53,778 bases of DNA from Candidatus Woesearchaeota archaeon (GTDB lineage: Archaea > Nanobdellota > Nanobdellia > SCGC-AAA011-G17 > GW2011-AR18), in contig JAGVZM010000022.1 in NCBI GenBank assembly GCA_018302545.1, positions 1 to 53,778 on the forward strand. Direction: 5' to 3'. Under the pieces are notes generated by a model. The model saw only the letters and a program-made list of their open reading frames with translations, did not search any database and was not told the origin of the DNA. The position numbers and the translations under genes were made by a program. Positions 1 through 53,778 of the stretch are shown piece after piece. Each line of letters opens with the position of its first letter. Within the stretch, counting starts at the first letter, position 1.

Positions 1-68
1 TATTTCATAGTATATAATTATAGGAAAAAATAACGTTTAAATAAGGAACTACTCTCCAGAAGTTATAA

Positions 69-500
69 ATGAAAGTCTATATAATCCCCACAGGATGGGA
101 TAGGGAATTAGTAATAAAAACAGTTTTTAAAGCAGGGGTAGATAAGGTTTGTTTAATATCTGTTTATAGAAAAAAAGACCATAATTATAGTCCAGCTGAT
201 AAGGTTACAGAGAAGGTTAATGATTATTTAATAAAAAGTTTAGGAAACTTTACTAAAGTAGATATATTAAATGTTAATTATATAGACTTTAAGGATATAG
301 TTACACAAATAAATCACTATTTAAAAGAAAATGAAGGTAGTGATTTCTGTATAAATATTTCTACTGGTAGCCATATGGTTGCTGCTGCACTTATGTTTGT
401 TGCTTATATGAATAATATAGATCTAGAGTATAGTGTTGGTGAAAATCATAATCCTAAAATAATGAAGATGGTTTTTCTACTAAAGAAAAAAAATTATTAA
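69..500 (+). CDS. CARF-domain protein, N-terminal part of a frameshifted CARF-HTH regulator
   Basis: The 143 residues look like a CARF (Rossmann-like) ligand-sensing domain of the Csa3/HFX_2341 type: a beta strand at the N-terminus (MKVYIIPTGWDRE) and the late CARF motif INISTGSHMVAAAL near residues 95-108. Such domains sense cyclic oligonucleotides or similar ligands and usually carry a C-terminal winged helix. The frame stops at 498-500, just after an A8 run (486-493). One extra A there would join it to the 501-700 frame and give a protein of about 210 residues. No CRISPR array or cas gene is visible here, so a CRISPR role is only a family-level possibility. Confidence 0.7.
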   Translation: MKVYIIPTGWDRELVIKTVFKAGVDKVCLISVYRKKDHNYSPADKVTEKVNDYLIKSLGNFTKVDILNVNYIDFKDIVTQINHYLKENEGSDFCINISTGSHMVAAALMFVAYMNNIDLEYSVGENHNPKIMKMVFLLKKKNY

Positions 501-700
501 CTAAATTAAAAAAGAAAAAAGTGATTGATGTTAAAGATTTTATTGATGGAGCTAAAGGCAATATGGAAAATAGGTTAAGAAGTGAATTTCATTATATTTG
601 CAAGAAACTTGAGAAGCAAGGATTTGTTAAAATTAATAATAAAGGGAAGAAGTTTGAAGTTAGTTTGACTAATTTTGGTGATTTATGTATTGAAGATTGA
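501..700 (+). pseudogene. Detached HTH part of the CARF-HTH gene
   Basis: This is the -1 frame continuation after the A8 run at 486-493. It reads KLLTKLKKKKVIDVKDFIDG, then a winged-helix-like segment with LEKQGFVKINNKGKKFEV, and stops at 698-700. There is no start codon or promoter of its own, and the content matches the HTH expected after a CARF domain. The break could be a sequencing error, a real mutation, or -1 slippage on the A run. Confidence 0.55.
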
Positions 701-793
701 TTATTTTTTTGTGTTTATTTTATATAGATAAATTTTCTTTATTTTTGATTAATTTATATTTCTTTAGATTATTTTTTTAAGTTTAGTTTTTTC

Positions 794-807
794 CTTCGGG
801 TGATATA
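794..807 (+). promoter_or_regulatory. thyA promoter element shared with tmk
   Basis: The sequence cttcgggtgatata lies 29 nt before the thyA ATG. Its gtgatata part is placed like a TATA box for a leaderless transcript. The near-identical cttcgagtgatata sits 27 nt before tmk (2762-2775). The unusual CG-containing upstream half could be a TFB recognition element or an operator common to the two dTMP genes. Confidence 0.55.
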
Positions 808-836
808 TATTCAGATTTGTAGTTGCAATTTTTGAT

Positions 837-1916
837 ATGAGACAGTATCAAGATTTGTTGAAGAGAATTATTGAAAAGGGAGATGTGGTGTTTGAACCTA
901 GAACCCAAACATCAATTATACAAGTTTCTTCTGGATTAAGTAGTTATGATTTGCAAGCTGGTTTTCCTTTAGTTACTACAAAATATGTAAAGCCTGAACT
1001 TCCAGCAGAAGAGTTGTTGTGGAAATTGCGAGGAGAGGATAATATTGCCTCTTTGGTTCAGCGTGGTGTTCATTTTTGGACTGCTAATGCTTTTGACAAA
1101 TATTTGAAAGACACTGGGAGAATTCAAGAAGTTCCAAAGCACTCTGAGAGATGGAATAGTGAATTTGTAGAGTATGATAAAAGAGTTAGAGATGATCTGG
1201 AATTTGCTAGGCAACATGGAAGGTTAGGACCTGTTTATGGTTATCAGTGGAGACATAGAAATGATCAAAAAGGCGGTGAAATTGATAGACTTAAAGTAGT
1301 TGTTGATGGTTTAAAGAAAAATAGACATTCTAGATACCATTTGTTGAATGCTTGGAATGATGCTGATTTGAACGATATGGCTCTTGGTCCTTGTCCTTTT
1401 TGGCATCAATTTACAGCTTCAGGAGATAATCTAGACTTAACAATGGTACAAAGAAGCTGTGATACTTATTTAGGAGTTCCATTTAATGTTGCTCAGGATG
1501 CTTTGCTTCTGCATATGATCGCTAGAGAAGTTGGTCTTAAACCGAGAAGACTCGAACACATGACTATCAACACCCACCTTTATCTTGGAATTAGCCCGCG
1601 AGCAGATTTTTGGGATAATCCAGAAAATGTTTCTCAATTTAAAGGAAGATTTGCAAAAGTTCAAGACAGAGCGGAATATTTAATGTTGAGAGATTGGTAT
1701 CTTGAACAAGCCCCTCCTGAATCTGAAGGTAATGGAAATAAGGATCATATGCCTTTTGTTCTTGAACAACTATCAAAAGAACCAAGAGCGCTCCCTATAT
1801 TAACTCTCAGAGAAGTTACTCTATTTGATGCAATTGAATTACCAGCTGATAAGGTTTTTGAATTGCGAGACTATGACCCTCATAGATGGAAGAGCAAAGC
1901 TGTAATGGCTGCTTAA
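837..1916 (+). CDS. thyA: Thymidylate synthase (ThyA)
   Basis: ThyA converts dUMP and methylene-THF to dTMP and DHF. Visible motifs are QWRH (137-140), the catalytic Cys186 in LGPCPFWHQF, the dUMP-binding QRSCD (205-209), N217 in PFNVAQ, and NTHLYLG (245-251). At 359 residues it is longer than the 264-residue E. coli enzyme, mainly through an insert around 85-125 like that of long-form enzymes. The ATG directly follows a TATA-like element, so the mRNA is probably leaderless. folA (convergent, 2164-2634) supplies the folate reductase needed by ThyA-type synthesis, and tmk follows, so the block makes dTTP precursors. Confidence 0.97.
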   Translation: MRQYQDLLKRIIEKGDVVFEPRTQTSIIQVSSGLSSYDLQAGFPLVTTKYVKPELPAEELLWKLRGEDNIASLVQRGVHFWTANAFDKYLKDTGRIQEVPKHSERWNSEFVEYDKRVRDDLEFARQHGRLGPVYGYQWRHRNDQKGGEIDRLKVVVDGLKKNRHSRYHLLNAWNDADLNDMALGPCPFWHQFTASGDNLDLTMVQRSCDTYLGVPFNVAQDALLLHMIAREVGLKPRRLEHMTINTHLYLGISPRADFWDNPENVSQFKGRFAKVQDRAEYLMLRDWYLEQAPPESEGNGNKDHMPFVLEQLSKEPRALPILTLREVTLFDAIELPADKVFELRDYDPHRWKSKAVMAA

Positions 1917-2163
1917 TTTAAGATTATAGAGAAAGAAATATAGCTTTGATAAAGGAGACTGTAGAAAATTTATAATTATATTTAATTTGATAATTTGTAT
2001 GATTAACATTATTCTCTTTTTGTTTATAATAAGTTGATAATTTCCTAAATTCTTCATTAAATTTAAATTAATATGTCTAATTTTATTAATGTTTGGAGAA
2101 TTTACTTCCCAAGGTTTATTATCATATTCTTTTTGTTTTTCATGTAACCACTCCTTTAGTTAG
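1917..2163. other. AT-rich gap between convergent thyA and folA
   Basis: No convincing gene. The minus strand has an open stretch just past folA whose first part (KEWLHEKQKEYDNKPWEVN, about 2095-2155) looks protein-like but follows a stop and has no plausible start. It may be a gene remnant. A good AAGGAG sits before an ATG on the minus strand near 2140, but that frame encodes only 13 residues. Confidence 0.4.
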
Positions 2164-2634
2164 TTACCTTCTTACGTAAGTTTCAAAACTATAGTTTTCT
2201 GCCCTTTCTTCTTTTATTTTATTCCAAATTCTTTCATCAATTTCAGGGAAAAATCTATCACCTTCATATGTTCCAAAAACTCTTGTTAATTCTATTTTTT
2301 TAGCATCTGACATGGCTCTTTCGTAAACTCTTTGGCCACCAATTGCATAAGCGAATTCTTTATTTTCTTCACTAGCAATTTCAACTGCTTCTTCAAATGA
2401 ATGGGCAATTCTTATACCTTCTTTAGTATATAGAGTATTGCTAGTTAGTACAATATTTAATCTTCCGGGTAATGGTTTTCCTATTGATTCGTGAGTCTCT
2501 CTTCCCATAATAATTGGATGTCCCATTGTTAAAGCTTTGAATCTCTTTAAGTCTTCTGAAATTTTCCAAGGAATTCTGCCTTTATTTCCTATTACTTGAT
2601 TTTCAGAAACAGCTACTATGATTGCTAAATCCAT
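2164..2634 (-). CDS. folA: Dihydrofolate reductase
   Basis: NADPH-dependent reduction of dihydrofolate to THF, regenerating the folate oxidised by ThyA. The 156-residue length is normal. Family features are MDLAIIVAVSENQVIGNKGRIPW at the N-terminus (substrate loop with W23), the cofactor motif HPIIMGRETHESIGKPLPGR (39-58), and AIGGQRVYE (96-104). The TATA-like sequence on the minus strand about 22-29 nt before the ATG lies inside a 51-bp tandem duplication (2637-2738). The gene runs divergently from tmk. Confidence 0.96.
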   Translation of the reverse strand: MDLAIIVAVSENQVIGNKGRIPWKISEDLKRFKALTMGHPIIMGRETHESIGKPLPGRLNIVLTSNTLYTKEGIRIAHSFEEAVEIASEENKEFAYAIGGQRVYERAMSDAKKIELTRVFGTYEGDRFFPEIDERIWNKIKEERAENYSFETYVRR

Positions 2635-2636
2635 GT

Positions 2637-2738
2637 AATTGAATTTAATTTTTAGATTTATATTTATTATTGTTATATATAGAATATAATTGAATTTAAT
2701 GTTTAGGTTTATATTTATTATTTTTATTTATAGAATAT
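2637..2738. repeat. Tandem 51-bp direct repeat in the folA/tmk intergenic region
   Basis: Two adjacent copies, 2637-2687 and 2688-2738, both begin aattgaatttaat and end tatagaatat, with about 5 differences. Each copy contains the TATA-like region that serves folA on the minus strand, so the folA promoter appears duplicated. Confidence 0.85.
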
Positions 2739-2761
2739 TTTTCTTTATTATTAATCTTTAT

Positions 2762-2775
2762 CTTCGAGTGATATA
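2762..2775 (+). promoter_or_regulatory. tmk promoter element shared with thyA
   Basis: cttcgagtgatata differs at one position from the thyA element at 794-807 and lies 27 nt before the tmk ATG, the spacing expected for a leaderless archaeal promoter. Confidence 0.55.
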
Positions 2776-2802
2776 AATGTAAAGTTATTATTTCAATTTT
2801 TT

Positions 2803-3450
2803 ATGAGTGGTGAAATAAAAGAGGGTAAATTTATAGTTCTAGAAGGCCCAGATGGTGCTGGAAGTACAACCCAAATTAAGTTGCTTGGCAAATATTTAGA
2901 AGAACAAAGAGGTTTAAAAGTTCATGTAACTAAAGAACCAACAAATAGATTAATTGGAGGTTTGATTAGGAGTTTATTAACGAAAGATTGGAGATTAGAT
3001 AGTTATGGGACTCAATTATTGTTCTGTGCTGATCGAGCCCATCATTTACAAACAGATGTAGAACCTGCTCTTGCTAAAGGATGGTATGTATTAACAGATA
3101 GATATTATCCATCTACAATCATATATGGTTCAATGGCTATAGATGAAACTAGGAGAGATGGAGATCAAACTGATTATTGGAGATTATTAAGTGATATTAA
3201 TGCTCCATTTAGAACTCCGGATTTAACTATGATATTAGAGATGGATCCTAAAGAATGTATGAGAAGAATACTCCACTCTAGACCTAGTACAGAATCATTT
3301 GAACATGAAGAGGCATTAAGAAAAGTTATGGATAACTATAGGAGATTTGTTTCAGAACAACCAAATGCATTTTTGATAGATGGAATGGGAGAGATTGAAC
3401 AAATCCATGCAAGAGTTGTAAGTGTTATTAAGGATTATTTGTTTAAGTGA
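2803..3450 (+). CDS. tmk: dTMP kinase
   Basis: Phosphorylates dTMP to dTDP. The P-loop GPDGAGSTT lies at residues 15-23, and the DRYYPST motif (about 99-105) places the conserved DR(Y/H) dTMP-binding element. The LFCADRAHH segment fits the base-binding helix. At 215 residues it is normal length. The start follows the shared promoter element, and upstream the frame has only AT-rich sequence. With thyA it forms a probable dTMP regulon. Confidence 0.95.
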   Translation: MSGEIKEGKFIVLEGPDGAGSTTQIKLLGKYLEEQRGLKVHVTKEPTNRLIGGLIRSLLTKDWRLDSYGTQLLFCADRAHHLQTDVEPALAKGWYVLTDRYYPSTIIYGSMAIDETRRDGDQTDYWRLLSDINAPFRTPDLTMILEMDPKECMRRILHSRPSTESFEHEEALRKVMDNYRRFVSEQPNAFLIDGMGEIEQIHARVVSVIKDYLFK

Positions 3451-3454
3451 AGTT

Positions 3455-3477
3455 CCCAATCGCAGCAAGCTGCAGGG
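3455..3477. repeat. GC-rich short palindrome after tmk
   Basis: A ccc...gcagc-aa-gctgc-a-ggg arrangement makes a tight hairpin (perfect GCAGC/GCTGC arms, flanked by CCC/GGG). It is conspicuously GC-rich in this AT-rich DNA. No second copy was seen in the window. It could be a tmk 3' end structure or the relic of a mobile palindromic element. Confidence 0.45.
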
Positions 3478-3532
3478 TATTGATTTTAAAATAAAAAAGA
3501 AAAAATAAATTAAAATTAATTATAAAAAGAGT

Positions 3533-3607
3533 TTATCTCTTTTTTTTCTTCTTTGCTGCTTTCTTAACTGATTTCTTCTTAGCAGCTTTCTTTTTCTTCA
3601 TTGGCAT
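3533..3607 (-). CDS. 24-residue Lys/Ala-rich basic peptide
   Basis: The frame ATG (3607-3605) to TAA (3535-3533) encodes a 24-residue peptide, 15 of them Lys, starting MPMKKKKAAKKKSVKK. It resembles the Lys-Ala tails of histone H1 and small nucleic-acid-binding proteins. Support for translation is a full-length Shine-Dalgarno, ggaggtga, ending 6 nt before the ATG, one of the best in the window. There is no domain to name. Binding to DNA, RNA or ribosomes is inferred from charge only. Confidence 0.6.
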   Translation of the reverse strand: MPMKKKKAAKKKSVKKAAKKKKKR

Positions 3608-3753
3608 CTCCCTTCACCTCCTTTTTAAGTTAATCTATTAGCATTAACTCAATCATAATTTTGGATTTTTCTTTTAAAAAGGTTTTTGTTTTTAATATAA
3701 AGTTATGACTAAAACAAAATAAAAAAAGAAAAATAAAATAATTTTATTCAATT

Positions 3754-4416
3754 TCAAAAATAATTTTTACTTGTGTCTTCAATTGTTTTTACCTTTGTTA
3801 CTTTTGTTCCCAAAGATTTTGCAATTGCATCTGCTTTTTCTTTTGCATTTTTTGAAGCTTGTGCAAGTAGTTCTGTTTTTATTTCAGTTTGTTTTTCATC
3901 TGATAAAGTAAATTGCAAACTACCTATATTTACAAATGTTTTTTCATAATTAGATGAAATTTGTGAAGCATCTAAAATTTTAGATATTCTTGAAAAATCT
4001 TTGAAGGTTATTTTTATTGAATTTGAAACTCTAACGCCTTCTTTCACATATTTATTTATATTACTATCCCATTTGTTTAGTAAGTCTATTCTGTAATCTG
4101 TAGTCTCTATATCTCTTATTCCTTCAGATTTTATTCTTTCTATTAGTTCGTTAGTTACTTTTGAGTTTTGTGATTGTGTTTCTTGCGAATCTTTTCCTTC
4201 AGTTGAAACTGTAATGTAAAGTATTGCCCTATCAGGAGAAAATTCTTGTTCATGATATCCATTTACAGTGATTGTTGAAGAGCTTTGCTGTAATGGCAAG
4301 GTATAATTTGTTAATGGATATACTACTTCTTGATCTTTTGTTTCATAAACAAATAAAGCTATTAATAATATTAAACTTATACTTCCAATAATTAATAATG
4401 TACTATTTTCTTTCAT
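3754..4416 (-). CDS. SIMPL-domain (DUF541) membrane-anchored protein
   Basis: A single N-terminal membrane segment (LLIIGSISLILLIALFVY) is followed by an extracytoplasmic SIMPL domain of about 180 residues. Family cues are ITVNGYHEQEFSPDRAILYITVSTEG, the QNSKVTNELIERIKSEGI helix, and ATTDYRI-like text (ETTDYRI). SIMPL proteins are surface or periplasmic proteins of poorly known function. I prefer the second ATG (4416), because ggaggaaacaaaa places a ribosome binding site 8 nt before it; the first ATG (4431) overlaps that site. A TATA-like tttatata near 4465 would give a short leader. Confidence 0.8.
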   Translation of the reverse strand: MKENSTLLIIGSISLILLIALFVYETKDQEVVYPLTNYTLPLQQSSSTITVNGYHEQEFSPDRAILYITVSTEGKDSQETQSQNSKVTNELIERIKSEGIRDIETTDYRIDLLNKWDSNINKYVKEGVRVSNSIKITFKDFSRISKILDASQISSNYEKTFVNIGSLQFTLSDEKQTEIKTELLAQASKNAKEKADAIAKSLGTKVTKVKTIEDTSKNYF

Positions 4417-4498
4417 TTTTGTTTCCTCCATAATTTGGATATTAAGGTATAGATGATAATGTATATAAATATACTTTAGACTTTAGTTTAGTTTGAAG

Positions 4499-5221
4499 TT
4501 ATTCAATTTCTCTAGTTCTTTTATCTCTTTTAAAATTATTAGCAATACCAAAACCAGATAAATCTTTATTAGATTTTATTTCAAATACTTTGTAAATCTT
4601 CATGTCTTTAGATATTTCATTAATTTGTTTTATAGAATAATTATATTCTTTTACTAATTTTATAAAAAAATCAAAATCTGCAAAATTTGACCATGTTGAA
4701 TAGATTTTTCCATTTGAATTTAAATAATTTTTAGCTTCTTTAAAAAATTTATGTAATGACTCATGGTCTTTATCAAATAATGACTTTTCTATAACATCTT
4801 TTGCTTCAAAATCCGAATATGGTGGATTTATTGCTATAATATCAAATTTTTCTTTTGTTTGTGGAAAAACATCTGCATTTACTGCTTTCATTTTATTTTC
4901 TAATTTATGTAATTTAATATTTTCTTGAATATTTTTTACAGCATCTTGATTAATATCTGTAGCAACTACTTCTTTTGCATTTTGTGCTAGAAAAATTGCA
5001 ATACAACCTGTTCCAGCAAAACATTCTAAACATTTATCTTCTGAACTTGGTTTTATAGAACTTATTAATAATTTTGTGTCTGTTGCAGGGTAAAAAACAT
5101 TTGGATTAACTATAATTTCTTTATTAAAAACTTCAACCTTGTAAGGTTCTTTACAAAGTTTCATCTTTTCTATTTTATTTTTTTGTGATTCGTAAGTTTT
5201 TTGGATTAGATTCGATTGCAT
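4499..5221 (-). CDS. HemK2/Mtq2-like class I methyltransferase
   Basis: An SAM-binding Rossmann methyltransferase with motif I CLECFAGTGCIAIFLA, an acidic VVATDINQDAV (SAM ribose binding) and the NPPYS motif typical of enzymes that methylate amide or amino nitrogens. The length (240) and NPPY place it near archaeal HemK2/Mtq2, which methylate the Gln of the release-factor GGQ motif. The exact substrate is inferred. It starts 12 nt after rtcB ends, so the two are probably co-transcribed. Confidence 0.75.
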   Translation of the reverse strand: MQSNLIQKTYESQKNKIEKMKLCKEPYKVEVFNKEIIVNPNVFYPATDTKLLISSIKPSSEDKCLECFAGTGCIAIFLAQNAKEVVATDINQDAVKNIQENIKLHKLENKMKAVNADVFPQTKEKFDIIAINPPYSDFEAKDVIEKSLFDKDHESLHKFFKEAKNYLNSNGKIYSTWSNFADFDFFIKLVKEYNYSIKQINEISKDMKIYKVFEIKSNKDLSGFGIANNFKRDKRTREIE

Positions 5222-5233
5222 TTTAAAATAGAA

Positions 5234-6726
5234 TTATCCTTTTACATTTCCAATAGGAAGGAAACGAACTACAGGTTTAGAAATTCCAGATTTATCTAAT
5301 GCATCAATTACATCAGTAATATTTTTATATGCTGATCCAGCTTCTTCTGCTAGTCCTTGCATTGAAGAAGATTTGACATAAATTCCTTTTTTCTCCATTT
5401 CTCTTTGTAAAGTTTCTCCTCTAAATTCTTTTTTTGCTTGAGTTCTTGACATTATTCTTCCAGAACCGTGTGCAGTACTAGAGAATGTTTCCTCATCTGC
5501 TTTTTTAGTTCCTGCTAATAAATAAGAACCTGTTTCCATACTTCCACCAATTATTACTGGAGAACCAACATCTTGGTATAATTTAGATACTTCTGGATTT
5601 CCAGGACCTTGACATAAGGTTGCACCTTTCCTATGTACAACTAATTTCTTCTTTTTTCCATCTATTTTAAATTCTTGATATCTGGCTAAATTATGAGCAA
5701 CATCATAGATACAATGCATATTCATATCTTCTGCTTTTTGTTTAAAAACTTGTTCAAAACTTTCTCTTATTCTATGTAATATAACTTGTCTGTTTGAGAA
5801 AGCCATATTAGCTGCACATGCCATTGCTTTATAATAATCTTGTCCTTCTTTGCTTAAGAAAGGAGCACAACTTAATTCCCTATCATTTATTTTAATATTT
5901 TCTCTTTTCATAACATTTTCAAATATTTTTAAATAATCTGTTGCAACTTGATGTCCGAATCCTCTAGAACCACAATGAAACATAATTACAATTTGATCTT
6001 TAAAAATTCCAAATTTCTTAGCTAATTTTTCATCAATAATATTTTCAGGTTTTACATGTTGAATTTCAAGATAATGATTTCCTGAACCTAAAGTTCCTAA
6101 TTGATCTATTCCTCTTTGTCTTGCTTTATCTGTAACTTTACTTGAATCAGCCCAGTCTATTTTCCCATTACTTTCAATTCTTTCTAAATCTTCTTTCCAA
6201 CCGTAACCATTATCTATACACCATTTAGCACCTTGTTCCATAACCTCATTAAATTGTTGATTATTTACTTTAACAAATCCTTTACAACCTACACCAGAAG
6301 GAACTGCCTTAAATAAAGTGTTCACTAGATCTTTTATTTTAGGTTGAACGTCTTTGATAGTTAAGTTAGTAGTCAACAAGCGCATACCGCAATTAATATC
6401 AAATCCTATACCGCCAGGAGATATTACTCCGCCTTGATCTGGATCTGTTGCAGCAACACCACCAATTGGGAACCCATAGCCCCACTTGTCTTTCTTTAGA
6501 AAAGTCTAAAAGAAAAATGACCATCGGGCATGCATAATGCATACTTTTGGATTCCTGGTAGACATGCTACGTTAGTTACCTGATCAAATACTCCTTTGTC
6601 CATTACTTCAAGTAATTGTTTTGTTGCAATTACTCTTGCTGGTACGTTCATACCTTGTTTGAAACTTGTTGGAATTTCCCATACAGCTTCTTCTATTTGT
6701 TTTATGTCTTTTGGTATATTTGACAT
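5234..6726 (-). CDS. rtcB: RtcB RNA-splicing ligase, interrupted by a 32-nt BHB-like intron (6485-6516)
   Basis: RtcB joins 2',3'-cyclic phosphate and 5'-OH RNA ends using GTP and Mn2+, completing tRNA splicing. Exon 1 (6726-6517) encodes residues 1-70, ending CMPDGH. Exon 2 (6484-5234) resumes WGYGFPIGGVAA and encodes 71-486. In the joined protein all expected active-site residues are present: D99 and C102 (GFDINCG), H207 (GSGNH), H240 (HCGSRG), H334 (VAHNLA) and H409 (TAHGSGR, the guanylated His). Length 486 matches the family (about 480). Unspliced mRNA gives only 76 residues because the frame meets TAA at 6498-6496 inside the insert. A TATA box about 6750-6757 implies a leaderless start. 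If the insert is not spliced, this is a disrupted gene. Confidence 0.93.
6485..6516 (-). other. Predicted archaeal BHB pre-mRNA intron in rtcB
   Basis: In the sense strand, GGUC (6522-6519) can pair with GACA (6490-6487) by three Watson-Crick pairs plus G-A. The flanking 3-nt bulges are AU^U (6518-6516) and AG^U (6486-6484), with cuts after the second bulge base, the splicing endonuclease rule. Between them TTTCTT(T)TAGA and TCTAAAGAAA form a 10-bp hairpin with one bulged T and a CTTT loop. Cutting at these points joins CAU to UGG and restores RtcB exactly. The outer helix is imperfect. The geometry matches the tRNA introns at 12336-12908. Confidence 0.75.
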
Positions 6727-6761
6727 AATTAAATGTTAAAATCTAATTCTTATAAGGTTTA

Positions 6762-7487
6762 CTATTTAGCAATTTTCCATAGAACTTCAAAATAAGTTTT
6801 TAATGTTTCAGTAATTTCTTTATTTTTAATTATTATGAATAATGGTTTTTCTTCAACTAAAACATGAATACATATTTTTTCATCACCCAATATATCAAAT
6901 GTAGCTTTATGGTTTTCTACTCCTTCAATAAAACGAACTTGAATTCCTTTTAATTTTGTCCAAGCTGCATCTTTCTTTTTTATACTCGATATGGCTCGCA
7001 CTTTTAATTTCTTTTTAGCTACTTCTTTTCTAATTCGATTCATTTCCCAAGTTTCAAAGGTCTCATAACTTATTCCTGTTGCTCCTAAAATTGAATATTC
7101 ATTAGATTTTATAGCTTCTTCAAATAATATCTTTAAACCTTCTTTTCCTTCATAAATTTCAATATAGGTTTTACTTTCATTTGATTTTTCTATTTTTTTA
7201 AGATCTGAAATTAGAGATTTAACAAAAGCTTCTTGCTCCTTTATTGAATTTAAAAGATGTGATGGATCTGATGCAGAAAAATATTTTTTTCTTTGTTTGT
7301 TTATGTAGTTAACTAAACCCTTTCCTATAAGTTTATCTAATATTTGATATGTTATTGTTCTGTCTAATCCTGCTTTCTTTGCTAAGTCTGATGCTTTTAT
7401 CTGGTCTTTTTTTAATAATTCTAAATATACTTTAGACTCGTTATTTGTTAAACCAACCTTAATTAATCTTTCATTTAATCCCAACAT
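6762..7487 (-). CDS. TrmB-family transcriptional regulator
   Basis: 241 residues: an N-terminal winged helix (LTNNESKVYLELLKKDQIKASDLAKKAG..., about 13-70, with DRTITYQILDKLIGKGLVNY as recognition region), a short coiled linker, then the TrmB C-terminal effector-binding region (YIEIYEGKEGLKILFEEAI to LKTYFEVLWKIAK). TrmB proteins repress or activate sugar and metabolite genes. It is divergent from an MFS transporter, with a 23-bp imperfect palindrome between them, so it probably controls itself and the transporter. Confidence 0.88.
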   Translation of the reverse strand: MLGLNERLIKVGLTNNESKVYLELLKKDQIKASDLAKKAGLDRTITYQILDKLIGKGLVNYINKQRKKYFSASDPSHLLNSIKEQEAFVKSLISDLKKIEKSNESKTYIEIYEGKEGLKILFEEAIKSNEYSILGATGISYETFETWEMNRIRKEVAKKKLKVRAISSIKKKDAAWTKLKGIQVRFIEGVENHKATFDILGDEKICIHVLVEEKPLFIIIKNKEITETLKTYFEVLWKIAK

Positions 7488-7517
7488 TATATTTTCATAT
7501 TAAGATTCTTATATAAA

Positions 7518-7540
7518 TGTTGTTAGTTTAACTTACAACA
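7518..7540. promoter_or_regulatory. Candidate TrmB operator between regulator and MFS gene
   Basis: A 23-bp near-palindrome with tgttgt at one end and acaaca at the other and agtt/aact inside (one mismatch between arms). It lies between the two outward promoters: atataaat at 7511-7518 for the regulator (ATG at 7487) and ttatatatg near 7548-7556 for the transporter (GTG at 7574). Confidence 0.6.
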
Positions 7541-7573
7541 CACATTATTATATATGTTACAATTAATTCCTTT

Positions 7574-8797
7574 GTGGAAAATAAAATAAAGAAGAAAGAA
7601 ATTTGGTCCTGGGCATTTTATGATTTTGCAAATTCAGCATACGCTTCTTTAATTCCTGTATTATTATTTCCTTTATTTTATAAAACTGTAATTTTAGCAA
7701 ATAGTGCTAAAGCAGATTTATATTGGGGTATAGCTGTTGGTGCTTCTGTTTTATTAGCTGGGTTGATATCTCCTTTTATAGGGGCTTTAGCTGATTTAAC
7801 TAAGAAAAGAAAATTAGTTTTTATTTTAGCTTCAATAATTGCAATTATAGGTACAGGTTTATTGGCGATAACTTCTAGATTAGATATAATTTCTGCAACA
7901 ATAATTTTTATGCTTACAAATATGGCTTTCACTGTGGCTTTAACCCTATATGATTCTTTATTATGTAATGTATCTAATCATGAAAATAGTGGAAAAATTT
8001 CTGGATTGGGTTGGGCTATTGGATATGCAGGAGGCATTTTATGTACAATTATTATTTATCCATTTTTCAAAAAGGGGGTTAATTATGAATTTTTTTGGAT
8101 TACATTTATTATAGTTGCTTTATTTTATTTGATATTTAGTATCCCTGCTTTTTTTAATATTAAAGAAAGAGAAATTGTTAATTTAGATAAGGTAAAAAAT
8201 CCAATAAAAGAAAGTTTTAATTCCATATTTAGAACTTTAAAAAACTGGAGACAATACAAATATTTGTTTTTGTTTTTATTAGGTTTTTATTTTTTAACTG
8301 AAGGTATTACTACCTTAATGTTCTTTTTTTCTTTATTTGCAAATACTACTTTAAATTTAGAGGCTAGTAAAATTGCAATTTTGCTTATAACTGCTCAAAT
8401 TATAGCTATTCCGGCTACAATATTAATAGCAAATATAACTGATAAATTAGGACATAGGAAAATTTTAATTTATACTTTAATTGGTTGGTGTATTACTACT
8501 TTAATTTTAATGCTTGCAAAAAATATTTATATGGTTTATGGTTTTGTTGTTATTGGTGGTTTAGTAATAGGAAGTAGTCAATCTACAGCAAGATCGTGGT
8601 ATAATAAAATTATTCCAAATGAAAAAAGAGCTGAGTTATTTGGTTTTAATGCTTTTGCAAGTAAAATTTCAGCTACTGTTGGTCCTGCTTTATTTGGATT
8701 TATTTCAGTTTTTAGTGGAAGTCAAAGAATTGCTGTATTCTCTGTATTAATTTATTTCTTGATTGCCTTATTTATATTTATTAAAGTCAAAGAATAA
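7574..8797 (+). CDS. UMF1/Atg22-type MFS transporter
   Basis: 407 residues with about 12 hydrophobic segments. The N-terminal WSWAFYDFANSAY is the hallmark of the UMF1 (Atg22-like) MFS family, and GALADLTKKRK between TM2 and TM3 is the MFS signature loop; ADLTDKLGHRK-like text (NITDKLGHRK) repeats it in the second half. The substrate is unknown; members export amino acids or other small metabolites. The start is GTG, placed about 20 nt after a TATA-like element. It is divergent from, and probably regulated by, the TrmB protein at 6762-7487. Confidence 0.88.
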   Translation: MENKIKKKEIWSWAFYDFANSAYASLIPVLLFPLFYKTVILANSAKADLYWGIAVGASVLLAGLISPFIGALADLTKKRKLVFILASIIAIIGTGLLAITSRLDIISATIIFMLTNMAFTVALTLYDSLLCNVSNHENSGKISGLGWAIGYAGGILCTIIIYPFFKKGVNYEFFWITFIIVALFYLIFSIPAFFNIKEREIVNLDKVKNPIKESFNSIFRTLKNWRQYKYLFLFLLGFYFLTEGITTLMFFFSLFANTTLNLEASKIAILLITAQIIAIPATILIANITDKLGHRKILIYTLIGWCITTLILMLAKNIYMVYGFVVIGGLVIGSSQSTARSWYNKIIPNEKRAELFGFNAFASKISATVGPALFGFISVFSGSQRIAVFSVLIYFLIALFIFIKVKE

Positions 8798-8864
8798 TTG
8801 TTAATTTCATAATAAGAATTAAATTAGGATTGTTTTAATTTCTTATGTATATAGTTTATATCTT

Positions 8865-9290
8865 TTAAATATCTATTATAACTTTTGAAAACCAGGATCT
8901 GTCTTCTTTTTGTTCAACTTTAAATTCATGTAGTGTAACTGCCTTTGCGTCTGCTATTAATTCATGCCTTTCTCTATCAATAAAATCTCCTTCACATTTT
9001 GCATTTAATTCATATTTTCCCTTTGAACATGTTATAATAATACTAAATTTGGAGAATAATAACCCTTCAGTATCTTTTAAGAATATTAATTCTGATAAGA
9101 AATCATATAATAAATTCTCTATATCAGAAGCCTGCAAGAATATGTCATACTGTTCTTTCTTTTTTATAGATTTAGTTTCTACCATTATTGATTCTGTAGC
9201 TAAAGCTGCATTTTCAAATAATTCCTCTAAATTTTTTCCATATGCCTCAAATAGCACGTCTGCAGTATGATCAAAAAATTTATACTTCAT
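8865..9290 (-). CDS. Archease, RtcB activator
   Basis: Archease speeds GTP-dependent guanylation of RtcB and so tRNA splicing. The 141-residue protein opens MKYKFFDHTADVLFEAYGKN with the family DHTAD metal-binding motif, followed by SLEELFENAA-like helix (NLEELFENAALA), DIENLLYDFLSELIFL, and KAVTLHEFKVEQ near the C-terminus. I chose ATG 9290 over 9311 because agaggaaaataaaa gives a ribosome binding site and the N-terminus then matches the family. It overlaps the upstream archease-like gene by 11 nt (translational coupling). It lies 2.1 kb upstream of rtcB on the same strand. Confidence 0.92.
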   Translation of the reverse strand: MKYKFFDHTADVLFEAYGKNLEELFENAALATESIMVETKSIKKKEQYDIFLQASDIENLLYDFLSELIFLKDTEGLLFSKFSIIITCSKGKYELNAKCEGDFIDRERHELIADAKAVTLHEFKVEQKEDRSWFSKVIIDI

Positions 9291-9729
9291 TTTTATTTTC
9301 CTCTTGAACATTTCTTCTTTCTATGACTAAATTAATTTGTGCGTGAGTTCCTTGTAAATCTTCTTTTATTAATATATTTCTATCTGTTATTTGTTTTATA
9401 ATATCCTTTACTTTATATTCTGGTTTCATTTTATCTCCAATTAATATGGAATTTAACATATACTCCTCTGATATTTGTTCTATTGTTAATGATTTTACGG
9501 ATGATAAGACAAATAGATCATTATTAGCCAAATCAAATAATCTTTTTAAAAATTGGTATAATAAATTTTTCAGATCTCGCGACCTTAAAATTATAGTTCT
9601 TGTTGATATTAAGTCAATCTCTTCTACTTCAATTACTAAATTATAAAGTTCTGTTGCCATTTTTGAGAATGTTTTTTCTAGTGATTCTGCATTTGCTTTT
9701 AGTGTTATTTCTTCTATTTTGCTTTTCAT
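9280..9729 (-). CDS. Degenerate archease paralogue
   Basis: 149 residues. The middle, SRDLKNLLYQFLKRLFDLANNDLFVLSSVK-type text, aligns by eye with DIENLLYDFLSELIFLKDTEGLLFSKF of the neighbouring archease, and the N-terminal SLEKTFSKMATELY matches its NLEELFENAALA helix. It lacks the DHTAD motif and the C-terminal metal-binding end, so it is probably not a catalytic activator on its own. It might pair with the complete archease, whose start it overlaps. Confidence 0.65.
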   Translation of the reverse strand: MKSKIEEITLKANAESLEKTFSKMATELYNLVIEVEEIDLISTRTIILRSRDLKNLLYQFLKRLFDLANNDLFVLSSVKSLTIEQISEEYMLNSILIGDKMKPEYKVKDIIKQITDRNILIKEDLQGTHAQINLVIERRNVQEENKNEV

Positions 9730-9836
9730 ATTTCTCTATAATTTCGATATTTTATATAATTAACCTTAATGTTGTAATTACTTAATAGTAATCATATATA
9801 CAAAGGCTTTTTAAGTTTTTTTACTCTCTATTTTTT

Positions 9837-12296
9837 ATGGGTAAATTGAAGAGAAGGGGCATTATTAGAAGAAATAAAGGGAAATTGGCAGTTTTAGGAA
9901 TAGCAGGAGCTGCTACTTTAGTGGGGGAATCTTCTTTTGGTTTAGTTTCTGAAAATGTTGGAAGAGGTTTAAGTTATTTAGGAGATAGAGTTCATAGTCA
10001 AGATCAAGGGCAATATTGGCAAGCATTTCATCAACATGAACATGTTAAGACTAAATTTAAAGGTGAGGGGGAAAAAAAGAGAGAGAAAGATGAAGATATT
10101 TTTCCTGATATAACCATAATTGAAAAATGGCCTATTTCTAGAGAAAATGATATTACAATAAAAGATAGTAACGGAGAAGTCATAGCTCAAAGAAGGTCTA
10201 GCAGAAGTTATTTGAGTTATGAAGAGATTCCTAAACTTGTTAGAGATGCTTTTATTTTGAGAGAGGATAGAGGTTTTTATGATCATCATGGTGTTAACTG
10301 GAAGGGAAAATTAGGTGCTGTTAAAAGATTGATAACTAGTGGTGAATCAGGTGCAGGAAGCGGTTTAACAGAACAAGTTGCAAAATGGTTATTTACTCCA
10401 GAAGGCAAATCTAGACCTGCTAGAAGGGGATTAAGTGGGCTTGTTCAAAAGTTTTTTCTAGAGTTACCTTTAGCTATGGAAATAGATCATAGGTATAGTA
10501 AAGAAAAAATCGCAGAATTTTATTTGAACAATAGTTATTTTGGAAATGGAAATTATGGTGTAAAAGCTGCTGCACAAGATTATTTTGGAAAAGATGTTAA
10601 AGATTTGACTCAAGCTGAATCTCTTTTTTTAGCAGTGTTAGTTAATAAACCTGGAAGAAATCCTAGGGAAAGTCAGGAGTTTGTTAAATATCAAAGAAAG
10701 GAATATCTATCTTTTGTTGCATCTTTACATAATTCAGGATTATTAAATACTCAAGAATATCAGGCTTGTAAAAAAGATGGAAGTGTTAAAATTAACGCTA
10801 AAGGAATTCCGATTAGATCTATTGTTTTTCCTGAAATAGTTGCTTTGGTTGATGAAGAAGTTGAAGAATTAGACATAAGAGGGTATTTTGGAGATGTTAA
10901 TCCTGGTTTTAGATTAGTTATTAATACAAGTATAGATAGTGGCTTAACTACAAAATTAAAAGAGTCTGTAGGAATATTAGGAAATAATTTAGGTAATGTT
11001 TCTAGAGAAAATTTAGATGGCGGCGCAGTAATAATGGATGAGGAGGCAAGAATTGTTGCAATTGCTGGAAGAAGAGACTATAAACATTTTGGACAAGTTT
11101 TGGTACCTGTATTAAAAGTTCCTAAAGCTTCTACAATTAAACCTTTTATTTATGCAACTGCTTATGATCTAGGGATTATAACTCCTGATGATTTATTTAA
11201 TGATACACAAGAAGGCTTTGAAAATGTTGAAAAACCACCTAAAAATTGGGATGATGAATATGGAAGAGATATGGCAGCTTGGGTTGCTTTAGCTAAATCT
11301 AATAATGTTATTAGTAGAAGAGTTTATGACAAATTAGTTGAACATCCTGAGGGATTTAATGTTTTATTAAAAAGATTAGAAGCATTAGGTTTTGATACCA
11401 CCGCTTATAAAAAATATGGAAAACATGATCGGAATAATACTGTGTTAGGTGGAAGAGAAAGATTAGTTAGTCCAATAGATATGGCTGCAGCTTATAATGT
11501 TTTTAATAGGAAGGATAATGGAATTTTTACTGGAGATGTTTTAGCTCCAACTGTTATTGTTGGATTAGAATTCAATGGTACAACTATTGATTATGAAAGG
11601 GAGGCTATTCCTGTTTTTAGACCTGAAACTATTGAGAAAATTAGGCCTAGTTTAATCAGGGTTGCTAATGGTGTTGTCGGGAGAATGAATCAAGCTGTTG
11701 TTTGGGGCAAAACAGGAACTTATCAGAAAACAGTTTATACTTGGTTTGCTGGTGGTTTTGAATTAGATGGAAATAATTACTCAATGGCATTTTTAGCTAT
11801 GAATGAAAGAGGGCAGAGTATAGGAGACTTATTTTCAACCCAAGTTATTGGTCCTGTAGTTAGCAACTTTATCAATAGGGCTTCTCCAAAATACAAAGTT
11901 GAAATACCTACAGCAACAGGTCTTGAAGAATATTTAAGTGGCAGAGCTGAATGTGATAAATATAGCAACCCTAGAAATATTAGGGAAGTTTTGGATAGTG
12001 GACAGGCATTTACTCTAGGAAGTTTGAGTGAAGATTTGGGTGTTTGTTCTGAATTATATCAAGTTGGAAGTAGGGATTGGAGCTACTTTAAATTTTATCA
12101 AGGTGTATCTCAAGAGAAGTTATATGAACAATGGAGAGCTCTTGGCTATTCTAAAGAGACTGTAGATTACTTATTAAGTGCTATTTCAACTTACAAAAAT
12201 GTTGTGGATTTTAGTACTAAAGAAGATCCTCATAGAATAGAAGCTAAAGAAAGACTTGATAACTTAGAAGGAATTAAGAAAACTATTTTGAATTAG
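9837..12296 (+). CDS. Class A penicillin-binding protein (GT51 transglycosylase + transpeptidase)
   Basis: 819 residues. A basic N-terminus and one membrane anchor (about 17-37) precede a GT51 domain: LREDRGFYDHHG (catalytic E143), GSGLTEQVAKWLF (176-187), and the YLNNSYFGNGNYGVKAAAQDYFGK block (229-252). The transpeptidase has all three motifs: S432-T-I-K435 (SxxK), S488-N-N (SxN) and K625-T-G-T. Both domains look catalytically intact. Class A PBPs polymerise and cross-link bacterial peptidoglycan; archaea normally have none. Base composition and style match the neighbours and the gene is followed 39 nt later by an archaeal tRNA, which argues against contamination. No other murein gene is visible. 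Horizontal acquisition is inferred. Confidence 0.93.
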   Translation: MGKLKRRGIIRRNKGKLAVLGIAGAATLVGESSFGLVSENVGRGLSYLGDRVHSQDQGQYWQAFHQHEHVKTKFKGEGEKKREKDEDIFPDITIIEKWPISRENDITIKDSNGEVIAQRRSSRSYLSYEEIPKLVRDAFILREDRGFYDHHGVNWKGKLGAVKRLITSGESGAGSGLTEQVAKWLFTPEGKSRPARRGLSGLVQKFFLELPLAMEIDHRYSKEKIAEFYLNNSYFGNGNYGVKAAAQDYFGKDVKDLTQAESLFLAVLVNKPGRNPRESQEFVKYQRKEYLSFVASLHNSGLLNTQEYQACKKDGSVKINAKGIPIRSIVFPEIVALVDEEVEELDIRGYFGDVNPGFRLVINTSIDSGLTTKLKESVGILGNNLGNVSRENLDGGAVIMDEEARIVAIAGRRDYKHFGQVLVPVLKVPKASTIKPFIYATAYDLGIITPDDLFNDTQEGFENVEKPPKNWDDEYGRDMAAWVALAKSNNVISRRVYDKLVEHPEGFNVLLKRLEALGFDTTAYKKYGKHDRNNTVLGGRERLVSPIDMAAAYNVFNRKDNGIFTGDVLAPTVIVGLEFNGTTIDYEREAIPVFRPETIEKIRPSLIRVANGVVGRMNQAVVWGKTGTYQKTVYTWFAGGFELDGNNYSMAFLAMNERGQSIGDLFSTQVIGPVVSNFINRASPKYKVEIPTATGLEEYLSGRAECDKYSNPRNIREVLDSGQAFTLGSLSEDLGVCSELYQVGSRDWSYFKFYQGVSQEKLYEQWRALGYSKETVDYLLSAISTYKNVVDFSTKEDPHRIEAKERLDNLEGIKKTILN

Positions 12297-12366
12297 AAAG
12301 TTTTATAATTGTTTTATTTTTCTAATTTTTTATGTGGGCCCGTAGCTCAGTCTGGTGGAGCATCTG

Positions 12367-12405
12367 AACTCAAGTTTTTAGAAAAAGCTTGAGCAAAATG
12401 ATGAA
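12367..12405 (+). other. Noncanonical intron 1 of tRNA-Lys (BHB)
   Basis: Central helix CATC (12361-12364)/GATG (12400-12403), bulges TG^A (12365-12367) and AA^A (12404-12406), outer helix GGAG/CTCT, and an inner hairpin CTCAAG/CTTGAG. Cutting after the second bulge base at each end joins CATCTG to ACTCTTAA, the correct Lys anticodon arm. Position 30/31 is away from the usual 37/38 site. Confidence 0.8.
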
Positions 12406-12411
12406 ACTCTT

Positions 12412-12424
12412 AACCAATGAGTGA
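12412..12424 (+). other. Short intron 2 of tRNA-Lys (relaxed motif)
   Basis: A 13-nt insert in the anticodon loop. Central helix ACTC (12406-12409)/GAGT (12419-12422), then bulge-like GA^A and a loop TT^A. There is no inner helix, so it is a bulge-helix-loop form. Because of the repeated As the ends could shift by 1-2 nt (12412-12424, 12413-12425 or 12414-12426) with the same product. Confidence 0.65.
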
Positions 12425-12525
12425 AATCAGAGGGTCGAGGGTTCAAATCCCTTCGGGCTCATTTTACCACCTTATTTATTTTTTATCTCTGAAAAATTTA
12501 TTAGAATTTGTTACTGATATTTAAT

Positions 12526-12648
12526 CTATATATTTGGTCTTTCTCTAATTGTTGATAAGATTGTATTTATCTCTCTGAAATCATAGCCCTTATCTAATAA
12601 TATAGAAATCACTTCAGAATTCTTTTTATTATTCATCTCTTTTATCAT
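12526..12648 (-). CDS. Possible 40-residue small protein (weak)
   Basis: In the 334-nt gap between the two tRNAs, the minus strand encodes MIKEMNNKKNSEVISILLDK... ending at TAG 12528-12526. The composition is protein-like and helical, but there is no clear ribosome binding site and the open frame extends upstream without a start. It may be a remnant of a larger gene. Nothing else is visible in 12462-12795 beyond AT-rich DNA and a TATA-like tttataaat near 12742. Confidence 0.25.
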   Translation of the reverse strand: MIKEMNNKKNSEVISILLDKGYDFREINTILSTIRERPNI

Positions 12649-12795
12649 TCGCTTTCTACCATACCACCTAGATTAATAATGTGAAAATAGTATTTTTAAT
12701 TAACCTATATATGTTATATGCTCTAAATACATTAATAGATAGTTTTATAAATAAAAATCAAAAATCACCATTGTTGCTATATCTGTGGCATACAT

Positions 12796-12908
12796 GCCCC
12801 AATCGTCTAGTCCGGTCCAGGATAAAGGCCTCTCGAGTAAACTTTTATAAAAAGTTTAATCAAAAACGGAGAACGCCTTTGACGTGAGTTCGAATCTCAC
12901 TTGGGGTA
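12796..12908 (+). tRNA. tRNA-Glu(CTC) with one intron
   Basis: Acceptor GCCCCAA/TTGGGGT (G1-U72), Glu-type D arm (GTCTAGTCCGGTCCAGGA), anticodon stem AAGGC/GCCTT, T arm GTGAG-TTCGAAT-CTCAC, discriminator A12908. The loop is CTCTCG^...^C, anticodon CTC. Removing the 38-nt intron (12836-12873) leaves 75 nt. CCA is not encoded. Confidence 0.9.
12836..12873 (+). other. Canonical 37/38 BHB intron of tRNA-Glu
   Basis: Central helix CTCT (12830-12833)/GGAG (12868-12871), bulges CG^A (12834-12836) and AA^C (12872-12874), outer anticodon stem AAGGC/GCCTT, and an intron hairpin AAACTTTT/AAAAGTTT (perfect 8 bp, loop ATA). This is a textbook BHB motif. Confidence 0.9.
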
Positions 12909-12955
12909 TTCACTATATAGCAAAAATTTATTTATTCTAATTATTACTCAATCAA

Positions 12956-13237
12956 ATGGAATATGAGGAGGGTACAAAATTAGTTAACAGATATGTTAAT
13001 AGTTTTAACATTGTAGGAAATTTTTTATTGGGTATTGGAATTGGATATTTATCAACTAAGTATTTCTTAGATTTTAATCAAATATCCTCTGCTTCATTAG
13101 CTAATGCGACAGTATTATTAATAAAGGAGGGTTATGAACGTAAAAATCCAGTAAACTTTTCTTCAACTAATATTAATTTAGATTTATCTACGATTTTAGG
13201 CACAGTTGTATTCTTGGGTTTAGAGAAACTACTTTAG
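12956..13237 (+). CDS. Small predicted membrane protein
   Basis: 93 residues, not recognised. A hydrophobic Gly-rich stretch (FNIVGNFLLGIGIGYLSTKY, about 17-36) and a C-terminal one (LDLSTILGTVVFLGLEKLL) suggest one or two membrane segments. It starts 48 nt after tRNA-Glu and precedes a lipoprotein-like gene by 55 nt. Codon use is ordinary for the window. Confidence 0.55.
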   Translation: MEYEEGTKLVNRYVNSFNIVGNFLLGIGIGYLSTKYFLDFNQISSASLANATVLLIKEGYERKNPVNFSSTNINLDLSTILGTVVFLGLEKLL

Positions 13238-13292
13238 AGAGTATATAAAGGATATAATAAAGTATTTTATACAATCAAGATAAATATAATAT

Positions 13293-13655
13293 ATGGTAAA
13301 TTATAGACAATTAACGGCTATTCTATTTTATGCTTTAATAGGTTGTGGTGGAAGTGATGAGATTACTAACTATTATGGTCCAAAAAATAAGCAAGCTTGT
13401 TATTTTAAACCTGATCCATATGAGTGTTTAACAGATCTTGCTGTAAGGAATTCGGACCCTGATTATTGTTTAAGTATAGAAGACAAATGTTTATCAGAAG
13501 GATGTATGTTTAGGGTTGCAATCACTTCGAGTAGTACCCTAACTTGCAGTAAATTTAAAGAAAGAAGATTTCAAAATTTATGTAATAATTTTAAGAAAAG
13601 ACAAGAAAATGATATTGTCTTAGGAAGAGAAGATTTTAGTTGTATCCCTGAATAA
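13293..13655 (+). CDS. Small Cys-rich lipoprotein-like protein
   Basis: 120 residues. The N-terminus MVNYRQLTAILFYALIGCGG carries a short hydrophobic segment and a lipobox-like LIGC, suggesting a lipid-anchored extracytoplasmic protein. Eight further Cys follow, in CYFKPDPYEC, CLSIEDKCLSEGC and other pairs, likely disulfides outside the cell. No family recognised. Confidence 0.6.
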   Translation: MVNYRQLTAILFYALIGCGGSDEITNYYGPKNKQACYFKPDPYECLTDLAVRNSDPDYCLSIEDKCLSEGCMFRVAITSSSTLTCSKFKERRFQNLCNNFKKRQENDIVLGREDFSCIPE

Positions 13656-13706
13656 ATATATTTTTTTAAAGAAATTCTTATAAATACTAAAACACCAATA
13701 TTAATA

Positions 13707-14150
13707 ATGGGTTTAGAAGACAGTTTAAATGATGTTGATGCAAGAAGGACTATTAGTTTTCCAGAGCAATTAGAATTAGGTTCTATGAAAAGTTTGTTAG
13801 AATATTTATCTAGACAAGGAAAATTTCTTGTTGGTTATGACGTAGAAACAAGTTTTGAGATTGGCAGTATTGAATATCCTACAAATGAACCACCCTATTT
13901 TAATTCAGAAGCTAGAGATGAAAGGGCTAAAAATTTGAAAGGCAGACTTACTGATACAGAGAATCAAGCACAAGATCATTTTGAAACTGAATTGGGTTAT
14001 ATTGATAGAGAAGAAAGTGATATTACTATATTTAGTGGTATGAAATTTAATCTAGTTCCTGGTTGGGGAATTAAAGACTATAGGAAAGAGGTTGTTGATT
14101 TATGGGATAAAACTAGAGAATTAGTTAATTCTTATTTTCAGCAAAGATAG
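13707..14150 (+). CDS. Hypothetical acidic protein
   Basis: 147 residues, no recognised family, no signal peptide or membrane segment. Rich in Asp/Glu, starting MGLEDSLNDVDARRTISFPE, with a helical C-terminus (DYRKEVVDLWDKTRELVNSYF). It lies 44 nt before the methylthiotransferase on the same strand. Confidence 0.6.
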   Translation: MGLEDSLNDVDARRTISFPEQLELGSMKSLLEYLSRQGKFLVGYDVETSFEIGSIEYPTNEPPYFNSEARDERAKNLKGRLTDTENQAQDHFETELGYIDREESDITIFSGMKFNLVPGWGIKDYRKEVVDLWDKTRELVNSYFQQR

Positions 14151-14193
14151 TTTAAAAAGTAAGATTTAAAATATTAACTAAATTTCTTAATTT

Positions 14194-15345
14194 ATGGCAA
14201 GTATATTTATAGATAATTATGGTTGCACTGCGAATTATGACAATGGCCATATAATCGCTGGTATGTTAATAGAATGTGGACATGAAGTTGTCCAAGATAT
14301 GATTGATGCTGATGTGGTTATAATCAACTCATGCGCTGTTAAAAATGTTACAGTAAATAAAATATTCTATCAAATAAAAAAAGTTAAAGAATTTTCTGAT
14401 AAGAAATTGATTATTACTGGTTGTATGAGTGTTTCTGAGAAAGAAAAATTAAATAAATATCTAGGAGAGGGGGTTGCTTTAGTAAGTACTCAAAATATAA
14501 CTCATATTCCAGAGGTTGTTGAGAAAATTTTAAAGAATGAACAAGTAGTTTTGATTAATAAAAGGAAAGAGATTAAATTGGGTTTGCCTAAGCTAAATCC
14601 CGATAATAAGATTGCTTCAATTCAAATATCAGAAGGTTGTTTAAGTTATTGTGGTTTTTGTAGTACTAAATTAGCAAAAGGTAATTTAGTTTCCTATCCT
14701 AAAGAACAAATTGTGAGAGAAGTTGAGAAATACGTAAAAGGAGGTTACAAAAGAATTAATTTAACTAGTACGGATAGTGCTTGTTATGGATTTGATTTAG
14801 GATATAATTTAGTAGATTTATTAAAAGAGATTATTCAAATAGCTGGAGAATTCCAAGTCCGGATTGGTATGGGAAACCCCAAACATACTATCAAATACTT
14901 TGATAGTTTATTAGAAGTCATGAAGAATAGTAAGATTATGAAGTTTATACATTTACCATTACAGAGCGGAAGCAATAAAGTTTTAGATGAAATGAAAAGA
15001 GGCCATAAAGTTGAAGATTTTATTTATATGGTTGAAACATTAAAAAAAGAAATCCCTGGAATTACTATAAGCACTGATATTATTGTTGGATATCCTACAG
15101 AAACTGAGGAAGATTTTTTGAAAACTGTTGAAGTTGTTGAAAGACTAAATTTTGAAGTTATGAACTTAAGTAAATTTGCATCTAGAACTGGGACTTATGC
15201 AAGTAAATTAAAACAGCTACCCAGTCAACTTATCAAGGATAGAAGTGTTAGATTGAGTTTAATTTACAAAAATTTAAAGAAGAATAAAATTAATGAAACT
15301 ATTTTTATTGAAATCCCTAAAGGTTTACCTATAATCCAAAATTAA
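14194..15345 (+). CDS. Radical-SAM methylthiotransferase (e-MtaB/CDKAL1 type), TRAM domain absent
   Basis: Such enzymes convert t6A37 to ms2t6A37 in tRNA. The N-terminal MTTase domain has C11, C47 and C77 for the auxiliary cluster. The radical-SAM CxxxCxxC is C149-C153-C156 (EGCLSYCGFC), and TDIIVGYPTETEEDF (about 294-308) is a late radical-SAM motif. The usual C-terminal RNA-binding TRAM domain is missing: at 383 residues it ends GLPIIQN, within the 3' end of the convergent gene at 15325. Enzyme class is sure; the e-MtaB versus MiaB assignment is inferred from archaeal context. Confidence 0.88.
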   Translation: MASIFIDNYGCTANYDNGHIIAGMLIECGHEVVQDMIDADVVIINSCAVKNVTVNKIFYQIKKVKEFSDKKLIITGCMSVSEKEKLNKYLGEGVALVSTQNITHIPEVVEKILKNEQVVLINKRKEIKLGLPKLNPDNKIASIQISEGCLSYCGFCSTKLAKGNLVSYPKEQIVREVEKYVKGGYKRINLTSTDSACYGFDLGYNLVDLLKEIIQIAGEFQVRIGMGNPKHTIKYFDSLLEVMKNSKIMKFIHLPLQSGSNKVLDEMKRGHKVEDFIYMVETLKKEIPGITISTDIIVGYPTETEEDFLKTVEVVERLNFEVMNLSKFASRTGTYASKLKQLPSQLIKDRSVRLSLIYKNLKKNKINETIFIEIPKGLPIIQN

Positions 15346-15873
15346 ACTATTCATAGGTCCAGAAATTGTTATTTGGTTTTTTCTTAAAGGATAAAATTTA
15401 TAATTTGCAAGAACTGTTGAGGCTTTTTCTATGTCTCCAGATACAATTAATGTGCTTGTTCTTTTTTTGTTTATTAATTCTAAGTAACCTGATTCAGAAA
15501 CAAGGTTACAATTATTTGTTTTCAATTCTTTAGCTATTAATTTGTTAGTACAAGTATCTCCGATTAATATTAGATTATATTCCTCTTTTGGAGATCTACT
15601 TACAGGAATTATATTACTACTTAATTGTGTGTTAATGTTTAAGGATTCTGATATTTTAATCGCTGCATCATACTCTTGAAATGTGTAATCATCTGGAATT
15701 ACAATCAATAACTGATTAGGAATATTATTTTTTATGAATGGAAATGGGTAATCCCCTAATGTTATGTCTTTTTGTTCTAAAATAGTATAACCTGTATAAA
15801 TGCTTCCAAAAGTTGCTAAGAATAAAATTGATATGAATAAACCTATTACAATTATTGCTACTTTTCTAATCAT
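15325..15873 (-). CDS. Membrane-anchored surface protein with S-layer-associated-like domain
   Basis: 182 residues: one N-terminal membrane segment (VAIIVIGLFISILFLATFG), then an extracellular domain with ITLGDYPFPFIKNN, LLIVIPDDYT and YNLILIGDTCTNKLIAKELKTNNC, then TLIVSGDIEKASTVLANYKFYPL. The pattern of 'resource' strands and SGD..KAS.VLANY is seen in surface proteins of DPANN archaea; I know no function. It is convergent with, and overlaps by 21 nt, the methylthiotransferase gene. Confidence 0.6.
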   Translation of the reverse strand: MIRKVAIIVIGLFISILFLATFGSIYTGYTILEQKDITLGDYPFPFIKNNIPNQLLIVIPDDYTFQEYDAAIKISESLNINTQLSSNIIPVSRSPKEEYNLILIGDTCTNKLIAKELKTNNCNLVSESGYLELINKKRTSTLIVSGDIEKASTVLANYKFYPLRKNQITISGPMNSLILDYR

Positions 15874-15989
15874 GTAAAATATAGATTGAAATGTTTATAT
15901 AAATCTTTTTATATTATTAATTGTCATCGTTCTATCTTAGATTTAGAACTTTCTCTAAAAAAGTTAAATAGATAAAAAAGAAAAATAAA

Positions 15990-16639
15990 TTACTTTAATT
16001 TCTTATGTGCTGGTTCAAAATCTTTCCATGCTGTATTAAACAACTCTTCTAAAGCGCCTCCAAAGAAAGGTGTATTAACCCAAATACCTACATCATATGT
16101 TGGATGTACTTCTTCATCATGCATTGCCATGAAAAGTAAATTTCTTCCATCAATGACACAGAATCTTGCACGTAAATAGTTACTGATTTTTCTGCATTCT
16201 TTACCATAAGTTCTAAATGATTGTATAATTGATGTTTTCCTCTTATAGCTCCTGATAAATCAGTAGAATCAACAAACTCAATACCCTGTTTATGCAAGGT
16301 TTCTAATTCTCCAATAACTTCATTGTTGTTCAACTCTTTTAATCTTAAAACAGCTTTGTCTGCTTCAGATTGAATATTCTTTTTTACTCTTTCAACAACT
16401 TCAACAGGTTCGACTGCTAAGTATCTAATTGGTTTACCTAGTTTCATAACTACAAAACCTTTCTTCTCTAAACTTTCTAAAACATCATAAGCTCTGCTTC
16501 TTGGAACGTGACCTATATCAGATAACTCTCCTGCAGTTGAAACGCCTCTAGAAAGAAGAGCAGTCCAAATACGGACTTCATATAAATTTAAATTGAAGTA
16601 TCTTCTAAGTTTACTTAATAATTCTTCTTTAACTATCAT
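15990..16639 (-). pseudogene. TrmB-like regulator with a frameshift
   Basis: The N-terminal frame (ATG 16639, stop at 16088) encodes a winged helix (FNLNLYEVRIWTALLSRGVS..., PRSRAYDVLESLEKKGFVV) and linker up to NAEKSVTIY. The family C-terminus then continues in the -1 frame: ARFCVIDGRNLLFMAMHDEE, a beta region and LEELFNTAWKDFEPAHKKLK, ending at TAA 15992-15990. Adding one base near 16170 would give an intact protein of about 216 residues. A gggggt ribosome binding site lies 7 nt before ATG 16639; the TTG at 16642 is less likely. A consensus error in a T run is possible, as the conserved tail remains intact. Confidence 0.65.
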
Positions 16640-16766
16640 CAAGACGACCCCCTCTTATCACCTTTTTTTGTATGATTTTTGTTCTTTTGTATTAGTAGTA
16701 ATAAACTTGTATTTAAATGTTTTTGTTACTCGACAAATATAACTAAATTTTTAGTAAATAGTGAAC

Positions 16767-18554
16767 TTACTTATTTCTATATCTTTGAATATTATAAATT
16801 TGTTCTATATCTTCTATTGTACTTATTTCATCTATTGGTTTTTCTTTCAAACCTATTCTTAATCTTAAAACTCTTGGGAATCTTAAACCATAACCAGAAG
16901 AATATTCAGTACTCTTTTGTATTTCTTCGAATGCAATCTCAATTACTATTTTTGGTTCAATAGTAATCTCATTTCCTGTTTGTTTTTTCATCAATGGTTT
17001 TAGAATTTTAGTCATCTCTGCATAAGTTATTCCTTCTTCTTGTTCTTTTTCTTTTACTCCAGTACCTACTTTTCCTAACTCTAGTAATTTATCTTTTTCT
17101 TTATTTAAACAAGCTACAGTAAAAGAAGTTAACCATCCTGCTCTTTTTCCTTGACCATATTCTGCTTTTACTATGACTAAATCTAAAGTATCAAGTATTG
17201 GTTTAATCTTAATTCCATAACCTACTCTTGAACCTGGTTTATATGGGGCATCTAATTTTTTTGCCATCATTCCTTCATTACCCAAATCTAAAGATTCTTT
17301 ATAAAATTGTTCAGCTTCTTTAACATCATCAGTTACTACTTGTTTTATTGGATAAATTTTGTAAGGAAGAGGTTTTACTATCTTTTCTAAAATATGTCTT
17401 CTTCTGTGAAAAGGAGTATCCAATAGACTTTGATTTTTATGGGAGATTATATCAAAAACATGTATTATTATTGGAACTTCTTTTACTAGTTTAGCTATAT
17501 CATATTTTCTTTTGATTCTTTGAGAAATTGCTTGGAATGGAACTTGTTTTTTTGTTTTGGGATCAATTCCCACAACTTCAGTATCAATTATGTAATCTTT
17601 TTCTTTTATTGATTCTTGTAATGCTAATATTACATCTGGAAATTGGTTTGTTACATTTTCTAGGTTTCTAGTATATAGAATTATTTTTCCACTCTTTGAG
17701 TGTATCTGCAATCTAAATCCATCTATTTTGTATTCAAATGCTGCAGGTTTTCCTACAATTTTAAATGCTTCTTCTATGTCTTTTGCTTTTTGAAATAACA
17801 TTACATTAATTGGTTTACCTGCGTTTAAACTTATTTCTTCTAAGCCTTTAATCCCTTTTTCTTTAATTATTAAAAAAACTTCTGCAAAATCGTTAGTCAA
17901 ATCGTATCCATGCTGAACTTTTTCTAAAAATAAGTTATATTCCTGCCTTGTCTTTTCGGGAATATCTAATTGATTTTCTTCTTTTATATAATTTAATTTT
18001 AATTTGTCTTCAAAGAAGAACCATACTATTGCATCTCTTAATGTTCCCTCTGCTACCCCTATTCTTAATTGCATTAATATTGTTCTCACTACAAACTTAG
18101 CTTCTTGGGGAGATGCGGAGGTTAACAATTCTGACATTAAACCTACTTTTTTATTTACTGTTCCTTGACCTTCCAACTCTGCAAGTTGTCTTAGTTTATT
18201 ATAAACTAAGTCACATGTTAACTTTTTTGTTTGTAGGGTAGTCTGTTTTTTGCTTTTTGTTAATTCTTCTGCTACTAATCCTAAGTCTCCTGTTTTTGTG
18301 TATAATTTTTCTACTTTATCCTTAGAAATTCCAGTAGAAGTTGTTAAGGCTTTTATTACTAATTTATCTGAGACTCCTATCTTTCTTTGATCCCATGAGG
18401 GGAATACAGAACCTCTTAATAAATTTATAATTTGTTCTGGATCTTTTTCATTTAAAACATTTTTAAGAAACTCTTTTATTATGTTTGTTTTTTCTAATCT
18501 TTTAGAAGTGGATTCTAATTCAGTATAACATTCCGTTAATTTAATATAATCCAT
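16767..18554 (-). CDS. lig: ATP-dependent DNA ligase
   Basis: The archaeal replicative ligase sealing nicks and Okazaki fragments. 595 residues: an N-terminal DNA-binding domain, the adenylation domain with catalytic K276 (AFEYKIDGFRLQIH), nucleotidyltransferase motifs TEVVGIDP and GNEGMMAKKLDAPYKPG, then the motif V-type YGIKIKP and an OB domain ending in SGYGLRFPRVLRLR. Length is typical (550-600). It is divergent from the nitroreductase gene with 40 nt between starts. Confidence 0.96.
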   Translation of the reverse strand: MDYIKLTECYTELESTSKRLEKTNIIKEFLKNVLNEKDPEQIINLLRGSVFPSWDQRKIGVSDKLVIKALTTSTGISKDKVEKLYTKTGDLGLVAEELTKSKKQTTLQTKKLTCDLVYNKLRQLAELEGQGTVNKKVGLMSELLTSASPQEAKFVVRTILMQLRIGVAEGTLRDAIVWFFFEDKLKLNYIKEENQLDIPEKTRQEYNLFLEKVQHGYDLTNDFAEVFLIIKEKGIKGLEEISLNAGKPINVMLFQKAKDIEEAFKIVGKPAAFEYKIDGFRLQIHSKSGKIILYTRNLENVTNQFPDVILALQESIKEKDYIIDTEVVGIDPKTKKQVPFQAISQRIKRKYDIAKLVKEVPIIIHVFDIISHKNQSLLDTPFHRRRHILEKIVKPLPYKIYPIKQVVTDDVKEAEQFYKESLDLGNEGMMAKKLDAPYKPGSRVGYGIKIKPILDTLDLVIVKAEYGQGKRAGWLTSFTVACLNKEKDKLLELGKVGTGVKEKEQEEGITYAEMTKILKPLMKKQTGNEITIEPKIVIEIAFEEIQKSTEYSSGYGLRFPRVLRLRIGLKEKPIDEISTIEDIEQIYNIQRYRNK

Positions 18555-18594
18555 ATCACATTGTGTTTTATAGAAAGATAAAAAGGTTTTGATT

Positions 18595-19209
18595 ATGGAA
18601 CTTGATCAAGTTTTAAAAGAGGTTAGAAGTGTTAGGAAGTTTAAGAAGTTGGATGTTCCTTGGTATTTGGTATCTGAGTGTTTAGATGCTGCAACTTATG
18701 CACCTAATGCCGGGAATACTCAAAACTGGAGATTTATAGTTGTTAGAGATTTAAGTAAAAGGGAAGCAATTGTTAAGGCATGTGAAGACCAAAAATGGCT
18801 GTTAAATGCTCCTGTTTTAATTGTTGTATGCAGTGATGTTGATAAGATAAGCAAGATGTTTGGAGTTAGAGGTGAAGCTTTGTATGCAGTTCAAAATTGT
18901 GCAGCTGCTATTCAAAATATGTTGTTGAAAGCTTATGAATTAGGATTGGGTAGTGTTTGGATTGGTGCTTTTGATGAAATAATTATTAAACAAATTTTAG
19001 AGATTAAACCAGAGGTTAGACCTCAAGCAATAATTGCTTTAGGTTTTAGTGATGATCATGAGAAAAAGCCTAAAAGAGAAGAACTAAATAATGTTGTTTT
19101 TTTTGAGAAATATGGTGATAAGGAAGATAAAAAAAGACGTAAGTTTTTACCTATTAAGGACATTTTAAAGGAGAAATTAAATAAGTTAGTTGTTGAAAAA
19201 AAGAAGTAA
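18595..19209 (+). CDS. Nitroreductase-family flavoprotein
   Basis: 204 residues with FMN-dependent nitroreductase features: RSVRKFKKLDVPW at the N-terminus, AATYAPNAGNTQNWRFIVVR (34-53), QNCAAAIQNMLLKAYELGLG with SVWIGAF, and QAIIALGFSDDHEKKPKR. It uses NAD(P)H to reduce quinones, nitro compounds or metabolites; the true substrate is unknown. The ATG at 18595 sits about 25 nt after a TATA-like sequence and is preferred over the TTG at 18589. Confidence 0.88.
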   Translation: MELDQVLKEVRSVRKFKKLDVPWYLVSECLDAATYAPNAGNTQNWRFIVVRDLSKREAIVKACEDQKWLLNAPVLIVVCSDVDKISKMFGVRGEALYAVQNCAAAIQNMLLKAYELGLGSVWIGAFDEIIIKQILEIKPEVRPQAIIALGFSDDHEKKPKREELNNVVFFEKYGDKEDKKRRKFLPIKDILKEKLNKLVVEKKK

Positions 19210-19308
19210 AATTTATAAATGAATTCTTTTTAGATTTTTTATTCGGAGGTAGTGTGAAGGTCTAATTATAGTATTAAATAGATCTTATAATATATTAGGA
19301 GGGAAAAT

Positions 19309-19617
19309 ATGAGAAAGGGTTTAAATTATAATGGAGATCAAAGCATTCAATATTTCACTATTAAATCTAATGGAGATATTGGTGTTTATGCAGCAGAAAA
19401 TGATGGTGAAGGCGGTCAATTATTTTATTTAGCTTATCTTGAAGAAGGAAGATTAAATTTCGAAGTTTTAAATCCTGGAACTGATGAAAGAACTAAAGCT
19501 TCTAGGGCTTGGATTAATAGGACTGCTCAAAAGAGTAATATAAGCAAGGAGAAAGCTCTTGAACTATTAGCTGAAATAGATAAATCACCAAAAGAGAGAG
19601 TTGAAGATAGATTTTAA
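19309..19617 (+). CDS. Hypothetical protein, tandem paralogue A
   Basis: 102 residues, unknown family. It has a strong ribosome binding site (aggaggg, 5 nt before ATG). Content: DGDIGVYAAENDGEGGQLF-like strands followed by a helix with ISKEKALELLAEI. The gene downstream (19653) has the same order of elements, so the two are probably duplicates. A ggaggt followed by gtgaaggtctaa (19245-19266) upstream would allow a 3-codon leader ORF. Confidence 0.6.
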   Translation: MRKGLNYNGDQSIQYFTIKSNGDIGVYAAENDGEGGQLFYLAYLEEGRLNFEVLNPGTDERTKASRAWINRTAQKSNISKEKALELLAEIDKSPKERVEDRF

Positions 19618-19652
19618 TTATATTTTATTAATAAATGGAGGTAATATAACTG

Positions 19653-20000
19653 ATGTTTATAGATGGAGATAGGGGAGAAGGAAATGATGATATCAATTCT
19701 AGATACCTCTTTTTTGCTTTGGATAAAAAGGATCCTATTAATGTTAGTGTTTATGCTATAGACGATTTAAAGGAGGGAGATCTTAGCAAAAATGCTCCTG
19801 ACATTTATTCAGTTACTTATAATGCAGATGATTGTGGAGGTAGGGGTGGTTTAGAATTAAAAACTATTAATGGAAAAGATAGTAGATTGGTTAATGATAT
19901 TGTTTCTAGAAGAAAATATTTAGAAGAAGGATATAAAATCTCTGAGGAAGAAGCACTTGAAATAGTTAGAAGAAGAGCTGAACTTTCTGATCATATTTAG
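19653..20000 (+). CDS. Hypothetical protein, tandem paralogue B
   Basis: 115 residues, unknown family. Elements parallel to the preceding gene: NVSVYAIDDLKEGD, IYSVTYNADDCGG, LELKTINGKDSR and a C-terminal helix with ISEEEALEIVRRRAEL. A ggaggt lies 11 nt before ATG. It is 35 nt from paralogue A (likely operon) and its 3' end overlaps the convergent gene at 19997 by 4 nt. Confidence 0.6.
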   Translation: MFIDGDRGEGNDDINSRYLFFALDKKDPINVSVYAIDDLKEGDLSKNAPDIYSVTYNADDCGGRGGLELKTINGKDSRLVNDIVSRRKYLEEGYKISEEEALEIVRRRAELSDHI

Positions 20001-20833
20001 AATGGGATTGTTTCTTGTGAATTAGAGTTATATATGGAATCTACTACTTTAGTCAAGGCTTGTATTTGTTCTGAGCGTGCTATTAAAGCTTCTAAAGCAA
20101 TTTCTGTTAACTTATTTGTTGCACGTAAATCATTTAGACGATCAGCCATTGAACTTTTTAGGGAATAAAAACCATTTCGTGTTATAAGAGTGTCTTGTTC
20201 TTCTCCAACCACAGATTGCACGATTTTGAATATTTGTCTTCTTGGAACAAATACTGAAGATCCTACTCCTTCATATGATCCTGAAGGCAAAACGGAATCA
20301 AATGTAGATAAATCTCCATTATAACCCGGAACTCTACTCTCATAATTTCCTCTTTCTTGCCAATGAACTGTATGGGGAAATGTTATATTGATATTTGGTG
20401 TTCTGATAAAATAAGAAGGAATTCTAAAATATGCTACTTCTCCTGTTTTCTCTGATTTTTTTATAGCTTCTAAAACTTTATCATTTAGAACTAAGTGTAA
20501 AGAATTATCATAGGGTGCATTTCTAAATTGTCCTGGTGATGGTCTTTCGTAGAAAAATAGAAAATTTTTGTCTCCATCTCTAAAACCCTCGACTCTTGCT
20601 AAGTTTAGAAGAGTTCCTGTATCTCTTATTTCTCCTTCTGTTACTGCTTGTTCAAAAGGATTATCATGAAATAAAACACCAAGATCTAACCTATCCCATG
20701 ACCAGAAAGCAGCTGTTATTGGATTATCTCCTCTTCTAAGAAACCCTAATTTTAATGGTTCTTTTCCATCTAATTTTGTCCTTATATCATCCCTCATAGA
20801 TTCAAGAATTTGCAAACCATTAATTTTTGACAT
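19997..20833 (-). CDS. Hypothetical protein
   Basis: 278 residues with no recognised family, signal peptide or membrane segment. Mixed alpha/beta with aromatic-rich middle (HWQERGNYESRVPGYNGDLS) and a helical C-terminus. ATG is followed by MSKINGLQILESMRDDIRTK. It is convergent with the paralogue pair. Confidence 0.6.
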   Translation of the reverse strand: MSKINGLQILESMRDDIRTKLDGKEPLKLGFLRRGDNPITAAFWSWDRLDLGVLFHDNPFEQAVTEGEIRDTGTLLNLARVEGFRDGDKNFLFFYERPSPGQFRNAPYDNSLHLVLNDKVLEAIKKSEKTGEVAYFRIPSYFIRTPNINITFPHTVHWQERGNYESRVPGYNGDLSTFDSVLPSGSYEGVGSSVFVPRRQIFKIVQSVVGEEQDTLITRNGFYSLKSSMADRLNDLRATNKLTEIALEALIARSEQIQALTKVVDSIYNSNSQETIPF

Positions 20834-20889
20834 TAATTTGATATTTAATTTGTATTTTTAAGTATTTAGTTGTTTAAAGAATTATTTTT

Positions 20890-20929
20890 AAAAAAATAAA
20901 AAAACTAAAGCCCAGGGGAAGGGCCTTAG
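20890..20929 (-). terminator. Terminator-like hairpin with U tract after ftsZ
   Basis: On the minus strand a 9-bp hairpin (ctaaggccc / gggctttag, one mismatch, 7-nt loop) is followed directly by a run rich in T (20904-20890). It has the layout of a bacterial intrinsic terminator; in archaea the T tract alone can stop transcription. Confidence 0.55.
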
Positions 20930-20939
20930 CTTAGAGGGT

Positions 20940-20987
20940 TTTTTAGGGCGAGGGGGTAGGATATAAAGAATTCCTATGCCCTAAAAA
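20940..20987 (-). other. Long hairpin between ftsZ and the terminator
   Basis: Perfect 10-bp arms (tttttagggc 20940-20949 / gccctaaaaa 20978-20987), with inner arms tagga/tccta (20957-20961/20972-20976). It starts 7 nt after the ftsZ stop codon and could protect the mRNA 3' end or be part of the termination signal. Confidence 0.5.
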
Positions 20988-20993
20988 GCGTGA

Positions 20994-22082
20994 TTAACGT
21001 CTTCCGTGGACTACGTCAATTCCAAGTTCTCTGCTCATACTTTGGGATTTATGGAAGTTAGGTTTTTGTTCTAAACTTCTACCTAAAACATATGGGCTTT
21101 GAACTCCAGTTATGATAGCCATTACTCTTACTTTTTCCTTCATATCTGGATCAACTCTTGCACCCCAGATACAGTTTGCATCTGGATCTAGAGTTTCAGT
21201 TACTAGTTCACCAATTCTAGATACTTCATCTAGAGTCATATTATCTCCACCGCATATATGGACTAAAGCACCTGTTGCTCCTTTATAACTTACATCTAGC
21301 AATGGATTTGTTAAAGCTCTTTTAGTTGCTTCTTCAACTCTTCTTTCACCATCAGATTCTCCAATTCCAACAATGGAAACTCCACCGTTAGTCATTATTG
21401 CTTTAACATCCGCATAGTCTAAGTTTACTAAACTAGGAACAGCTATAATCTCAACTATACCTTTAATCATTGTAGCAACTAATTCATTAGCTACTGCAAA
21501 TGCCTGCTGAACTGGTAAATTTCCTGCTATTTGTACTAACCTATTGTTATCAATTACAATTACAGTATCTGAAACAGCTCTTAATTGTTGCAAACCAAAG
21601 TCTGCTTTATCTACTCTTGCCCTTTCAATTGTGAAAGGAGTAGTTACAGTTCCAATAACAATTGCTCCAATATCTCTTGCTGCTTGAGCAACTACAGGAG
21701 CAGAGCCTGTTCCAGTACCACCTCCCATCCCAGCGCAAATAAACACCATATCAGCATTTTTTATGCTGTCTTTAATTTCTCCTAACTGTTCTTTAGCAGC
21801 TTCCATACCGATATTAGCATAACCACCTGCACCTAAACCTCTTGTTAAGTCTCTACCAATTAAAATTTTTTTGTCAGCAGACATCATATCAAGATGTTGC
21901 TTATCAGTATTCATAGCAATTATCTCAGCACCTTTAACACCTTTTTTGTAAAGCCATGTTGTCATGTTGCAACCTGCTCCACCACATCCAACTACTTTAA
22001 TATTTGCATGCCCTATCTGCATGTCATCATGAAAGTTTGTATTCTGCGAACTTTCCAACGCGTTTTGTATTATAAATTCCAA
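20994..22082 (-). CDS. ftsZ: Cell-division GTPase FtsZ
   Basis: A tubulin-like GTPase forming the division ring. The N-terminal [12 protein letters not shown], the tubulin signature [36 protein letters not shown] and the [15 protein letters not shown]7-loop region (NLDYAD with the catalytic Asp) are all present. I prefer a TTG start at 22082 (362 residues, [13 protein letters not shown]): agggggt lies 7 nt upstream and this matches the short archaeal FtsZ N-terminus. The longer frame to 22151 adds 23 residues unlike the family. Confidence 0.93.
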
Positions 22083-22151
22083 TTTTTTTACCCCCTTCGT
22101 TTTATTTTTTTGATCTGGAATCGTAACAATGTATATACTGTAGTACCGCAA

Positions 22152-22499
22152 AGTATTTATTTTAGCACATACATTATCCTTCTTAGAAAGAGTTTTTAAC
22201 TTTGCCGAGTTGAAAATTGTTTCCGAAAGTGGTACGTAGTTGTAACTGACTACAAATATACTTGCTCAAGAAAAGTTCGTTTTGCCCAAAAGGTTTTATT
22301 TTTGCCGAATAAAACCATTAACAAACTTTTTTAAATGTTATAATATATAAATATGTAAGGAATTGGTATTTAAACATTTTTTTCTTTTAAAATATATTTT
22401 TCTTTAACTATAACTATAATAGATATAGGTTAAAATTAGGATAATTCGTTCATTTCTTATGGAGAAAAAATTTATAAATTTATTTTTTGTTTTAATTAT
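22152..22499. other. ftsZ upstream intergenic region
   Basis: No gene. It holds the ftsZ promoter region (minus strand, TATA-like around 22156-22165), a perfect 9-bp palindrome at 22292-22316 (ggttttatt/aataaaacc, 7-nt loop) and two copies of tttgccga (about 22202 and 22302). Just before the 22500 gene, tttataaa near 22469 is a TATA box. Confidence 0.5.
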
Positions 22500-22964
22500 A
22501 TGCTTGGATTTATTTTATTAAACGACGTGAAATATAATGGACATAATTTAGATCTAGAGAAAAAATTTTTTGAATTACTATTTCAAAAATCTCAAACATT
22601 TATCTTGAATGATGATGGGGGAGAATTATCTATCAATTTAGGTGGTGATTGGAATGAGTTTGGATTGAAAGAAAAATTAGGAAAATTTGATGTTAGTCCT
22701 GATAAAGAATTAGGTGATGAATGGCATTTTGAAATTAATGAAAGTTCTAAAGAACTTATAAAAAAAGCATTTGAAGCTAATTTAACAAGAGGACATAGCA
22801 TTTGGGGTTTGATTGGAACAGATTTTTACTTAAAACATGAAGAACAAGGAGACCTGCATTGTGAATATGAGGATCCTGAATATATAATTAAAGCTCAAGG
22901 CGAAGTTTTAGATGAAATTCTGACTTTTTTTAAAAAAGAAGAAATTAAGGAAATTACCTCTTAA
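22500..22964 (+). CDS. Hypothetical acidic protein
   Basis: 154 residues, not recognised. Acidic, with no membrane segment; contains LGGDWNEFGLKEKLG, HFEINESSKELIKKAFEANL and DEILTFFKKEEI. The ATG follows the TATA box at 22469 by about 25 nt (leaderless). Nearby division and redox genes give no firm hint. Confidence 0.6.
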   Translation: MLGFILLNDVKYNGHNLDLEKKFFELLFQKSQTFILNDDGGELSINLGGDWNEFGLKEKLGKFDVSPDKELGDEWHFEINESSKELIKKAFEANLTRGHSIWGLIGTDFYLKHEEQGDLHCEYEDPEYIIKAQGEVLDEILTFFKKEEIKEITS

Positions 22965-22980
22965 GTTCTAAGAATATCTA

Positions 22981-23370
22981 TTATTTATTTTCAACTGTTA
23001 GTAAATTAGCATCTCGTGAGATCTTCCACTTTCCAGATTCTTTTTTTAATATTGTTAAAGTGTATCCTGATTTTTCAATTTTATGTTGATTTGGTAATGT
23101 CATCTTTATTTTAATGTAATTTCGCATGTATGCCCAATCACCAAGAACTTTAATTTCTTGGATATTACTTTTTCCTTTAATCTTAATGTCTTTCATTTCT
23201 CTAGAGGCAATTTCAAAAGCTTCTTTTCCAAATGGTTTTTGACCAGGAATCATAAAGATTACATCATTAGTCATTAATTCCAGAACTTTTTTAACATCTC
23301 CTTTTTTAGAAGCATCCATCCAAGTATCTACTAATTTTCTAATCTCTTTTTCACCTTTATCAATTTTCAT
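22981..23370 (-). CDS. NTF2-like (SnoaL/DUF4440-type) protein
   Basis: 129 residues with the cone-fold pattern: N-terminal helix EIRKLVDTWMDASKKGDVKKVLELMTND, FMIPGQKPFGKEAF, then beta strands ending WKISRDANLLTVENK. This looks like the SgcJ/YybH NTF2-like family of small ligand-binding proteins, mostly bacterial. Third gene of a tight operon (4-nt overlap with DUF1059), probably acquired as a unit. Confidence 0.75.
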   Translation of the reverse strand: MKIDKGEKEIRKLVDTWMDASKKGDVKKVLELMTNDVIFMIPGQKPFGKEAFEIASREMKDIKIKGKSNIQEIKVLGDWAYMRNYIKIKMTLPNQHKIEKSGYTLTILKKESGKWKISRDANLLTVENK

Positions 23371-23606
23371 TTGTCTTCTGGTAATGAATTGAATTCTTTT
23401 CGCTTACTTTCCATCCATTTTATCATTTTTTGTGGGTCTGTCATGAGTTTTTTCATTTCTTCCATTGCTTTAATGTGATCTTTGTCATTTTTTTGATAGA
23501 TCTCCATGCCATGATTTTTACTCATTTCAACAATTTCTTCAAAGGTTTCTGCATGAAATTCTTTATTACAAGCTCCTCCGAGTTGTTTACAATTCATTGT
23601 TTTCAT
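23367..23606 (-). CDS. DUF1059 family small protein
   Basis: 79 residues beginning MNCKQLGGACNKEFHAETFEE after an MKT start, the DUF1059 pattern of two Cys (QLGGAC, possible metal site) and helix EEIVEMSKNHGMEIYQKND. Function unknown. The start codon overlaps the stop of the VOC gene (4 nt) and its end overlaps the NTF2-like gene (4 nt), implying coupled translation. Confidence 0.82.
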   Translation of the reverse strand: MKTMNCKQLGGACNKEFHAETFEEIVEMSKNHGMEIYQKNDKDHIKAMEEMKKLMTDPQKMIKWMESKRKEFNSLPEDK

Positions 23607-24037
23607 TTTTCGGCTCCTTTAGATTTCATCTCTTCTGGCATTTTACTTTCATCCATATAAAAAATTTCCCAAATATGACCATCTAAATCTTGGAATGCCC
23701 TTCCATACATCCAACCATGATCTGCTGCTTCCCTATATTCTTTGCCACCTGCTGAAACTGCGTTTTTTATCATTTTATCTACTTCTTCTCTATTTTCGGC
23801 AGATAATGCAACAAGAACTTCTGTATTTTTTGATGCATTTGCAATGTCTTTTCCTGGGATAAAACTTTTGAAGAATTTTTCAACTAATAACATAACATAC
23901 ATATTTTCACCAATAATCATACATGTTGCGTTTTCATCTGTAAATAGAGGATTAAACTTAAAACCCAATCTTTTAAAGAAATCTACAGACTTATTTAGGT
24001 TATTTATTGGCAAATTAACAAAGATCTGTTTGACCAT
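23603..24037 (-). CDS. VOC-superfamily (glyoxalase-like) protein
   Basis: 144 residues with beta-alpha-beta-beta-beta modules: MVKQIFVNLPINNLNKSVDFFKRLGF at the start and WMYGRAFQDLDGHIWEIFYMDESKMP at the end, the latter with the typical DxDGHxWE metal ligand. Family members include PhnB-like and bleomycin-resistance-like proteins. First gene of the VOC-DUF1059-NTF2 operon. Confidence 0.85.
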   Translation of the reverse strand: MVKQIFVNLPINNLNKSVDFFKRLGFKFNPLFTDENATCMIIGENMYVMLLVEKFFKSFIPGKDIANASKNTEVLVALSAENREEVDKMIKNAVSAGGKEYREAADHGWMYGRAFQDLDGHIWEIFYMDESKMPEEMKSKGAEK

Positions 24038-24100
24038 ATTTTGTAGTTATTTTGTGAATTTATAAGTCTTTAGCATATAATTAATAGAACTATTCTGATA

Positions 24101-24778
24101 ATGATGATAATAAGATTAAAAAGACTTTTAATCTTTTTGTATTTTTTAAAATTTATGAGCTCAAATCAATCTCTTAAGGAAAAATTACTTGAATTTTCTA
24201 AAGAAGAACCTAATAGAGTTAGACATAGACTTGAATTAGGTGAGGAGATTTCTGCAAATCTTCATGCGGGATGTTTTGTTTATTTCATTGATGATATTGA
24301 GATCTACAAAAGAATTGGAAATTCTGATGATCCTAATGAATTTTATCTTGCAGTTGGTCAAGCTTTAAAGCCTATTTCTATGGAGAATTTACCAAGAGTA
24401 TTTCCTTCAAATGAAAGAATAAATGGCAGGATTAAAGCTCCCTTTTCCAGGACAGTCAATGAAAGACTTGGAGATTGTCTTGAAAAATCTATTTTAGTAC
24501 AACTTGGAAGCCAAGTATATACAGACTCTTTCTTGATAACTGGACTTTTTTTACATGATGAGATAAGAAGATTTTACCCCCATGCATTTAATATTGTTTA
24601 TCATGATGGTATTTCTTATTTAGTTGATGCTCAAAATCCAGTTATATTTCATGTAAATGAGACTAGGACTGAAGTTTCTTATGCTGTTCCTGTATCTGGA
24701 TTTGATGGAAAGAAATTTGAAATTGAAGAAAGATGGAGATTAGGAAGAAGCTATTTCTTAGATTTCCCTATTGAGTGA
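24101..24778 (+). CDS. Transglutaminase/papain-like fold protein
   Basis: 225 residues. A Cys-His-Asp series with family-like spacing is visible: RLGDCLEKSILVQ (C), PHAFNIVYHDG (H) and YLVDAQNPV (D), the pattern of transglutaminase-like cysteine peptidases. A short basic-hydrophobic N-terminus (MMIIRLKRLLIFLYFLKF) could anchor it. A TATA-like atataatta about 23 nt upstream favours 24101; ATG 24155 (MSSNQSLK) is an alternative start without the anchor. Activity is inferred. Confidence 0.6.
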   Translation: MMIIRLKRLLIFLYFLKFMSSNQSLKEKLLEFSKEEPNRVRHRLELGEEISANLHAGCFVYFIDDIEIYKRIGNSDDPNEFYLAVGQALKPISMENLPRVFPSNERINGRIKAPFSRTVNERLGDCLEKSILVQLGSQVYTDSFLITGLFLHDEIRRFYPHAFNIVYHDGISYLVDAQNPVIFHVNETRTEVSYAVPVSGFDGKKFEIEERWRLGRSYFLDFPIE

Positions 24779-24841
24779 TATCATTCAGTTAGAATATTAT
24801 GAATAAAAAACAATATAAATGAGAAATTTAAATTTAAGATA

Positions 24842-25558
24842 ATGAAAGCTTGGTTTCATAAAATAGAGGTGATAGTGGATAAGTTAATTCCTTTATTATT
24901 AGCTATTTTATTAGTAATTATTGTTATTGAATTTGGATTTCATGAATTTGCTGAAAAGTACCATACAATAATAGAAATATTAGATTGGATTATTGTTTCT
25001 GGTTTTATCTTGGATTTAATTTTTAAATATAATAGAATTAGGAACATTCCTAAATTCTTAAGAGCTGCTTGGATTGATATTTTAGCAGTATTTCCCTTTT
25101 TCTTGGTTTTTAGAGTTTTGGAAGGATTTTTAGTTTTTGAAGCTAGTGAAACTTTAACTAAAGGACAAAAAATAGTGCATGTTGGAGTGGAACTAGAAAA
25201 AGAGGTTAAAGTTGTAAAGGAAGTAGGTAGGGCTGAGCATTTTAGCAAATTTTTAAGACCTATTGCTAGAAGTTTTAGATTTTTTAAATTAGGAAATCCT
25301 GAAGTTAGAGAAAAGGTTGAGAAAGATGCAGAAGAAATAGCAAAAGAAGCTGAGAAAGGAGAGAAAGTAGTCATTAAAGGATTTAAGAAAGGGGTTAAAG
25401 TTGTTGGAAAACAAGTTTATAAAGGAACCAAAATTGTTGAGGAACAAGTTAAATTTGGAGAAGAATTTGTTGAAAAAAAGGTTCCTAGATATGTAAAAAA
25501 TAGTTTATTTTTTGAAGCACCAGAGGTTATGAAAAAGATTAAAATTAAACATTTATAA
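24842..25558 (+). CDS. Membrane protein resembling an ion-channel voltage sensor without a pore
   Basis: 238 residues. Three membrane segments (about 13-32, 43-62, 72-93) resemble S1-S3 of a voltage-sensor domain, including DWIIVSGFILDLIFKYNRIRNIPKFLR. Then RPIARSFRFFKLG (133-146) looks like a short S4 with spaced Arg. Instead of a pore, the C-terminal 95 residues are charged and repetitive (Lys/Glu/Val, many GxKxV units), likely cytoplasmic and helical. Assignment is by eye. Confidence 0.55.
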   Translation: MKAWFHKIEVIVDKLIPLLLAILLVIIVIEFGFHEFAEKYHTIIEILDWIIVSGFILDLIFKYNRIRNIPKFLRAAWIDILAVFPFFLVFRVLEGFLVFEASETLTKGQKIVHVGVELEKEVKVVKEVGRAEHFSKFLRPIARSFRFFKLGNPEVREKVEKDAEEIAKEAEKGEKVVIKGFKKGVKVVGKQVYKGTKIVEEQVKFGEEFVEKKVPRYVKNSLFFEAPEVMKKIKIKHL

Positions 25559-25567
25559 TTCTATACT

Positions 25568-25696
25568 TTAAAATATCATCTTTGCTTTTCGAAGAAAATT
25601 TATTTGTTCTTCAATGACATTTAGATTTGATATTGATTTAGGAAATAATTGAAATTTTCTCTTTAGAAATTTATCACTTATTTTAAATTTTGGATT
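25568..25696 (-). pseudogene. Possible 3' remnant of a minus-strand gene
   Basis: A 42-codon open stretch ending SISNLNVIEEQINFLRKAKM plus IF and a stop looks like a natural C-terminus but has no start codon before the upstream stop (25697-25699). No RNA or other feature is seen in the rest of 25559-25807. Confidence 0.25.
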
Positions 25697-25807
25697 TTAA
25701 AAAAGTTCTAAAATGAATAAGTAAGCGCGCCTTTCAAAGTTTATAATCAATCTACCTTGACTTTTTTGAGAAGGTTTTTATATTATATCGGATATACAAA
25801 GTTTATC

Positions 25808-26449
25808 ATGAATAAAAGTATCCACTACAATCAATCAAATATTGAGAATTCTTATTCAAAATTTGCTTGGATGTATGATCTTTGGAGTAATTTGACGGAA
25901 TCAAAGGCATTCAGAAGAGTTCTAGAATTTATCTCTATCAAAGATGGCGAATCTATTTTGGAAATTGCAGTTGGTACTGGAATATTATTCGAGCAAATAG
26001 TAAGACTAAATCCCAAAGGCAGAAATGAAGGTTTAGATCTGTCCGAGTCTATGTTAAAAAAAGCAAGAATAAGGTTGATGAAATATAAACATTTTAATTT
26101 GATTCATGGAGATGCCTCTAGACTTCCTTATAATTCTAACACCTTCGATATTTTAGTTAATAACTATATGTTAGATTTATTACCCTCTGAAGATTATCTT
26201 AGTATTTTGCGTGAATTTAAAAGAGTATTAAAACCGGGTGGAAAACTTGTTATAACCACAATGACAAACGGTAAAGAATGGTATAGTAAGATATGGGATT
26301 TTGTTGCTAAGATTGCTCCATCCCTTCTCACAGGATGTAGGCCTGTCAATTTAAGGTCGATAATAAAAAGTTCAGGATTCAAATTAGAAAAAAGTGAATA
26401 TCTTACTCAAAATACGTTCCCATCATTAATAATATATGCACGAAAATAA
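25808..26449 (+). CDS. Class I SAM-dependent methyltransferase (UbiE-like)
   Basis: 213 residues: motif I LEIAVGTGILFEQI, acidic GLDLSESMLKKA (motif II), GDASRLPYNSNTFDILVNNYMLDLLP (motif IV region) and REFKRVLKPGGKLVITTM. This is the UbiE/COQ5-like type acting on small molecules or lipids; the substrate is unknown. ATG 25808 lies about 25 nt after a TATA-like tttatatta and is preferred over the upstream TTG at 25757. Confidence 0.85.
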   Translation: MNKSIHYNQSNIENSYSKFAWMYDLWSNLTESKAFRRVLEFISIKDGESILEIAVGTGILFEQIVRLNPKGRNEGLDLSESMLKKARIRLMKYKHFNLIHGDASRLPYNSNTFDILVNNYMLDLLPSEDYLSILREFKRVLKPGGKLVITTMTNGKEWYSKIWDFVAKIAPSLLTGCRPVNLRSIIKSSGFKLEKSEYLTQNTFPSLIIYARK

Positions 26450-26646
26450 TATTAATTTAGATAAGCTTTTAGTTTTATCTGAGTTTGTGCTAAAATTAAA
26501 ATGATAATAAAATATATATTCTCTACTGTTTTTTATATTAGAATAGTATTGTTTTATAAAATTAATTTTTAGTTATATTCTTTAAGGTAAATCTAATTAA
26601 GGATCGTAATCAGAAGTTTAATAAATAAATTATTATTAAAGATAAT

Positions 26647-27939
26647 ATGAAAACTGGAGAATATGTGAAGCTAGAGACTAAAGATGGCAGGCATTTGCAA
26701 GGTTTAGTTATGAAGTCCACAGATGTTAATATTATAAGCTTAAAACTAGATTCAGGTTATAACATTGGGATTGATAGGAAGAAAGTCAAAAGTTCTAAGG
26801 TTCTGAAACAGAATAATATTGCTTGTGTTAAAAAATTGCAGAAAGTTGATTTTGATAAGAAATTAAAAACTGTTACAATTTTACACACAGGTGGAACAGT
26901 TGCTTCAAGAGTTAGTTATAAAACGGGTGCTGTTGCCCCTTCATTTAAACCTGAAGAATTGGTTGAAATGTTTCCTGAATTAAGTAATGTTGTTAATGTT
27001 AAATCTAAATTAATAGGAAATATGTTTTCTGAAGATTTGAGATTCAGCCATTGGAATAAAATGGCTAAGGAAATTGAGAAAGAGTTAAAGGAAGTTGATG
27101 GTATAATTTTAACACAAGGTACTGATAATTTAGGATTGACTGCTTGTGCATTGAGTTTTGTTTTGGAGAATTTGAATAAACCTGTTTTGTTAGTTGGGAG
27201 CCAGAGAAGTAGTGATAGGCCTAGTAGTGATGCTGCTATTAATCTAACTTGTGCTGCTAATTTCATTGCTAAAACTGATTTTAATGAGGTAGGAATTTGC
27301 ATGCATGCTAGAAGTGATGACGAAGGATGTTATATTTTACCTGGATGTAAAACTAAAAAGTTACATACTTCAAGAAGAGATGCTTTTAAAGCAGTTAATT
27401 CTAAACCTATAGCTTTTGTTACTAAAGAAGGAAATGTTAGTTTTTTAGAGAAGTATCATAAGAAAGATCATCACGATAGATTAAGATTAAGATTATTTAA
27501 AGAAAATTTGAAAATTGGTATTTTAAAAGCCCACCCGAATATGTTTGCATTTGAGATTAAGAATTGTAGTAAATATGATGGTCTAGTTTTAGAAGGAACT
27601 GGACTGGCTGGAAATTTTCCAATAAATAAAGTGGATGTTAAAACTCAAGAACATAAATTAATATCTAATGAATTAAAAAAATTAGCTAAAAAGATTCCTG
27701 TTGTTGTTACTAGTAATTGTATATTTGGAAGGATTAATATGAATGTTTATGATACTGGGAGAAATATGCAAGATATTGGCATTATTGGCAATTATTCAGA
27801 TATGATTACAGAAACTGCTTTTATTAAATTGGCTTGGTTATTAAGTAATTATGATAAGAAGAAAGTTAAAGACTTATTTATGGAAGATTTTAGGGGTGAA
27901 ATTTCTAAAAGAACTGAATTTGAGGAAGAATTTGTTTGA
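26647..27939 (+). CDS. gatD: Glutamyl-tRNA(Gln) amidotransferase subunit D
   Basis: The archaeal asparaginase-type glutaminase of GatDE, which supplies ammonia to convert Glu-tRNA(Gln) to Gln-tRNA(Gln). 430 residues: N-terminal SH3-like domain (1-60), then the asparaginase domain with ILHTGGTVASR (catalytic Thr), LTQGTDNLGLTA (second Thr and Asp) and VGSQRSSDRPSSDAAINL. Partner GatE is at 31616-33034. ATG follows a TATA-rich region; leaderless. Confidence 0.96.
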   Translation: MKTGEYVKLETKDGRHLQGLVMKSTDVNIISLKLDSGYNIGIDRKKVKSSKVLKQNNIACVKKLQKVDFDKKLKTVTILHTGGTVASRVSYKTGAVAPSFKPEELVEMFPELSNVVNVKSKLIGNMFSEDLRFSHWNKMAKEIEKELKEVDGIILTQGTDNLGLTACALSFVLENLNKPVLLVGSQRSSDRPSSDAAINLTCAANFIAKTDFNEVGICMHARSDDEGCYILPGCKTKKLHTSRRDAFKAVNSKPIAFVTKEGNVSFLEKYHKKDHHDRLRLRLFKENLKIGILKAHPNMFAFEIKNCSKYDGLVLEGTGLAGNFPINKVDVKTQEHKLISNELKKLAKKIPVVVTSNCIFGRINMNVYDTGRNMQDIGIIGNYSDMITETAFIKLAWLLSNYDKKKVKDLFMEDFRGEISKRTEFEEEFV

Positions 27940-27979
27940 TGATACATAATTTTAAATATCTAAAGATCCCTATATTTTG

Positions 27980-28525
27980 ATGATTGAAGTTGAGGTTAAA
28001 GCTTCTATTGATAATTTAGAATTTGTTAGAAATAAGATTTTAGAAAAAGGTGCTGTTTTTAAGAAGAAGAAATATCAATATGATATTTTATTAGACCCTC
28101 CTGAAATTAATTTTGCTAAAACTGATCAAGTTTTAAGAATAAGAAATACAGATGGTATTTGGAAATTAGATTATAAAAGTCCCAGATTAGATAATGAAAC
28201 TAAAAGTAGAAAAGAATATTCTGTTGAGATAAGTGATGGGAAAAAAGTTAGGGATATATTTACTTGGATGAGTTTTAAGTTGGTAGGTGAAATTGAGAAA
28301 ACTAGAGAAACTTATGAATTGAATGGAATGAATATAGAATTAGATCAGGTCACTAATCTAGGGAATTTTGTAGAAATTGAAATTTTAAGTTCTGAAAATG
28401 AATTTGAAGAAGCAAAGAAAAAGATTTTTAGTTTTTTAGAAAGTTTAGGTATAAAAGAAACCATTAAAAGTGATTATTTAGAGTTATTATGGGATAAAGG
28501 ATATTTTAAAGATAATAGAAAGTGA
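27980..28525 (+). CDS. CYTH-domain protein (CyaB-like)
   Basis: 181 residues with the CYTH signature ExExK at the N-terminus (IEVEVKA) and RIRNTDGIWKLDYKSP, KSRKEYSVEI, IEKTRETYEL, NIELDQVTNLGNFVEIE, all tunnel-fold Arg/Lys/Glu strands. Such enzymes hydrolyse or cyclise triphosphates (adenylate cyclase IV, thiamine or inorganic triphosphatase). In archaea function is unsettled. Start ATG 27980; the TTG at 27977 is less likely. It follows gatD by 40 nt. Confidence 0.9.
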   Translation: MIEVEVKASIDNLEFVRNKILEKGAVFKKKKYQYDILLDPPEINFAKTDQVLRIRNTDGIWKLDYKSPRLDNETKSRKEYSVEISDGKKVRDIFTWMSFKLVGEIEKTRETYELNGMNIELDQVTNLGNFVEIEILSSENEFEEAKKKIFSFLESLGIKETIKSDYLELLWDKGYFKDNRK

Positions 28526-28542
28526 ATTTTATCACTAAATTC

Positions 28543-29037
28543 CTATTTAAATTCATAAATCTTGTCTAACCTGATCTTTGTCGCAATTTCCAAAATTTTT
28601 TGTTTTTCAACTGGAAAAGGATTATAATCTGTATCTCCTTTGACTATCTTTTTTATTGTTTGGTCATTTATTATTTCTGTTTCTGCTTGAAAATTTTTTC
28701 CATCAAATGTTTCTACTTCAACATTTATTGGTTTAAACCAAATCCCATGCATCTCCCAATGCCCTATCAAATCTCTCTCTGCTTGTGTTAATTCCCATAA
28801 AGTTCCCCAAACTTCCTTTCCTTTTTTTGATCTTATACAATATGTTTGAAATTTATCATCCCAACCACATTCAAATAATATGGATTTTATTTTTCTAGGA
28901 ATTTCGTTCCATACTTGAATACAAAGTTCATAATCCTTAAGTTTTGCTGGAGTACCTTTTGGTTTTCTTCCAATAATAGCCTCAATCATATCTATATTTT
29001 TATTTGCTCCATAACCAAAATATAATATCTTAACCAT
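28543..29037 (-). CDS. Gamma-glutamylcyclotransferase-like (AIG2/GGCT) protein
   Basis: 164 residues. The N-terminal ILYFGYGANKN matches the YGS/YGANmN substrate loop of the GGCT fold, with EVWGTLWELTQAERDLIGHWE supplying the family's VWGxL(Y)xL strand and acidic residue. Probable acyl- or peptide-cleaving cyclotransferase of unknown substrate. It ends 5 nt from no other coding gene upstream and follows the 29042 gene by 4 nt on the same strand, so both may form an operon. Confidence 0.82.
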   Translation of the reverse strand: MVKILYFGYGANKNIDMIEAIIGRKPKGTPAKLKDYELCIQVWNEIPRKIKSILFECGWDDKFQTYCIRSKKGKEVWGTLWELTQAERDLIGHWEMHGIWFKPINVEVETFDGKNFQAETEIINDQTIKKIVKGDTDYNPFPVEKQKILEIATKIRLDKIYEFK

Positions 29038-29041
29038 TTTA

Positions 29042-29986
29042 TTACAATAAATCTAATAGGTAGCTTACTCCGCTTTGAGACAAATCAACACCCGAATCAA
29101 CACCTTTATCTTCTAATATCCCTTCAATTTTCTTCACTTTTTTTCTATCAAGAGATTCATTTACTTTTGCAAATCCCCTTTTTATTGCTCCTTTTAATGT
29201 TAGTGATTTTATATTATATATTATTAATAAAACTCCTGCAAAATAAAAAAGAACAACCAAACTCTTTCTTATATTGCCCTCACTCATTGCAAGCTCTGCG
29301 GACATTCCTTCTTTTATTAATTTTGAATGTGCCTTTAACATTTCTACTAATTTTTTTCTTTGTGTATAAAATAAATTCCTTGTTTGATCTAACTCTTCTC
29401 TTGTAATCTCCAGTGATTTTGCTAAATCCCAAAAAGTATTTCTTTCTTGATCAAATAACTCTTTAAGTTCTTGAAATGATTCTAAAGCTTCGAAGTAACT
29501 AAGCTGAGGCAACCTTCTAAGCATTGTAACTTGCTTGCTTAGACTAATATATAAACTATAAAGCAAAATATCCATTGTTTTTACTTTAGATATCAACGGA
29601 GAATAGGTTTGATTCCAATAATTATTGACTTCTTTTTGAACTTCAATTACCTCATCTTCATTAAGCCCATTTTCAATTAAAAACTTGGTTAATCCAAAAT
29701 TGGAAGAAATTATAGCTATCCTGTTTCCTAATGAATTCATAGTAACTCTATACCACTGCAAACCCTTTTCTGCATTTTGTCTATTTCTGCCTATATATTC
29801 TTCTGTATCTCTCCTATTTAAAGATGAGAAACTTTTTCTACCGAAGGTGTTTATTCTTGCATTTACTTCTTCTATCTGAGGAGCTGTATCATCAATCAGT
29901 TTTTGTACCATCATAAAAATAAAGAACATATTTTTTTGGACTTTTCCATCAACAAAAGATTTCGCAATTCTTTTGTAATTAGACAT
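29042..29986 (-). CDS. Paralogous coiled-coil membrane protein, copy 1
   Basis: 314 residues. Mostly helical with one hydrophobic hairpin-like segment near 245-265 (LVVLFYFAGVLLIIYNIKSL). Shares with the divergent gene at 30070: FVDGKVQ (residues 11-17), YWN/YWEQ(TY/AY)(S/L)PL(I/F), and a C-terminal signature RxKKIEG..EDKG.D. No family recognised. The pair shares an 83-bp divergent promoter region, so both may respond to one signal. Possible roles (membrane anchoring, assembly) are open. Confidence 0.7.
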   Translation of the reverse strand: MSNYKRIAKSFVDGKVQKNMFFIFMMVQKLIDDTAPQIEEVNARINTFGRKSFSSLNRRDTEEYIGRNRQNAEKGLQWYRVTMNSLGNRIAIISSNFGLTKFLIENGLNEDEVIEVQKEVNNYWNQTYSPLISKVKTMDILLYSLYISLSKQVTMLRRLPQLSYFEALESFQELKELFDQERNTFWDLAKSLEITREELDQTRNLFYTQRKKLVEMLKAHSKLIKEGMSAELAMSEGNIRKSLVVLFYFAGVLLIIYNIKSLTLKGAIKRGFAKVNESLDRKKVKKIEGILEDKGVDSGVDLSQSGVSYLLDLL

Positions 29987-30069
29987 AATTTCTTAATAGT
30001 TATTACAGATATAAATGTTTTGTTCTTGAATAGGAAAACATATATAAATTATAATATTAATTAGAGTGT

Positions 30070-31032
30070 ATGGTTAATTATGCGGAAGTGGCACATAATT
30101 TTGTAGATGGAAAGGTTCAAAATGAGATTATAAGAATTTTTGAATTGCTTTCTCAATTTGTAAATAAAATTTCTCCAAATATAGAAATGGCTTATGCTGA
30201 ATATAAAAAATTTATTGAAAAAAAGGTTTTAGACTTGTCAAAGGAGGATGTTGACAATTTTATAAGGTATGATTTAGAAGAATCAAACAAAGCCTTATAT
30301 TGGTATAATATAGTTTTTAATGCAATTAATACAAGAATAGCTTCTATAACTTCTAATTTTACACTTAGACAATTTTTAATTAGTAATGGTGTTGATAATA
30401 GAGATATAAAAGAGATTCAATCTGAAGTAAATAAATATTGGGAGCAAGCTTACCTGCCACTATTTAATAAATTAAAGGCTATTTCACTTTATCTTAAAAA
30501 ATTGAAAGAAACTCTTGAATTAGAAATTAAACTTATGGCAAAATTGAAAGATGATAAATATGATGAGGGTTGTGATGAATTATTATCAATTAATGAACTT
30601 TTCTTACAAGAAAGAAAATTATTTTGGGACTTAGTTGAACAGATTAAATTAACTGAAAGAGAATTAGCTCCTGTTTTTGCTATGTTTCAAAAAGAGGTTT
30701 TAAAAATAAAAGAAATGTTAAAAGCTCACCTTAGATTGATTAAATCTCAACTCAATTCGGATGTTAAAGAAAATCCTAGTATAAAGCAAAGCGAACGTGT
30801 CTTAAAAATTGCTTTTTTAACTTTAAATTATATTGCTGGAGCTGCTTTGTTATATCTTAATTTAAAAGACATGATGATAAAAAAGGGAATTTTGAAAATA
30901 TTTGGAGCAATTAATACTTTTCTAGTTAGAAGTAGAATTAAAAAAATAGAAGGTTTTGTTGAAGATAAAGGTGCTGATTTTGTTATTAATGTAACCCAAC
31001 AGAATATAAACTCTTTACTTAATGTATTGTGA
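30070..31032 (+). CDS. Paralogous coiled-coil membrane protein, copy 2
   Basis: 320 residues, divergent partner of 29042-29986. Same order: N-terminal AHNFVDGKVQ, helices with IASITSNFTLRQFLISNGV, EVNKYWEQAYLPLF, a long coiled segment, hydrophobic IAFLTLNYIAGAALLYLN (about 252-270) and the C-terminal RIKKIEGFVEDKGADF. TATA-like catatataaatt precedes ATG by about 25 nt. The DUF504 gene begins 7 nt after its stop codon. Confidence 0.7.
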   Translation: MVNYAEVAHNFVDGKVQNEIIRIFELLSQFVNKISPNIEMAYAEYKKFIEKKVLDLSKEDVDNFIRYDLEESNKALYWYNIVFNAINTRIASITSNFTLRQFLISNGVDNRDIKEIQSEVNKYWEQAYLPLFNKLKAISLYLKKLKETLELEIKLMAKLKDDKYDEGCDELLSINELFLQERKLFWDLVEQIKLTERELAPVFAMFQKEVLKIKEMLKAHLRLIKSQLNSDVKENPSIKQSERVLKIAFLTLNYIAGAALLYLNLKDMMIKKGILKIFGAINTFLVRSRIKKIEGFVEDKGADFVINVTQQNINSLLNVL

Positions 31033-31039
31033 ATTTATT

Positions 31040-31279
31040 ATGGAAACAATAGTTGAATTAATGAATAAGATCAAATGGAAGGAAGAGGATAAATCTAAAT
31101 TTAAGATTGCTTATTTAGATAGATTTAAAGATGAATTGCAAGAAATTAAGTTCTTGGATATTAAGGAGATTAACAAATTTTCTATGATAATTGCAATGGA
31201 TTTTGGAGATGTTGAAATTCCATTACATAGAATAAGAAAAGTTTATAGAGATAATGTTTGCATTTGGAAGAGGGATTAA
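31040..31279 (+). CDS. DUF504/MJ1316-type RNA-repair domain protein
   Basis: 79 residues matching the MJ1316 (PF04457) family: VELMNKIKWKEEDKSKFKIAYLDR, ELQEIKFLDI and a C-terminal IPLHRIRKVYRDNVCIWKRD with the conserved HRIR and WKR. Comparative work named this an RNA cyclic-end recognition domain often linked to RNA repair. The ATG 31040 is preferred over 31022 since it starts at METIVELMNK. It could serve RNA ends handled by RtcB, in the same window. Confidence 0.85.
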   Translation: METIVELMNKIKWKEEDKSKFKIAYLDRFKDELQEIKFLDIKEINKFSMIIAMDFGDVEIPLHRIRKVYRDNVCIWKRD

Positions 31280-31295
31280 TTTTAAGCTATTTTTT

Positions 31296-31619
31296 TTACT
31301 TAATTTTAATAATTTCAGTAGACTTCTTATATCTGTTCTTCATCCATTTATTAATATCCTGAAGAATTTTATCTTTATTTTCATTTTCAGGAATTATTAC
31401 TATATCAATAGGCCATGCGGAATTCTTAGGCCTGTTTTTCACTTTTGTTACTATTGCTATATCTACATCGCAAGGTCTTTTTTTATTTGATGCATAACTA
31501 CCAATAACATAAGCTTCTGATATATCTAAAGATTTATTTATTTTATTTAGAATTTCTTTTGCCTCTTTCCACATTTCTTTTCTATCTTTTGTTTTAAGAA
31601 GTTTTTTAGGATCTTTCAT
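31296..31619 (-). CDS. Minimal nucleotidyltransferase (MNT-like)
   Basis: 107 residues with GSYAS...CDVDIAIV, the GSx9DxD nucleotidyltransferase motif, and further IDIVII. These small proteins often belong to HEPN/MNT toxin-antitoxin pairs, but no HEPN gene is next to it. It overlaps gatE by 4 nt (ATGA), so is read with it. Confidence 0.82.
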   Translation of the reverse strand: MKDPKKLLKTKDRKEMWKEAKEILNKINKSLDISEAYVIGSYASNKKRPCDVDIAIVTKVKNRPKNSAWPIDIVIIPENENKDKILQDINKWMKNRYKKSTEIIKIK

Positions 31620-33034
31620 TGTGAATATTTTTTAACTAATTCTGATATTAATTTAGGATCTGATTTTCCTTTATATAATTTCATCGCTTCTCCCATTAAT
31701 GCACCGAATGAAGCTCCTTTATTTTTTTCAATTATATTCTTAATTCCTTTTTCTAATTCTTCTAGAGATATTGTTTCATATTTAGATAAATCTATTTTTC
31801 CAGTATTAATTATTTCTACTAAAACATCTAATGCTAAAGATTTTGATATTTTATTTGTTTGAATTAACTCGAATAGTTGATTGAAATCAGATTCTTTTAA
31901 TTTTGTAGGGTCTAATTTTAATCTTGATTTTATTTCTTTAGGAATTTCAACTAGAATTTGAGCTATTGTGTTTGGTTCTATTTTTTTATATTCTTTAACA
32001 AAATTTTCAAATGGAACTTCTTCTTTTATTATTTCTCTTGCTAAATCTGGATTTAATTTGTATTTTTCTTCTAAACTTTCTATTTGTTTATCTAAAATTA
32101 TAGGTAATTCTAAAGAGTCTAATAATTTTTTAGTTATCTTTATTACTGGAACATCTGTTTCAACATACATACGCTGTGCTCCAGGCATTGGTCTTAAAAA
32201 TGAAGTTGTTAAATCTGGCTCTGCTTTTCTTACTTCAGCTTCTGGTGTTTTTCCAGATTCGATTATCTTTAATCTTCTTTGAATTTCATATTCTGCAACT
32301 TTTGGAATTGATCTTAAATCCTGGAAGCCTTTTATTTCTACTCTTGAAGTATTTTTAACGCTTAAATTAATGTCTTGTCTTATAGAACCTAGACCTCTTC
32401 TTAATCCTTTTACTGATCTCAAAACCATACCTAATTTTTCTGCTGCTTCTTTTGCCCCCTCTGGAGACTTAATATCTGGAGAGGTTGCAATTTCAATTAA
32501 AGGTATGCCTAATCTTGATAGATTATAAATTCTATATTCCTCTGTATCCTCTATTTTTTTAGCTGATTCTTCTTCTAAACAAATAGTTGGAATATTTATT
32601 TTTCCTTCTGAAGTTTCAATATAACCATTAGTTGCTATTAATGCTGTTCTTTGGAATCCTGAAACGTTACTACCATCTATAACAATTTTTCTCATAAATT
32701 GGATTTGGTCTACTGGCCTTGCGTTTAATAATAAAGAAACTTGTAATGTTATGTTTAATGCATGGTGATTTAACTCTTTGGGAGGTTCTTCATCTATTTC
32801 AATTAAACAATTAACATCACTATACGATTCATAGATGAAATGTTTTCCTTTCTTATATTCATGTAAGGCTGCTTGATCTATTTCTCCTAGTTCTGAAGCA
32901 GAGGTTCTTAGGAATCTTTTAATCTTAAAGTCTGGATTTTCATCTTTTATAATACATGGACACCTACAGAATAATTTTCCTGTATCTAGTTGTTGATGAA
33001 TCTCTAGGCCTATTTTCAAATTAAAATCTCTCAT
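31616..33034 (-). CDS. gatE: Glutamyl-tRNA(Gln) amidotransferase subunit E, short form
   Basis: The tRNA-binding and transamidase subunit paired with GatD. The start RDFNLKIGLEIHQQLDTGKLFCRCP is characteristic of GatE, and SRLGIPLIEIAT, GLGSIRQDINLSV and RPMPGAQRMYVETDVPV are conserved. It has 472 residues against roughly 600-630 for described GatE. The AspRS-like GAD insertion that usually separates the region near AEPDLTTSFL from RPMPGAQRMY is absent: the two flanks run straight together. The C-terminal helical YqeY-like domain (about 350-472) is present. Confidence 0.92.
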   Translation of the reverse strand: MRDFNLKIGLEIHQQLDTGKLFCRCPCIIKDENPDFKIKRFLRTSASELGEIDQAALHEYKKGKHFIYESYSDVNCLIEIDEEPPKELNHHALNITLQVSLLLNARPVDQIQFMRKIVIDGSNVSGFQRTALIATNGYIETSEGKINIPTICLEEESAKKIEDTEEYRIYNLSRLGIPLIEIATSPDIKSPEGAKEAAEKLGMVLRSVKGLRRGLGSIRQDINLSVKNTSRVEIKGFQDLRSIPKVAEYEIQRRLKIIESGKTPEAEVRKAEPDLTTSFLRPMPGAQRMYVETDVPVIKITKKLLDSLELPIILDKQIESLEEKYKLNPDLAREIIKEEVPFENFVKEYKKIEPNTIAQILVEIPKEIKSRLKLDPTKLKESDFNQLFELIQTNKISKSLALDVLVEIINTGKIDLSKYETISLEELEKGIKNIIEKNKGASFGALMGEAMKLYKGKSDPKLISELVKKYSQ

Positions 33035-33068
33035 AATAATCTTATCATTATTTTATTTATAATGTTTG

Positions 33069-33473
33069 CTATAGACCCTCTACCAAGTTCTTATTTGAAG
33101 ATAATATTTTTTTGTCAGCGCTTATTAACTTATTATTAAATTCTTTAGCTATGGTTAAATAAACTGCATCATAAATTGTTAAATTGTATTTAACTGAATT
33201 TTCTACACTTTTTTCTAGCAACGGCAATGATACATTTATTATTTCTAGTTCAAAACTCTCAAGATCTAAAGCTACTTTTTTTAAATATTTTTCACTGTTT
33301 TTATTAAATCTTAATGCATTTAAAACTTCATAAAAAAATAAGTCTGGGACAATTATTTTAATCTTTTTTTCAATGTGATTTTTTAATAATTCTCTAGACT
33401 TAGGTGTATCCTCCTCTGGAGAAAACCATTTTACACCTATACTTGCATCTACTACCTTCTTTTGTCTCTCCAT
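33069..33473 (-). CDS. vapC: VapC-type PIN-domain toxin
   Basis: 134 residues, PIN RNase fold. Acidic Mg2+ ligands D9 (VVDASI), E49 (FYEVLNAL), D102 (IYDAVYL) and D120 (SADKKIL) are all present, so it should be an active RNase that cleaves RNA such as tRNA. Its start overlaps the antitoxin end by 22 nt, typical of vapBC operons. Confidence 0.92.
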   Translation of the reverse strand: MERQKKVVDASIGVKWFSPEEDTPKSRELLKNHIEKKIKIIVPDLFFYEVLNALRFNKNSEKYLKKVALDLESFELEIINVSLPLLEKSVENSVKYNLTIYDAVYLTIAKEFNNKLISADKKILSSNKNLVEGL

Positions 33474-33700
33474 TCTCTTATTATTTCTGTGCCTGACCTT
33501 CCTTTGAAAATTTTTTCTTTTAATATCTCCTCAGAGTCTAAAAAAGCTTCTTTTGCTATTCCTTTATCAAACTTACCTTCTAAACTTTCTAATTTGTTTT
33601 TTATTGAATTTCTGATTACCCCGCTCCAATTTATTTCTTCATGCGTTTTCATTTTTTTCCATAATTCTTCTTCTATTTTTACACTAATGCTCTTTGTCAT
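33452..33700 (-). CDS. vapB: VapB-type antitoxin
   Basis: 82 residues, MTKSISVKIEEELWKKMKTHEEINWS at the start gives a ribbon-helix-helix DNA-binding domain, followed by a toxin-binding C-terminus (KGRSGTEIIREWRDKRR). The ATG 33700 is preferred to an upstream one at 33739 because it starts the RHH strand and sits after a TATA box. The 8-bp-arm palindrome at 33707-33729 overlaps that promoter, fitting autorepression. Confidence 0.85.
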   Translation of the reverse strand: MTKSISVKIEEELWKKMKTHEEINWSGVIRNSIKNKLESLEGKFDKGIAKEAFLDSEEILKEKIFKGRSGTEIIREWRDKRR

Positions 33701-33706
33701 ACTTTT

Positions 33707-33729
33707 ATATAAATGTAGTAAATTTATAT
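33707..33729. promoter_or_regulatory. vapBC promoter/operator palindrome
   Basis: Perfect arms atataaat (33707-33714) and atttatat (33722-33729) with a 7-nt spacer, just upstream of vapB and including the TATA box. A VapB dimer could bind here. Confidence 0.5.
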
Positions 33730-33818
33730 ATTTTTCCATACTTTATAAATTTTTATTAGAAATTTCTGGAAGATTTTCAATTAATTAAATTTTTATATTT
33801 TTAGAATTATTAGGTAAT

Positions 33819-34427
33819 ATGAACTGTAAATTTGATAAAATAGCAGAATACTATAATCCCCTTATTAAGATATTTGCAAATCCTAAAAAACATTACAAAA
33901 AAATAAGGGATGTTTTTGAATTAAATAAAAATTTATTAGTATTAGATCTTGGTGGCGGAACTGGATTAATTGCTGATTATATTAGCAAAGATGTAAAAAA
34001 AGTAATAATTTTAGATCCATCAGAAAGAATGTTAAAGAAAGTAAAAAATAATAAAATACAAAAAGCAAGAGGTATAGCTCAAAAAATACCTTTTAAAAAT
34101 AAGACTTTTGATTTTGTATATTGTGTAGATTCATTTCATCATTTTACAAATGGATATAAAAAACAGGAATATAGTCAAGCAATCAATATATGTATTGAAG
34201 AAATATTAAGAGTTTTAAAGAGAGATGGTGTTTTATTAATTATTGAATTTGATAATACTAAATTTTTTGGTAAGTTATTGGAGATTTTTGAAAATTATAT
34301 AATATATTTTGGTAGCAAATTTTATTCTAAGAATGAGTTAAAACTCCTATTTGAAGAATATGATGTTAAAGTAGAGACTTTTGATATAAATAATTTTTCT
34401 TATCTTGCTAGAATAACTAAAAAATAA
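33819..34427 (+). CDS. Class I SAM-dependent methyltransferase
   Basis: 202 residues. Motif I VLDLGGGTGLIADYI, acidic IILDPSERMLKK, FKNKTFDFVYCVDSFHHF and EEILRVLKRDGVLLIIEF place it in the UbiE/small-molecule group. No substrate indicated. ATG follows an AT-rich promoter; divergent from vapBC. Confidence 0.85.
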   Translation: MNCKFDKIAEYYNPLIKIFANPKKHYKKIRDVFELNKNLLVLDLGGGTGLIADYISKDVKKVIILDPSERMLKKVKNNKIQKARGIAQKIPFKNKTFDFVYCVDSFHHFTNGYKKQEYSQAINICIEEILRVLKRDGVLLIIEFDNTKFFGKLLEIFENYIIYFGSKFYSKNELKLLFEEYDVKVETFDINNFSYLARITKK

Positions 34428-34496
34428 ATCTGCTATACTCCTTACTATATTTTAGATTTCGAGTTTATTTATATATCCCTTTTTTAATTCAATTTT

Positions 34497-34886
34497 ATGA
34501 GGTATCATGCTTTGAGATTAAAGAGAGGTCAAGATTTAAAGATTAGTATTTTGCAATTTGTTTTTAAAAATAGAATAAAGGCTGCATTTATTGTTACTTG
34601 TGTTGGTAGTTTAGAGAAATCTAGATTAAGAATGGCTGATGAAAATATTAGCAAAGAATTTGATAAAAAATTTGAAATAGTTTCTTTGGTTGGAACTTTA
34701 TGCCCAGATGGAGTTCATTTACATATAAGTTTATCAGATGCTAAAGGTGTAACTATAGGAGGACATTTACAAGAAGGTTGTATAATCTATACTACGGCTG
34801 AGATTATAATTGGAGAATTAGAAGGTTTAAAATTTTCAAGAGTTTTTGATAAAAATACAGGATTTAAAGAATTGTTTATTGGATGA
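34497..34886 (+). CDS. PPC-domain (DUF296) protein
   Basis: 129 residues matching the PPC/DUF296 fold: ALRLKRGQDLKISILQFV, IVTCVGSLEKSRLRMA, EIVSLVGTLCPDGVHLHISLSD, GGHLQEGCIIYTTAEIIIGEL, RVFDKNTGFKEL. In plants it is fused to AT-hooks; in prokaryotes it stands alone and is thought to be a DNA-binding or metal-dependent trimer. A TATA box tttatata precedes it. Confidence 0.9.
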   Translation: MRYHALRLKRGQDLKISILQFVFKNRIKAAFIVTCVGSLEKSRLRMADENISKEFDKKFEIVSLVGTLCPDGVHLHISLSDAKGVTIGGHLQEGCIIYTTAEIIIGELEGLKFSRVFDKNTGFKELFIG

Positions 34887-34955
34887 TATTTTACTATTTC
34901 CTTAAAAACATGATAGTATAGTAAGATATATAAACATTTAATTATTATAGATATT

Positions 34956-35105
34956 ATGGAGACAGTAACTATACCCAAAGATGAATACCATGCTTTAAAG
35001 GAAAAAGCTAAAATAAATGAGAGTTTAATAGTTAAATTAATTAAAGGTTTAGAAGACATAAGAGAAGGAAAAGTTAAACCTTGGAAAAGAACAACTAAAC
35101 ATTAA
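34956..35105 (+). CDS. Small antitoxin-like protein (RelE partner type)
   Basis: 49 residues, METVTIPKDEYHALKEKAKI at the N-terminus and GLEDIREGKVKPWK near the end, the common archaeal small antitoxin pattern (short DNA-binding strand then helical toxin-binding tail). Unusually it faces, tail to tail, a broken RelE-type toxin on the opposite strand (4-nt overlap of ends). TATA-like gatatataaac precedes the ATG. Confidence 0.75.
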   Translation: METVTIPKDEYHALKEKAKINESLIVKLIKGLEDIREGKVKPWKRTTKH

Positions 35106-35404
35106 ATTTCTTCTTTATAAAATGGAATTAGACTTTTTATTTGGTTTATAATCTTTTGCTGATCTTTTTTATCGCTAATTGCAATTAAATACACTATTAC
35201 ATAATCATCATAAATTAAATAATAAATTCTATAACCTTTAACTTTCTTCTCTCTGAAAAATTTTTATCCTAAAGGTTTTTCAACATAAGGATTTTTCTCT
35301 AATTGCTCTATTTCATCTTCAATTTGAATTTTTATAGAATTATCAAGATCTTTAAAATCTAAATCAAATTGTTCTGTTGTAAATATCTTATATTTATTAT
35401 TCAT
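35102..35404 (-). pseudogene. RelE/ParE-type toxin with an in-frame stop
   Basis: 101 codons from ATG 35404. The frame carries a complete RelE-like toxin: EQFDLDFKDLDNSIKIQIED, LEKNPYVEKPLG, then TAA at codon 47 (35266-35264), then KFFREKKVKGYRIYYLIYDD and AISDKKDQQKIINQIKSL in the same frame. In the family the codon position is commonly Tyr (PLGYKFFREKK), so a single base change made the stop. The C-terminal half still looks conserved, which implies a recent loss or a sequence error. Confidence 0.8.
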
Positions 35405-35466
35405 TTACTATTTATTGTTTTTAATTAATTTATAAAATTATTCCAATTCTATATAGAAATTAAAGA

Positions 35467-36498
35467 TTATTTCTTCAAAGATATAACAATCTGATTAAAT
35501 CTTTCTGGTTCTTCATAATGAGGATTATGTGCTGAATTTTCGAATGTGAAAAATTTCTTTTTTGGCGCTTTTAATTGTTGATAGAATATTTTGGCTAGAG
35601 AATAAGTAGTTTGATAATCATGTCTCCCCTGTATTATATAAAATGGCATTTTTACTTCTTTTACATCTCTTATGAAATTTATTTCTAACATTTCTGGCCA
35701 TAAACACTCTAAACAGAACTCATTACATTTATCATACCTCAATATCTCTTTTATAGTATATTCTCTTGAACTTATTAAAACCCTACTCAATTTTGCAAAA
35801 TCCTTTTGTTTATATAAAGAACCACCAAAAAGCTTCATGAATTTTTTCATTATTTGTAATTTTTTTAAATAAGCCTTTGGATTATCTTCTCTTATTGGCT
35901 GTATTTTTTTAAATAATTTTATAACCGCCTTATTCTTAGAACCTATTGCTTTTGTCAATAGAAATTTCATAGCTATTTTTTCAGATAATCTCATATTTGT
36001 TGCTTGTGCGACACCAATATAAGCATGAAATAGTTGTGGATAATTTTTTACTGCTAATGTCCCTAGCATAGATCCAAATGAATGCCCCATTAAGTAAACT
36101 TTCTTTTTTTTGAATCTTTTTTGGAGGTAGTTTATTATTTTTACTAGATCGTCTAAAAATTGATTCATATTCATAGTTTCTTTTTTTAGATCTTTAGAAT
36201 AAGATTTACAAGCTCCTCTTTGATCATAATTTACAACTACGTAATGCTTTTCTAATTCTGAATTAAAATTTCTTGTTAACCCCATCTCAGAACATCCAGG
36301 ACCACCATGTAAAAATAATAGTATTGGGTTTTTTATTGAGATGCCTCTTATTAATAATGTATGATTTATACCATTTACATTTATTTTTTCAAATGTTGCA
36401 ATACTACCTTTAATAATATTTTGAGATCTATCTTTAAATTGTAAAGTTGTTGCTGATTTTCTTCTTATCCTTATTTCTTTTATGAATTCTTTTAACAT
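35467..36498 (-). CDS. Alpha/beta hydrolase (proline iminopeptidase-like)
   Basis: 343 residues: oxyanion-hole HGGPGCSEMG, VVVNYDQRGACKSY, nucleophile elbow GHSFGS with Ser, and late IIQGRHDYQT (Asp) and NSAHNPHYEEP (His) complete the triad. HGGPG plus DQRG places it near prolyl aminopeptidases. No signal peptide, so probably cytoplasmic. The start codon overlaps no neighbour; it follows the methyltransferase by 1 nt, so they are likely co-transcribed. Confidence 0.88.
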   Translation of the reverse strand: MLKEFIKEIRIRRKSATTLQFKDRSQNIIKGSIATFEKINVNGINHTLLIRGISIKNPILLFLHGGPGCSEMGLTRNFNSELEKHYVVVNYDQRGACKSYSKDLKKETMNMNQFLDDLVKIINYLQKRFKKKKVYLMGHSFGSMLGTLAVKNYPQLFHAYIGVAQATNMRLSEKIAMKFLLTKAIGSKNKAVIKLFKKIQPIREDNPKAYLKKLQIMKKFMKLFGGSLYKQKDFAKLSRVLISSREYTIKEILRYDKCNEFCLECLWPEMLEINFIRDVKEVKMPFYIIQGRHDYQTTYSLAKIFYQQLKAPKKKFFTFENSAHNPHYEEPERFNQIVISLKK

Positions 36499-36499
36499 C

Positions 36500-37237
36500 T
36501 TATTTTCTCGCTGTTACAAACCAATCCCAGATCTCTGGTTTGTTTTTTATTGTGGAATCTCCATAGATCTTCCAAGGATATAAAACTTTTGAAATTTTAA
36601 TCTTTTTGAAACCTACCTTTTTTAGCCTATATTCTAATTCAAAATTATAATAATGCTTTTGCTTTCCTTCATAGTTGATTATCCCTAATAAGAAATCGTA
36701 ATTTTCTCCTACAATCTTATGTGTGTTTTTTATTGCAGATTTTTCATCTTTAGTTTCTTTTAACTGTTTTTCAAAAGTTAATAATGCATCTAAGAATTCT
36801 GATTCTATAGCCGGGAATATTCCTATGAAATATCCTTTGGTTTTTAGTATTTTATAACTTTCTTGAAATGCCTTCTCTACATCAATTAAAGAAGGCATTA
36901 TTATAGAATTTACTGAAACCGCTACATTAAATTGATTATGAAATTCTTTTAAATCTTTTATGTCTTTTATTTGAAAATTTACATTTTTTAATGTTTTATT
37001 ATTCTCTTTTGCTGTCTCTATCATCTTTTCTGAAAAGTCTATTGCTGTAACTTCTTTAAAATTTTTAGATAGAAATGGAGCTAGAATTCCTAAACCGCAA
37101 CCTAAATCTATAACTTTCTTTTTGGATTTTATTGATTTTAAAACATGGTAAATAGGATTTTCAACTCCTTTATTAAATGGACTTAGAATTTCTTCAAGAT
37201 AATTATCTGATATTTTATCCCACTCTTTTTCTTTCAT
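36500..37237 (-). CDS. Class I SAM-dependent methyltransferase
   Basis: 245 residues. Motif I KVIDLGCGLGILAPFL, TAIDFSEKMIETAKENN, FNVAVSVNSIIMP and SYKILKTKGYFIGIFP fit the small-molecule methyltransferase fold. C-terminal VTARK resembles the ends of many archaeal paralogues. Operon with the hydrolase downstream (1-nt gap). Confidence 0.85.
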   Translation of the reverse strand: MKEKEWDKISDNYLEEILSPFNKGVENPIYHVLKSIKSKKKVIDLGCGLGILAPFLSKNFKEVTAIDFSEKMIETAKENNKTLKNVNFQIKDIKDLKEFHNQFNVAVSVNSIIMPSLIDVEKAFQESYKILKTKGYFIGIFPAIESEFLDALLTFEKQLKETKDEKSAIKNTHKIVGENYDFLLGIINYEGKQKHYYNFELEYRLKKVGFKKIKISKVLYPWKIYGDSTIKNKPEIWDWFVTARK

Positions 37238-37284
37238 GACTAGAACTTATTTTCTGATTATTTAAGTTTTTTGAAAGATACTTT

Positions 37285-38016
37285 TTACTTTATCATTGCT
37301 TTCTTTCTTAATTCTTCTGGCATTCTTTCAATTGCATATCTTAGAGCAGTTCTTGGCATTTCATTTTTATTTTTTATTACAAATTCAAATACTTCTTTTT
37401 GAAAATCTTTAGATGCTTCTTTTAACATCCAACCATATCCTTTTTGAACTAGGTCTTCTTTATCTTTTAATAAAATTAAAGCAACTTCAAAAACATCATT
37501 AATATAACGTTTATTTATTCTCCAACTTTTTCCTTGAATAAATGAAACTGCTGAAGCTCTTCTTTCACACCAATTTTTAGATTTTGCCCAAGATTTAACG
37601 TTATTTTTATATTTTTTATAGTTAACAATAAAATGACTTATTACATTTAGTGAGAAGTCATCAATTTTTCCCCAATTGTCAATATATACTTTTAGCCATC
37701 TTTCTAAAGTTTTAAAATCTTTTTCTTCTAGTTTTATATAGGAGGTCCATTGAATTGCTATTGTTGTTTTTTCGTTATAGCCTTCTCTTAGTAATTGTTC
37801 GCATAAGTTTAGAATTTCTTCTTTTTTAAGAGACTTAATATCTTTGAAATATTTTTTAGCTATTTTTCTTACAATTGGTGTTCTTACTCCTGTTATTGAG
37901 ACTCCTACTGAATTATTAGATTGTTTGTAGAATTTTTTGCTTTCTTCTTTGTATTTTGTATCTATATTCTCTTTTAATTCTTCATTTATTCTTTTTAGAA
38001 TTTCAATGTTCTTCAT
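37285..38016 (-). CDS. AlkD-like DNA alkylation repair protein
   Basis: 243 residues of HEAT-like helices: GVRTPIVRKIAKKYFKDIK, NWGKIDDFSLNVISHFIVNY, CERRASAVSFIQGKSW, KGYGWMLKEASKDF, PRTALRYAIERMPEELRK. AlkD glycosylases remove bulky or 3-methyl/7-methylpurine lesions without flipping the base. Its start overlaps the end of the VOC gene by 14 nt, suggesting coupled translation. Confidence 0.88.
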   Translation of the reverse strand: MKNIEILKRINEELKENIDTKYKEESKKFYKQSNNSVGVSITGVRTPIVRKIAKKYFKDIKSLKKEEILNLCEQLLREGYNEKTTIAIQWTSYIKLEEKDFKTLERWLKVYIDNWGKIDDFSLNVISHFIVNYKKYKNNVKSWAKSKNWCERRASAVSFIQGKSWRINKRYINDVFEVALILLKDKEDLVQKGYGWMLKEASKDFQKEVFEFVIKNKNEMPRTALRYAIERMPEELRKKAMIK

Positions 38017-38416
38017 AAACCACCTCTAATCTTAGATCATCTGGATCATTAAAAAAGACTGCATAATATAATTTATCTCCATAATCTAGAATATTTTTTG
38101 GTGGTTCTACGATATTAACTCTCTTAGATTTTAAAAATTCATAAAATTCATCCACAATTTTTTTGCTTTTAACTTTCAAAGCTAGATGATGAAAACCAAC
38201 TCTGTATCTATTAAATTTATCTTTTTCAAATTTTTTCTTTCCTTGAAATATTGCTATATATATTGGAACCTCTTTATTTTTAAAGTAGATATTTTTATTA
38301 TCTTCAAAAGCAACACTATAATCAAGCCATCCTAAAACTTCTTTATACCATTTTGATGACTTTTTCAAATTTTTAACTGTTAATACAATATGTCCATCTG
38401 GTAATAATTTCCCCAT
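38003..38416 (-). CDS. VOC-superfamily protein
   Basis: 137 residues: HIVLTVKNLKKSSKWYKEVLGW, VGFHHLALKVKSKKIVDEFYEFL and AVFFNDPDDLRLEVVYEEH give the paired beta-alpha-beta3 metal-binding fold with His at the start strands and Glu near the end. Could be a lyase, dioxygenase or resistance protein. Upstream of and overlapping alkD. Confidence 0.85.
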   Translation of the reverse strand: MGKLLPDGHIVLTVKNLKKSSKWYKEVLGWLDYSVAFEDNKNIYFKNKEVPIYIAIFQGKKKFEKDKFNRYRVGFHHLALKVKSKKIVDEFYEFLKSKRVNIVEPPKNILDYGDKLYYAVFFNDPDDLRLEVVYEEH

Positions 38417-38454
38417 CTTTAATTTAATTCTTTATTAATATATCAATTTTTCTT

Positions 38455-39141
38455 TTATTCCAACACCTTATATTTTAAGTGTAAATAAGAATTTTTTAAA
38501 TTTTTACAGCTTTGTAATTTTAATGTTTTAATATGTTTAAGATCTTCTTCTGAAATTAATGATTTTCCACCTATCAAGCTTGGTGTATCAGAACCTCCAA
38601 TTAAACAAGGAGCTATTACTAATGAGATGTAATCTATTAATCCTTTTCTTAATAATATTGAATTCAATATTCCCCCAGATTGGATTGTTAACCTGTTTAT
38701 ATTATATTTTTGTTTTAATTTATCAAATAAGTCTTTAAAATCAATTTCTTTATAATAAATTATTTCTAAATTTTTAGATTTATTATTAAAGGCAGGATGA
38801 TTTTTGTTTGTTGTAATAATATATAGTTTTTTAAGCCACTTAGTTAGATATTCAACTCCCTGTTTATTTAAGTGTGGTTTGTTATCTATAATAATAAAAC
38901 TAACTGTAATCTTATTTGGGGTTTCTTTTCTAGAATTCACTCCAATTTTAGCCATTACTCGACCTGTGTTTAATGAATGTAAATCTGTTTTTTGTTCTAA
39001 TTCATAATATTGTTTTAATCCTTCTTTTAATCCTTTAATTTTTGGAAAGTCTTTGTCTATATCTCTTTGATCATTAAAACCTGTTGAAATTTTTCCATCT
39101 AAAGAAGAAATCATAAATAAGGTTGTAGTTGGTTTTTTCAT
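38455..39141 (-). CDS. RibD C-terminal (DHFR-fold) reductase
   Basis: 228 residues. TTLFMISSLDGKISTG opening, NTGRVMAKIG, LTIQSGGILNSILLRKGLIDYISLVIAPCLIGG with the NADPH-binding SGG and the family APxLIGG. Such stand-alone enzymes reduce a riboflavin or related pyrimidine/pteridine intermediate. No other riboflavin gene is nearby, so the pathway is inferred. Confidence 0.88.
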   Translation of the reverse strand: MKKPTTTLFMISSLDGKISTGFNDQRDIDKDFPKIKGLKEGLKQYYELEQKTDLHSLNTGRVMAKIGVNSRKETPNKITVSFIIIDNKPHLNKQGVEYLTKWLKKLYIITTNKNHPAFNNKSKNLEIIYYKEIDFKDLFDKLKQKYNINRLTIQSGGILNSILLRKGLIDYISLVIAPCLIGGSDTPSLIGGKSLISEEDLKHIKTLKLQSCKNLKNSYLHLKYKVLE

Positions 39142-39245
39142 TTTCTAGCCACAAAAACAGACATTCCTCTAGTATATCTTTTTTAGATTGTTTAAAACCT
39201 TTTCTAATTAGTTAATTTTATAAAATTCCTTAATTAATTATCTAT

Positions 39246-39686
39246 ATGAATATTGTTAAAGATGGAAGGTTAATCTTAAGTGGTTGTTTGGTATTTAATG
39301 ATAAGAACGAAATTCTTTTATTATATAAGAAAAATCATAAACATTATGAAACTCCTGGTGGAAAAGTTAATTTAGATGAATGTTCTAATCCTGATGATCC
39401 TACAATTGAAGATTTAAAGAAAGCTGCTTCTAGAGAATTATTTGAAGAATTAGGAAATAATATTGAAGTTGAAGATTTGGAATATTTTACTAAAGTTGAA
39501 TTTACAATTCCAGATGGAAGAAAAGCAATTGCACATAAGTTCATTACTAAGATTATTTCTGGAGAACCTAAAGTTAATGAACCTGAAATATTTAGTAAAT
39601 TTGATTATTTATCTATTAATAAATTAGATCAATATTCTATTTCTCCTGATTTGAAATTATTAATTAATTTATTGAAGAAAATTTAA
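39246..39686 (+). CDS. Nudix hydrolase
   Basis: 146 residues. The Nudix box is present but stretched: GGKVNLDE, then about 14 extra residues (CSNPDDPTIEDLKK), then AASRELFEELGN, keeping the REXXEE metal ligands. Hydrolyses a nucleoside diphosphate linked to X. Convergent with the lipoprotein gene (4-nt overlap). Confidence 0.88.
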   Translation: MNIVKDGRLILSGCLVFNDKNEILLLYKKNHKHYETPGGKVNLDECSNPDDPTIEDLKKAASRELFEELGNNIEVEDLEYFTKVEFTIPDGRKAIAHKFITKIISGEPKVNEPEIFSKFDYLSINKLDQYSISPDLKLLINLLKKI

Positions 39687-40786
39687 TTTGATTCTACTGC
39701 TTCATTATTTTTTACAACAAGTATCTTTTCATATTTTGAAGCAGATCCCTCTTTATTGAAACTAGTTATTCCTGCTGCACCATCAAATCCTTGTATTTTG
39801 TAAATTGACTCTTGTAAATCCCTATCATCTAAGTTTTTAATAGCTTCTACTAAAACCATTACTCCATCATAACCTAATGCATTAAATTCAATCATACTTG
39901 GTTCTCTACCATATTTTTTTATATAATTTGATCTTAAATTTTTTATTCTTTCATTTTCTTTTATATAAAGTTGGGTAAAATAAACTCCTTCAGCAGCCCC
40001 ATTTGAATCCAAAATAACATCATTATTCATGCTATCTCCTGTAGCAATTATGCCTTGATAATTAAGTTCCTTAGCTTGTTTGAAAAATATAGCTAAATGT
40101 GCAACAAAAGGCACATAAATTGCTTCTGTATCTTTTGATTTTTGTATTACTGTTTTAAAATCATTATTAGAAATCTCTAATGATTCATGGATTTTGACTT
40201 TTCCACCTAACTGATTAAATCTTTCTATAAAACTCCTAGATATTAAAATAGACCATTCATCTAAATGTTCTATTACTGCAACATTTCTTATACCTTTAGA
40301 GTATAATTTATCTGCCATTATGTAACCTGCATCTTCTGTATTAAAGCCTATTGAATAAACATAATCTCCAATATTTTCTATATCTTTATTTGAATCCCAT
40401 AATACAATTAGTGGCGTTTTTTCTGCTTCAAATATTGCACCTGCACTTTTAGCAGTATTTGAAAGCCCAATTAAACTTGCTGACACTTTATCTACATTTA
40501 ATAATTTTTGAGAAGATGTTACAGCATCTTTACTGCTTAAGTGATCATCTTCATAAATAATATTTAATATTTTACCGTTTATCCCTCCATTATTATTATT
40601 ATTAATTTCTTCAGCAGCTAGTTCTATACCTTCTAACATTGCTTGATTTGGTGAAGAAAGATCGTTATTTGTTAAAGATAATATTGCTCCAATTTTTATT
40701 TCATTTGGATTTGTATTAACTTCGCTATTACAACTAGTTAATATAATTGCCAGACAAATAATTAATGTAATTGTTTTGTGTATCAT
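39683..40786 (-). CDS. ABC-type substrate-binding lipoprotein (Peripla_BP_6 / LIVAT type)
   Basis: 367 residues. Signal peptide with lipobox ILTSC (Cys19). The mature part is a type I periplasmic-binding fold: EIKIGAILSLTNNDLSSPNQAMLEGIELAAEEIN, LIGLSNTAKSAGAIFEAEKTPLI, VYSIGFNTEDAG, ATGDSMNNDV. It probably binds an amino acid or amide outside the cell. No permease or ATPase gene is close. The TGTC...GACA palindrome and TATA box upstream link it to the TrmB regulator at 41642. Confidence 0.85.
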   Translation of the reverse strand: MIHKTITLIICLAIILTSCNSEVNTNPNEIKIGAILSLTNNDLSSPNQAMLEGIELAAEEINNNNNGGINGKILNIIYEDDHLSSKDAVTSSQKLLNVDKVSASLIGLSNTAKSAGAIFEAEKTPLIVLWDSNKDIENIGDYVYSIGFNTEDAGYIMADKLYSKGIRNVAVIEHLDEWSILISRSFIERFNQLGGKVKIHESLEISNNDFKTVIQKSKDTEAIYVPFVAHLAIFFKQAKELNYQGIIATGDSMNNDVILDSNGAAEGVYFTQLYIKENERIKNLRSNYIKKYGREPSMIEFNALGYDGVMVLVEAIKNLDDRDLQESIYKIQGFDGAAGITSFNKEGSASKYEKILVVKNNEAVESN

Positions 40787-40809
40787 TTTAATTTAGTGTA
40801 TTATTTTTA

Positions 40810-41547
40810 TTAGATATATAAGGCTGCGTTGTCTTTTTTACGACATTCAATATTTGGTTCTCCTACCAAGCAAACTTGTTCAGTTACAGCATATTTGTGA
40901 TTTAGAATTTTTTCTGATTCTTTTAATTTTTTGGCGTATTTCAATGCTTCTTCTCTACTTGGTTGATAAATAGTTGCTACTCTTGAAACAACTGTTTTCT
41001 CACTAGCATTGAAGTCTCTAGCGAAATCCACTATTTGATGAGGAGATATTCCAAACTTTTCTTGTATTGCTTTTATTATTTCCTCAAAACTTGGTAATTT
41101 ATTTAGTTCATCTTTCCAAATAAAGTGATTTTCATAATCTGGTGCGTCTTCTATTTTTTTGAAATCTGGAAAATCTTTTTCTACGTTTATTTTAAAATCT
41201 TCAACAAGATCTGTAATTATTCTTTCAACTTCAAAATTACCTTTTAAGTTATGTTTTGCTAATATTTCCATTCCTAAATTTATAAGTTTTTGAGCTTCTT
41301 CAAAATTTTTAACTTTTGCAGTAGTCATCCATCCTGGTTGATCTAAATCATGTCCTGTTGGTGGAGTATCTAATGATTGTTTATAGCAACCATTAGATGG
41401 CACATTGTATACTTTTAAGAAAAATTTATTTTTTACTAGGCCTATTGTTTCTAATTCTTTAAATATTGGAATCATTTCTTCATATTTTATTTGCGGTCCT
41501 GCTATGTGGATTTCAAATATTCCGTTTGTTTGATTTATTTCGTTCAT
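40810..41547 (-). CDS. Hypothetical protein under TrmB-type palindrome control
   Basis: 245 residues, no recognised family; cytoplasmic. N-terminal EIHIAGPQIKYEEM, middle PSNGCYKQSLDTPPTGHDLD, and a C-terminal helical part with FARDFNASEKTVVSRVATIY (HTH-like phrase). Its promoter carries the perfect 16-bp palindrome (41616-41631); its 3' end contains the second palindrome serving the lipoprotein gene. A tggag ribosome binding site precedes ATG. Confidence 0.6.
   Translation of the reverse strand: MNEINQTNGIFEIHIAGPQIKYEEMIPIFKELETIGLVKNKFFLKVYNVPSNGCYKQSLDTPPTGHDLDQPGWMTTAKVKNFEEAQKLINLGMEILAKHNLKGNFEVERIITDLVEDFKINVEKDFPDFKKIEDAPDYENHFIWKDELNKLPSFEEIIKAIQEKFGISPHQIVDFARDFNASEKTVVSRVATIYQPSREEALKYAKKLKESEKILNHKYAVTEQVCLVGEPNIECRKKDNAALYI
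40830..40845. promoter_or_regulatory. TrmB-type operator copy 2
   Basis: TGTCTTTTTTACGACA (plus strand), 15 of 16 identical to copy 1, lying 7 nt upstream of the TATA box (ttatatatc, minus strand) of the lipoprotein gene and inside the 3' end of the preceding coding region. Confidence 0.6.
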
Positions 41548-41615
41548 TTTATCTCCATTATTATTACTTATTAGTAGTATTATTTAGGAGGAGAACATTT
41601 TATTTAAAGCTTTGT

Positions 41616-41631
41616 TGTCGTTTTTACGACA
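41616..41631. promoter_or_regulatory. TrmB-type operator copy 1
   Basis: TGTCGTTTTTACGACA, a perfect 6+4+6 palindrome. It lies 8 nt upstream of tttaaata (minus strand), the TATA box of the gene at 41547, and just after the stop codon of the adjacent TrmB-family regulator. Confidence 0.65.
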
Positions 41632-41641
41632 GCAGATACTT

Positions 41642-42388
41642 CTACATTTTTTTCTTAGAATTTCTAATTTTTGGTTTATCTTTTGCTATATTCCATAAAA
41701 TTTCAAAATACTTTGCATAACTATCTGCTAATGCTTTATTTTGAATTTTTATTACAGTAAATGGTTCCCATATTAATATTGCCACATTATTTCCCCAAAC
41801 ATATGTTGGCGTTGGATTAAAAGATTCTTTTGGCAAATAACGGTAAACTGCAGTCTCATATTCATAAATATATTCAACATTATCTCTTGTTAAAATTCTT
41901 TCTTTGAATCCTTTTTGTTTTTCTTTCCTAAAAAATTGATCCATGAAGTGACCTAACTTTTCTTTAAACATGCCTTCATCAATTCCAAATATTACATAAT
42001 CTTTACCAACCCTTAAGACATCATTAAGAACTGTTTTAATTCCTTCGACTCCTTTAAAAACTTCTACTTTAATTTCTTCTTTATGGAATTCTGCTAATTT
42101 TATAAGTTCTGGAAGTAAATCTTTAACATTATCCTCTTTCTCTTTTACAAAATCTAAAAGTTTGTTTGGATGTGTTGCATTATAGAATTTCACATTATTT
42201 TTAATTACATAGTTTATTAGCCCTTTATTTAGTAATTTTTCTAGAAAATCGTATATTGTTGTTCTATGTAAATTTGTTTCTTCTTTTAATTTGTTAACAG
42301 GAACTGAACCTAATTTTAATAAAGCTAAATAAACTTTACTTTCCCCTTCACTTAACCCTATGCTTTGTAATGTATTTGAAATAACCAT
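41642..42388 (-). CDS. TrmB-family transcriptional regulator
   Basis: 248 residues with the winged helix (GLSEGESKVYLALLKLGSVPVNKLKEE, HRTTIYDFLEKLLNKGLINY) and effector domain (VEVFKGVEGIKTVLNDVL to YFEILWNIAK). It is immediately upstream of the 41547 gene. Two TGTC...GACA palindromes in front of downstream genes are its probable targets; the ligand is likely a nutrient of the lipoprotein system. Confidence 0.88.
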   Translation of the reverse strand: MVISNTLQSIGLSEGESKVYLALLKLGSVPVNKLKEETNLHRTTIYDFLEKLLNKGLINYVIKNNVKFYNATHPNKLLDFVKEKEDNVKDLLPELIKLAEFHKEEIKVEVFKGVEGIKTVLNDVLRVGKDYVIFGIDEGMFKEKLGHFMDQFFRKEKQKGFKERILTRDNVEYIYEYETAVYRYLPKESFNPTPTYVWGNNVAILIWEPFTVIKIQNKALADSYAKYFEILWNIAKDKPKIRNSKKKM

Positions 42389-42431
42389 AGATTATATTAA
42401 CTTAACCCCATTATAAATACTTTTACCTAAT

Positions 42432-44201
42432 TTAATTTTTTCCACTAATATTAATTAATCTCTCTGCATTTTTATATGCAAAATTTTCTTGAATATTTGC
42501 ATCTAATTTTCCAATGAAAGCTCTTGCAATTTTAACTTGCATTTGTCCAACTTCTAAATCATAATTCCACACAGCATCACCACGATCAGTACCCCAAAGA
42601 ACTCTATCTGGATGTTTTTCAATAAGAGGTTTCCAATAATTAACTGCTTGTTGTATAATCTTGTCAAAATTCTTGTTTGCAATTTTCAAATAATCATCTT
42701 TACTTTTTCCAACATACAATTCAAAAACCTCTCTTTCTCCACCAAAGAATTCATCAATTCCATAGTAAGCATTTTGGTATTTGGCAAGTATATCATCAAC
42801 CTCATTAACAGAGAGTTGATCTCCATGCCAAATAAAATTGATGTCTGGATTTTGTTTTAATATTCTTTCAAAATTATCTTTATCTCCCTCACCTAAATGA
42901 AAATACACTAACAGATTATTTTCTCTAACAATAGGATATATTTGAATGAGTCTATTTGAATCTGGTGGAAGAGCTTTAGATCCCCCATTTTCTCTTTCAT
43001 ACAAACCAATTTCTCCATATCCTTTGAATAAATTAGGATGAACCTTGAGCATTTCTGTTAATATTTTTGCATCCACTGTTGGAAAACCATTAGGCTCATT
43101 ATCATTACCTGAAGACATTATAAATGGTGTAAATGATTCTGGATATTGATTCATTGTTCTATTCCAAATTTCCAATAAATATAAGGATATTTCTCCTTCA
43201 TATACTGGAAAGAAAGCAAAATTTTTCTTTGTGCCCTCATTTTTTAATGTACAAACTATTTCGCTCATTTTTACATTCCAACCTAATAACGCTTTTGGAC
43301 CACCAAATCTTCCTTCTTGTATTTCTTCAATTTGTTCTCCAGGACTATGATCTGGAATAGCAGGAATATGTAAATGTGTATCTATTAAAGGGCCTAAATA
43401 ATATGAATTTGGATATTCTACTTTTGGAATTTCTGGACATGGTGATGATTCCAAAGCTGCATTAACACGTTCTTGCCAAACTTTTTCTTCAAAACTAAGT
43501 TCAATTTCTTCTTGTTCCTCAACCTGCTCCACTATTGGTTCAACTATGGTTTTATTAATTGTGGAATTTTCAATATTATCAAAAAAATCTTTTAATTGTA
43601 TTCCTAATTTTCTTTTTCCATCAGGACTACTAAGGTGACAACCATCTTTTGCAGTTTCTTTCTTTGACATAGGTCCTAAAACTGGGCCTAAAAATATATT
43701 TTCGTTTTTAGCATCTAACTCTTGCATTAGTTCTTTTCCTTTTTCTAAACCCCAAGTACCAGTTATTTCACATAAACCATCAGTGTAGTCTGCCAAAGCT
43801 GATACGTAAATTGTAACATTTGGGATTCTTGTTCTAATTTCTTTTACTACAATTTCTGCATTTTCATAATTTGTTGTTCTATCTTCGTCCATTATGCAAA
43901 GTTCCCACCATATGCTCTTAGTGTTTGGGTGTTTTTCTAAAAGCTCGTCAAAAACTTTCCAATATTTACTACCTTTATCCAAGTTTCTAGACCAATCCAA
44001 AATAGTACCAGAACCATATCTTCTTTCATAACTCCACATTTTTTTACCACCCATATGATAATAACCTTCTACTGTTTCTCTTGTGTTTGAACATCCAATA
44101 TAACCAATAGTAATTTCTTCTGGATTAGTTTCGACATTAGGTTGCTGAGTGCAGCTTACCATTAGAATTAAAAATAAAAGAAATGCTATCTCTTTTTTCA
44201 T
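42432..44201 (-). CDS. Lipoprotein: SGNH-like domain fused to amidohydrolase-like domain
   Basis: 589 residues. Signal peptide with lipobox LMVSC. Domain 1 (about 30-200) is SGNH-hydrolase-like: IGYIGCSNTRETVEG at block I, ADYTDGLCEITG, and DGCHLSSPDG (block V His). Domain 2 (about 270-589) starts PLIDTHLHIPAIPDHS and has HxH and further YFHLGEGDKDN, IWHGDQLS and WGTDRGD, matching the amidohydrolase (TatD/PHP-like) TIM barrel with metal ligands. Extracellular anchoring is inferred. I prefer ATG 44201 over TTG 44207. Fusion of these domains is unusual. A paralogous SGNH-only gene lies upstream. Confidence 0.8.
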   Translation of the reverse strand: MKKEIAFLLFLILMVSCTQQPNVETNPEEITIGYIGCSNTRETVEGYYHMGGKKMWSYERRYGSGTILDWSRNLDKGSKYWKVFDELLEKHPNTKSIWWELCIMDEDRTTNYENAEIVVKEIRTRIPNVTIYVSALADYTDGLCEITGTWGLEKGKELMQELDAKNENIFLGPVLGPMSKKETAKDGCHLSSPDGKRKLGIQLKDFFDNIENSTINKTIVEPIVEQVEEQEEIELSFEEKVWQERVNAALESSPCPEIPKVEYPNSYYLGPLIDTHLHIPAIPDHSPGEQIEEIQEGRFGGPKALLGWNVKMSEIVCTLKNEGTKKNFAFFPVYEGEISLYLLEIWNRTMNQYPESFTPFIMSSGNDNEPNGFPTVDAKILTEMLKVHPNLFKGYGEIGLYERENGGSKALPPDSNRLIQIYPIVRENNLLVYFHLGEGDKDNFERILKQNPDINFIWHGDQLSVNEVDDILAKYQNAYYGIDEFFGGEREVFELYVGKSKDDYLKIANKNFDKIIQQAVNYWKPLIEKHPDRVLWGTDRGDAVWNYDLEVGQMQVKIARAFIGKLDANIQENFAYKNAERLINISGKN

Positions 44202-44252
44202 AGTCAATTACATTTTTAGTAGTTTATAATTGTTTTGTCTTTTGAAAAATTT

Positions 44253-44951
44253 CTAGTTCTCAAGTGTTTGATTAAAAAACTCTTTTAATTGTTTTCCCAT
44301 TTTTAACATTCCTTCCTCATTAGGGTGACATCTAGATCGATCGTTTGTAGTAATTTCAGCTAATGATAACGGACCTAAAATCGGACCTAGAAATACGTCT
44401 TCATTTTTAGAATCAAGTTCTTGTGCTAGTGTCTTTGCTCTTTCTATTCCTTCTATTCCAGTTATTTCACATACATTTTCAGTATAATCTGCAAGTGGAG
44501 AAACATAAAGAGTTACATTAGATATTCTCTTTCTTACTGCCTCAATAACTGGAAAAGCTTGTTCATAAGTGATTTTAGATTCGCCACCTGGTATGCACAA
44601 TTGTATCCACACTTTTGTTGTTTTTGGATTTTCTCTTAGATGTTGATCAAAAACATTCCAAAAACCACTACCTTCTTCTGCATCTTTAGCCCATTGAAAA
44701 ACAGAACCACTATCATAATCATGAATGTTATCCATATCTACTTTCCAGATTTCTTTTCCATCAGACCATCGATAACCATATACAGTTTGTCTTGTGTTTG
44801 AACATCCAATAAAACCAATAGTTCTTTGTGAGATCTGATTATCTGTTTGAATATTATTAGAATTATCTTGGAAAAATTTTTCTTTAATATTATTGCAACC
44901 AGAAAGAATTATAATAATTAGGATAAAACAAAAAATTATATCTTTTTTCAT
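44253..44951 (-). CDS. SGNH-like lipoprotein, paralogue of domain 1 of the 42432 protein
   Basis: 232 residues. Signal peptide with lipobox IILSGC (Cys19). The mature domain repeats the same signature: TIGFIGCSNTRQTVYGYRW, FWNVFDQHLRENPKT, YVSPLADYTENVCEITG, and NDRSRCHPNEEG. This is a tandem duplication of the N-terminal domain. The substrate is unknown; both genes lie on one strand 51 nt apart and are likely transcribed together. Confidence 0.8.
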   Translation of the reverse strand: MKKDIIFCFILIIIILSGCNNIKEKFFQDNSNNIQTDNQISQRTIGFIGCSNTRQTVYGYRWSDGKEIWKVDMDNIHDYDSGSVFQWAKDAEEGSGFWNVFDQHLRENPKTTKVWIQLCIPGGESKITYEQAFPVIEAVRKRISNVTLYVSPLADYTENVCEITGIEGIERAKTLAQELDSKNEDVFLGPILGPLSLAEITTNDRSRCHPNEEGMLKMGKQLKEFFNQTLEN

Positions 44952-44981
44952 CTTTACTTTTCTCCTGTAAGGTGTGCATAT

Positions 44982-45464
44982 TCACCTATTCTTATTTAAT
45001 GCTACTTGAAATTCCTTTCTAATCTCGTTTATCTTTTTTTCATTAAGCTTGATTAAGATTGACTTGCATTTTACTAAAAACCCAGGGGTATTCCTTATCA
45101 TTTTATTGTATTGCTCATCTGGAACTGTTCTATCAATATAATATTGAGAATCTATTCTTGCCTTTAAAGAATCTTCTGTGAAATCAGTGTCTTCTTCGCT
45201 AAAAGATTCTTTGAGAAATCTCTTTGCGAACGCTATTGTACATGAATGAATCTCGCATTTTATGCCTATTTTGGTTAAAATTGAGTAAAGTGAAAAATAG
45301 ATTGTATAGTATGCGGTTGAAATTTTCCAATCTTTTATTATGTTTACACTCATTGACTCCAATGCTTCTTCCGCTTTCTTGATATATGCCTCTGCGAGAT
45401 CTGAATTTGGTTCAATTAAACTTAAACCTTCCTTCTTTCCCGCACACCATTTTATTTTATCCAT
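44982..45464 (-). CDS. HEPN-domain protein
   Basis: 160 residues of helices (SDLAEAYIKKAEEALESMS, AYYTIYFSLYSILTKIGI) of the HEPN fold. The common Rx4-6H motif is not obvious. It follows an HTH-MNT gene with 8-nt overlap, the standard HEPN/MNT toxin-antitoxin order, so it is the toxin or toxin-like partner, with RNase activity uncertain. Confidence 0.8.
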   Translation of the reverse strand: MDKIKWCAGKKEGLSLIEPNSDLAEAYIKKAEEALESMSVNIIKDWKISTAYYTIYFSLYSILTKIGIKCEIHSCTIAFAKRFLKESFSEEDTDFTEDSLKARIDSQYYIDRTVPDEQYNKMIRNTPGFLVKCKSILIKLNEKKINEIRKEFQVALNKNR

Positions 45465-46047
45465 TTTTCAACACATTCTGAATAAACAACTCCGAATTTT
45501 TAAATACTATATGGTTTTTTAATACTTCTTTTAAAAAGATATCATGATTTACATTTTTTTCAAATGTCTTTAAGGGATAACACTTTATGCTTATTTCAAT
45601 TCCAAAATTTCTTGAAATTTTCTTGATTTCTTCTTTTTTATAATCTCCCGCTACAAAAATGTCTAAATCAGATTCTTTGTTAGAGATCCCCTTCGCATAA
45701 CTTCCAAAAATAACACCTATTCCATCAATAAAATGCCCTATTTTTTCTATAACTTCCTTCACTAGAAGATTTTTTTCCATAAAGGCTATTGATTTATATT
45801 GCTCGACAAATGCAACATATCTATTGCTTAATTCGTTTACTTTTAATTTATAAGATTTGATTTTACCCCTTACTTTTGATTCTATAATTCCTTTATTTTC
45901 TAAATCTTCAAGAATTAGCTGTGCTGTCCGAGGGCTTATTTTAAGCAATTTCTCAACTTCCCTTATGTAATATTCTCTATCAAATCCATTTGTAAATAAA
46001 GAAATAATTTGCAAGCCATTCTCAGTAATTTTTATTTTATTATACAT
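45457..46047 (-). CDS. HTH-MNT nucleotidyltransferase antitoxin
   Basis: 196 residues: winged helix (NGFDREYYIREVEKLLKISPRTAQLILEDLENKG, about 18-60) then an MNT domain with GSYAKGISNKESDLDIFVAG (GSx10DxD) at about 115-134. MNT antitoxins AMPylate or adenylylate their HEPN partner. The 20-bp palindrome at 46048-46067 begins right at the start codon between it and the TATA box, so it probably autorepresses. Confidence 0.87.
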   Translation of the reverse strand: MYNKIKITENGLQIISLFTNGFDREYYIREVEKLLKISPRTAQLILEDLENKGIIESKVRGKIKSYKLKVNELSNRYVAFVEQYKSIAFMEKNLLVKEVIEKIGHFIDGIGVIFGSYAKGISNKESDLDIFVAGDYKKEEIKKISRNFGIEISIKCYPLKTFEKNVNHDIFLKEVLKNHIVFKNSELFIQNVLKNG

Positions 46048-46067
46048 ATGTATTATTTATAATACAT
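46048..46067. promoter_or_regulatory. HTH-MNT operator palindrome
   Basis: Perfect 9-bp arms atgtattat and ataatacat with a 2-bp centre, between the MNT start codon and a TATA-like gtttaaatag (minus strand, 46070-46079). Placed where a bound repressor would block transcription start. Confidence 0.6.
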
Positions 46068-46237
46068 TTACTATTTAAACTTTTTGTTTTAGTTTATTAG
46101 CCCTATAAAGGCATATGTATCAAAAAAATAAGTTTCAGTCATCATATAAATTTCTCCTCATTTCGTCTTTTATTTCTTGATTATATTTTTCGTAAATATT
46201 TCATAACATTATTAAGTTTAAAAAACTTCTACATATT

Positions 46238-47440
46238 ATGGTGATGTTAAAACAGAAAAGCCCTTGGTTAAAAGATATAAAGATAAAGGCTTTAGATTTA
46301 GTAAATAAAGAATTTTTTGGTAATTCTCCTCCTACTGTTTTTGTTGGAAGTAAGTTTATGGAATCTAAGAAAGCAAATGTGGGGGTTATGAGTCCTTTAG
46401 ATGATAAAAAAGAGGCTTGGAAATACGATGACCCAATCTATTGGTACAATAATAATTATCCTATAAGAAAAATTGCTGAATTAAGAGCTAATTTAATTAA
46501 TGCTAGAAAAAAATCTGGAATTTTTGATGTAAGAACAAATAATAAATTTTTAGAATTAGCCCAAGAAATTGCTATGAGTAGGAAAGTTACTTCTATAGAA
46601 GTTGAATTAAAGAAAAAGCTACATGCTAAAATAAATATTGATAAAATTCATATGCCTTTTGGCCCTGGCGGAGAGGTAAAAAGACTAGAAGCAGTTGGAA
46701 ATATAACTTTACAGAAAGATATTGAGAAAGTTTTTTATGATACTGATCTTAAGGCTGCTGAAGGCATTAAAATATTGACTGATAAAGGTTTTAATGAAAA
46801 TCAGATAAGTCAATTTTTGAGTATAGGCACTATGGGATTAAAATATAATAGAAAATTAGTTCCTACTAGATGGAGTATTACTGCAACAGATGACACCTTA
46901 GGTAAAGATTTAATTAAGGAGATAAAGCATAATGAAATTATTAAAGACTATAGGTTATTATTTGGGAATTATTTTGGGAATTATTATTTAATATTTTTAT
47001 TTCCTGAAGCTTGGAGTTATGAATTATTTGAAAGTTCAGTGCCGGATCAACTAATTTCTCCAGACCAAAAACTTTGGACAATGACTGATTATGAGAATTA
47101 TGATGGAAGGAAAAATTATGCTAATAATACTGTTGGAGGTTATTACGCAGCAAGGTTAAGTTTATTAGAATATATGAAAGAAAAAAGAATTCAAGCTGGA
47201 GCTTTATTATTAAGATTTGTTACTTCTGAGTATAGTGTTCCTCTTGGAGTATTTGTTGTTAGACAATCTGTAAGAAAAACAGTTTCTAGTAATGAAATGA
47301 TATTTAATGATAAGAAAATAATGTTGAATGTTGGAAATGGAATAATTTATAGAAGATTTGGGTATAATATTGACAACTTACTTAAAGATAGTATTTTGTT
47401 AAATAATATAAACAAGCAAAGGAAATTATTTGAGTTTTAA
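46238..47440 (+). CDS. nreA: NreA-like DNA repair protein
   Basis: 400 residues matching the archaeal NreA family, which interacts with PCNA in DNA repair: GNSPPTVFVGSKFMESKKANVGVMSP, WYNNNYPIRKIAELRANL, MPFGPGGEVKRL, PTRWSITATDDTLGK, VRQSVRK and an end with IIYRRFG. The final KQRKLFEF is a candidate PCNA-interacting peptide. ATG 46238 is preceded by an AT-rich promoter. Confidence 0.92.
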   Translation: MVMLKQKSPWLKDIKIKALDLVNKEFFGNSPPTVFVGSKFMESKKANVGVMSPLDDKKEAWKYDDPIYWYNNNYPIRKIAELRANLINARKKSGIFDVRTNNKFLELAQEIAMSRKVTSIEVELKKKLHAKINIDKIHMPFGPGGEVKRLEAVGNITLQKDIEKVFYDTDLKAAEGIKILTDKGFNENQISQFLSIGTMGLKYNRKLVPTRWSITATDDTLGKDLIKEIKHNEIIKDYRLLFGNYFGNYYLIFLFPEAWSYELFESSVPDQLISPDQKLWTMTDYENYDGRKNYANNTVGGYYAARLSLLEYMKEKRIQAGALLLRFVTSEYSVPLGVFVVRQSVRKTVSSNEMIFNDKKIMLNVGNGIIYRRFGYNIDNLLKDSILLNNINKQRKLFEF

Positions 47441-47539
47441 GAAAAAAGTATATTCTTCATATACTCTTCACCTATTCTAAATTATTTTATATTTTTATAT
47501 GCCAAAGTTTAATAAATTTTTAAATGAATTTAGGTTTTT

Positions 47540-47926
47540 ATGTCTCTTGATCTGATGATTGTTGATGATTGCGATATATTTGCTTTTGCAGTTGAGGGAT
47601 TTGCTAAATTGACAAAACCTAGTCTTGAAGTTATAAAGTTCAATATTGGTGTTCAAGCATTAATTTATCTAAGATCTAATGTTGAAGATTTACCTAGAGG
47701 TTATCTAATTGATATGAGGCTTCCCGGTAGTTATGAAGAGCAGAATGCTCCTTTAGAGATTTATCTTTTTTTAAAAGAAAGAGGAAGAACTAAATATTTT
47801 AGTTTTTATACCGCTAACCTTTCTGAACATGACTTAGAGGTTCAAAGAATAACAAAAGCAAGCGTTATTTTAAAAAGTGATACTCGTAGATTAGAAAGAT
47901 TTTTAACAAGATTGACAAGAACTTAA
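47540..47926 (+). CDS. Stand-alone response-regulator receiver domain
   Basis: 128 residues. D9-D10 (IVDDCD), phospho-acceptor D58 (IDMRLPG), T91 (SFYTAN) and K112 (ILKSD) are present. There is no output domain and no histidine kinase nearby. It is convergent with a TrmB gene (4-nt overlap). A His-Asp link in this archaeon is implied but its partner is elsewhere or lost. Confidence 0.82.
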   Translation: MSLDLMIVDDCDIFAFAVEGFAKLTKPSLEVIKFNIGVQALIYLRSNVEDLPRGYLIDMRLPGSYEEQNAPLEIYLFLKERGRTKYFSFYTANLSEHDLEVQRITKASVILKSDTRRLERFLTRLTRT

Positions 47927-48627
47927 GGTTTAGCAATTTTCCATAATAAATCAAAATAATTTTTAAATGTTTTTGCAATATCTGGTTGCTTAATTAAAAT
48001 AGCCACAGGATCTTGGATCCATAAAATAATGGCTGCCTTATTTCCATATATATTAGTTGAAACTAAAGAAGCAAAAGATTCTGGGAGATATTTTACCTCT
48101 GATAATGGCACTGGAGACTGGTGTTTTTTACCTGAATATATTGCATGTAATTTTATTTTCTTTTTTATCCTTTTATTTGTGTAATGAGGTATGTAGAACC
48201 TTAATAATTCTTTAGCTATATGAGATGCACCTATAATATAAACATCTTTTCCTTCATTAATCTGATCTTCGAATATTGTTTTTATTCCTTCTTTCCCCCT
48301 AAAGAATAAAGTTTCTTGTTTTCCTTTACTATGGTAAAATTTAGCTTCTAGGTCTGGCATTAAAGATAAAATATCTTGTTTTTGTTCTTCTATTAAATCT
48401 TGAATTCTTTTGGGATCTGTAGGCATGTAAACCCTCTTTCCATTTTCTACAATATAACTTACTAAACCTTTCTCTATTAAACGATCAAGAACATCGTAGA
48501 TGCTTCTTCTGTGGACTCCTGTTTTTCTTGATAGAACACTTGGATTAGATTTTCCATACTCTAAGAGATTTATATACACCTTTGACTCTATTTCTGTTAA
48601 ACCAATATGTGAAAGTTTTTCAAACAT
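47923..48627 (-). CDS. TrmB-family transcriptional regulator
   Basis: 234 residues: N-terminal winged helix (GLTEIESKVYINLLEYGKSNPSVLSR, HRRSIYDVLDRLIEKGLVSY), linker, and effector domain (FRGKEGIKTIFEDQI to YFDLLWKIAKP). Divergent from an unknown gene at 48751 with an interrupted palindrome between them (48663-48682). Confidence 0.87.
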   Translation of the reverse strand: MFEKLSHIGLTEIESKVYINLLEYGKSNPSVLSRKTGVHRRSIYDVLDRLIEKGLVSYIVENGKRVYMPTDPKRIQDLIEEQKQDILSLMPDLEAKFYHSKGKQETLFFRGKEGIKTIFEDQINEGKDVYIIGASHIAKELLRFYIPHYTNKRIKKKIKLHAIYSGKKHQSPVPLSEVKYLPESFASLVSTNIYGNKAAIILWIQDPVAILIKQPDIAKTFKNYFDLLWKIAKP

Positions 48628-48662
48628 AATAATATTTAATATATTACTAATATTTATATTTT

Positions 48663-48682
48663 GTGGGTAATTATATGCCCAC
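48663..48682. promoter_or_regulatory. Possible operator in TrmB/unknown divergent region
   Basis: Arms gtggg and cccac with a 10-nt AT centre, 36 nt upstream of the TrmB start and 69 nt upstream of the divergent gene. Short, so tentative. Confidence 0.4.
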
Positions 48683-48750
48683 TCTTTTTAATATAATTCT
48701 AGCCAGTTTTATTCTTAAGTTTGAAATAATTCAATCTTAGGAGTGTTAAA

Positions 48751-49416
48751 ATGAGAATAATAAATCAAATACCCAAATATAAGCCTGTTGTCCATTTATT
48801 AAAGGGGCAAGTTGAAAGAAACAATGGTATTTTATATGTTGGAGGTTTAGAAGTCCCAAAGAATTTTCATGGAAAATTAAGAAGGAGATCTAGAGGAAAA
48901 GACAGTTTACAGCAAGCTATTGATGAGAAACAAATTTACTTAAGGGGGGCTAGTAATGGAAGCGAAAGTGTAAATTGGTTTGGTTTAGTTACTGATAAAT
49001 TTACAGATTTACCAATTGCTGAACTAGGTCAAGCTTTTGCTGATGTTAATAGTGATGCAATAATAAGATATGATACTAGAAGAGAAAGGTTTGTTGTTAG
49101 TTATGGTATTGGTAGATTTCCAGAAAGTACTCATTTATTTTTAGATTCTGGAGATTTTGGTACCTATGGAGGAAATGGTGAGATGACAGTTAGAACAGGT
49201 GTTGCATTATATGGCACTAGCGGAAATAGAATAGGTGTTGTTTTAAGTGATAGTATTAGAAAGAGATTTATACATAGATGGGATCACAATGATATAAGTG
49301 ATGTTGTTAATGAAGTTAGGGAATTTGGTGAAGAAGTTAGCAAGGAATTTGAGGCACCTTATATAATGAGTGGAAAGGAAGTTGTTAACTATACAAGGCA
49401 ACTTTCCTTGCTTTAG
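48751..49416 (+). CDS. Hypothetical protein
   Basis: 221 residues, no family recognised. Basic N-terminus (NFHGKLRRRSRGKDSL), then beta-rich and aromatic regions (GIGRFPESTHLFLDSGDFGTYGGNGEMTVRTG) and a C-terminal helix. No signal or membrane segment. It has a tcttaggag ribosome binding site and is convergent with the glycosyltransferase (4-nt gap). Confidence 0.6.
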   Translation: MRIINQIPKYKPVVHLLKGQVERNNGILYVGGLEVPKNFHGKLRRRSRGKDSLQQAIDEKQIYLRGASNGSESVNWFGLVTDKFTDLPIAELGQAFADVNSDAIIRYDTRRERFVVSYGIGRFPESTHLFLDSGDFGTYGGNGEMTVRTGVALYGTSGNRIGVVLSDSIRKRFIHRWDHNDISDVVNEVREFGEEVSKEFEAPYIMSGKEVVNYTRQLSLL

Positions 49417-49420
49417 TTTT

Positions 49421-50119
49421 TCAATTATTTTTTCTTTTTTTATATATTTCAACTAATTTTTCAGGTGTAAATCCTAGCATATATAGAAACATTATTTTTC
49501 TATTTGTATAAGTTGTTTTTATAATTCCCTTTTCATTCCATCTTCTTGCAGAAGAAATTACTTCCTCATCTAATATTTTAATACAATTGCAGTTTTTTCT
49601 AATTGATCTCATAAGTTCTACATCCTCTAAAATAGGAATATCTCTAAAACCATTAATTTTTTTGAAATAATTTTTTCTAATAAATATTGCTTGGTCTCCA
49701 TAAGGTATTCTAACTATTTTTGATCTTATTGAAGTTATGAAAGATACTAATTTAAGAAATAAGTTTTTAGAATCTAATCTTAAACTGAATGCTCCCGCAA
49801 CATAACTTTGATCTTCTAAGGCTTTTTCAATTTTAGTTAATGCATCTTTTTGGAGCTTTGTATCTGCATGTAAAAATATTAGTATATCTCCTTTAGCGTT
49901 TTTAGCACCTAAGTTCATTTGTTTTGCTCTACCCTTTTCAGAAATAATTTTAATAATCCCTTTAAATTTAATTTTTTTAATTGTTGTGTTTTTATTTCCG
50001 TCTACAACAATAATCTCTGCCTTTTTTATTAATTCTAAATCATTTAATTCCTTTATTAAAGAATTTATTCCTTCTTCATTATAAACTGGAATAATTATGG
50101 AAAATTTGGGTTTTTTCAC
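49421..50119 (-). CDS. GT2 glycosyltransferase (TIGR04283-like)
   Basis: 232 residues. SIIIPVYNEEGINSLIKEL, IIVVDGN, KGRAKQMNLGAKNAKGDILIFLHADT (DxD-like HAD), YGDQAIFIRK and GFRDIPILEDVEL are the TIGR04283 group pattern. Homologues sit next to arsenosugar or lipid-sugar genes; with VTT and a disulfide oxidoreductase nearby it may be part of the same module. Confidence 0.85.
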   Translation of the reverse strand: MKKPKFSIIIPVYNEEGINSLIKELNDLELIKKAEIIVVDGNKNTTIKKIKFKGIIKIISEKGRAKQMNLGAKNAKGDILIFLHADTKLQKDALTKIEKALEDQSYVAGAFSLRLDSKNLFLKLVSFITSIRSKIVRIPYGDQAIFIRKNYFKKINGFRDIPILEDVELMRSIRKNCNCIKILDEEVISSARRWNEKGIIKTTYTNRKIMFLYMLGFTPEKLVEIYKKRKNN

Positions 50120-50201
50120 TTATTAATTCTTTGATAGTATTATTAAAATCTTTTTGTTTTAATTTAATAAGTTTTAAATATAAAAGGATACAGAAGATTA
50201 T

Positions 50202-50903
50202 ATGAATAACTTTTTTGATTTTAAAAAAATAAAGTTTATAATTTTAATTTTGTTGATAATTTTAATCATTTTCTTAACAAGATATTTTGGATTAACCCAA
50301 TATTTCAAACCAGAATTTTTAAGGGAGACTATATCGGGTTTTGGAGTTCTCGCTCCTGTTATTTACATTTTGATTTATGCTTTGGCTACAATTTTGTTTT
50401 TGCCTGGGTCTCCTTTAACAATTGCTGGTGGACTAATTTTTGGAGTTGGTTTTGGTACATTATATACTGTTATAGGTGCTACTTTAGGAGCTAGTGTTGC
50501 TTTTTTAGTAGCTAGATATTTTGGAGGAAAACTTATTGAAGGTTTTTTGAAGAAACATAATTTTAAGAAATTGGAAGAATATCATGATAAACTTGAGTCT
50601 AACGGTTTTAGTGCGGTTATTTTTTTAAGATTAATTCCTTTATTTCCATTTAATGGCTTGAATTTTGCTTTAGGATTAACCAAAGTTAAATTTAGAAGTT
50701 ACTTCTTTGCTACTTTAATAGGAATAATTCCCGGAACTTTTGTGTTTAATTATTTTGGAGATTCATTAGGAAATCTAAGTTTTATGAATATTGTAATATC
50801 TTTAATTTTAATAATTTTGTTAATTAGTTCTTTACCTATTTATAATAAATTGAAGGTTATATCTAATAGAAGGAAGATTAAGAAAGCAATGAGGAAAAAA
50901 TGA
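50202..50903 (+). CDS. TVP38/TMEM64 (VTT-domain) membrane protein
   Basis: 233 residues, about six membrane segments, with FLPGSPLTIAGGLIFGVGFGTLYTVIGATLGASVAFLVARYF and LRLIPLFPFNGLNFALGLTKV, the VTT (SNARE-associated/DedA-like) signature. Lipid scramblase-type roles are described for relatives. Overlaps the next gene by 4 nt, so translationally coupled. Confidence 0.9.
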   Translation: MNNFFDFKKIKFIILILLIILIIFLTRYFGLTQYFKPEFLRETISGFGVLAPVIYILIYALATILFLPGSPLTIAGGLIFGVGFGTLYTVIGATLGASVAFLVARYFGGKLIEGFLKKHNFKKLEEYHDKLESNGFSAVIFLRLIPLFPFNGLNFALGLTKVKFRSYFFATLIGIIPGTFVFNYFGDSLGNLSFMNIVISLILIILLISSLPIYNKLKVISNRRKIKKAMRKK

Positions 50904-52303
50904 AATATGATATAATTTGTATAGGAGCAGGTTCTGGTGGTTTAGGAACCTCAATGTTTATGAACAAAGCAGGATTTAAAGTTTTGCTAATAGATAAATC
51001 TGATAGAAGCATTGGAGGAGATTGTTTAAATCATGGTTGTGTTCCTAGCAAGGCATTAATACATTCATCTAGATTAGTACAAGGTGCCAGAGAATCTAAA
51101 GAATTTGGTTTGAAAGTTGATGGTAAAATTGATTTAGCGAAAGTTTCTAGATATGTTGATGATAAAAGAGAAGTTATAAGAGAACATGAAAATGCTAATT
51201 ATTTAAGAAAATTAGGACTTGATGTTGTTTTGGGTGCTGCTAAATTTAATTCTAAAAATTCAGTTGTTGTTAATGGTCAAGAGTATTTTGGTAAGAAAAT
51301 AGTTATTGCTACAGGATCTAGACCTATGATTCCTAATATTAAAGGAATTGAGAAAATTAAATATTATACTAATGAGAATATTTTTGAGTTAGATAAATTA
51401 CCTAATAAAATGATTGTTATTGGTGGCGGCCCAATAGGTGTTGAATTAGGACAATGTTTTCAAAGATTCGGAAGCGAAGTAATAGTAATTCAGAGAGGGC
51501 CTCAATTTTTACCTAAAGAAGATGTTCAGATTGCTGATATTTTAAGAAAGAGATTAGAAAAAGAGGGAATGAGATTTATGTTTAATACTTCTCCTTTAGA
51601 ATTTACTTCTAAAAATGAATTAATTGTTGAAGATAAAAATGGGAAAAAGAGTAAACTGAAATTTGATCTAGTTTTAGTAAGTGCTGGAAGAACCTTAAAC
51701 ATAGATAATTTATATTTAGATAAAGCAGGTATTAAAGTTAATGAAAGTAAGATTATTGTTGATAATTATTTAAGAACTACAAATAAAGATGTTTTAGTTA
51801 TTGGTGATGCTGCTGGTAGCTACCAATTTACACATTGTGCAGAAATACATGTTAGATTAATATTAAGTAATTTCTTTAGTCCATTTAAGAAAAAAGTTAG
51901 TTATGATCATTTATCTTGGGTTACTTATACAACTCCTGAAGTTGCTACTTTTGGTTTGAATATTGAGCAATTAAATCAAAGAAAAATTAAATATAGAATT
52001 TTAGAGAAAGATTTTAAAGATGATGATAGAGCTATTGTGGATAATGCATCTTATGGTAAAGCTAAGGTTTATGTTGATAATAAAGGAAAATTATTAGGTG
52101 GAACAATGATTGCTGAAAATGCAGGAGAAGTTTTCCAGGAATTAGTTTTAGCTAATAGTGCTGGTTTAAATGTAAATCATTTATTTAGTAAAATCTATCC
52201 CTATCCTACTGCTAGCAGAATAAATCAAGCAGTTGTTAAACCTATTTTTGAAGGTAAATTAACTCCTTTTGTTAAAAAATTATTTAAATTATTATATCAT
52301 TGA
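50900..52303 (+). CDS. Flavin disulfide oxidoreductase (dihydrolipoamide dehydrogenase/mercuric reductase family)
   Basis: 467 residues. FAD-binding GAGSGGLGTSM (8-18), redox-active GGDCLNHGCVPSKAL (Cys pair 4 apart), NAD(P)-binding VIGGGPIGVELGQCFQRFGSEV, and VLVIGDAAGSYQFTHCAEIH. The C-terminal interface has YPYPTASR in place of the usual HPT-SE. With a TVP38 gene directly upstream this resembles common bacterial and archaeal VTT-MerA-like operons; the actual substrate (disulfide, quinone, metal) is uncertain. Confidence 0.92.
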   Translation: MKYDIICIGAGSGGLGTSMFMNKAGFKVLLIDKSDRSIGGDCLNHGCVPSKALIHSSRLVQGARESKEFGLKVDGKIDLAKVSRYVDDKREVIREHENANYLRKLGLDVVLGAAKFNSKNSVVVNGQEYFGKKIVIATGSRPMIPNIKGIEKIKYYTNENIFELDKLPNKMIVIGGGPIGVELGQCFQRFGSEVIVIQRGPQFLPKEDVQIADILRKRLEKEGMRFMFNTSPLEFTSKNELIVEDKNGKKSKLKFDLVLVSAGRTLNIDNLYLDKAGIKVNESKIIVDNYLRTTNKDVLVIGDAAGSYQFTHCAEIHVRLILSNFFSPFKKKVSYDHLSWVTYTTPEVATFGLNIEQLNQRKIKYRILEKDFKDDDRAIVDNASYGKAKVYVDNKGKLLGGTMIAENAGEVFQELVLANSAGLNVNHLFSKIYPYPTASRINQAVVKPIFEGKLTPFVKKLFKLLYH

Positions 52304-52304
52304 A

Positions 52305-52496
52305 ATGGTAAGCGAAAAACAAAGACAAGATGCAAAAGAGAAAGCAGTTTTGATTGCATTAAAACATGGTATGGCTTTGATAAGAGAAGATTTAGAAATT
52401 TATGGTATGAAAATTGATGGTTCTAAAAAATTTATTTGTAAAGGTAGCGATTATGATCATTTATGGCAAGAGGCTTTAAAAGCTTTAAAAAAATAA
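52305..52496 (+). CDS. Small hypothetical protein
   Basis: 63 residues starting MVSEKQRQDAKEKAVLIALKHGMALIREDLEI and ending in a Trp-containing helix (DYDHLWQEALKALKK). No family recognised. It starts 1 nt after the oxidoreductase stop, so it is in the same operon. Confidence 0.65.
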   Translation: MVSEKQRQDAKEKAVLIALKHGMALIREDLEIYGMKIDGSKKFICKGSDYDHLWQEALKALKK

Positions 52497-52499
52497 AAT

Positions 52500-53180
52500 T
52501 TAATTTTTCTTTAATATTTTTATTGTTCCTTTATCTGCATCAACTTCAACTTTGTCATTATCTTTGAGAATTTTTGTAGCTATCTTTGTTCCAATAATGC
52601 AAGGTTTTCCGATTTCTCTAGCAACTATTGCTGCATGGCAGGTTATTCCCCCTTCATCTGTTACAAATGCAGAAGCTTTTTTCATTGCAAGTAAATAATC
52701 TGGAGTTGTCATTGGTGTTACTAATATATCCCCTTTATTCACTTTCTTTAATTGATCTAATTCGAATACAATTTTTACTTTTCCTTTAATCTTACCTGGA
52801 AAGGCACAACTTCCATTTATAATATTATTTGTGGATTCCCTTTTTGTTTCAATGAGAATTTGATTATTTTTTTCTAAATTTTTATTAAGATCCTTTTCTA
52901 AAACTAATTTGTTGTTGATTAAAGCATAACCTTTGCATCTTTCTTTTATTTTATTTATCTCTATGCTGGTTAAGTTTCTTTCTTTTAATTTGAATAATTC
53001 TTTAGGAGATATTACATAAAGTATTTCTTTATATTTAGATAGTTTTTTCTTGAAAAAATTAATAAAAATCTTATCTGCCTCATCAGTATATTCTTGTGTT
53101 TCACTACGCAGTTTCAAAAATTCTTCTTTAATTTCATTATTTAATCCTGAAATATCAGGAGTAGCTGTAATAACTGCCAT
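52500..53180 (-). CDS. PEP-utilising enzyme mobile-domain protein
   Basis: 226 residues. The second half is the swivelling phosphohistidine domain of PEP synthase/PPDK-type enzymes: GDILVTPMTTPDYLLAMKKASAFVTDEGGITCHAAIVAREIGKPCIIGT, with the phospho-His in GGITCHAAIV. The first half (1-115) is helical, unknown. It lacks ATP-grasp and PEP-binding barrel domains, so it is a carrier-only protein or part of a split enzyme. Its start overlaps the end of the gene at 53155-53778. Confidence 0.82.
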   Translation of the reverse strand: MAVITATPDISGLNNEIKEEFLKLRSETQEYTDEADKIFINFFKKKLSKYKEILYVISPKELFKLKERNLTSIEINKIKERCKGYALINNKLVLEKDLNKNLEKNNQILIETKRESTNNIINGSCAFPGKIKGKVKIVFELDQLKKVNKGDILVTPMTTPDYLLAMKKASAFVTDEGGITCHAAIVAREIGKPCIIGTKIATKILKDNDKVEVDADKGTIKILKKN

Positions 53181-53778
53181 AGTTGGCCACCAAAATTTTT
53201 AAGTATTTCTCAAAATTTTTCTTAGTTGATTCAAAATACTTACTATTAGAATTCAATTTTTCTACTATGCCTTTTAATAATGAATTTAATTCTTCTTGAT
53301 TATACCATACTGAAACAATTTGAGAGTCTTTTTCTTTTAAAAATAATAGGTTTTTAATATTGAAAACATTGAAATCGCTGTTACTCCAAATATGTAAATA
53401 AAATAGAGAATGGGCCCGAGAATAAACCTTCTCTAATTTTATTTTGTTTTCTCCTTGATCTTCTTCTAATATTATATTTTTTGTATCTTCAAATTTAGAT
53501 ATATCTGTGCCAAGATATAATTTTCCTTTCCAATAGATAAAGCCCTTTTCTCTTTTTTTTAATTCCTCTATTTCTGGATATTTGTTTGAAATGATTTCTT
53601 CATATTTTAAAAATGATTTATAATCAATTAAATTTTCTGGTATTTTTTTGTTAATTAAATTTGATAATATTTCATAAACATTATAAAGAACTTGATCTGT
53701 ATCTGCCCTTAATTTGTAAGCTTTTTTGCCTATTGTTTTATTTATGCTATCTGACTTTCCTAATAAATTGTTTATAGT
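53155..53778 (-). CDS. Partial gene upstream of the PEP-domain protein (5' end outside window)
   Basis: An open frame of 208 codons runs from the window edge to TGA (53157-53155). It reads ...DQVLYNVYEILSNLINKKIP..., then KREKGFIYWKGKLYLG and HSLFYLHIWSNSDFNVFN. It overlaps the PEP-domain gene by 26 nt, implying coupling. Its mixed alpha/beta look might be the missing part of a split PEP-utilising enzyme, but no motif identifies it. Confidence 0.6.
   Translation of the reverse strand, partial: TINNLLGKSDSINKTIGKKAYKLRADTDQVLYNVYEILSNLINKKIPENLIDYKSFLKYEEIISNKYPEIEELKKREKGFIYWKGKLYLGTDISKFEDTKNIILEEDQGENKIKLEKVYSRAHSLFYLHIWSNSDFNVFNIKNLLFLKEKDSQIVSVWYNQEELNSLLKGIVEKLNSNSKYFESTKKNFEKYLKILVANYGSYYSYS

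Follow-up and report, generated by a model that had tools for sequence, protein, structure and literature searches.

A class A penicillin-binding protein in an archaeal genome lacking murein precursor synthesis, with a possible role at the wall of a bacterial partner

Class A penicillin-binding proteins (PBPs) are bacterial enzymes in which an N-terminal membrane anchor is followed by a GT51 glycosyltransferase and a transpeptidase (TP) domain, in that order, as in the PBP1A family (TIGR02074), S. aureus PBP2 and E. coli PBP1a/1b. Among archaea, the pseudomurein of Methanobacteriales and Methanopyrales is a cross-linked glycopeptide wall that is made with pMur ligases and pMraY. A survey from 2012 found GT51 in none of 101 archaea and tied the family to the presence of murein (PMC3541169). 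Peptidoglycan hydrolases are known from archaea, including large SLT proteins of Pacearchaeota and Woesearchaeota (PMC8204110, PMC9723730, PMC12352652), and the last of these papers describes murein hydrolases that kill bacteria and are carried by archaea, prominently Nanoarchaeota. The available parts of these papers report no archaeal PBPs or GT51 synthases. Moreover, our search, which covered the open-access literature, found no earlier report of class A PBPs in archaea. An archaeal class A PBP without a wall pathway, which may well act upon a bacterial partner's wall, thus appears to be undescribed so far.

The window, that is the whole stretch of 53,778 nucleotides that was analysed, is the entire contig C6 of its source genome (1.16 Mb in 30 contigs, 95.6% complete). 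The features that concern us are the following.

5234..6726, minus strand: rtcB (RNA ligase) gene, a conserved neighbour, with a 32-nt insert at 6485-6516
8865..9311, minus strand: canonical archease gene, a conserved neighbour (Pfam E 4e-42)
9280..9729, minus strand: divergent archease-like paralogue (Pfam E 5e-14), directly upstream of the PBP in genomes G059, G280 and G279 too
9837..12296, plus strand: class A PBP gene, an ORF of 819 aa with an ATG start and Pfam, PDB and fold matches
9837..9947, plus strand: predicted membrane anchor, a basic N-terminus followed by a hydrophobic segment at aa 19-37 (hydropathy and model)
10176..10703, plus strand: GT51 glycosyltransferase domain, aa 114-289, with E143 at 10263-10265, K205, and E209 at 10461-10463
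11019..11810, plus strand: DD-transpeptidase domain, aa 395-658, with SxxK at 11130-11141, SxN at 11298-11306 and KTGT at 11709-11720
11811..12293, plus strand: C-terminal alpha-helical extension, aa 659-819, without a Pfam family
12336..12461, plus strand: tRNA gene with an intron-like insertion (Rfam), the downstream flank of the PBP
12796..12908, plus strand: second tRNA gene with an intron-like insertion (Rfam)

Both catalytic domains of the PBP were recovered by Pfam, Transgly (PF00912) over aa 114-289 with 144.9 bits (E 2.3e-42) and Transpeptidase (PF00905) over aa 395-658 with 62.2 bits (E 6.2e-17), and since both scores far exceed the gathering scores, chance is excluded for these matches. 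The GT51 domain contains REDRGFYDHHG with E143, GxS..TEQ, K205 with E209, and E..YLN, the spacing between K205 and E209 being one residue more than in K-x-x-E. In the transpeptidase domain, SxxK is S432-T-I-K435 (STIK), SxN is S488-N-N490 (SNN) and KTGT occupies residues 625-628. There is no stop and no frameshift within the ORF. The first-pass annotation had read a complete class A PBP with all GT51 and transpeptidase motifs intact (E143, SxxK, SxN, KTGT), and the ORF, Pfam and our own motif reading agree with it.

The hydropathy of the protein peaks at 1.54 over aa 19-37, its single hydrophobic segment after the basic N-terminus, and the structure model places a helix at aa 14-52 with modest confidence. 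Because this is the pattern expected of an anchored PBP, we predict an N-terminal anchor and catalytic domains that would face outwards. The C-terminal extension is helical over the last 160 residues, is modelled at low confidence, is poorly conserved and is missing from PBPs of the type found in G004, a genome of the same class. The solved structures that match best in sequence belong to class A PBPs, among them 5u2g (E 1e-28) and S. aureus PBP2 (E 8e-26). An AlphaFold model, for which the input was an alignment of the window PBP with 37 bacterial PBPs, reached a mean pLDDT of 75 and a pTM of 0.71, with most of the GT and TP blocks above 85. Foldseek matched this model to S. aureus PBP2 and other class A PBPs (best E 1e-26), with TM-scores of just 0.33-0.44 by query length and a large rmsd, so that the domain arrangement is not fixed by the model. 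The nearest NCBIfam family is PBP_1a_fam (TIGR02074, E 1e-71); because the protein scores 241.9 bits against a curated cut-off of 508.75, we class it, by its sequence, as a divergent class A PBP outside that subfamily. It shares the GT51-transpeptidase order, all catalytic motifs and the fold with the bacterial class A PBPs, but differs from them in a longer N-terminal region that includes a conserved G-x-YW stretch, in the C-terminal helical extension and in belonging to a genome without the cognate lipid II pathway.

In a tree of 39 rows, which was rooted at the midpoint and in which the bacterial sample is biased to relatives of G004 and G132, the window PBP grouped with those of G059, G280 and G279 (its own family), G043 and G091/G215 (two other families) with support of 99/97. 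This seven-sequence clade covers three families, contains archaea only and stands apart from every bacterial row. A quick tree of 52 rows gave the same groups with weaker support. The PBP of G004 fell within bacterial PBP1A proteins and that of G132 also among bacteria, whilst G042+G089 and G086+G283 formed separate long-branched lines; a single origin of all archaeal PBPs is therefore unsupported. These proteins probably derive from several acquisitions, and the window PBP is probably part of an ancient archaeal line that diverges fast. As a single query against genome and viral contig collections it found no relatives, and an alignment of the G004 and G132 proteins as query led to bacterial PBPs.

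Nine archaeal homologues, which are 20-34% identical to the window PBP, leave just 27 invariant columns. These include E143, D144, H150, G152, S175, Q180, K205, E209, Y229 and N231 in GT51, and S432, K435, S488, N490, K625, T626, G627 and T628 in the transpeptidase. Within the family, identity is highest in the GT domain (39-46%), followed by the TP domain (29-42%) and the C-terminus (17-31%). Since the catalytic set is among the invariant columns at such low identity, both activities would evidently be under selection, to judge from residue conservation, and have been kept whilst the rest of the protein changed.

The order rtcB, a variable gene, archease, archease-like, PBP is found in four genomes of the family, namely the source genome, G059, G280 and G279, and in G279 the genes 3′ of the PBP (14194-18554 in the window) are conserved as well. 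Across these four, the flanks are mostly 60-88% identical as against 26-32% for the PBPs, with the archease-like gene of G279 at just 39%. G281, a congener of G059 and G280, has no PBP; its two archease genes abut EF-1A directly and the EF-1A leader is conserved. This clean natural absence shows that the PBP is dispensable and not an artefact. Carriers of PF00912 amount to 12/279 genomes across the phylum (~4%), 13/378 in the class and 5/10 in the family, and G004 has a PBP of another clade in a closed, single-contig chromosome of 1.3 Mb.

That PBPs are bacterial enzymes raises the suspicion of bacterial contamination, a chimeric contig or a decaying recent transfer, and one PBP contig does invite it: C43 of G132 (L041, 7318 bases), although binned as archaeal, carries a PBP of bacterial type alongside an EF-G-type GTPase and may well be a binning contamination. 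For the window PBP, contamination and chimera are ruled out, because the synteny is conserved with archaeal genes on both sides, the absence in G281 is clean and a further PBP lies in the single contig of G004. Membership of the archaea-only clade and an uninterrupted ORF with every motif intact argue in the same direction, and as an explanation of this gene the whole suspicion is extremely improbable. The first-pass annotation had looked to assembly breakpoints or absence from relatives as evidence against the gene; what we found is synteny conserved in four genomes and a clean absence in one congener. The identity of the enzyme as a class A PBP and its residence in an archaeal genome are near-certain.

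The immediate surroundings of the gene had been described as archease genes and a tRNA with introns, and there are indeed two archease-family genes upstream and two tRNA genes with long insertions downstream. Both tRNA genes were detected by Rfam and are absent from a default ARAGORN run. Three small ORFs (93, 120 and 147 aa) without a Pfam family occupy 12956-14150, between the tRNAs and a radical-SAM/UPF0004 gene. A place within a wall operon was considered and rejected, since the flanks consist of rtcB/archease, tRNAs and genes without Pfam families. The archease and archease-like pair stays together in G059, G280, G279 and G281.

The source genome has no Mur_ligase_M domain (Mur ligases C-F), no SEDS polymerase (FtsW/RodA), no lipid II flippase MurJ and no second or class B PBP, the transpeptidase domain of the window PBP being its only one. 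Mur ligases are absent from all 12 PBP-bearing genomes searched, the source genome and one closed chromosome included. Five PBP-bearing relatives each gave one Mur_ligase_M match, which is FolC by its GTNGKGS and TSPH motifs (NCBIfam confirmed one), and no SEDS protein was found among 15 PBP-bearing genomes. An assembly that is 95.6% complete might miss a single gene, but incompleteness hardly accounts for the corresponding absences in G004 and G059, which are both rated 100% complete. A hidden murein pathway is therefore rejected for Mur ligases, SEDS and MurJ. The suggestion that the PBP is part of a transferred wall system is likewise unsupported, given these four absences in the source genome and the fact that 11 further PBP-bearing genomes lack both Mur ligases and SEDS. 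The search for mur genes, a flippase and hydrolases that had been proposed thus returned, for the source genome, hydrolases and neither Mur ligases nor MurJ.

The source genome does contain two complete enzymes of the Glycos_transf_4 (MraY/GPT) superfamily. With 38 bits where the mraY family requires 192, and 38-39 bits where MraY_archaea (pMraY) requires 450, they score so far below the cut-offs that an identity as MraY is improbable; one lies near STT3 and a UDP-GlcNAc dehydrogenase/aminotransferase pair and is read as N-glycosylation. The likeness to pseudomurein, as an archaeal cross-linked glycopeptide wall, therefore does not extend to its synthesis, which uses a Mur-type ligase and a pMraY that this genome does not match. 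These two enzymes could nevertheless supply a substrate if the PBP had been re-tasked to an endogenous polymer other than murein, with GT51 polymerising an archaeal lipid-linked glycan and TP cross-linking its peptides. An archaea-only clade with a divergent N-terminal region and a C-terminal extension would suit such a change of function. This reading, which the first-pass annotation had offered as an own wall polymer, is weakened because 10/15 PBP-bearing genomes, the 100% complete G059 included, have no Glycos_transf_4 match with which to start a lipid-linked glycan. Moreover, the source genome has no Mur-type peptide ligase of any sort, its Glycos_transf_4 enzymes fall short of both the MraY and the archaeal pMraY cut-offs, the catalytic motifs of lipid II and D-Ala-D-Ala type are unchanged, and absence from the congener G281 would be odd for a structural wall component. 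An own polymer thus stays in consideration as a fairly unlikely explanation.

Two proteins encoded elsewhere in the source genome are predicted to act on murein.

L069:6743-8338 (contig C8): SLT protein of 530 aa with the motif HIESRGN...GIAQ, intact by eye
L070:6777-8612: SLT + M23 protein of 610 aa with hydrophobic N-terminal segments and the M23 motifs H..D and HLH, intact by eye

The 530-aa protein begins with a short run of basic residues and then a hydrophobic helix, which by eye resemble the archaeal pilin-type signal peptides. SLT occurs in 14/15 PBP-bearing as against 10/22 PBP-less genomes (Fisher p 0.004, a statistic that ignores relatedness), and within the source family in just 4/5 as against 3/5. 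In G042 the PBP gene and an SLT gene lie side by side in divergent orientation. As the window PBP would, the archaeal peptidoglycan hydrolases described in PMC8204110, PMC9723730 and PMC12352652 act on murein in archaea that have none and are patchily distributed, but they degrade murein whereas an enzyme of the PBP type would polymerise and cross-link it. Furthermore, GGGP synthase (PcrB) was above cut-off in 0/20 genomes, the whole source family included. The usual route of ether-lipid synthesis is thus missing and, because of this absence, lipids may be scavenged from a partner. Cultivated DPANN are generally accepted to obtain lipids from their hosts (PMC11291902).

In the most likely explanation, to which we give an even chance, the PBP acts on a bacterial partner's murein or lipid II, and the partner's wall would be opened by the hydrolases and closed again. 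On this simplest account, since the cell makes no precursors, the murein would belong to a partner. The enzyme, with intact motifs and predicted to be membrane-anchored and to face outwards, resides in a small-genome archaeal lineage that apparently cannot make lipid II and that is of DPANN type, to judge from its genome size, its lack of GGGP synthase and its archaeal gene content. At the contact site, the SLT lytic transglycosylase and the SLT+M23 endopeptidase proteins would open the partner wall, SLT cutting glycan and M23 peptides, after which the PBP would re-polymerise the wall locally through GT51 and cross-link it through TP. Lipid II might come from the partner's membrane via the contact, or from partner lipids taken up by the archaeon. 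We infer the outward topology, the enzymatic activity, the bacterial partner, the source of lipid II and the open-and-reseal role. A parallel for this role is provided by Bdellovibrio, which opens, reinforces and reseals the murein of its prey with hydrolases and transpeptidases (PMC10482364), so that one cell alters the wall of another; Bdellovibrio is, however, a bacterium with its own murein, and its enzymes (Bd0886/Bd1176) are LD-transpeptidases, not class A PBPs. Of the three functions first proposed for the gene, an episymbiont's action on its partner cell has the best support, with murein hydrolases present, own precursors lacking and GGGP synthase absent. Several observations speak against it. 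According to a 2024 paper, every DPANN archaeon in cultivation by then has an archaeal rather than a bacterial host (PMC11291902). The partner is hypothetical, and a membrane-anchored archaeal enzyme would somehow have to reach lipid II across a partner envelope. In addition, G279 has a PBP and no SLT match, the SLT association is weak within the source family, no hydrolase gene lies next to the PBP in the window, and the two Glycos_transf_4 enzymes make an own lipid-linked glycan possible in the source genome.

The same lipid uptake, as suggested by the lack of GGGP synthase, could instead bring in lipid II along with lipids of a bacterial host, from which the archaeon would assemble a patch or coat of murein on its own surface. 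GT51 and TP are intact, the predicted anchor would lie in the archaeal membrane and hydrolases are available for turnover, but the PBP is dispensable, as its absence from G281 shows, it has no SEDS, MurJ or FtsI-like partner, and to our knowledge murein has never been seen on any archaeon. We regard such a coat as decidedly unlikely. It is also unlikely that an archaeon without any tested precursor gene builds real murein, be it a patch on its own surface or a seam shared with its host, from the lipid II of a bacterial host of which the membrane lipids are used as well.

Lastly, the PBP might be a weapon that uses up lipid II or produces aberrant murein in bacteria that are competitors or prey, beside the bacteria-killing archaeal hydrolases mentioned above. 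Its fast divergence against conserved flanks and its patchy distribution would fit an arms role, but a membrane-anchored synthase is improbable as a toxin, no secretion or immunity module lies beside the gene and both synthetic activities appear conserved, which makes a weapon very unlikely.

A GT51/transpeptidase that is retained and catalytically conserved in archaea without precursor synthesis breaks the rule that GT51 is a genomic marker of a murein wall, and it extends the murein-related repertoire of these archaea, from which degradation had been reported before, to wall synthesis. Moreover, it points to bacterial partners for DPANN-type archaea, of which the cultivated members had archaeal hosts as of 2024 (PMC11291902).

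PBPs of different clades adjoin genes for translation GTPases, namely EF-1A in G059/G280 and EF-2 in G283; in G215, EF-2 lies a few genes from the PBP. The loci are as follows.

L034:12285-13565: translation GTPase/PBP locus
L048:10914-12197: translation GTPase/PBP locus
L042:4387-6567: translation GTPase/PBP locus
L049:10494-12683: translation GTPase/PBP locus

The gene convergent with the PBP in G215 (L042:11631-12326) encodes, by its Pfam match, a putative undecaprenyl diphosphate synthase-type prenyltransferase, and a copy of 80% identity is convergent with the PBP of G091 (L040:3583-4281). Both are perhaps relevant to a polyprenyl carrier.

The 32-nt insert of the window rtcB (6485-6516, minus strand) separates the codons of MPDGH|WGYG, and its excision yields an intact RtcB of 486 aa. 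The genes of G059 and G279 are without it. Because the insert RNA folds better than shuffles (z -2.4) and shows a bulge-helix-bulge-like pattern, it may be an mRNA intron of the archaeal type, lying in the very gene of the splicing ligase. The rtcB ORF of G280 (L048:2495-5455) is oversized at 986 aa and perhaps holds an intein, and in the source genome (contig C20, L070:1144-3732) the gene for IMP dehydrogenase is interrupted by an intein-like Hint/LAGLIDADG segment.
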